29,397 bases of DNA from a virus: positions 1-29,397 of IMG/VR virus record IMGVR_UViG_3300025286_000091. One strand, 5' to 3'. Below, piece by piece: positions 1 to 29,397 of this stretch (positions are counted from its first letter, which is position 1; each line of letters opens with the position of its first letter). A program made the translations under genes and the position numbers. The notes below the pieces were generated by a model. That model saw nothing but the letters and a program-made list of their open reading frames with translations. It did no database searches and was not told the origin of the DNA.

Positions 1-63
1 GCTAAGCCAGAAGAAAATAAAAAAATATCAGAAAATCCGGAGCAATTAAAAGAAAATAATTGA
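1..63 (+). CDS. 3' end of a truncated gene, unknown product
   Basis: Frame 1 is open from the window edge to a TGA at 61-63 and encodes a hydrophilic tail of 20 residues rich in Glu, Lys and Asn, ending KENN. The upstream part lies outside the window, so the product cannot be named. Such charged disordered tails are common in phage scaffold, DNA-binding and small accessory proteins. It is followed by about 120 nt without a gene and then by two small genes on the same strand. Confidence 0.5.
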   Translation, partial: AKPEENKKISENPEQLKENN

Positions 64-182
64 TTCTAGGCTTACTGCTACAGAACTCAAATTATCCATT
101 TTTAAGATTAAAATAATATCTTTTTTAGCTGTACTTTAGTAAAATATACTTAACAACTTAAACAATTAAAGGAGATTAAAAA

Positions 183-419
183 ATGTTTACTAAACAACAT
201 TTTATACAAATAGCTCAAATGCTAAAAAACGAAAGGTTAGCAATTCAACATTTATCAAATGATGATGTTTTCGGTTCTCAAGATTCATTCTTGGGATTAA
301 TTGATAATATTGAAAATCGATTAATTAATATCTTCATTCAGTCTAATGATAGATTTGATGTTGATAAGTTCAAAAAGGCAAGTCATTTGACTGAGGCAGA
401 GGAGGAGTTAGCAATATGA
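183..419 (+). CDS. Small phage protein of unknown function (78 aa)
   Basis: The gene starts with ATG after a good Shine-Dalgarno site (AAAGGAGA, 168-175) and overlaps the next gene by four bases (ATGA), so the two are probably translationally coupled. The predicted protein is soluble, mostly helical and has no membrane segment. The pattern MFTKQHF at the N-terminus and an Asn-x-Arg-Phe-Asp-x-x-Lys-Phe motif near residues 56-64 recall a small conserved phage protein I have seen in early regions of other phage genomes, whose function is not known. An early or accessory role is only an inference from its place outside the structural module. Confidence 0.75.
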   Translation: MFTKQHFIQIAQMLKNERLAIQHLSNDDVFGSQDSFLGLIDNIENRLINIFIQSNDRFDVDKFKKASHLTEAEEELAI

Positions 420-601
420 AATTATTAAACTACATTAAATTTAGACTACTAAAAAAATTAGATGTAACTTATTGTTGCGATAAATTATTTGGGTGGTCGT
501 ATGGTGGTTACAATCTAAAAACCAAGAGTGTATTTTGGAATAAATTAACTCAACAATTTATGTGTTCTAAATGTGTTAATTCTTTAGAGTGGAATAGTTA
601 A
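416..601 (+). CDS. Small cysteine-containing hypothetical protein (61 aa)
   Basis: It overlaps the previous gene by ATGA, and its Shine-Dalgarno site (GAGGAG) lies in the end of that gene. The product is basic and aromatic. It has a Cys-Cys pair near residues 20-21 and a Cys-x-x-Cys pair near 50-53, which together could bind one zinc ion. A rho-independent terminator follows directly, so this is the last gene of its transcript. I do not recognise the family. Confidence 0.65.
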   Translation: MKLLNYIKFRLLKKLDVTYCCDKLFGWSYGGYNLKTKSVFWNKLTQQFMCSKCVNSLEWNS

Positions 602-608
602 ATAAATT

Positions 609-648
609 ATAGCCTAGATTAATTAATATTTTTCTAGGCTATTTTCTT
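609..648 (+). terminator. Rho-independent terminator
   Basis: A perfect 10-bp stem (609-618 with 633-642, core TAGCCTAGA) encloses a 14-nt AT-rich loop and is followed by TTTTCTT. It lies 8 nt after the stop of the 416-601 gene and ends the left-hand transcript before the terminase promoter. Confidence 0.85.
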
Positions 649-745
649 GCTCAAATTCGCAACTATAAAAAACCCAATTTCGCAATAAGATAAATATAAC
701 AGTGTCCCTTAAATTCAACCTTCTTAATTTTCTATTAGTTCAAAG

Positions 746-775
746 TTGATATTAGTACCTAAAAAGTGAAATAAT
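746..775 (+). promoter_or_regulatory. Promoter candidate for the terminase transcript
   Basis: TTGATA (746-751) and AATAAT (770-775) match a sigma-70 promoter with an 18-bp spacer, five of six bases each. Initiation about seven bases downstream would be near 782, so the transcript would begin almost exactly at the polypyrimidine repeat. Confidence 0.5.
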
Positions 776-782
776 ATCTTTC

Positions 783-840
783 TTGCTTTCTTCTTCTTGC
801 TTTCTTCTTCTTGCTTTCTTCTTCTTGCTTTCTTTCTTTC
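783..840 (+). repeat. 14-bp polypyrimidine tandem repeat, about 4 copies
   Basis: Three perfect copies of TTGCTTTCTTCTTC (783-796, 797-810, 811-824) and a fourth that diverges after ten bases (825-840). Apart from one G per unit the strand is entirely pyrimidine. The 14-nt block CTTTCTTCTTGGGG at 836-849 recurs exactly at 897-910, and a related CTTTCTTTCTTAC lies at 927-939. A 14-bp period is not a codon multiple, which argues against selection as protein-coding sequence. Confidence 0.85.
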
Positions 841-989
841 TTCTTGGGGTGGTGACTATAATAAATAAGAGCAGGGCGATTAACAGTATATTCTTCCTTT
901 CTTCTTGGGGGGTGTGGCTTGGTGGTCTTTCTTTCTTACTTGATGAGTACTACTTCACAGATTTAAAATCTTATGTACAATATCTTAGT

Positions 990-2408
990 ATGGACACCAC
1001 TACGAGGGATAAGTTACTAGCTCAGATGCGCTTAAAGCCTACTGAGGCGCAGTTAACGATATTGGATGATGCTGCACGCTATAAGTTGGTAGCTGGTGGT
1101 ATAAGAGGTGGTAAGAGCAGATTGGCTGCTGCTTATCTTACTGTTAAGATTTTAGAGAGTATTGCGAATAAGACTGCTAATCCGGGTGATATATATTGGC
1201 TGGTTGCTGCTGATTATGAGAGAACCAGGGCAGAATTTAATTATATTGGTACTGATTTAAGTAACCTAGGCCTTTTGGGAGAGATGAGCAAGCCTATTAA
1301 CCCCGGAATTTTAAGATTAAATGTATGTGTATGTGGCGAAGCTAGGTGTAATCACGAAAGGATAGCTGTAAAGACCAAATCTGCTAGTGATTTTAAGAGT
1401 TTGGCTATGGAGGCTCCCAGAGGAATTGTGGCTTGCGAGGCATCTCAGTTGGATTTGGAGAGTTTTTGGAGGCTGGAGGAGAGATTGGTAGAGGCAAGAG
1501 GGTGGTTGATGCTTGAAGGTACTTTTGAAAGTAGCCTTGGATGGTATCCTGAGAAATATATACATTGGTCCTCTCCTGCTGTCCAGAACTCTGAAAACGT
1601 AAAGAGCTTCTCCCTCCCAACGTGGACTAATACGGAACTGTTTCCTGGTGGCAGGGAGGATCCTGAGATAGTTAAGCTGGAAAATACGCACAGCGAGTCG
1701 TGGTTTATGGAAAGATTTGCCGGTGTGCCTAGTCCTCCGAAGGGAAGGGTACACGAAATGTTTAGGAATGAGGTTCATATACAGGATGTGGACTTTGTAG
1801 AGGGTGTCCCTGTGTATGTCTGGGTGGATCCGGGATATTCGAGAGCTACGGATTCGGCTTATGCTGTGGAGTTTGCTCAGATTATTGACGGGCAGATCAG
1901 GGTATTTGATGAAATATACGAGCAGGAAAAGATCGGTCCTGAAATATGCCAGATAGCTATGACAAGAGCCTGGTGGAACAAGGCAGACAAGTACGGAGCC
2001 ATAGATCAGGCCGGTGCGCAGCATCAGGCAATGCCTTCTCAGGTTGAAGTGTGGCAGGAGCAGTCGGGATTGTATCTGCACCCGACTTATGTAAGAATTA
2101 TAGAAGGTGTTGAAAGATTCAATACGTTTTTAAAGATTGATCCTATTATGAAGGAACCCAAAATTGTTTTTTCACCTGACTGCAAAGGTGCGATAAGCGA
2201 ACTAGGAGGAGGCCCTAATCCCTTTAACGGACAGACCAAGGTTTACTCTTGGGCGACTGATCGTGAGGGCAACGTGCTAGGCACAACGCCCAGGGACAGG
2301 TATAATCACGCAGTAAAGGCTATAACTTATGGACTCATACACGAATTTGGTCACGCAAGGGAAGCAAGTTCCTATAGTCCGAGAGAACCATCAATATCAT
2401 ACTGGTAA
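990..2408 (+). CDS. terL: Terminase large subunit (DNA-packaging ATPase/nuclease)
   Basis: This is the motor that cuts concatemeric DNA and pumps it through the portal into the prohead. I chose the ATG at 990 (472 aa), because the upstream frame is low-complexity and the usual TerL opening (P-x-x-x-Q ... VAGGIRGGKS) follows about 20 residues after it. No clear Shine-Dalgarno site precedes this ATG. Visible motifs: Walker A GGIRGGKS (about residues 36-43), a Walker B-like GIVACEA with the catalytic Glu near 150, a coupling motif LMLEGTF, then an RNase H-like nuclease beginning WVDPGYS (Asp near 280), DEIYEQ (about 307) and a C-terminal NHAVKAITYGL helix. In that last motif a Lys stands where relatives often have the third acidic residue. 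Odd feature: a CxC-x4-CxH cluster (about 113-122) inside the ATPase domain could bind zinc. No small subunit is recognisable nearby. The portal gene follows after 3 nt. Confidence 0.93.
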   Translation: MDTTTRDKLLAQMRLKPTEAQLTILDDAARYKLVAGGIRGGKSRLAAAYLTVKILESIANKTANPGDIYWLVAADYERTRAEFNYIGTDLSNLGLLGEMSKPINPGILRLNVCVCGEARCNHERIAVKTKSASDFKSLAMEAPRGIVACEASQLDLESFWRLEERLVEARGWLMLEGTFESSLGWYPEKYIHWSSPAVQNSENVKSFSLPTWTNTELFPGGREDPEIVKLENTHSESWFMERFAGVPSPPKGRVHEMFRNEVHIQDVDFVEGVPVYVWVDPGYSRATDSAYAVEFAQIIDGQIRVFDEIYEQEKIGPEICQIAMTRAWWNKADKYGAIDQAGAQHQAMPSQVEVWQEQSGLYLHPTYVRIIEGVERFNTFLKIDPIMKEPKIVFSPDCKGAISELGGGPNPFNGQTKVYSWATDREGNVLGTTPRDRYNHAVKAITYGLIHEFGHAREASSYSPREPSISYW

Positions 2409-2411
2409 AAT

Positions 2412-4295
2412 ATGACAACTGAAAAAAGACTCACAGCTAAACAGATTGAGCAGCTTGTAACCGAGGAAAAGGAAAAGCCACAGTACCTTAAACTCAGGGA
2501 AAGGTGGGAGGCCGACTACAAGTATTACACTCTTGAAGAATATGATGCTGGAGAAGGCTACCAATCCTACACAAGCAACAAGCCAAGAACAACGGCAGAT
2601 AAAATTATCAGTTATTTGACTGAAGCAGCAATGACTGTACGGACCAGATACGACAGAAATGATCCAGAGAGCGCAGAATCTGGCACAACTTTAGAAAAAT
2701 TCATTCGTGGATGTATCCGTATGGGGGATGACAGACTAGCCTCAATGTTGTCCCCAACGCTGCAGGACCAGTTAGCCTGGTATATCGCAGTTAGAGGCTG
2801 GTATTGTGGCAGAGCTATGTTCAACAAGCAGGACAACGGCTCTATAAGGTGCGAAATAGAACCCTTTGATCCACTAAATGCAACCTGGAAGTTCGACAAC
2901 AACGGACTGAAATGGATAGCAAGATCACATTCGAGAACCCCTGATTTTATTAAGGATTCCTACGGAGTAAATATGGATTTTGCTCCAGGCGACTATGAAG
3001 CAGGAGTAGACGTACACGAATATATTGACAGACACACTAGAAGCGTAGTTGCAAACGGAAGATATCTAGTAAAACCAGAGAAACACGAAAATAAAAACCT
3101 AAATGGCGACTCTATAGTGCCTGCATTTATAGGATACGTTGGTCCCCAGCCATTTGTTCAGGGAGATTACTCAGGAGATAACGTATGGGGTGACGTTGGT
3201 GAAAGCGTATTTGCTCATATCAGAAGCCTTATAGACACACAGAACAAGTCAATGTCCGACTGGCAGACTTTGGTAAGGCGTGCAGTAAAACACCCTATGA
3301 TTTTAAGAAGCAGGGATGGAAATTTAAGATTAATGGATGATCCCTACAGGGAAGGAGCCAATATCTCTCTTAAAGACGGAGAAAATATGGAACTGGCACC
3401 TGAAATGAAACTTGTAGCTGATGCAGGAGCCTATATCGGTACTGTAAACAGCGAATTGCAGCAGGGAACCGTACCAGACATAGTATTTGGTGATATTCAG
3501 TTCCAGTTGTCAGGTCACGCAGCAAATATTTTAAGAGCAGGCGCACAACATCAGGTATCCCACAGGATGAAGGCCCTGGGTGGCGCAATGACACAGATAG
3601 CAAATATTTTAAGATACCAGTATCAGGGTGGAAGGTTCGGAAAATTGCAGTTTGACGGAATGATGGGAGAAACGCAAACCTATTTTGACGAGGAAATAGC
3701 ACCTGAAGATTTGAAAAAAGCAGGAAACCTAGAGATTATGTTTAAAAATTCTCTCGGAATGGAGGATCCTCAGAGGTTCTCAACAGCTCAGATGTTAAGG
3801 GAAGGCCCTGTACCACTAGCTCCGGACACTTATATCTGGAATGAAATACTGGATGTGGAAGATCCCGACAAGTGGAAGAAGGAAATCTTTGCACAGCAAG
3901 GTTCAAGGTCAGAACCCAAAGCTATCGCATTTAATATGTGGGAAGGCCTGCTTGAAAATCAAAGACCGGTTGAAGCTCAGTTCTATTTGGATCAGCTAAA
4001 AAGACAATATACCAATGAGCAAAGAGAAGAATATATAAGGAAACTACAATTTCAACAGGCGATAATGCAACTTCAACAGCAGCAAATGATGGCAGCACAG
4101 GGTATGCCTATGCAAGGTCAACCACAACAAGGTCAACCACAGCAAGGACCACCACAACAAAACCCAAGACCAAGTATGAATAATAACAACGGTGTTGTAA
4201 CAGGACCAGAAAGTGGGTATGATTTATTTAGAGGATCGCCTCCTCCAAACAACACTAGAGCGCCTGGAGAACCAAGACCGGGAGCAAGAGGATAG
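2412..4295 (+). CDS. Portal protein
   Basis: A 627-residue protein directly after terL, in the canonical place for the dodecameric head vertex through which DNA enters and leaves. The N-terminus is charged and helical. The central part has the mixed helix/strand pattern of podovirus-type portals, including a long segment with SLIDTQNKSMSDWQTLVRRA and a later helix-rich stem-like stretch. The C-terminal 80 residues are Gln/Pro-rich (MQLQQQQMM, then repeats of QGQPQ), probably disordered. There is no Shine-Dalgarno site in the 3-nt gap, so translation is probably coupled to terL. Its length fits short-tailed phage portals (about 500-730 aa). The call rests on position, size and overall sequence character rather than on a single motif. 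Confidence 0.85.
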   Translation: MTTEKRLTAKQIEQLVTEEKEKPQYLKLRERWEADYKYYTLEEYDAGEGYQSYTSNKPRTTADKIISYLTEAAMTVRTRYDRNDPESAESGTTLEKFIRGCIRMGDDRLASMLSPTLQDQLAWYIAVRGWYCGRAMFNKQDNGSIRCEIEPFDPLNATWKFDNNGLKWIARSHSRTPDFIKDSYGVNMDFAPGDYEAGVDVHEYIDRHTRSVVANGRYLVKPEKHENKNLNGDSIVPAFIGYVGPQPFVQGDYSGDNVWGDVGESVFAHIRSLIDTQNKSMSDWQTLVRRAVKHPMILRSRDGNLRLMDDPYREGANISLKDGENMELAPEMKLVADAGAYIGTVNSELQQGTVPDIVFGDIQFQLSGHAANILRAGAQHQVSHRMKALGGAMTQIANILRYQYQGGRFGKLQFDGMMGETQTYFDEEIAPEDLKKAGNLEIMFKNSLGMEDPQRFSTAQMLREGPVPLAPDTYIWNEILDVEDPDKWKKEIFAQQGSRSEPKAIAFNMWEGLLENQRPVEAQFYLDQLKRQYTNEQREEYIRKLQFQQAIMQLQQQQMMAAQGMPMQGQPQQGQPQQGPPQQNPRPSMNNNNGVVTGPESGYDLFRGSPPPNNTRAPGEPRPGARG

Positions 4296-4299
4296 ATAA

Positions 4300-6102
4300 A
4301 TGGCTTTATATACAGTCACATTAGACAATAACAGAACTTATGAAATTGAAGCAGACAGTCAAGCTGAAGCAACAAGATTAGCTAATGAAACTGCACAAGA
4401 ATCTGGAGCAAATGTTCTCTCAGTTTCATTTACGTCACAACCAGTAACAGCTCCAACTGGCCAGCCTAGTGTCTTGGATGCAGCAGACGAAGCATTGCCA
4501 CAACTTGCTGGAACGGCACCAACAGAAAAAATATATAATACTTCAGGTCCTATTGCTTTAAAAGGAACAGAATCAGAACCATATTTGCTAATTGGTGACA
4601 CAAAAATTGAAGCAACCCCATCAATGGGTAAATTCTATGAATATTTAGAAAATAGTTTGCCTAATAAATTACTTGGACAACTAGCTCCGATTGCAGTACA
4701 AGCTGGTAAAAAAATTGGCAAATTAACAATCGAAGGTCTAACAAATTCTCCGGCTTTTGGTCCATTCGTACAGCAAGCAGGAGAATCAGAACCAAATTTT
4801 TCAGGTTTTCTACAAAGAGCTATAGCAGAATCTATGGGGATGCAAGGTGGTTATGGAGCAGCAACTCCGGGATTTGCAGGAGGACCTGTGGATTATGGAG
4901 TAGCAACTCCGGGATTTGCAGGAGCTACAGGATTACCAGGCTATCCAGGAACTGCAGGAACGGCAGCAGACCTTGAAAATAGGTACGTTCAGGCAGGATT
5001 AGTACCGGGAACAGGCCCTATGTTCGATGTACCTCCTAATTTTGCAGCGCCAAGCGTGGCAGCGCCACCATCCGATTTCGCTGGACCACAACCTTATGGA
5101 CCAGCCATACCAGGTTTTGCAGCGCCACCATCCGATTTCGCTGGACCACAACCTTATGGACCAGCCATACCAGGTTTTGCAGCGCCACCATCCGATTTCG
5201 CTGGACCACAACCTTATGGACCAGCCATACCAGGTTTTGCAGGCCCAGGGGGAGCAGTTGTAACTCCACCGACAGTTGTAACTCCATCGTCAGTTGTACC
5301 TCCATCGGGAGGTGATCCTTTTATTTTACCACCCCCATCAGGAGGCTTTGTTTCTACTGCGCCAGCCAAAATGGTTCCTCCTGAAGGTCTAGCTACTGCA
5401 CAAGGACCATTGCCAACAGTACCAGATATTCCATTATCTGAACTGGATCCGTATGGAGCTTATCAGCGAGCATTGGGTTTAGGGAGCTTACCAATGACTA
5501 ATCCATACAGAAAATATTTAGAAAGAGATTGGACATATCAAGGTTTTCGTCTGCCTTATGAATTTGGAAGGGCATTTGACACAAAAGATATAAGTGGGCT
5601 AACCGATCCGAAGGGATTACCTGGTGAGGCACCTGGTTTTGGATCTTGGGTTCAGCAAGTTGGATCTCCACTAGCTGCAAGAAATTTAGCTGGATCGGTA
5701 TTTAGGAATGTAGTAGGTGGGGAAGCTGGTCCAGAATTTCAAAACGTATTAGGTGGTCCATACAGACAAGAGGCTCTTGATCCTGAAACTGGTATGCCTC
5801 GTATTCGTATTGATCCTGAAACTGGTGAGTCAATTCCAGGAATTGGAGCTTACCAGCCTAGAACTTGGGGGTTGTTAGATGAGCCTGAACAAACATTTTT
5901 AGGGCGATTAGCTGGGTTAGGCCATACTGCTTTACAAGGTAGAATGGGTAGCGCAGGTTATAATTTAATAAAGGATCTGCTTCCTGGCGTAAGTCAACTT
6001 TACAATCAATATTTCGATCAAGCACAACGTGGGCAACAGGTAGCTCCTAGTTTTGGAACTTATTTACAAGGCGCATACGGACTGAATCCGTATGGAGCTT
6101 AA
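4300..6102 (+). CDS. Pro/Gly/Ala-rich virion protein with 20-residue repeats (600 aa), unknown
   Basis: I do not recognise the whole protein. The first 45 residues (MALYTVTLDNNRTYEIEADS...) look like a small beta/alpha domain often seen at the start of phage virion proteins. Residues 63-70 are DEALPQLA, a motif shared with the 2098-aa protein two genes downstream. The middle (about 180-350) is low-complexity, with degenerate ATPGFAG elements followed by three identical 20-residue units (APPSDFAGPQPYGPAIPGFA). The last 60 residues resemble the C-terminus of the next gene's product. It lies between portal and scaffold with the 112-aa and 2098-aa genes; together they are plausible internal or ejection proteins. 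A Shine-Dalgarno-like AAGAGGAT precedes the ATG. Confidence 0.8.
   Translation: MALYTVTLDNNRTYEIEADSQAEATRLANETAQESGANVLSVSFTSQPVTAPTGQPSVLDAADEALPQLAGTAPTEKIYNTSGPIALKGTESEPYLLIGDTKIEATPSMGKFYEYLENSLPNKLLGQLAPIAVQAGKKIGKLTIEGLTNSPAFGPFVQQAGESEPNFSGFLQRAIAESMGMQGGYGAATPGFAGGPVDYGVATPGFAGATGLPGYPGTAGTAADLENRYVQAGLVPGTGPMFDVPPNFAAPSVAAPPSDFAGPQPYGPAIPGFAAPPSDFAGPQPYGPAIPGFAAPPSDFAGPQPYGPAIPGFAGPGGAVVTPPTVVTPSSVVPPSGGDPFILPPPSGGFVSTAPAKMVPPEGLATAQGPLPTVPDIPLSELDPYGAYQRALGLGSLPMTNPYRKYLERDWTYQGFRLPYEFGRAFDTKDISGLTDPKGLPGEAPGFGSWVQQVGSPLAARNLAGSVFRNVVGGEAGPEFQNVLGGPYRQEALDPETGMPRIRIDPETGESIPGIGAYQPRTWGLLDEPEQTFLGRLAGLGHTALQGRMGSAGYNLIKDLLPGVSQLYNQYFDQAQRGQQVAPSFGTYLQGAYGLNPYGA
5059..5242 (+). repeat. 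Perfect 60-bp in-frame tandem triplication
   Basis: Units 5059-5118, 5119-5178 and 5179-5238 are identical base for base, and a fourth begins and breaks off after four bases. Because 60 is a multiple of three, the repeat is phase-neutral and keeps four reading frames open, which creates several false ORFs on both strands. The lack of even synonymous differences points to recent slippage or recombination, unless it is an assembly artefact. Confidence 0.95.
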
Positions 6103-6118
6103 CTATAGGGAATAAAAT

Positions 6119-6457
6119 ATGGCGAATGGTGAAAACAACAATCCATTTCTAGCAAGTAATCCGTTTGTAGATTACCTAGAATCAAGTCCTGAAGGACAAT
6201 TCGGAATATTTCAATCTGTTGCACAACCTTTTGCTACTGAAAGAAGGAAAAGAGAAACAATATCTAACGTATTTCAACAAGCAAGAAACGAATTTTTAGG
6301 TGAACTCGCAAGTGCTGCAAGACAAGGTGAAACCCCATCTCTTACATTCTCAGAATTTTTAGACCAGTTTCCTACTTCACAAAGAATACAGCAACAAGCA
6401 GGATCCCCTTATACAAGGGCATTAGCACCTCCAACAAGATTTTTATACGGATTTTAG
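6119..6457 (+). CDS. Small putative virion protein (112 aa), unknown
   Basis: A 112-residue soluble protein between two probable internal virion proteins. Its ATG follows TAGGGAATAAAAT, a weak Shine-Dalgarno site. The N-terminus is Asn-rich (NNNPFLASNPF). Residues about 55-90 carry a pattern (RNEFLGELASAARQGETPS ... F-x-E-F-L) that resembles the C-terminus of the preceding 600-aa protein (YNQYFDQAQRGQQVAPSFG ... YL), suggesting a shared interaction module. The C-terminus ends in aromatic residues (RFLYGF). No known family is recognised. A role as a small head or ejection component is inferred from position only. Confidence 0.75.
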   Translation: MANGENNNPFLASNPFVDYLESSPEGQFGIFQSVAQPFATERRKRETISNVFQQARNEFLGELASAARQGETPSLTFSEFLDQFPTSQRIQQQAGSPYTRALAPPTRFLYGF

Positions 6458-6466
6458 GAGGCTCTT

Positions 6467-9400
6467 ATGGTAATGTCTGGTGGAATGGGAGTAGGCGCAA
6501 CCTTAGAACAGCTAAGAGAGGAAAGAAAAAAGGGGATTAGAGAACAAAGGGTTCCTCAATCAGGAGGACCACAGCCTTATTATTATGGTTTGCCTACGCC
6601 TCGTGGACAACCTATGCTTGGATCAGCTCCAGCTAGGGATAGAGATTTATGGATGCAGGCACTAAGAGGATTTCCACAACAATTCTTTGAAGAACCTGCA
6701 GTAGGAGCATTAAGATTAGGGGAAAAGATGCTTAATGTAATGGCTGTGCAAGAAGCTAAAGCGCCTTTAGTTGAAAATTATATTGACTTTAGGCAAAAAC
6801 AAGATCCTAATTATAGACCTTCATTATCCTGGGCGAGTGAGGAGTTACAACAAGAATTTAGAGATAGAACTCAGCAAAGATTAGATTACGGACAAAAAAC
6901 TATAATTCCAGCATCTGCTTTTAGCGATAAAACAAAAGTCTTACCATTTACCAACAAAAGTTTAGGTCAAACTGTACAAGATGTTGCTTTAGGGTTCGGA
7001 CCTATAGATATAGGTGTTCCTCTTGCTATAGCTAAATTTGGGCGACCTGCATCAAAGCTTCTAGGTTCAGCAGGAACAGTTTTATCTAATTCTAGTAAAG
7101 GATATTCTTACGCAGCACCAACCCAAGCAGTACAAAAATTAGGTATAGATGCAGCAAGAGGTGGATTAAAAGTCGGACAGATGATTACTGAACCTATATC
7201 AAGAAGTGATAATTTGTTTAAAAGATATTTGGTAGAGCAAGCCGTAGATACGGCAGCAAGAACAGCTTTTGAATACAATCCAGTATTTGGAATAGGTGGT
7301 ATAGCAGCGCTACCTGTAACCAAAGGAGCAATTAGAGGAGTAAAAGGATTATATAAAAAAATAACAGGTCCAACATTTGATGACCATATTCAAGCTGCCA
7401 GAAGCAATGTAGAAAATATTTTAAGGCCTCACAGAATAGAAGGTACGCCTGAATACCAAAAGAAAATACTAGACGAACAGTTTAAGGCTGTACCATCAGG
7501 AGCAGCAGTTGACGAACCTAAAAGATCAGTTGATGGAATAGATACAGAAGTAACTATGTCAGGAGGATCTACTGATCCAAGATTAAAACAAGGTGGAGAG
7601 TTTTATAAATATGACGCAAAGATAAAACTAATTGATGCAAATGATGTAAAAACTTCACACGATCCATACACCGAAACATTTGAACCGTTAGATCCAAAAG
7701 ATTTTCCTACTGAAAGGCAAAACAGAAATAGGTTTAAAGATGCAACAGAAAGAGAAAAATTTAGGGAAGATAGAATACTTGGTTTTGATCCGAACAAATT
7801 AATGTTCGATACAGGTGCAATGCAAACTGGACTGCCAATAATTAGCGATGGGTATGTTGATGCTGGAAATGGTCGTGTAATTGCTCTAAAAGTAGTCAAG
7901 TTAAAACATCCTGAAAAATACAAAGAGTATTTAGAAATTCTTAGAAATAGTTTAAAGAAATATGGAATAGCACCAGAAGAACTTGATAAGTTTGGCCCTG
8001 ATGAAATACCTATGCTTGTAAGAGAAAGAACGACAGAAATACCTGAAGATTTAATTAAAGCCTATGTTGTTGATGGTAACTTAGACGAAATCGAAGCTCT
8101 ATCTGATTTAGAGTTAGCTGACGTAATTGTAGAAGCGTGGAACGAAAATACTCTACTTAGATTAATTCCTACAGGAAAAGGAATAGAAGATACGTTAAAA
8201 GCAGAAAGTAATGCTGAAATAATTACAGAATTACAAACTGTATTAGGTAAACATCCAAGAGCAAAAAATTGGTTTGTATCTGGCAGGTTAACGCCAGAAG
8301 GAATAAAAGTATTTAGACAAGCATTATATGTAAAAGTATTTGGTAGAAATAACGCAGCTTTCTTAATAAACGAAATAGACACATTACCAAAAGGTGAAAT
8401 TAAAAATGTATTCAATTCAGTAGACGAAGCATTGCCTCAATTAGCAGTAATTAGAGGTCAAACAATTAAATCACAAAAAAGTGGTTTAGTTCAGAGTGAA
8501 TATGATGTTTCAGATAATTTAATTCAATCTATGCAAACTTATAGATCATTAAAAAATGACAAAATTCCGATAAATAATTTTTTAAACCAGTACAATATGG
8601 ATCCAGATATAGGTATGCAGAAACAATTTATAAGGTTGTTTAATGGAGTATCTTCGCCAGATAAAAATGTAAGAGCTAGTTCAAAACAAATTGCAACTGT
8701 ACTAGAAGTATACGCAAAGCAAGTATCTGAAAGAGCTGGACAAATTGATATGTTCTCTGGATCTGCTCCTGATAAATATGCTTTACTTGAAGCAGCAATA
8801 GATCAAACTATGCCAGGAGTATTGCCTACAAGGCAACTTCAACTTGAAATAGACCAGACTCAAACAAAAATTGGACCTGATAATCCTAACTATGATCCTG
8901 ATTTAGATGTAAGCGATGAACTGAAACTAACAGATAAAGAAAAGAAAGTAGTTGAAAAAGAAGTTAGGAAGGAGATGAAGATTGAAAAAGATAAACCTAC
9001 TCCTGCTTATGGTGAAAATAAATTAGAATCTGATAAAAGTCCAAAAAATACTGATGTTTCTAAAGATAATATAGACCAACCTGAAATAGGTACTAAATAT
9101 GATGACCAAATACCTACTTCAGGAGAACAAAGAAATGTAAAAAATGTAGATGAGATACTTCCAAGCACTCCTGAACCACAGGCAATAAAAGCTAGGAAAG
9201 GTAATCGAGCTGAATCAGATATTGTCTTTTCTTCAGGAATTGCGAATAAAACTTTTGGAATTAGAACAATAGTAACAGGTCTGGATCCAATACGTAGAGG
9301 GATAAATTCAATGCTAAAAATAGTGGATATGGCAGGCATACCTGTAAGTAAATATGCAAAACCTGAAAGTTATGTAGAAGGTGTTTTCGATCAAATAAAC

Positions 9401-12400
9401 GATACGATGAATATAGCCGGGGGGATTCGTAGCGTTCTTTCTAAGCAATTATCATTTCAGGCAAAAAAGGTATTCAAGTTTAGAAAAGATGGAGTAACCA
9501 TAGACTACTCTAGTCTAAAGCCAGGCGCACCTAAAATTATAATCACAAACCCTGATAAACCTTTGCTGGGCGAGGTTGTTGAACGGGAAAGGACTTTTGC
9601 AGATACGTTAGCAGCATATCCAGAAATGAAACCATTTCTATATGATGAACAAATTGAATTTATAAAAATATGGGAACTAAAAATGAAACCTATGAACCAG
9701 ACTTATGCTGAAGTTTTGGCAGCAGATGGAAGAAGTTTTAATGAAGTAGTTGGAAAAAGGCAAGACATACAACCAGATGGTATTTATGTAAGCAGGGGAG
9801 GAGCTGATGAATTTTTAGATGAACCATTGAGAATGAGAAATGGTAGATACAAAAAAAGACCTGATTTTCTAGGTAGAGCAGTATTTAATTCTCAGGCAGA
9901 AGGAATATACAGAGGATTTGAATATGATGACCTTGAAACTGCTTTAAATAAATATATCGGTCAAGTTGCAGGAGAATCTTTAGACGTACACGTTAGAACC
10001 AGTTTACGTAATTTTACAGATGCGAATGGAGAAAAATTAGCTTTTTCAGAACAAGAAGTAATGGAAAGAGTTGATCCCGACTTGGCAGAAAAATTAAAAA
10101 TTATAAATAAAAAGAGATCTAAAATGGCTAGGATTTCTAAATTTTACGAAGATAGAGTAGATGACCACATACAAAATATGCACGATGAAATTCACGATGC
10201 AGGTACCACTATAGATGACGTAAGGAAAAATTTTAAAGCAATACTTGCTGCTGGCCCTACCAAGGGTGCGACTAAAGAGGAACTGGAGTTTGCAGTTGAA
10301 CAATTAGACAAGGAATATATTAGCGTTAAAAAGTTAGTTAAAAATTTTAGAAACAAACTGGAAAAGGGTAATGGATTCTATAAAGAGTTAAAAGGTGTAA
10401 AGATAAAAGAACTCGAAGGTCTTTACTTCAATGAAAGAAATGCTAATTCTCTGAGTAAATTTTACAGACATTTAGAAGGTGAGAGTTTTTTTCGGAGACT
10501 GCCTGGTTATGAAAAAGTAAGAATGGCATCAACCATTCATTTAATGACTACAAGCACACTTGATGATTCGGCAGTTCTTATTCAAGGTCAGTACGCACTT
10601 TGGCATAAACCTGAGATATGGGGTAAGGCATTAAAATCTAATATAAAAACAATTATGGATCCAGATGAACTTACAAAATATACTCTTAGTGTTGATAAGT
10701 TAGCTGAAGAAACTGGAGGCTTTACTGTTCAAGAAATGGTTAGGTATTTTGGAATTAACTTACAGGGTAGTGAGTTTACAACATTCTTTAAAAATAGTGA
10801 AAAATTAAATAAACAGATGGATGGCAGAGTCATAGGAAAAATAGAACAAACCCTAACAAAATGGGCATCTGAACTTGATGCAGTAAATATGGAAAATCCT
10901 GAATATGACCAAAGTCAACTTTTATTAGGACCAATAAAACTTGTCAGATGGGGTAGTGCAACAGCTAACAGAATGTTTGACACTATGCTTCAAAGGGTGA
11001 GAATAGATGTAGCGCAGAGGAAGTCCCAAGAATTATTTCAAGCAGGACTTACTAAAGAGCAGATTATCGAAAAATACGCCAAGGGTATTGGCGACTTTGC
11101 TAATACTATGACAGGCACAACCTATATTGACAGGAGATACGGATGGCAAACTGATTTAGGAAGTATACTTCTGTATGCGCCTAGATATTTATATAGTCGT
11201 ATGAAATGGATGGCAATGGCAATGAGAGGTTCTGTGCCTATCGGTTCAAGAAGCCATCAGTCAAAGACAGCAGCATTAACATTTTGGAAGCAAGTTATGT
11301 GGATGACTAATTTGACTGTGATGATAAATGATTTACAAGGTCACGATACAGATTTTAGGCCTATAATCAAGCAACACGATGGTACCTATAGAGTTAATTC
11401 AAACTTTGTAAGGCTAAGAGTAGGTGATTCAGATTTCAACTTGTTGGGATTAGCCACGAAGGAAGTGGCTTTATTCTACGGAATGATAATTCTAGCAAAG
11501 GAAGGAAAATTTGATGAGGCAGGGTTAAATTTTTTAAGACTTAAAGGTTCAGGACTTATAAGAATTGCAAACGACTATCTTTTTAATAAAGAATTTGATG
11601 GAAGTCCAATAAGAAATAAAGAGGATCCTGTTCAAAAAAGAATATTAGACACGATGTTGTATGTTGGAGATCAATACCAACCATTTTCTATTCAGGATAT
11701 ACCAGACAATTTAAGGGATGACAATAAAGCATTAATATTGCCTAAAGCCATAGGCAATATGTTAGGAGCTACTGAGGCTCCATTAAGTTATAAGGATAAA
11801 TTAATAGAGAAAGCTAGGGAAGCTGGTTTGGACTATACCAGGCTAGAGCCATACCGAAAAAGGCAATTTGACCGAGAAATAAAAGACACTATGCAGGACT
11901 ATGATGATGGACTATGGAGGAATCTAGCAACAGAGCTTTTTGGGTACGCATCTCCTCAACAGAGAAACTCCTACGATATAGCTGATACAACACGTTTAAA
12001 TAGAGAGGATGATTTCTACAGATGGTTCAAAAACAAAAAAGACGATAACGGGGATAAATATACTGGTTATGACTTTGTAAATGATATGACAGAGGCTAAA
12101 AATTTTTATTATGGCAATAAGCAGGGAATAGAATGGGAAAGGAATTTAATCTATGACTACGATCAGTCAATAGAAGAAAATGAAGAAAATGTTGAGGCGC
12201 TGAATCAATGGTACGAAGTGTTTGATATATTTTTAGATGAAGATACAAAATTGATGGATAAAAAGGTATTTGAAATTCAATCAGAATTTTTATTAAAAGG
12301 TAGGGAAGTTGTGATTCAGGACAAAGACGGAGAGGATGTTTTAGTTGGTGGCTGGAACAGGGATCAGCTTGCATACGTCAATAGAAATACGAATCTTCTA

Positions 12401-12763
12401 TACCATAAACCAGAAATTTTAACAGAACTAATTAAGCAAGGTAAAAGGTGGAATGTAGGTAAGTTTTGGATAGCTAACTTAATTAAAAGTAGAGATGCAA
12501 GACTAGAATTTGAAAGAAGGGGATCTCCTGGATCAGTAGTAGATCCAAACGCTACCTTTATATGGGATTCAAGACAACCAATACCATCATTTATACTGAG
12601 AGGTGGTCAAATTAAGAAAACTATTAGTAAAATGCCGGAGATGGATTTCTTGCAATATCTTAATATAGATAGAGAACCGGCAGGAGTAGGCGCAGGAACA
12701 AGTGAAGTACCAGGTGTAATCCCTTGGCCTACGACATCTCCATATTATAAACCACCAGAATAA
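6467..12763 (+). CDS. Giant polyvalent protein with DdrB-like ParB domain, putative internal/ejected virion protein (2098 aa)
   Basis: The largest gene of the window, with a strong AGGAGG site 5 nt before its ATG. Residues about 415-680 contain a ParB/DdrB-like domain: a segment with ISDGYVDAGNGRVIALKVVK (the GNGR at 467-470 corresponds to the nucleotide-binding G-N-G/H-R motif) followed by PMLVRERTTEIPEDLIKAYV. DEALPQLA occurs at 653-660. Residues about 840-950 are a charged, Pro-rich linker. Residues about 1345-1620 carry a second module typical of large polyvalent phage proteins: a helix starting MASTIHLMTTSTLDDSAVL, then FANTMTGT and APRYLYSRMKW (from 1571). The rest is mostly helical. 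In the polyvalent-protein model such proteins are packaged and injected with the DNA to protect it or manage the host. Its place between portal and scaffold supports a virion role. Tape-measure function cannot be excluded, but no tail tube genes are seen. Confidence 0.8.
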   Translation: MVMSGGMGVGATLEQLREERKKGIREQRVPQSGGPQPYYYGLPTPRGQPMLGSAPARDRDLWMQALRGFPQQFFEEPAVGALRLGEKMLNVMAVQEAKAPLVENYIDFRQKQDPNYRPSLSWASEELQQEFRDRTQQRLDYGQKTIIPASAFSDKTKVLPFTNKSLGQTVQDVALGFGPIDIGVPLAIAKFGRPASKLLGSAGTVLSNSSKGYSYAAPTQAVQKLGIDAARGGLKVGQMITEPISRSDNLFKRYLVEQAVDTAARTAFEYNPVFGIGGIAALPVTKGAIRGVKGLYKKITGPTFDDHIQAARSNVENILRPHRIEGTPEYQKKILDEQFKAVPSGAAVDEPKRSVDGIDTEVTMSGGSTDPRLKQGGEFYKYDAKIKLIDANDVKTSHDPYTETFEPLDPKDFPTERQNRNRFKDATEREKFREDRILGFDPNKLMFDTGAMQTGLPIISDGYVDAGNGRVIALKVVKLKHPEKYKEYLEILRNSLKKYGIAPEELDKFGPDEIPMLVRERTTEIPEDLIKAYVVDGNLDEIEALSDLELADVIVEAWNENTLLRLIPTGKGIEDTLKAESNAEIITELQTVLGKHPRAKNWFVSGRLTPEGIKVFRQALYVKVFGRNNAAFLINEIDTLPKGEIKNVFNSVDEALPQLAVIRGQTIKSQKSGLVQSEYDVSDNLIQSMQTYRSLKNDKIPINNFLNQYNMDPDIGMQKQFIRLFNGVSSPDKNVRASSKQIATVLEVYAKQVSERAGQIDMFSGSAPDKYALLEAAIDQTMPGVLPTRQLQLEIDQTQTKIGPDNPNYDPDLDVSDELKLTDKEKKVVEKEVRKEMKIEKDKPTPAYGENKLESDKSPKNTDVSKDNIDQPEIGTKYDDQIPTSGEQRNVKNVDEILPSTPEPQAIKARKGNRAESDIVFSSGIANKTFGIRTIVTGLDPIRRGINSMLKIVDMAGIPVSKYAKPESYVEGVFDQINDTMNIAGGIRSVLSKQLSFQAKKVFKFRKDGVTIDYSSLKPGAPKIIITNPDKPLLGEVVERERTFADTLAAYPEMKPFLYDEQIEFIKIWELKMKPMNQTYAEVLAADGRSFNEVVGKRQDIQPDGIYVSRGGADEFLDEPLRMRNGRYKKRPDFLGRAVFNSQAEGIYRGFEYDDLETALNKYIGQVAGESLDVHVRTSLRNFTDANGEKLAFSEQEVMERVDPDLAEKLKIINKKRSKMARISKFYEDRVDDHIQNMHDEIHDAGTTIDDVRKNFKAILAAGPTKGATKEELEFAVEQLDKEYISVKKLVKNFRNKLEKGNGFYKELKGVKIKELEGLYFNERNANSLSKFYRHLEGESFFRRLPGYEKVRMASTIHLMTTSTLDDSAVLIQGQYALWHKPEIWGKALKSNIKTIMDPDELTKYTLSVDKLAEETGGFTVQEMVRYFGINLQGSEFTTFFKNSEKLNKQMDGRVIGKIEQTLTKWASELDAVNMENPEYDQSQLLLGPIKLVRWGSATANRMFDTMLQRVRIDVAQRKSQELFQAGLTKEQIIEKYAKGIGDFANTMTGTTYIDRRYGWQTDLGSILLYAPRYLYSRMKWMAMAMRGSVPIGSRSHQSKTAALTFWKQVMWMTNLTVMINDLQGHDTDFRPIIKQHDGTYRVNSNFVRLRVGDSDFNLLGLATKEVALFYGMIILAKEGKFDEAGLNFLRLKGSGLIRIANDYLFNKEFDGSPIRNKEDPVQKRILDTMLYVGDQYQPFSIQDIPDNLRDDNKALILPKAIGNMLGATEAPLSYKDKLIEKAREAGLDYTRLEPYRKRQFDREIKDTMQDYDDGLWRNLATELFGYASPQQRNSYDIADTTRLNREDDFYRWFKNKKDDNGDKYTGYDFVNDMTEAKNFYYGNKQGIEWERNLIYDYDQSIEENEENVEALNQWYEVFDIFLDEDTKLMDKKVFEIQSEFLLKGREVVIQDKDGEDVLVGGWNRDQLAYVNRNTNLLYHKPEILTELIKQGKRWNVGKFWIANLIKSRDARLEFERRGSPGSVVDPNATFIWDSRQPIPSFILRGGQIKKTISKMPEMDFLQYLNIDREPAGVGAGTSEVPGVIPWPTTSPYYKPPE

Positions 12764-12793
12764 TTGACAAAAGGTTTAAACTAGATTTAGGAT
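12764..12793 (+). promoter_or_regulatory. Promoter for the scaffold-capsid transcript
   Basis: A consensus TTGACA (12764-12769) begins directly after the stop codon of the giant gene. TAGGAT (12788-12793) lies 18 bp further on as a four-of-six -10 box. The gap to the scaffold start is 81 bp, the first sizeable intergenic space after terL, which fits separate high-level expression of capsid genes. Confidence 0.6.
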
Positions 12794-12802
12794 TGTATAT
12801 TA

Positions 12803-12818
12803 GCGACAATTATGTCGT
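12803..12818 (+). promoter_or_regulatory. Small hairpin/dyad in the scaffold leader
   Basis: CGACA (12804-12808) and TGTCG (12813-12817) form a perfect 5-bp stem with a 4-nt loop, extendable by a G-T pair. It would lie at the very 5' end of a transcript from the 12764 promoter. It could stabilise the mRNA or act as a short operator; either is inference. Confidence 0.4.
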
Positions 12819-12844
12819 GTAAATTATTTTAGTACAGGAGAAAA

Positions 12845-13714
12845 ATGACAACTGAAAGAACTTCTTCAGATGCTGTTACTCAGGAGCCTCAACAACAGGA
12901 ATCTGATCTTCTTACCGATACCACTACAGAGGAACAACTTAATACCGAAGTAGAACAAGGATTATCGGAAGGAGCTAAAGAGAATGTTGAATCCGGGGAG
13001 CCTGAAGCAAGCAATCAGGGAGCAGAAACTACAGAGGTTAGTAATAACGACTCTACACAACAACCACAAGAAATTCGTACTTATTCTCACGATGAAGTAT
13101 CGAAAATGCAAAGTAGTTATGATAAACGTGCTTCTGAGAATGATAAACAAGTTTCTCAGTTACAAGAGCAGGTTAATAACTTACAGCAACAGTCAACTAC
13201 CCAGAATCAACAGTATTCAGAGCAACAAATAGTTAGTGCCAGGGATACGTTCATAAGAGATAAAACTCAATGGCTGGTTCAACAGGGAGTAGATGAATCA
13301 CAAGCTGTTACACAAGCAAGACAGGAAGGCGAATCTGCTGCTCAAACTGCTATGGCTCAAATAAGACTTGACCAGGAAAAGCAGTCAATAGAGCAACAGA
13401 AACTAGAACTAGATCGTCAGGCAAAGGTAACTGTTACAAATCAAATAGCTGGCAGGTATAACGTACCGGCTGGCGACCTTGAAGGATTTACTACTCCTGA
13501 ACAAATGGAAAAATACGCTGCTGCTGTATCGCAAACAAATAAAGTTGTTAGAGAAACGACTCCCCAACTCAATACCTCTGGTGACGTTCCACCTGATAAC
13601 ATACCAAGCAACGATGACGACATTATAGGCAGATTCGGTGCTGGAGATCCAAAGATCACTATGGATATGTATGAAGGCGCTATGAGGAGGCAAAACCCTA
13701 ATTGGAACGGTTAA
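12845..13714 (+). CDS. Capsid scaffolding protein
   Basis: A 289-residue acidic protein directly before the major capsid gene, with a good AGGAG site. The first 80 residues are Glu/Thr/Ser-rich and disordered. Residues about 95-200 are Gln/Glu-rich with heptad-like spacing (QLQEQVNNLQQQ, later EKQSIEQQKLELDRQAK), indicating a long coiled coil. The C-terminal 60 residues are again flexible, with a short amphipathic end (MDMYEGAMRRQNPNWNG) that may contact the capsid protein. Composition, size and position match internal scaffolds of tailed phages, which assemble with the capsid protein and leave or are degraded before packaging. No protease gene was recognised nearby. Confidence 0.88.
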   Translation: MTTERTSSDAVTQEPQQQESDLLTDTTTEEQLNTEVEQGLSEGAKENVESGEPEASNQGAETTEVSNNDSTQQPQEIRTYSHDEVSKMQSSYDKRASENDKQVSQLQEQVNNLQQQSTTQNQQYSEQQIVSARDTFIRDKTQWLVQQGVDESQAVTQARQEGESAAQTAMAQIRLDQEKQSIEQQKLELDRQAKVTVTNQIAGRYNVPAGDLEGFTTPEQMEKYAAAVSQTNKVVRETTPQLNTSGDVPPDNIPSNDDDIIGRFGAGDPKITMDMYEGAMRRQNPNWNG

Positions 13715-13740
13715 AAAAAGTTTAAAAATTAAGGAAAACA

Positions 13741-14610
13741 ATGGCAAGTATACAAACAGCCTCTAGTGGTAATTTAGGTTCGGTACAAAGAACTATAATT
13801 GCTCAGATGAGGTATACAGAAGAACACAATATGCCTGTTGTTGGTTTGATAGAAAAGTTTACTTTAGGTAAAGGTGAGAAACAACTGGACATTCCAAAGG
13901 CTGCGCAGGCAACTGCATCAGACTTGGTGGATGGTCAGGATATGACAGATTCTGAAGAAATTAATGCTTCAATAGTATCTGCAACCACCTCTGAAGTTGG
14001 ACTTAAATTCATAATAACCGACAAACTGGCAAGACAGTTTAACCAAGACGTAATGACTGTGATCGGCAGACAAGGTGGAGATGCTATGGCAAGAAAGAAA
14101 GATACAGATGCTATCGCCCTTTTTGCTAATTTAAGCACACAACTTGGAGGTGACGGAGCAGACTTTAGTTTAGCTAATGCTACATCGGCTATAGCAAGAG
14201 GAAAAGGTGACAAGTTTGGAGTTAATCCATTTATTGTTCACCACCCTAACGCTATATTCAAGCTAACGCAGAGCATAACTACGCCTTTGGCTACTTACCC
14301 ACTACCAGACGTATTCAACAAGCCACCAGTAAAAGACTTCTTTACAGGAATCAGAATTGGTGGAGTACCTTTCTTTGAAGATGGAAACATTGACAAAGTA
14401 AGTGGAGTTGACTCTGGATATGGGTGTTTAGCTACTTCAGGTGCTATGGGATACATCACATCTGCTGCTCGAAACGTAGAGCGCCAGAGAGATGCTTCTC
14501 TAAGGGCAACTGAGATGGTTATAACTGAGGACTATGGAATGTTTGAACTAGACGACTCTAGGGGAGCTAGATTACAATATGAAATAGGCAACCACTCAAC
14601 GAGTGCATAA
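13741..14610 (+). CDS. Major capsid protein (HK97-like fold)
   Basis: A 289-residue protein following the scaffold. The start has an AAGGAAAA site. The pattern is that of a compact HK97-type capsid protein: an N-terminal arm, then paired strands (FTLGKGEKQLDIPK), the helix with FIITDKLARQFNQDVMTVIG, a segment DTDAIALFANLS typical of the spine helix region, then the A-domain part IVHHPNAIFKLTQ and IRIGGVPFFEDGNI. The C-terminus ends in strands (RLQYEIGNHSTSA). Many copies would form the icosahedral shell. No delta domain longer than the N-terminal arm is seen, in keeping with a separate scaffold. Confidence 0.92.
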   Translation: MASIQTASSGNLGSVQRTIIAQMRYTEEHNMPVVGLIEKFTLGKGEKQLDIPKAAQATASDLVDGQDMTDSEEINASIVSATTSEVGLKFIITDKLARQFNQDVMTVIGRQGGDAMARKKDTDAIALFANLSTQLGGDGADFSLANATSAIARGKGDKFGVNPFIVHHPNAIFKLTQSITTPLATYPLPDVFNKPPVKDFFTGIRIGGVPFFEDGNIDKVSGVDSGYGCLATSGAMGYITSAARNVERQRDASLRATEMVITEDYGMFELDDSRGARLQYEIGNHSTSA

Positions 14611-14620
14611 AGGATAAATA

Positions 14621-14959
14621 ATGGCAATAGATACTGAACTTAGACAACAGATCAATGCACAAGGCTATTCTGTGGGTGACATCGAAACATACGGTGGCAT
14701 ACCGAGGATCACTTTGTTCAGCGAAGAAGTTGTTACAGACGAAAAAGCACAACCTGTTAAAGATAAGGATGGAACTACCAAAACAAGGTGGGTTCCTCAT
14801 CCAAATCTTCCAGGTGATGCAGATAGTCTGAAAAAGTATCTTAGGAGAGGGTTTAAATTATCACCTCCAGGAGAACCTAAAAGTTCAGATCATCCATTAA
14901 TTAACCCTTCGTTTATTAAAGATGCAACCTTGGATAAAAACGGAAACCCGATAATCTAG
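14621..14959 (+). CDS. Small head-associated protein of unknown function (112 aa)
   Basis: The ATG comes 10 nt after the capsid stop, with GGAT as a weak Shine-Dalgarno site. The product is a hydrophilic, soluble, Pro-rich protein without membrane segments. The stretch TRWVPHPNLPGDADSLKKYLRRGFKLSPP could be a small folded core, and the C-terminus is extended. Its place between major capsid and putative decoration genes suggests a head role, but no family is recognised. Its last 40 nt take part in the structured leader of the next gene: GATGCAACC at 14921-14929 pairs with sequence just past the stop codon. Confidence 0.7.
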   Translation: MAIDTELRQQINAQGYSVGDIETYGGIPRITLFSEEVVTDEKAQPVKDKDGTTKTRWVPHPNLPGDADSLKKYLRRGFKLSPPGEPKSSDHPLINPSFIKDATLDKNGNPII

Positions 14960-15058
14960 GGTTGCATCTAACTGGATGTAACGATCAGACGAGTCCAGTA
15001 TAATATTTTCGACTGATCGCAGGACTTAGAGCCTGTAAAGATTAACCTTTAAGGAGGT
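14921..15058 (+). promoter_or_regulatory. Structured 5' leader of the decoration gene
   Basis: Several alternative RNA pairings are visible. GATGCAACC (14921-14929) can pair perfectly with GGTTGCATC (14960-14968). GTTGCATC (14961-14968) can instead pair with GATGTAAC (14975-14982, one G-U). CGATCAG (14982-14988) pairs with CTGATCG (15013-15019). GAGTCC in that loop (14991-14996) can pair with GGACTT (15022-15027), a possible pseudoknot or competing helix. The very strong AAGGAGGT site (15051-15058) lies in a weak 4-bp hairpin with ACCT (15045-15048). The role is unknown; attenuation, mRNA stabilisation or translational control are options. Confidence 0.5.
14999..15004 (+). promoter_or_regulatory. 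Possible -10 box before the decoration gene
   Basis: A perfect TATAAT hexamer lies 60 nt before the start codon at 15064, in the largest gap of the head module. No good -35 box is found at 16-18 bp (ATGTAA at 14976), so it may need an activator or be chance. Confidence 0.35.
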
Positions 15059-15063
15059 AAAAA

Positions 15064-15819
15064 ATGGCATATCCACTAAGTTTAAATTTAAAACCGGGTA
15101 TGGAAAAGGTGGAAACATCGGCCCAAAAACACAAACTAGGTACTAGAGCTGTCACAGCAGATGGTAGAGTATTTTACTACGCTGAAAATGGTGGCACAGC
15201 TATCGATCACGGTGGTTATCTAGTAGATGGTCTTGGACCAGTTGCTGCACACGATATGGATGTGGCTGCTACTGCTACAACAGCAGGATCAACTTCGTTC
15301 ACAAGTGGAACATCTTTAACTACAACATTAAATCAGTATAAAGATGGGTACGTTTACTTTAACGATGGCCCAGGGCAAGGTGAAACTTACCAAGTTAAGT
15401 CTAATACAGCAGTATCAGGTGCAACAGGACTTTCAATTACTATTGATGAAGAAGATGGTTTAGTGACAGCACTAACTACATCTTCATTGTTTGGATTGAT
15501 GTACAATCCTTACAAAGATATAAAAATCATTGATGGTGACGGAACTATGACTACCGGAGTTGTTGGCGTAACTTGTATGCCTGTAACAGCAGATTATTAC
15601 TGCTGGATTCAGACAGCAGGACCAGCTTCCGTAAGACTAGGTGCGCAAGTAGGTGTTGTTGGTGATGCGCTAACAGTATCGCAAGCATCAGGTGAATCTG
15701 GAGAAGCAGAAAGAACTGACTATTCAGATGAAGCTGACATAGCTAACATTGGTATTGCAATGGGTATACCAGCAGTAGACTCAGACAACCAATGGTGTAT
15801 GCTTAACATAAGGCATTAA
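15064..15819 (+). CDS. Putative head decoration/fibre protein (251 aa)
   Basis: It is preceded by the best Shine-Dalgarno site of the window (AAGGAGGT, 5 nt before ATG), so it is probably made in many copies. The sequence is almost entirely beta-strand-like, low in charge and rich in Gly/Thr/Ala. It opens with LGTRAVTADGRVFYYAENGG, a pattern I recall from putative capsid decoration proteins of environmental phages. It then has repeated strand-turn units such as YVYFNDGPGQGETYQVKSN, a probable beta-barrel centre, and a C-terminal segment with VRLGAQVGVVGDALTVS. Its place two genes after the capsid protein suits a decoration role; a head-fibre protein is the main alternative. Confidence 0.65.
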   Translation: MAYPLSLNLKPGMEKVETSAQKHKLGTRAVTADGRVFYYAENGGTAIDHGGYLVDGLGPVAAHDMDVAATATTAGSTSFTSGTSLTTTLNQYKDGYVYFNDGPGQGETYQVKSNTAVSGATGLSITIDEEDGLVTALTTSSLFGLMYNPYKDIKIIDGDGTMTTGVVGVTCMPVTADYYCWIQTAGPASVRLGAQVGVVGDALTVSQASGESGEAERTDYSDEADIANIGIAMGIPAVDSDNQWCMLNIRH

Positions 15820-16179
15820 ATGGCTGATATATGGTTGCCTATGTCGGCAGGTCAATCTCATATAGCTAAAAAATATGTAGATAGTCACGCCACACAGGAT
15901 CCAACCGTATTTATTGTAGGACCACAAGGTGGGGAGCAACCAATCAAAATACCGGATGCTCCTCATCTGGATCCTATTCAGCTAAAAGACATTCTCGAAT
16001 GGCAGGATGAGGTAGCTCACGATAAGCATAAAGAGCAGCAGGCTAAAGAATCAGAAAAGGCTAAAATAAGAAATCAGCCAGGTTTTTCTGATAAACTTGG
16101 AGATGCCAAGGCTGCTATGGTGGCAAGATCGGATTGGGCAAGGAATAAAAAATTAGGTAAAAACACTCAATATTTTTAA
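15820..16179 (+). CDS. Hypothetical protein of the head-tail module (119 aa)
   Basis: The ATG directly follows the previous stop codon (TAAATG), so translation is probably coupled. The N-terminal half contains short strands (PTVFIVGPQGGEQPIKI). The C-terminal half is a highly charged, probably helical stretch (residues about 55-110, rich in Lys, Glu, Gln and Ala) ending GKNTQYF. No membrane segment or catalytic motif is seen. The position between the putative decoration and adaptor genes suggests a minor virion or assembly protein. I do not recognise a family. Confidence 0.7.
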   Translation: MADIWLPMSAGQSHIAKKYVDSHATQDPTVFIVGPQGGEQPIKIPDAPHLDPIQLKDILEWQDEVAHDKHKEQQAKESEKAKIRNQPGFSDKLGDAKAAMVARSDWARNKKLGKNTQYF

Positions 16180-16182
16180 AAA

Positions 16183-17460
16183 ATGGCAATATTACAATCA
16201 GAAACCAGAGAATCAATAAGACAGGCCATAGGAGAGCATCTTGGCGCTGTGTACATTGGTGTTGCTAACGGATCTACAAGCACAAGTACGTTAGTCGATA
16301 GTGCTGGACTCATAGGTGGAGATGACGACTATATAGGCAAATGGATACTTGTGACTGATGCTTCAGATGGAACAACTGTAAATATCAGAAGAATTACCGA
16401 TTATACAGCTAGCAGTACAACTTTATCTTTTGCTACTGCTATGTCATTTACTCCTGCTAGCTCAGATACTTATGAATTATGGGATGCAGAGTTTAATCCT
16501 GAAAGAATAAACAGAATAATTAATGACTGCATATCCGAAATATCAGATAGAGTCCTGGTTCCAGATGAAGATACTTCTTTATATGGAGATATGAACCAGC
16601 AAACCTATACAATACCTTCAAATATTTCAATGATTTCAAAAATACAGTACAGGGCATCTGTAGATTCGGAAAAACTTAATGATGCCAATTCTTCAGACTG
16701 GACTGCCGGTACATATACCACAGTTTCCTCAGATACTGTTCAATACAGAGAAGGAACTAACTCTTTAAACTTGCTTAATGCTAGTGCAAGCATAGCTGAC
16801 GGAACTCCATTGGCCTATTCAAATGCAACAAGCGCTACCAATATAAGCGATATGGATAAGATTGAGTTTTGGATAAAAAGCTCATCTGCTCTAACTGCTA
16901 GTAGCCTGGAACTGGAATTATATGAAACAAGCGTTTCAGGAACTAAAAGAGAAACCTTATCTTTGCCAGCTATTTCGGCTAGAACCTGGACTAGAGTTGA
17001 ATTGTCCCTATCTAATCCTGAACTAGATACATCCATACAAGCCGTACAATTCGTTTCTAACCACGCTTCAGAGTTGGATAGTGCTGAACTATGGGTAGAC
17101 GAGATTAGGGCGTACAGGACTGAAACAGAGCATTATGAAACTTTAGATAATTATTTATGGAAAGTTAACAGGGAAGATAGAACTCTGCACATAACATCCC
17201 AAGGCAGGGGAAAAGTATTTAATAAAAAGATAAAAATTGTAGGTTTTGACAAGCCTGCCACTTTATCTGCCGACAGTACAGCCTGTGAAGTGAATCCTAG
17301 TTTGATTATATATCTGGCAGCATACAGATTACTTATGTCAATTAGTGGAGGTAGAGTAACTGATCCTGATGATAGTAGAACAGCAGCAGGTCAATACAGA
17401 GCATTAGCTGAAAGGATACTTAGTGGATTATCTACACCACAAGGAGTTCCAACAGTATAA
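16183..17460 (+). CDS. Head-tail adaptor-like protein with jelly-roll insertion (425 aa)
   Basis: The N-terminal helix (SETRESIRQAIGEHL), a segment FNPERINRIINDCISEISDRVL and the C-terminal helices (NPSLIIYLAAYRLLMSISGG ... AGQYRALAERILSGL) form the helix set of phage head-tail adaptor proteins (gp4/gp11-like in podoviruses), which sit below the portal. Between them lie two beta inserts: one after residue 25 (STSTSTLVDS ... RRITDYTASSTTLSF) and a larger one (about 165-310) whose W-T-A-G-T-Y ... YREGTNSLNLL pattern resembles carbohydrate-binding jelly-roll domains. The insert may protrude from the neck and touch the host surface. The gene overlaps the next by TAATG. The adaptor role is an inference from the helix layout and gene order. 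Confidence 0.6.
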   Translation: MAILQSETRESIRQAIGEHLGAVYIGVANGSTSTSTLVDSAGLIGGDDDYIGKWILVTDASDGTTVNIRRITDYTASSTTLSFATAMSFTPASSDTYELWDAEFNPERINRIINDCISEISDRVLVPDEDTSLYGDMNQQTYTIPSNISMISKIQYRASVDSEKLNDANSSDWTAGTYTTVSSDTVQYREGTNSLNLLNASASIADGTPLAYSNATSATNISDMDKIEFWIKSSSALTASSLELELYETSVSGTKRETLSLPAISARTWTRVELSLSNPELDTSIQAVQFVSNHASELDSAELWVDEIRAYRTETEHYETLDNYLWKVNREDRTLHITSQGRGKVFNKKIKIVGFDKPATLSADSTACEVNPSLIIYLAAYRLLMSISGGRVTDPDDSRTAAGQYRALAERILSGLSTPQGVPTV

Positions 17461-19349
17461 TGGTTACTTCGGTAGGAAGCGTAATAGACAGAAACGAAAT
17501 TCTGTTGAATGGACACAGATTTCCTATAAAAAGTCCACCTAGAAGGGTTCTTACTTCATTATTTGCTCCAAAAATAAGCATAGGTGAGTCGGATCAGACT
17601 GCTGCTCAACATATATCTACAGTATCTTTTAGCGATTTTAGAGGTGGAATAGGAATAGAAAGAGGTGTTGATTCTTCTACAATAGACAGAGCTTGGTGGG
17701 CGACAACCCAGTTAAGGTTCAGAGAACACCTGGTTCTTCCTCCGTTGACAACTGCAACTGCTGCATCAGGTGAATCCGGCAAGGTGCAGACGATACACGA
17801 TCTAAATAACGAAATCTACGCTGCCTTTGGAACTAAGATAATGAAGTATGCTAACACAGACACTTGGGGAAGCTCCCTGCACACACTTCAGGGAGATGCT
17901 ACTGATGTAATCAAGGTTAGGATAAGCAACACGGCTTATCTTGTCTGGGCATCAAATACGGCAGGATATACTTATACTTCAAATGGGAGCAGCTTTACTA
18001 ACAAGGCTAATACAGTATTTAAACCTAAATATTTTGCATATTGGAATAATTTGCTGTGGGGAATAACCGAAGATGGACTGTTGGGTTATTCTTCAAACTT
18101 AACTTCCTGGACAAATGATGCACAATTACAGTTGCCTGACGATCACGTTACAGCTTTATTTGTAGGCAGGGATTCAAGCGCCAATCCTGTATTGTATGCA
18201 AATACGAAAGTAGGATTGTTCGTTCACGACAACACAAATACCAAATGGCTTGAAACTGAAATAGGACTTCCTTTTAACGAATTTGCAGGATTAAGCTCTT
18301 TAAAATGGAGAGATTCGGTATATTTTCCTGTAGGATTAGCTGTTTACAAGTATAAAGTTGGAGAAACAAGCACGTTGCAGGTTGTAGGCCCTGACAGGGA
18401 TCACGGTCTGCCTTCATCTTATAGAGGAACAATAAGGCAACTTGTTGGAACCCACAATGATTTAATAGCTCTCGTAGACGGAACAACAGGAAATGAGGGT
18501 GATATATGGGCAACAGGTTCATCCCAAACCGGACACAGGAGCCAGGTTATCGAGGCATCAGGCCTCAGTTCCCTACTTGGATATAACGAATTAGGTTGGG
18601 AGGTAAAATGGGCAGGAACAACATCTCAACAAGCTGCTACTGCTGCTCACGTTAGTTCAGCATACGATGAATACAGATTATGGTTTGCTGCAACAGATAC
18701 TATTTATTTTACTGCTTTAAGCGAAGATGTAATTAATCCTGACCAGATAACCGATTTTAAGTTTGATACTGCCGGGGAACTTCAAACACCAGACTTTGAT
18801 GCAAACGACATTACTTCAACTAAACTAGCCTTAAAATTAAAAGTTCAGACTTCTCATTGTTCAAGCACAGAAACTGTAGCTGTAGCTTACGCAACAAATG
18901 GAAGTACATCATTTACAAGTCTTGGCTCTATAACATCAGACGGAGTTACAGAATATGATTTTCCAAGTTCTGCTACACCTGCTGGTTTAGAATTTAAATC
19001 AATTAGGTTTAAATTAACTTTGGCTAGGGGAAGTACAAGCACAAAGGTATCTCCTGATATCAACAGGTTTGAAATGCAGTTTAGACGAAAGCTGGAAGCA
19101 AAATATGGTTGGCAGGTAACTATAGACTTAACTAGGCCTAGAGGTAAAAAGGGATATAAAGGGAAAACGCCAACACAATTAGATGATCTTTTACGAACAA
19201 TAGTAGATTCAGACACCCTACTTTCCTACACATTTAGGCACAATGATTCTAATTATACTCATTATGTAGACGTAGCTCAGTTGTCAGGATTTGAAATGAC
19301 AGGACTTGACGACAGATTTGAAAGAACTTTAACACTTTTGGAGCCGTAA
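17460..19349 (+). CDS. Tail protein, putative nozzle/beta-propeller (629 aa)
   Basis: A long, almost all-beta protein whose gene starts within the stop codon of the adaptor gene (TAATG). Residues about 110-440 show repeated blade-like strands with aromatic turns (IYAAFGTKIMKY, AYLVWASNTAGYTYTS, YFAYWNNLLWGITEDGLLGY, VLYANTKVGLFVHD), as expected of a beta-propeller. The C-terminal 90 residues form another domain (WQVTIDLTRPRG ... FERTLTLLEP) that looks like a tail-module closing domain. In podoviruses the protein after the adaptor is often the propeller-bearing tail nozzle. A minor tail protein of a long-tailed phage is the alternative. Confidence 0.6.
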   Translation: MVTSVGSVIDRNEILLNGHRFPIKSPPRRVLTSLFAPKISIGESDQTAAQHISTVSFSDFRGGIGIERGVDSSTIDRAWWATTQLRFREHLVLPPLTTATAASGESGKVQTIHDLNNEIYAAFGTKIMKYANTDTWGSSLHTLQGDATDVIKVRISNTAYLVWASNTAGYTYTSNGSSFTNKANTVFKPKYFAYWNNLLWGITEDGLLGYSSNLTSWTNDAQLQLPDDHVTALFVGRDSSANPVLYANTKVGLFVHDNTNTKWLETEIGLPFNEFAGLSSLKWRDSVYFPVGLAVYKYKVGETSTLQVVGPDRDHGLPSSYRGTIRQLVGTHNDLIALVDGTTGNEGDIWATGSSQTGHRSQVIEASGLSSLLGYNELGWEVKWAGTTSQQAATAAHVSSAYDEYRLWFAATDTIYFTALSEDVINPDQITDFKFDTAGELQTPDFDANDITSTKLALKLKVQTSHCSSTETVAVAYATNGSTSFTSLGSITSDGVTEYDFPSSATPAGLEFKSIRFKLTLARGSTSTKVSPDINRFEMQFRRKLEAKYGWQVTIDLTRPRGKKGYKGKTPTQLDDLLRTIVDSDTLLSYTFRHNDSNYTHYVDVAQLSGFEMTGLDDRFERTLTLLEP

Positions 19350-19350
19350 A

Positions 19351-19782
19351 ATGGTCACACCTGCATTTACAACTACAGCTAAAGGTCAAAGAAGGTCAAT
19401 ACCAGAGAAACCTGCTGACTTTGCAGGAAGTTTGCCTGAATATGTTGTTTATAACCAATTACTTAGATTTGGCTTAAAACCTAACCAGGATTTTCAATTT
19501 CAGACTAGGTTTGGTGGTGGTAAAATAGAACGTGGAGGTATGGTTATCGACTTTCTGTTTTCTAATCCTCCTGGATTAGCTATAAATGTACAGGGAGTTT
19601 ACTATCACTATGAGCAGGGAAGCGTAAACATAGCAAATGACTTACTTGCCAGAGAGATACTTGCAGGGGATGGTATATCTCTTATATTCTTAGATGATGA
19701 TGATGTGATGGCCGATCCCACATTTTATGTAAGAGAGGCGCTTAATTTTAAAGATTATTCTAAATATAGTTTAGGAAGATAA
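19351..19782 (+). CDS. VSR-like/PD-(D/E)XK-fold nuclease-like protein (143 aa)
   Basis: The pattern fits the restriction-endonuclease fold of the very-short-patch-repair type. There is a first helix SLPEYVVYNQLLRFGL (Glu30), then FQTRFGGGKIERGGMVIDFLF with Asp67, then LAINVQGVYYH (Gln81), and a last alpha/beta unit DLLAREILAGDGISLIFLDDDDV. In close relatives, as I remember them, an acidic residue usually precedes the VQG; here it is Asn79, so activity may be altered or lost. It lies between two tail genes with gaps of 1 nt, unusual for a nuclease. It may be a free-standing homing-type insertion, a DNA-processing enzyme or a virion-associated nuclease. Substrate is unknown. Confidence 0.6.
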   Translation: MVTPAFTTTAKGQRRSIPEKPADFAGSLPEYVVYNQLLRFGLKPNQDFQFQTRFGGGKIERGGMVIDFLFSNPPGLAINVQGVYYHYEQGSVNIANDLLAREILAGDGISLIFLDDDDVMADPTFYVREALNFKDYSKYSLGR

Positions 19783-19783
19783 T

Positions 19784-22054
19784 ATGACACGATTACAAGG
19801 ATATTTATACAACGATGCAGGAACTGCCGTAGAAGGCGCTACTGTAACAGCACTAGAAGCCGGCACTACAACCACTATTGGATCTACAGATAGCACCGAT
19901 GCCAATGGAGCCTGGCAGTTTACTTCAGGCCTAACAGGTAAAAACGTAGATGTAAAAATACAATCTGGTTCATCTATAAGATATTTAAAGCACGCAGACC
20001 ACGTTCAAGTAGAGCATATATGGGTAAGGTCTGATACAGCAGCAGGCACTCCACCCCTAAGAGTGGAAAATGCAACTAACAGCGCATCAAATATGGTGTT
20101 AGAGCTTGTTGGTGATAATTCTACAAGAGCTGATAATGATGAAATATATATATCATTTAAGATGGATGATTCTGGTGGCAACGAAACCGAGTTTGCCAGG
20201 ATAACTGCCGAAGCTAATGATGTTACAGATACTGAAGAAGATGGAGAGCTTAGATTTGGTGTAATGGTATCTGGAACTTTAACAGATGTATTTACAATTA
20301 ATTCTTCTACAGCAGGAGTAACTGATATGACACTAGACGTATCAGGAGATTTAACACTAGACGCTGATGGTGGAGATGTATTTTTCAAAGATGCTGGTAC
20401 CACATTTGGTAGTGCTACTAACAATAGTGGTAATTTAATAATTAAATCAGGAACTACTACTGCTCTTACATTTACTGGATCAAGCGTAGCTATAGCAGGT
20501 GATCTTACGATTACCGGTGATGATCTAGTAATGGGTACAAATACTAATACAGCGATACTTGTAGCAGACGGAACCAATTTTAATCCTGTAGTTCCTAGTG
20601 GGGACATAACCCTTACTAATGCAGGAGTATTTGCATTTAATGGAGCAATAATCGTAAATGCAGATATTAATGCGAGTGCTGCCATAGCAGATTCTAAATT
20701 AGCAACTATTTCAACAGCAGACAAGGTATCAGCAGCAGCAGTCCAGGTTGATGGAGCCACAGATGGAACTTCAATCACAGTTGCAACTGACGACAAAATG
20801 TTAGTTGATGATGGTGGTACAACAAAATATGTAAATGTATCACAGATTATTACAGCAGTTGGAGCAGGTGATATTACAGGTGTAACAGCAGGAGTAGGAC
20901 TTAGTGGTGGTGGTAGTTCTGGTGGTGTCACTTTAACTTTAGACTTATCAGAATTAAGTGCAGTAACACCAGCATCAGGTGATGGTCTTGCAACTGTTGA
21001 TAGTGATGGTGCAAATGAACAACTTACAACAGTAGATGCTCTTGCTACATTACACGCAGGAGATGGATTATCAGCATCAAGTGCTGTAATGGCAGTAGAT
21101 TTAGGTACTAACCCTGGTTTAGAAATATCAAGTAACAAATTGCAAATAGCCAAAGGTATATCACAACACGATACAGCACAGTTTGGTTCAGGCGTAGTGG
21201 ATGATGACTTTCTTAGAATTGATGGAACAACAGTTGAGGGTAGAAGTGCATCAGAAGTTTTATCTGATATAGGAGCAGGAGCAGCAGCAGGTAGTTCAAG
21301 TATTGTAACTACTGGAGCCTTAGATTCTGGTTCAATTACATCTGGATTTGGAAACATAGATAATGGCAGTTCGACATTAGATACAGGTGCATTAGATGCT
21401 TCTACAGGTACGTTCTCAGGAGTATTAAAAACAGATGATACTACTAATGCAACTTCAACTACAGATGGTTCACTTCAAACGGATGGTGGATTAAGCGTAG
21501 CACTAGATGCAATATTCGGAGATGACGTTACGCTGATTACAGATGCTGCTGTACTTAACTTAGGTATAGGTAGTGATGTGAGCTTAACTCACGATGGAAC
21601 TACTGGTGGTACTTTATCTGGTACTCCTATGACAATAGATTCACTAGGTGCTTCGGCACTTGCTAACGATACTTATACTGGTATTGTTCTTGGATTTATA
21701 TCAAATGAAGCTATAGCAATAGGAAATGCTGTTTATATTCATACTACTGATGGCAGGATTGGCGTAGCAGATGCCAATGCTTTATCAACTATGCCTGCTA
21801 TTGGTGTAGCTGTAACAGCAACAGGCTCTGCAGGTAATGCAGTAAAAGTATTGACACACGGAATTTATAATGATTCAGACGGATTTGGTGGAGATTTAAC
21901 TGAAGCTGCAACTATGTACTTAGGAGAAACAACAGGTGCTGTTACAGCAACTATACCTGATGCAGACGGAGATTTCGTACAGGTAATGGGTATAGCTTGT
22001 GGACCTAGAGATGTATTTATTAATCCTAGCTTAGACATAATAGAGAGGGCATAG
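19784..22054 (+). CDS. Tail fibre protein (756 aa)
   Basis: A Gly/Thr/Ser/Asp-rich, nearly helix-free protein typical of trimeric phage fibres. The first 70 residues (LQGYLYNDAGTAVEGATVTALEAG ... TDANGAWQF) are a carboxypeptidase-regulatory-like Ig domain, likely the virion-attachment part. The middle has repeats such as SGDLTLDADGGDVFFKDAG and SSVAIAGDLTITGDDL, and several Gly-rich turns. The last 140 residues form a separate domain (GNAVYIHTTDGRIGVADANA ... VQVMGIACGPRD) like those ending other environmental phage fibres. The Shine-Dalgarno site is AGGAAG. The stop codon shares its G with the GTG start of the next gene. It probably binds the host surface. Confidence 0.75.
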   Translation: MTRLQGYLYNDAGTAVEGATVTALEAGTTTTIGSTDSTDANGAWQFTSGLTGKNVDVKIQSGSSIRYLKHADHVQVEHIWVRSDTAAGTPPLRVENATNSASNMVLELVGDNSTRADNDEIYISFKMDDSGGNETEFARITAEANDVTDTEEDGELRFGVMVSGTLTDVFTINSSTAGVTDMTLDVSGDLTLDADGGDVFFKDAGTTFGSATNNSGNLIIKSGTTTALTFTGSSVAIAGDLTITGDDLVMGTNTNTAILVADGTNFNPVVPSGDITLTNAGVFAFNGAIIVNADINASAAIADSKLATISTADKVSAAAVQVDGATDGTSITVATDDKMLVDDGGTTKYVNVSQIITAVGAGDITGVTAGVGLSGGGSSGGVTLTLDLSELSAVTPASGDGLATVDSDGANEQLTTVDALATLHAGDGLSASSAVMAVDLGTNPGLEISSNKLQIAKGISQHDTAQFGSGVVDDDFLRIDGTTVEGRSASEVLSDIGAGAAAGSSSIVTTGALDSGSITSGFGNIDNGSSTLDTGALDASTGTFSGVLKTDDTTNATSTTDGSLQTDGGLSVALDAIFGDDVTLITDAAVLNLGIGSDVSLTHDGTTGGTLSGTPMTIDSLGASALANDTYTGIVLGFISNEAIAIGNAVYIHTTDGRIGVADANALSTMPAIGVAVTATGSAGNAVKVLTHGIYNDSDGFGGDLTEAATMYLGETTGAVTATIPDADGDFVQVMGIACGPRDVFINPSLDIIERA

Positions 22055-23388
22055 TGGCTAATCAGGTTGATAAACTAAACACTATATCTATAACAAGTAT
22101 TGAAAAGGTTAATACTCTTACTGATGCGAATATAGAAAAGATAAACACTTTAGAGTTTACTGGCACAGTTGATTTAGCAGTTAACACACTCTCAACCGAT
22201 GTTAGTGGAAACTCCACAAGGCATTGGGGATTATCACAGGCTTATGACGAAGATAATAATCAAATAATTTTTGCTTATGGAGATAATAACAATAGCGATT
22301 ATGGAACTGTCAGAGTGATGGCATCAGATAAAAGTTTAGGCACAGCAGTTGTCTTTAGTAATTCAGGGGAAACATATCATACGGGAGCAGTATACAATAC
22401 TTCCGATAACAGGTTGATGGTAGCCTATCATACTACGAATAACGATAACGACTATCGAATAATCGGTGGAACTATGGGTACTAAGACTGTCACTTTTGCA
22501 AGTGGTGGGCATACTGTAGTGGATGCTGGTGGTAGTGGCGTTGAAAACCAAGGAGATGCTACTGATATATGCAGTTACAATCCAACATCAAACGTTGCTA
22601 TTGTGGCTATTGAGAAGGGAGATACTTCAGGAGATCCAAATTATGTCTTTGCCTGCACCATAGATACAGCAGACGATTCCATAACAGTAGGAACTGGGCA
22701 AGAGTTTACAGATGCAGTTGTAGAGAGATTTCAATTAACTTACGACCCTGATATCGGAAAAACAGTGGCAATCTATGACAATGGAACGAAGATAGCAGCA
22801 AGGGTTATTTCATTAAGTGGCACTGGAAACAGAACGATAGCAGTAGGAACGGAGGCAGCTTATGGTAATAATTCTGGACCTGCTGGAGGTGGACAGAATC
22901 AGGGAACTTGGGCAGTCTATGATACTACGAACAATACACATCACGTTTACATAAGTGACGATTCGGCAGGGTATAAAATAGTCTATTTTACAGTTTCGGG
23001 AACTACTGTTACTTGGTGTGCGACTTCCCAAGCACACGATCCTGAAGCAACAACAGCAGCCTGTCGGGCAATTCTTTATAGTCAGTCGAGGAATAAACTT
23101 ATGGCTATTGGACATAGCAACGCATCAGGTAGTGGTACTCTGGAATTTGACATACACACATTCGCACACTCAGGTACACCTGATTCAACAAGTGGAAGTT
23201 ATACTCACGACAGTTCAACAGGAAGCACAACTATAGAGGGTAGCATCGTTACTGCACATTGTATGAACTGTGGACTAGACGGAGTAAACGCCACATCATT
23301 TGTTGGAGGAGAATTATTTTGTTATAGCTTAGATATAAGCAATGATGGTGATGATTTAAGAGCTAAAGGTTTGGAGCCGGGAACTTAA
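22054..23388 (+). CDS. Putative receptor-binding protein with beta-propeller (444 aa)
   Basis: The gene starts with GTG after GAGAGG. Residues 1-40 repeat a short unit (KLNTISITSIEKVNTLTDAN, then IEKINTLEF), a likely trimerisation or attachment stalk. The rest shows at least six units of about 50 residues with the signature Y(D/N)-x5-7-hydrophobics-A-Y: AYDEDNNQIIFAYGD, VYNTSDNRLMVAYHT, SYNPTSNVAIVAIEK, TYDPDIGKTVAIYD, VYDTTNNTHHVYISD and LYSQSRNKLMAIGH. This indicates a six- or seven-bladed propeller. Lying after the fibre gene, it is a candidate for the receptor-binding tip. The sugar or protein bound is unknown. Confidence 0.65.
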   Translation: MANQVDKLNTISITSIEKVNTLTDANIEKINTLEFTGTVDLAVNTLSTDVSGNSTRHWGLSQAYDEDNNQIIFAYGDNNNSDYGTVRVMASDKSLGTAVVFSNSGETYHTGAVYNTSDNRLMVAYHTTNNDNDYRIIGGTMGTKTVTFASGGHTVVDAGGSGVENQGDATDICSYNPTSNVAIVAIEKGDTSGDPNYVFACTIDTADDSITVGTGQEFTDAVVERFQLTYDPDIGKTVAIYDNGTKIAARVISLSGTGNRTIAVGTEAAYGNNSGPAGGGQNQGTWAVYDTTNNTHHVYISDDSAGYKIVYFTVSGTTVTWCATSQAHDPEATTAACRAILYSQSRNKLMAIGHSNASGSGTLEFDIHTFAHSGTPDSTSGSYTHDSSTGSTTIEGSIVTAHCMNCGLDGVNATSFVGGELFCYSLDISNDGDDLRAKGLEPGT

Positions 23389-23721
23389 ATGGCAACAATA
23401 TTTAAAAGAAAATCTGATAATGTCGTAACTTATTGTTTTACGAATCTTGTCGATATAAACAATATAACTTTTGATTCAAATCAATGTACCTATACTTTAA
23501 ATAATGGTGCTTCAAGTTATGTAGACGCTAATTGCAATACATCAACACACGACAGAGTTGATGATGTAACTGCTCCAACTAGCTTTTGGGGTAATTGTTT
23601 TACTTACGATACCGAGTGGGAGATACTAACAGATGTAGTTGCCCAAATAAACTCATCTAGGCAATCTATAAGAGATGCAACGGGAGATCCCTATCCTGAA
23701 GTATTAGAAGTTGAAATATAA
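23389..23721 (+). CDS. Small hypothetical protein after the receptor-binding gene (110 aa)
   Basis: The ATG follows the previous stop codon directly. The product is Asn/Asp/Thr-rich with strands in the first half and a helix near the end (EWEILTDVVAQINSSRQSIRD). Four cysteines (about residues 16, 33, 48 and 70) could form disulphides, as in extracellular tail proteins. Closeness to the receptor-binding gene suggests a small tail-tip component or fibre chaperone, but I recognise no family. Confidence 0.65.
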   Translation: MATIFKRKSDNVVTYCFTNLVDINNITFDSNQCTYTLNNGASSYVDANCNTSTHDRVDDVTAPTSFWGNCFTYDTEWEILTDVVAQINSSRQSIRDATGDPYPEVLEVEI

Positions 23722-23733
23722 GGAGGAGAAAAT

Positions 23734-23940
23734 ATGACAACAAATAACTCAACAGCTCAACCACAGGCACCTGAGATAGTGATAACTGAATCTGCCATTA
23801 AGAAAGTTATGGATACAGACCAGACATTTAAATTAAAGTGCATTGTGGAATCGTTATACGATGAACTGCAAACAATAAAACAACAACTGGCTACTTGTGG
23901 CTGTAAAAAGGAGAAAAAAAATGCCAAAACTAAAAACTAA
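23734..23940 (+). CDS. Small coiled-coil hypothetical protein (68 aa)
   Basis: It has a strong AAGGAGG site and begins the run of very small genes. The N-terminus is disordered. Residues about 24-54 are an amphipathic helix (ETA-type start, then FKLKCIVESLYDELQTIKQQL), followed by CGCKKEKK and a Lys-rich tail. The CxC plus Lys-rich end might bind metal or nucleic acid. The last 20 nt overlap the next gene, whose Shine-Dalgarno site lies within this one. Function unknown. Confidence 0.7.
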   Translation: MTTNNSTAQPQAPEIVITESAIKKVMDTDQTFKLKCIVESLYDELQTIKQQLATCGCKKEKKNAKTKN

Positions 23941-24019
23941 GAAAGGTAAGACTAAAAAATATCCTTATACCAAAAAAGGAAAGGCAGCTTATAAAGCTGC
24001 TAAAAGGAGAAAACGGTAA
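23921..24019 (+). CDS. Tiny strongly basic protein (32 aa)
   Basis: The ATG at 23921 follows AAAGGAG with a 7-nt spacer, in the +1 frame relative to the gene it overlaps. The product has about half Lys/Arg and contains KKYPYTKKGKAAYKAAKRR. A Y/F-P-Y-T-x-x-G-x-x-A-A motif of this kind recurs in tiny basic proteins of many phage genomes as I remember them, with unknown function. DNA or RNA binding is likely from the charge alone. Its stop overlaps the next start (TAATG). Size, Shine-Dalgarno site and the double overlap argue that it is real. Confidence 0.75.
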   Translation: MPKLKTKKGKTKKYPYTKKGKAAYKAAKRRKR

Positions 24020-24240
24020 TGAAATTATTTACATCTTTAATGCCGTTGATTCCACAACCATATAAAAACATAATTAAGTTTTTTATAAAGGTTCTGGATA
24101 ACGTAAATTCTAAAGAAGAATTAATCAGGATAGCTAAAAAATTTGAAGATATAACCAGGGATGACAAAATTACTGTACCTGAGTGGACTGAACTAGGTGG
24201 GAAAAAGTACCTAGGTATATTAGGTGGCAGTAAGAAATAG
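24019..24240 (+). CDS. Small hypothetical protein near the holin-like gene (73 aa)
   Basis: It starts in the previous stop (TAATG) with AAAAGGAG upstream. Residues about 1-27 are moderately hydrophobic and basic (LFTSLMPLIPQPYKNIIKFFIKVL) and may lie on the membrane. The rest is helical and charged, ending WTELGGKKYLGILGGSKK. It shares its last G with the GTG of the two-helix membrane protein. A lysis-associated function is possible from the neighbourhood, not from a known family. Confidence 0.65.
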   Translation: MKLFTSLMPLIPQPYKNIIKFFIKVLDNVNSKEELIRIAKKFEDITRDDKITVPEWTELGGKKYLGILGGSKK

Positions 24241-24413
24241 TGGGGAAGCTCAGGCCTCAGATCCTTACAGCTATTCTCTGTGCAACTTTCTTCAGCATTG
24301 TCGCTATATGGATAGGTTGGCAAATGGAAGCAACGGAAATAATTACAGCAGTAATCGGTGGAATATTTGGATTTTTGGGTGGTGTATCATTAAAGGTACT
24401 TGAAAATGAGTGA
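24240..24413 (+). CDS. Two-helix membrane protein, holin candidate (57 aa)
   Basis: The GTG start shares its first base with the upstream TAG. The product has a short basic N-terminus (MGKLRPQ), a first membrane helix (about residues 8-27, with LCATFFSIVAIWIGW), a two- to three-residue acidic turn (MEATE) and a second helix (about 34-53, IITAVIGGIFGFLGGVSL), ending in a charged tail. This is the topology of small class II holins, which open the cytoplasmic membrane at lysis. No endolysin is adjacent, so the call is tentative. The end overlaps the next small gene by 8 nt. Confidence 0.55.
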   Translation: MGKLRPQILTAILCATFFSIVAIWIGWQMEATEIITAVIGGIFGFLGGVSLKVLENE

Positions 24414-24495
24414 CAAGTGGAAATCTAGAATAGGGATTATAATCGTAATTGTTTCTATACTAGCAATGTGGTTAGTAGCAATATTATCTAAATAA
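24406..24495 (+). CDS. 29-residue single-pass membrane peptide
   Basis: The ATG lies inside the end of the holin-like gene and the stop overlaps the next ATG (TAATG). The product has a charged N-terminus (MSDKWKSR) and one membrane helix (IGIIIVIVSILAMWLVAIL). It might modulate the holin (an antiholin-like role) or be a small toxin-like or assembly peptide. No separate Shine-Dalgarno site is evident, so translation would depend on coupling. Confidence 0.5.
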   Translation: MSDKWKSRIGIIIVIVSILAMWLVAILSK

Positions 24496-24653
24496 TGAGT
24501 GAGATTAAATGCGACTTCTGTAAAGAAGCAGAGGCAACAAAAAAAGACTACAGGATAAAGAAAAAGAAGTATCAGTTTTCAGATAGATACTTAGTGTGTC
24601 AAAGTTGTCTGTGGCTAACTGATAAACAACTAACAAAATTAAAATTTTGGTAA
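24495..24653 (+). CDS. Small zinc-ribbon protein (52 aa)
   Basis: It begins within the previous stop codon. Two Cys-x-x-Cys pairs (Cys6/Cys9 and Cys35/Cys38) are separated by a basic strand-like segment (KKDYRIKKKKYQF), the arrangement of a single zinc ribbon. Such proteins bind DNA, RNA or proteins. Its place amid membrane-protein genes is unusual. Family and target are not recognised. Confidence 0.65.
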   Translation: MSEIKCDFCKEAEATKKDYRIKKKKYQFSDRYLVCQSCLWLTDKQLTKLKFW

Positions 24654-24659
24654 AAAATA

Positions 24660-25106
24660 ATGGATATACAGATTGGAAAAAATAAGTATAAGCTGACTAT
24701 TGGTCTTGTAGTAGCAGTAGGAACCTTCGTAGTAGGTTCTATCTCTTGGGTGTTATCACTTCAGATGTCAGTAGAGAGTACCAAACTAGAAATTGAGGAA
24801 CTTAAAGCACAGGTAAGCTCTATACAGATGCCCGACACTACTCCTCTTGAAACCAAAGACACAGAGATGGAAACCAAGATAATGTGGATGATGGAGGAAT
24901 GGTCACCTAAGATGGAGAAACTAGACGAAAAGCTAGATGACTTTGATGACAGGCTTTCCGAAATAGAAGGCACTCAAAGAGTAATAGAAAATGAGATGCG
25001 TTCAATAATGTCAGACCATTCAGGATTCGCAGATGTACTCAGGCAACTGGAACTTTCAGGTGTACTGCCTTCGGGAGAGCGTAGACAATATGGCAATTAC
25101 GATTGA
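24660..25106 (+). CDS. Membrane-anchored coiled-coil protein, i-spanin-like (148 aa)
   Basis: A short cytoplasmic start (MDIQIGKNKYK) is followed by one membrane helix (about residues 12-34, with GLVVAVGTFVVGSISWVLSL). A long periplasm-facing coiled coil follows (about 35-125: TKLEIEELKAQVSS ... MEKLDEKLDDFDDRLSEIE), and then a short tail. This matches the layout of inner-membrane spanins, which fuse inner and outer membranes at the end of lysis in Gram-negative hosts. No partner lipoprotein gene is seen, and no Shine-Dalgarno site is obvious. Another membrane-tethered coiled-coil role is possible. Confidence 0.55.
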   Translation: MDIQIGKNKYKLTIGLVVAVGTFVVGSISWVLSLQMSVESTKLEIEELKAQVSSIQMPDTTPLETKDTEMETKIMWMMEEWSPKMEKLDEKLDDFDDRLSEIEGTQRVIENEMRSIMSDHSGFADVLRQLELSGVLPSGERRQYGNYD

Positions 25107-25110
25107 TAAC

Positions 25111-25130
25111 CTATGTTGTCCTATGTTGTC
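25111..25130 (+). repeat. Direct repeat of CTATGTTGTC
   Basis: Two adjacent identical 10-mers (25111-25120 and 25121-25130), with a third CTATG at 25134-25138. They lie just upstream of the promoter for the 25202 regulator, so they may be an activator or repressor site. Part of the unit (GTTGT) recurs in the palindrome at 25170-25184. Confidence 0.6.
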
Positions 25131-25150
25131 GATCTATGATAAATTTGTTT

Positions 25151-25161
25151 TATACTATAAT
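25151..25161 (+). promoter_or_regulatory. Promoter -10 region for the HTH gene
   Basis: TATACT (25151-25156) overlaps a perfect TATAAT (25156-25161). TTGTCG (25126-25131, part of the direct repeat) could serve as a weak -35 for the first of these with a 19-bp spacer. Transcription would start near 25163-25168, just before or within the palindrome. Confidence 0.5.
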
Positions 25162-25169
25162 ACAAACTG

Positions 25170-25184
25170 TACAACTAAGTTGTA
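25170..25184 (+). promoter_or_regulatory. 15-bp palindrome, likely operator
   Basis: TACAACT-A-AGTTGTA is a perfect dyad with 7-bp arms around one central base. It covers the expected transcription start region and ends 17 bp before the HTH gene, the usual place for an autoregulatory operator. As RNA it would have too short a loop for a full-length hairpin, so a protein site is more likely. Confidence 0.5.
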
Positions 25185-25201
25185 ACTAAAAAGGATATAT
25201 T

Positions 25202-25435
25202 ATGACAGCAACACTAGAACAATTTTTCTTTAGACCACAGCAAGTAGCTGATGTCTTAGGGGTCAGTCGATCCGAAATTTATAAGCTTCTGAAAGCAAAC
25301 AAGCTAACATCAATATTAGATGGTAAAAAACGACTAGTCCCTAAAGCTTCTTTAATGAACTACGTTAACAGCCTAAATGCTCGAGCTACGAGGTATCAAG
25401 CTTCTTTTAAGAATGAAAAAAACAAGGAAAACTAA
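25202..25435 (+). CDS. Excisionase/MerR-like helix-turn-helix DNA-binding protein (77 aa)
   Basis: Residues 10-55 form a helix_turn_helix_17-type domain: FRPQQVADVLGVSRSEIYKL (helices one and two), then KANKLTSILDGKKRLVPKAS with the small wing, then LMNYVNSL. Such proteins act as transcription regulators or recombination directionality factors. Here no integrase is seen, so regulation is favoured. It has its own promoter and an adjacent palindrome, suggesting autoregulation. The Shine-Dalgarno site is AAAAGGAT. A second protein of the same fold is encoded on the opposite strand at 27749-27940. Its 3' end overlaps a 34-residue membrane peptide gene. Confidence 0.85.
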   Translation: MTATLEQFFFRPQQVADVLGVSRSEIYKLLKANKLTSILDGKKRLVPKASLMNYVNSLNARATRYQASFKNEKNKEN

Positions 25436-25517
25436 TGGTAGAGTCCTTGTTATAACAGGCTTGTTGGCGATTACGTTGGCTGCGATAATAACTTTAGGAG
25501 AAGTCTACAGTAGATGA
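25413..25517 (+). CDS. 34-residue single-pass membrane peptide
   Basis: It begins inside the end of the HTH gene in another frame and ends with ATGA overlapping the next gene, a coupling arrangement like that of neighbouring genes. The product has a basic N-terminus (MKKTRKTNGR), one membrane helix (VLVITGLLAITLAAIITLG) and a short tail (EVYSR). A signal-peptide reading is possible, but the mature part would be nearly nothing. The Shine-Dalgarno site is weak (TTAAGA). Function unknown. Confidence 0.55.
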   Translation: MKKTRKTNGRVLVITGLLAITLAAIITLGEVYSR

Positions 25518-26776
25518 AAAGATTATATAAAATACTGGATGCCTTCTTATACGTAATTACATTCGTTATAGTAATCGCAGGAGCTATTGGCCTTAGTATC
25601 ACTCTAGTAAACCCTGTTAACTTATGGTGGGCAATGGCACCAGTACAGACTCCATTCGGAATCATTACATACTCTAGCGTTATGGAGTACCTGGCTTACT
25701 TCCAGGAATACTACTGGTTAAGCATCGCAATATCATCGTTCTTTATTGTTTTTGGGTACGTGATACACATTAGGAGCCTAAAAGCCGTCTATGAGGGTAT
25801 TAAAGCCTCCCCAAGGGCAATTCTTTATTCTCCCGTTACCTTTTATAAGGAACTTAAACTATTTAGGGACTGGCTTTTCAACAAGATAGAATATTTAAAT
25901 GGAGAATCTGCTAAGTGGCGTAGGTTCTTTACCGTACTAAAATCTCCGTATAGTTTGCTTAGAGCAATGGGATTGAATCCTCAAATGGCAATAGGTTTAC
26001 TGGTCGCAGGTGGTACAGCCACGACTGCTGTAACCGTAAACGAGTTGGTTCTTGAACGTAGCTTTAGCAATGGTAGTGCAGGAATATATGCAGCACCATC
26101 GGAGTTCCCTGACGAAGAACTGGAGAAAGAAATGGCGTGGCGTAAGGACAATCCCTCAGATAATACTTTAAGGATAGTTTTAGGTTCAACTAGCGTAGAA
26201 CTCATTAGCATTTCAGATGTAAGCATAGGTACTGCGTATACTGGGTCGGCATTACCTTCAGGTAAAGCTGAAGCAATTTTAATTGAGGGCAAGGCTGGTC
26301 AGGATGCAAGGTTAGAGATAGGGGAATTGATGTTTGAAAGGAATACCTGCAAGACTTTGACTCTAAGCGATATAAACGCACATAAGATAGTGATTGAATC
26401 AAATATAAGTGACGGACAATCTATCGCACAGACAATCGGAACTCAAAGAGATTTACGAATTTCAGGAGGCAACACGATGGCAAAAATTTTGGAAACTCAG
26501 GGCGGCACATATGACCGTATCCATCTTGATACAGGAGTCTTAACATCTACAAATGCCAAGATTAATAAACTGAATCTGTCAAACATTGTCAGCAAGGGTG
26601 GAACTTGTGTGCTTAGGAAAGCCGATATAGGTTTGCTCACGATTCAATATAACTCTACAGGACACGATTCAAATTTTGCTACGAAAGAATTTACAGTACA
26701 AAGTTCTACAGTCGCAAGTATATGGCAAGTAAACAACAACAGGGAGGTTCTTCTATCTGAGCCTGCTACGGAATAG
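25514..26776 (+). CDS. Three-helix membrane protein with beta-rich C-terminal domain (420 aa), unknown
   Basis: There are three hydrophobic segments: about residues 9-32 (LYVITFVIVIAGAIGLSITL), 68-86 (LSIAISSFFIVFGYVIHI) and a weaker one at 157-178 (MAIGLLVAGGTATTAVTV). Between the second and third is a basic, aromatic region. From about 215 to 420 the protein is made of short strands at fairly regular spacing (TLTLSDINAHKIVIES, RIHLDTGVLTSTNAKINKLN, LRKADIGLLTIQYN), as in a small right-handed beta-helix. I do not recognise a family. It sits after the lysis-like and regulator genes and is much larger than its neighbours. Superinfection exclusion, envelope remodelling or a host-surface display role are possible, none shown. 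Confidence 0.7.
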   Translation: MKRLYKILDAFLYVITFVIVIAGAIGLSITLVNPVNLWWAMAPVQTPFGIITYSSVMEYLAYFQEYYWLSIAISSFFIVFGYVIHIRSLKAVYEGIKASPRAILYSPVTFYKELKLFRDWLFNKIEYLNGESAKWRRFFTVLKSPYSLLRAMGLNPQMAIGLLVAGGTATTAVTVNELVLERSFSNGSAGIYAAPSEFPDEELEKEMAWRKDNPSDNTLRIVLGSTSVELISISDVSIGTAYTGSALPSGKAEAILIEGKAGQDARLEIGELMFERNTCKTLTLSDINAHKIVIESNISDGQSIAQTIGTQRDLRISGGNTMAKILETQGGTYDRIHLDTGVLTSTNAKINKLNLSNIVSKGGTCVLRKADIGLLTIQYNSTGHDSNFATKEFTVQSSTVASIWQVNNNREVLLSEPATE

Positions 26777-26778
26777 TT

Positions 26779-26937
26779 ATGCCTTCGTATGACTATATAT
26801 GTAATGTTGATGATTGCAAGGTAGACACCTTTGAAGTCCGAAAGGATACCTTTGAAGATACTGTTGAACGCTGCCCGAAGTGTGGATACCGGAGTAAAGA
26901 AAAAAAATCAGTTTATCAGTTCAGTTTTAGAATGTGA
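26779..26937 (+). CDS. FmdB-like zinc-ribbon protein (52 aa)
   Basis: The start MPSYDYICNVDDCKVDTFEV and the later CPKCGYRS match the small FmdB-type zinc ribbon (usually MPxYDYxCxxC ... CPxCG). Zinc ligands are Cys8, Cys13, Cys32 and Cys35, with a four-residue gap in the first pair instead of the usual two. The family is named as a putative regulator, but its biochemical role is not established. The gene lies two nt after the membrane-protein gene, and no Shine-Dalgarno site is clear. The promoter of the candidate RNA follows right after its stop. Confidence 0.75.
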   Translation: MPSYDYICNVDDCKVDTFEVRKDTFEDTVERCPKCGYRSKEKKSVYQFSFRM

Positions 26938-26939
26938 TA

Positions 26940-26948
26940 TGCTATAAT
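26940..26948 (+). promoter_or_regulatory. Extended -10 promoter for the candidate ncRNA
   Basis: TGCTATAAT combines a TGn extension with a perfect TATAAT (26943-26948). The -35 region is weak, as is common for extended -10 promoters. A start seven bases downstream falls at 26955, exactly the first base of a long-range inverted repeat. Confidence 0.6.
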
Positions 26949-26954
26949 GTTTTT

Positions 26955-27081
26955 AGCGTGGTGGTAATTGTTTAGTTTGTTAATCAGTTGAACCTCCAAA
27001 AAACGTTTTAAAAATAAAAGTTTTTTCATAAAGCCCTTTCAAAAAGTTTTTTAAGTTTGACTCCTTTTCTACCACGCTTTT
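26955..27081 (+). ncRNA. Candidate small non-coding RNA with end-closing helix
   Basis: The convergent gap between the two operons carries no ORF of note. AGCGTGGTGG (26955-26964) pairs with CTACCACGCT (27069-27078) as a 10-bp helix with one G-U, followed by TTT. An RNA of about 124-127 nt with paired ends and a U tail would result. Inside are AAAAAAC (26998-27004) with GTTTTTT (27020-27026), a second AAAAGTTTTTT (27042-27052), and two unpaired pyrimidine motifs, GAACCTCC (26990-26997) and GACTCCTTTT (27059-27068). These are complementary to AGGAGG/AAAGGAG sites of the phage. It is not a tRNA: no T-arm or anticodon arm fits. A bidirectional terminator or replication element is the alternative. 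Confidence 0.45.
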
Positions 27082-27637
27082 ATATCGGTACATTAGTTTT
27101 CTTCGGTTCATTTGGATTAGGTTGGAAAATCGTAGCTCCATCGCTATCTTCAATAACTACTTTAATAAAATCCTTTGACGTATCTACTGCCTTGCAATAG
27201 CCGTATTCTCTAATAACAATATCGTCTTTATATACAATGCCGTTAAAAATATCCTCGGTACTCTTGACTAAATTATTAAGGTCATAGTCCAAGACTGACT
27301 TAATTGCCCTCTTGTCTGTGCTGCCGTCTTTATTTCTTCTGGCATCCGGAGGAGCTGAAGCTATCCCTCCGAACTCGAATGATGCTCTGATATAAGTATT
27401 AATCAGGCCTTTAGTTTTGGACTGCCAAGCTACTCTTAAAGTGTCACGAATAACTTTACGCCATGCGTTGTACCTCCTGGCATTTTTATTGGTAAACCTA
27501 GATTTATAATTCTGCCTAGGTTGAGGCAAGGCCCTTTGCTCCGTAGTCAGTATAATCTTGGTATGCGATCTAGCAACAAGACTATCTTTCATAATGTCGC
27601 TGCTTCTCTCTACTTTAATATTCCACTCAGGATTCAT
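27080..27637 (-). CDS. rusA: RusA-like Holliday junction resolvase (185 aa)
   Basis: The family resolves four-way junctions, in phages before or during packaging. Visible signature (numbered from the upstream TTG at 27655, subtract 6 for my start): the opening strand PQPRQNYKSR, a helix YNAWRKVIRDTLR, then DYDLNNLVKSTEDIFNGIVY and KDDIVIREYGY. These match RusA's D-x-D-N-x-x-K ... D-x-L/F-N-G ... D-D pattern, except that the second Asp of the first motif is Asn here (D125, N127, K131, D144, D145). I start at the ATG at 27637 because AAAGGA lies properly upstream and it overlaps the previous stop by ATGA. The extra 25-30 N-terminal residues exceed the usual RusA length of about 120. Confidence 0.82.
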   Translation of the reverse strand: MNPEWNIKVERSSDIMKDSLVARSHTKIILTTEQRALPQPRQNYKSRFTNKNARRYNAWRKVIRDTLRVAWQSKTKGLINTYIRASFEFGGIASAPPDARRNKDGSTDKRAIKSVLDYDLNNLVKSTEDIFNGIVYKDDIVIREYGYCKAVDTSKDFIKVVIEDSDGATIFQPNPNEPKKTNVPI

Positions 27638-27771
27638 TTCCTTTTTCCTTTCCAAATATTATATTCTGTAGAGTTGTAAGCCAAATCTTTTTTTCCACAA
27701 CTGCACTTGCCTATACTTTCTCTGCCATTAGGAGGTGGATGGATATATTTATGAATGTGTTTTTTTAACAT
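27634..27771 (-). CDS. Small CxC protein (45 aa)
   Basis: It is joined to both neighbours: it starts 23 nt inside the end of the HTH gene and ends in an ATGA overlap with the resolvase gene. The product is basic and His/Pro-rich at the start (MLKKHIHKYIHPPPNGRES), then has GKCSCGKKDLAYNS. The two cysteines of CSC plus upstream histidines could bind zinc. A weak GAAAAG precedes the start. Without this gene a 93-nt gap would break an otherwise gapless operon, which supports it. Confidence 0.6.
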   Translation of the reverse strand: MLKKHIHKYIHPPPNGRESIGKCSCGKKDLAYNSTEYNIWKGKRK

Positions 27772-27940
27772 TCTTTTCTATGTATTTTTCAATAGCATCT
27801 TTAGGTATTAACCTCTTAGATCCAATCTTTAATGACTCTAGCTGACCTGAGTTTATCAGACCATAGAATGTGCCTCTACTTATGGACATCATATACATAG
27901 CATCATTAACGCTTAGTAATAGTCTATCTTCTTCATTCAT
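27749..27940 (-). CDS. Excisionase-like helix-turn-helix protein (63 aa)
   Basis: A second helix_turn_helix_17-type domain: LSVNDAMYMMSISRGTFYGL, then INSGQLESLKIGSKRLIPKD and a last helix AIEKYIEKNV. The Shine-Dalgarno site AAAGGAGA is good. It lies in the minus-strand DNA-metabolism operon between an unknown 100-aa protein and the CxC gene. A role as a regulator is likely; an excisionase role would need an integrase, which is not seen. It resembles the plus-strand HTH protein in layout (both end in KR-L-(V/I)-P-K-x-x-(L/I)), but they are clearly not recent duplicates. Confidence 0.82.
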   Translation of the reverse strand: MNEEDRLLLSVNDAMYMMSISRGTFYGLINSGQLESLKIGSKRLIPKDAIEKYIEKNVKKTHS

Positions 27941-28235
27941 TAGTTCTCCTTTTTTTTAATTGTTCGTATAATTTATATGTTCTTTCTTTAGATTGTTCTT
28001 CAAACCATTCCACATTAGTTGCCCAATCTTTAGTAAATCCTGCTGCTTGATGTTGCATTTCCATACCATAACCAAGTAAATGGTCTATAGCGCTCTCTAT
28101 TCGTAATTCAAAATCATCATCATCTTTCCAAAGACTTAATTTGCAAAAAGCTAAAACCATACAAAACATTTCTTTTGATAATGCAATTTCTACTCTTTCT
28201 TCTGTTTCAATATCTATTTTTTCTATAAATTTCAT
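27933..28235 (-). CDS. Hypothetical protein (100 aa)
   Basis: A helical, soluble, acidic protein that overlaps the methyltransferase stop by four bases (ATGA) and the next gene by eight. Features: a start with MKFIEKIDIETEERVEIALS, a hydrophobic helix EMFCMVLAFCKLSLW, then alternating acidic and helical segments ending EQLKKRRTNE. I recognise no family. Its strict co-expression with the methyltransferase and resolvase suggests a DNA-metabolism accessory, with no direct evidence. Confidence 0.7.
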   Translation of the reverse strand: MKFIEKIDIETEERVEIALSKEMFCMVLAFCKLSLWKDDDDFELRIESAIDHLLGYGMEMQHQAAGFTKDWATNVEWFEEQSKERTYKLYEQLKKRRTNE

Positions 28236-29314
28236 TTTTCTATTTGTGTAAACATAGGCGCATCATTACGCAACCTATCTTCAATTAATTTTATGTAGTC
28301 TTTATTTAATTCAATTAATATTGCATTTCTACCTAACCTATCAGCTACAAGTCCTGTAGTTCCAGCACCTGCAAACATATCTAAAACAGTATCGCCCTCT
28401 TTAGATGAGGCTTTAATACATATCTCTGGTATATCAGTTGGAAACGTAGCAAAATGTGCTTCAGTATAAGATTTAACAGTAATTGACCACACAGATCGTT
28501 TATTTTTAAATCCATTATTGGTATAAACATTCTGACTTGTTCCTACATTTTGGTATTTACCAGGATATTTATTGCCTCCAACAGTATTTGCTGGATCATC
28601 TTTTATTACAGGTTCTTTAATAGCATCAGCATCGTAATAGTATTTAGGTTTCTTGGTTAATAAAAATATATATTCGTGAGATTTTGTACATCTGTCTTTA
28701 ACTGACTCAGGCATAGGATTAGGTTTTGCCCATATAATATCTTGTCTTAAATACCAACCATCATCTTGTAATGCAAAAGCTACACGCCAGGGAATACCTA
28801 CTAAATCTTTTATTTTTAATCCATCTGGTGGTTTAGCTTTAGGCCTTTTGTCGTGCAAAGTAGATGATCCAAACGAAGATGTTGCTCCAAAATCTTTAAC
28901 ATCTCCTCCTTGTCTAGCATAGCTATCCCCTAAGTTCAACCAAACAGTACCATCATCTCTAAGGACTCTTTTCACTTCTCTAAATATTTTAACCATTGAT
29001 TGAACATATTCTTCTGGAGTATCTTCTAAACCTAATTGTTGGTCTATTCTTTTAGCTCCACACAATTTACATACAGATTTATAAATAGAATCGCCTATAC
29101 CTCCATATAAAACTGATTTTTTTTGGCCTGTTATTGTATGTTCTGATTGATGACTTGTTCTAAAATGAGGACAATCTTCTTTTCCACCTTCCCATGTAGC
29201 AGTTCCATAATCTCTTAAACCCCAATATGGTGGACTTGTAACAACACATTGAACAGATTCATTATCTAGTTCTTTTAGTTTGTCTATGCAGTTTCCTTGT
29301 AATATTTTAATCAT
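28232..29314 (-). CDS. Beta-class DNA methyltransferase (N4-cytosine or N6-adenine), 360 aa
   Basis: It would methylate an exocyclic amino group in DNA using S-adenosylmethionine, protecting phage DNA or marking it. The catalytic motif IV TSPPYWGLRDYG (SPPY 27-30) precedes motif I TVLDMFAGAGTTGLVA (about 309-324), the order of beta-class enzymes. SPPY is more typical of N4-cytosine enzymes. Between residues 48 and 86 a zinc-finger-like insert (Cys48, His50, then Cys82 and Cys85) is seen, as in many phage relatives of this type. No cognate restriction gene is visible, so this is an orphan enzyme. The Shine-Dalgarno site is weak (TAAAAG); translation is probably coupled to the gene that overlaps its start. 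Confidence 0.92.
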   Translation of the reverse strand: MIKILQGNCIDKLKELDNESVQCVVTSPPYWGLRDYGTATWEGGKEDCPHFRTSHQSEHTITGQKKSVLYGGIGDSIYKSVCKLCGAKRIDQQLGLEDTPEEYVQSMVKIFREVKRVLRDDGTVWLNLGDSYARQGGDVKDFGATSSFGSSTLHDKRPKAKPPDGLKIKDLVGIPWRVAFALQDDGWYLRQDIIWAKPNPMPESVKDRCTKSHEYIFLLTKKPKYYYDADAIKEPVIKDDPANTVGGNKYPGKYQNVGTSQNVYTNNGFKNKRSVWSITVKSYTEAHFATFPTDIPEICIKASSKEGDTVLDMFAGAGTTGLVADRLGRNAILIELNKDYIKLIEDRLRNDAPMFTQIEK

Positions 29315-29397
29315 CTTTTAATAATGGTCGCATATCATTTGCCTCCCACAATGAGCAGAGGCGTGACTTTGTAGTATCTTTGAGCCTTGATACTACT
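29307..29397 (-). CDS. 3' end of a truncated gene (minus strand), unknown product
   Basis: This frame is open from the window edge to a TAA at 29309-29307, giving 29 residues that include KDTTKSRLCSLWEANDMRPL, and overlaps the methyltransferase start by eight bases, like other overlaps of this operon. A second minus-strand frame, ending in a TGA near 29339, is also open and cannot be ruled out. The gene continues beyond the window. Product unknown. Confidence 0.5.
   Translation of the reverse strand, partial: VVSRLKDTTKSRLCSLWEANDMRPLLKDD

Follow-up and report, generated by a model that had tools for sequence, protein, structure and literature searches.

What does a phage do with a 420-aa protein that combines membrane helices with a long, strand-rich C-terminal domain, and that is encoded where its structural genes end? 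This question is raised by a 29.4-kb virus record (29,397 nucleotides; the window, meaning the whole stretch of DNA that was analysed), in which the gene for this protein (the large gene, encoding the large protein) closes the late (structural) module.

The gene pair, its neighbours and the protein family

The structural genes and the genes for a 73-aa protein, a holin-like protein, a TM-coiled-coil protein and an HTH_17 protein are located upstream of a pair consisting of a 34-aa peptide gene and the large gene. A zinc-ribbon gene follows the pair, and after it come genes on the opposite strand, including those for a RusA-like resolvase and a DNA methyltransferase. The genes around the pair are as follows.

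24019-24240, + strand: 73-aa protein, a neighbour in the family (related proteins at 10 of 72 non-redundant loci)
24240-24413, + strand: holin-like two-TM protein with an RPQ motif (phrog_785, E 2.8e-6)
24660-25106, + strand: TM and coiled-coil protein, a neighbour in the family (kin near the large gene at 16 of 72 non-redundant loci)
25202-25435, + strand: HTH_17 gene, outside the conserved unit (Pfam E 3.6e-9; only in the window and L012)
25413-25517, + strand: 34-aa single-TM peptide (TM at 11-29 by hydropathy; its stop overlaps the next start, ATGA)
25514-26776, + strand: 420-aa membrane protein with a predicted C-terminal beta-solenoid ectodomain (at least 215 relatives in IMG/VR; AlphaFold2 mean pLDDT 84)
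26779-26937, + strand: zinc-ribbon protein, a frequent downstream neighbour (Zn_ribbon_8 E 3.7e-5, below the curated cut-off; 9 of 72 non-redundant loci)

The start codon of the 34-aa peptide (MKKTRKTNGRVLVITGLLAITLAAIITLGEVYSR) falls within the 3' end of the HTH ORF, and the stop/start overlap of the peptide with the 420-aa ORF is four bases long. The peptide is found upstream in all 38 loci in which the large protein is more than 52% identical to that of the window (37 loci by script and the 38th, L013, by inspection, since the choice of start codon had hidden the peptide there), and the pair occurs on at least two phage backbones. In this group the peptide has a single TM and ends in GE plus a few residues. 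The four-base overlap is present in 12 loci, most of the others have a spacing within a few tens of bases, and in L002 the peptide ends 334 bases before the large-gene start codon used. In the 28-aa homologue group, the peptide frame has a pN/pS of 0.44 and the two alternative frames have values of 0.77 and 1.91, which indicates that the peptide is under purifying selection. None of the 109 relatives below 52% identity has a peptide of this type; many have another small TM protein upstream instead. Thus, the coupling of the large protein to a tiny single-helix peptide, described in an earlier note on this DNA, is confirmed, and the co-occurrence of the two elsewhere holds among relatives above 52% identity and fails below it. 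The same note had joined regulator, peptide and large protein into one set and had likened this set to a moron. Neither suggestion was borne out: the HTH gene is present only in the window and in the closely similar record L012, so that the triad is local, and the large gene occupies a late-module position by the holin-like gene on several phage backbones, along which the HTH gene does not travel.

Searches of 2.9 million IMG/VR contigs, begun with the window protein and repeated with successively larger alignments, raised the number of homologues from 16 to 89 and then to 215 loci, which is a lower bound; 72 non-redundant members share 37-77% identity with the large protein of the window. The 50,697 phage records, searched as DNA and as protein with the window protein and a distant member as queries, yielded no homologue, and no cellular copy or prophage was found in 84,980 bacterial and archaeal genomes using a pattern search and tblastn. 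A profile of the family had no match in 393 Dehalococcoidia genomes and was positive in 15 of 28 virus records. Above threshold, the large protein of the window matched none of the Pfam and PHROG families, and the PDB gave no credible match by sequence. Over 43 members, the Pfam and PHROG matches were scattered and weak, each common to at most four members, as for PHROG 'tail collar' (four members, best E 0.0045). No peptidoglycan-cutting Pfam or PHROG domain was present in these 43 members, on which ground we rejected the large protein as an endolysin. Judged by these comparisons, the large protein is the representative of a previously undescribed, widespread family. Moreover, the large gene recurs across several phage types with different head and packaging genes, and it is present in 11 of 16 records of at least 30 kb that were picked solely by their holin-like gene; it thus behaves as a near-core late gene.

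Topology, fold and exchange of the C-terminal domain

Within the large protein the following parts were distinguished, the last line being the segment that differs in L012.

25553-25609, + strand: TM1, residues 14-32 (hydropathy 2.65; AlphaFold2 helix 2-32)
25715-25771, + strand: TM2, residues 68-86 (hydropathy 1.93; AlphaFold2 helix 67-85)
25778-25966, + strand: basic conserved helix, predicted cytoplasmic, residues 89-151 (FRDWLFNKIEYLNGESAKW; charge, conservation and AlphaFold2 helix)
25982-26053, + strand: weak TM3, residues about 157-180 (hydropathy about 1.4; model confidence low at 167-179)
26081-26734, + strand: predicted extracytoplasmic beta-solenoid strands, residues 190-407 (AlphaFold2; invariant Cys279 and Cys365)
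25945-26778, + strand: segment with a 61%-identical allele in L012 (pairwise comparison; surrounding genomes about 99.98% identical)

The three membrane helices and the strand-rich C-terminus that the earlier note had read from the sequence stand, in that TM1 and TM2 are clear and TM3 is weak by hydropathy, and the AlphaFold2 model built with 72 diverse homologues places strands at residues 190-407, mostly at pLDDT 80-97. Its helices span residues 2-32, 53-65, 67-85, 89-151 and 156-167; the quality of a model from 12 sequences did not suffice for interpretation. Foldseek found no match for the model in the PDB at E up to 0.001, and no virion fold was matched by it in the PDB or among named viral structures, a possibility that the earlier note had raised against its own reading. 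In BFVD, five viral proteins were found as structural relatives at Foldseek E values of 4e-39 to 3e-11, all of them unnamed (A0A516MPL1, A0A1B1IQH1, A0A516L4T4, A0A1B1INJ4 and A0A1B1IS34); A0A1B1INJ4 and A0A1B1IS34 are shorter (285-292 aa) and 17-18% identical. Re-alignment within the VIA list of folds gave beta-rich matches that were mostly right-handed beta-helix proteins with weak Z scores of 2-3, including polygalacturonases and pectate lyases; the best alignments (RbmB lyase 9ozl, 6kve/7e56 and 1jrg) reached Z 2.0-3.0 over about 105-127 residues, which is within the chance range. Although the strand stacking is similar to that of right-handed beta-helix lyases and polygalacturonases, these share no sequence similarity with the ectodomain. 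A C-terminal 'solenoid' fold is supported by the predicted model.

There are three Lys/Arg residues before TM1, none between TM1 and TM2, and 13 between TM2 and TM3, from which an N-in, C-out topology is predicted. Cys279 and Cys365 are present in 72 of 72 members, and extra cysteine pairs, where present, are mostly in segments predicted to be outside. Because of the charge bias and the two invariant cysteines, the solenoid would be placed outside the cell, where Cys279 and Cys365 could form a disulfide in an outward ectodomain. A remote 296-aa homologue (L282, 3719-4609) consists of a basic tail, one TM (TM3 only) and the ectodomain, which points to one TM plus ectodomain as the core of the architecture; its gene is preceded by tail-region genes and the genes of two small TM proteins, and a nuclease gene and the holin-like gene follow. 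In addition, members of 358-361 aa in L038-L040, L068, L072 and L172 are without the first two membrane helices and keep the remainder; their anchor is different or reduced. A unimolecular spanin has an N-terminal lipobox and a C-terminal TM, linking the outer and inner membranes. The large protein begins with MKRLYKILDAF, has no lipobox and carries its TM helices in the N-terminal half, and we rejected it as such a spanin.

The C-terminal domain is also the part that varies between close relatives. Over 15.5-25.5 kb the window and L012 show 99.98% identity, and beyond 26.8 kb they again differ very little; in between, they diverge to 61% identity from base 25945 (residue 144) to base 26778, just past the stop codon, with the frame intact and the neighbouring tail genes unchanged. 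Conversely, L002 and L009 have different backbones and different N-terminal halves, and about 650 nt of ectodomain DNA is common to them at 97-100%. Family-wide, N- and C-terminal identities correlate at 0.49, and mismatches occur in either direction (39% versus 88% in L048/L120; 85% versus 40% in L074/L075). These comparisons indicate that viruses swap the ectodomain among themselves as a cassette. For the single pair of the window and L012 an assembly chimera is conceivable; we judge it unlikely because of the intact frame, the independent case of L002 and L009, and the disagreement between N- and C-terminal identities across the family. A second, small patch in which the window and L012 diverge is located at 27465-27581, inside the RusA-like resolvase gene.

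Host and lysis context

A gene for a BMP/PnrA-type lipoprotein is located near the large gene in L006 (7098-8243) and also in L004, L005, L008, L017, L026 and L035, only on a backbone other than that of the window. In a tree of 85 sequences including five phage copies, the phage clade falls inside the Chloroflexota, within SAR202/Dehalococcoidia, and joins two Dehalococcoidia/Chloroflexi MAGs at 100/100 support. This lipoprotein can be regarded as a host marker and possibly as an auxiliary nutrient-uptake gene. None of the 14 closest MAGs has MraY, which is needed for peptidoglycan, and of the 18 Chloroflexota examined 15 lack it; all 10 other genomes have it. SAR202 bacteria abound in the dark ocean. 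They have been described as monoderm, without peptidoglycan synthesis and with an S-layer (PMC11994032, PMC10444878), and the loss of peptidoglycan predates the radiation of the marine Dehalococcoidia (PMC10284905). The ocean viruses carrying the family therefore probably infect SAR202 bacteria, and we infer through the shared gene family that the phage of the window also has a SAR202 host. Our literature search found no paper naming phages of SAR202; in a paper on deep-ocean phages most of these stay without an assigned host, and holins, lysis and membrane proteins are not discussed (PMC4981710). The terminase large subunit of the window (783-2408) is 23-26% identical to those of its nearest isolates, which are phages of Actinomycetota, and no isolated phage close to it was found; at this identity the pointer to an actinophage host is weak and was not used for host assignment.

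As in the lysis modules of phages, a holin-like gene is adjacent at the end of the late genes. The 24240-24413 protein is called holin-like from a profile match (phrog_785). Holin-like genes are present in 26 of the 29 records carrying the large gene, and lie within 4 kb of it at 45 of 72 loci. A reverse search also found them without the large gene nearby, often adjoining terminase genes; since the holin-like gene is widespread and stands near terminase as well, the two genes are not strictly linked and the argument from adjacency to lysis becomes weaker. The holin-like family has at least 433 loci in IMG/VR and an invariant RPQ motif, is commoner than the large gene, and its genes are often beside another small TM protein ending in IPLQ. 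Searches for Amidase_2, Phage_lysozyme, SLT, CHAP, Peptidase_M23, Peptidase_M15_4 and NLPC_P60 gave no match in the 29 large-gene records, which are mostly fragments, while each of the seven was positive in control bacteria, the controls not being phages. Furthermore, when 124 proteins encoded in three records were compared with Pfam, replication, packaging and nucleotide genes came up, and no lysis enzyme was among the 25 families listed out of 41. The absence of an endolysin from the 29 mostly fragmentary records is suggestive.

Possible envelope opening and the competing readings

Taken together, the large protein may have a role at the cell surface, in opening it or in guarding it. Tentatively, and with less than even confidence, we favour the first, namely that it is a late membrane-anchored surface protein that helps to open a peptidoglycan-free, S-layered envelope. 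The protein would be anchored in the cytoplasmic membrane of the host by TM1, TM2 and the basic cytoplasmic helix, in the N-in, C-out orientation, and TM3 would connect this anchor to a beta-solenoid, stabilised by a disulfide, on the outside of a SAR202-type host cell. Together with the 34-aa peptide, the holin-like protein and the TM-coiled-coil protein, it would make up a joint envelope-opening module, standing where other phages have holin, endolysin and spanin. The small membrane proteins may permeabilise the membrane or act as a trigger, and the ectodomain may loosen the surface layer (S-layer). Where the host lacks peptidoglycan, an endolysin would be of no use, and an anchored outward domain disturbing the S-layer, along with permeabilising peptides, would serve. 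For this proposal the family, its position, topology, fold and ectodomain exchange, the peptidoglycan-free host of its relatives and the absence of seven endolysin families are supported by sequence or prediction; the late expression of the protein, its action in lysis and the target of its ectodomain are what we infer from them.

We count in favour of envelope opening the location of the large gene where the structural module ends, next to a holin-like gene, the missing endolysin families, the nesting of the relatives' lipoproteins in SAR202 and the missing MraY, as well as a confidently modelled solenoid that is predicted to lie outside and the recurrence of the large gene on several phage backbones. 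Against it we count that the ectodomain has no enzyme or lysis signature, that the holin-like gene occurs elsewhere by terminase genes without the large gene, and that the SAR202 link comes from relatives with another backbone, with no copy of the family found in SAR202 genomes. A stronger form, in which small membrane peptides and an anchored, exchangeable beta-solenoid constitute a dedicated lysis or egress machine of these phages for peptidoglycan-free bacteria that opens the S-layer envelope and replaces holin, endolysin and spanin, appears possible to us, though somewhat doubtful. The surroundings of the large gene share with the holin-endolysin-spanin cassettes of tailed phages the place after the tail genes, the small membrane proteins and the holin-like neighbour, but differ in that no endolysin of the seven families was found and that the large protein has no lipobox or enzyme domain match.

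PVAPs, the proteins of virus-associated pyramids, are about 10 kDa in size, with one N-terminal TM, a cytoplasmic C-terminal part and no ectodomain, and the hosts of the viruses are S-layered without peptidoglycan. The likeness to these proteins of archaeal viruses is by function only, in that a membrane protein is proposed to open an S-layered, peptidoglycan-free envelope without a wall enzyme (PMC12596118); the large protein, in contrast, has 420 aa, up to three TMs and a predicted ectodomain, and no homology was seen. Its size, TM number and predicted ectodomain led us to reject it as a PVAP.

Among the other explanations, superinfection exclusion survives best and seems unlikely rather than far-fetched. 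The displayed ectodomain would mask a receptor or block the DNA entry of competitors, and its alleles would be swapped as the competitors differ. The topology suits surface display; the ectodomain is swapped between the window and L012 amid tail genes that are about 99.98% identical, an exchange that competition between phages would explain no less well than a change of lysis target; and the ectodomain DNA of L002 and L009 is 97-100% identical on different backbones. However, exclusion genes are usually sporadic, whereas the large gene is near-core in several phage types and closes the late module together with holin-like genes. Membrane proteins of the T4 Imm type are likewise phage-coded and membrane-bound, but the large protein is much larger, has an exchangeable solenoid ectodomain, is near-core and matches no family. 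Position and host fit envelope opening better than superinfection exclusion. Another surface role, such as a decoy for host defence, adhesion between cells or protection of the infected cell, with an ectodomain that varies to escape recognition, is in our view less likely still: a predicted outward, disulfide-stabilised and diversifying domain would agree with it, as would the host-derived surface lipoprotein that phages of the group also carry, but no specific sign of such a role was seen, and it accounts for neither the conserved cytoplasmic helix nor the coupled membrane peptide. A virion protein, either tail-spike-like or an ejected membrane protein, with a constant N-terminal anchor and an exchangeable beta-helix, is improbable: its resemblance to tail spikes, its gene directly downstream of the tail genes and the weak 'tail collar' matches are opposed by clear TM helices, a positive-inside bias, the coupled TM peptide and the missing virion-fold match.

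A family that recurs in such phages, and whose predicted outward domain is exchanged between otherwise nearly identical genomes, offers a handle in a SAR202-type setting either on phage competition or on lysis, where the question is how a phage escapes from a cell surrounded by an S-layer alone, with no peptidoglycan. If envelope opening is its function, the large protein would work like the pyramid proteins of archaeal viruses while differing in size and arrangement, and if it acts in the lysis of peptidoglycan-free bacteria, this would be a new kind of system. SAR202 strains are now in culture (PMC10444878), which makes the question testable.

Some further features of the window are worth recording. 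Within 25110-25183, upstream of the HTH gene, CCTATGTTGT occurs twice in tandem and is followed by a palindrome, ACAACTAAGTTGT, which is located directly 5' of this gene at 25171-25183 and could be its operator. Far upstream, the ORF at 4300-6102 contains a tandem repeat of about 20 residues, PPSDFAGPQPYGPAIPGFAA, in three near-identical copies at about 5000-5260.
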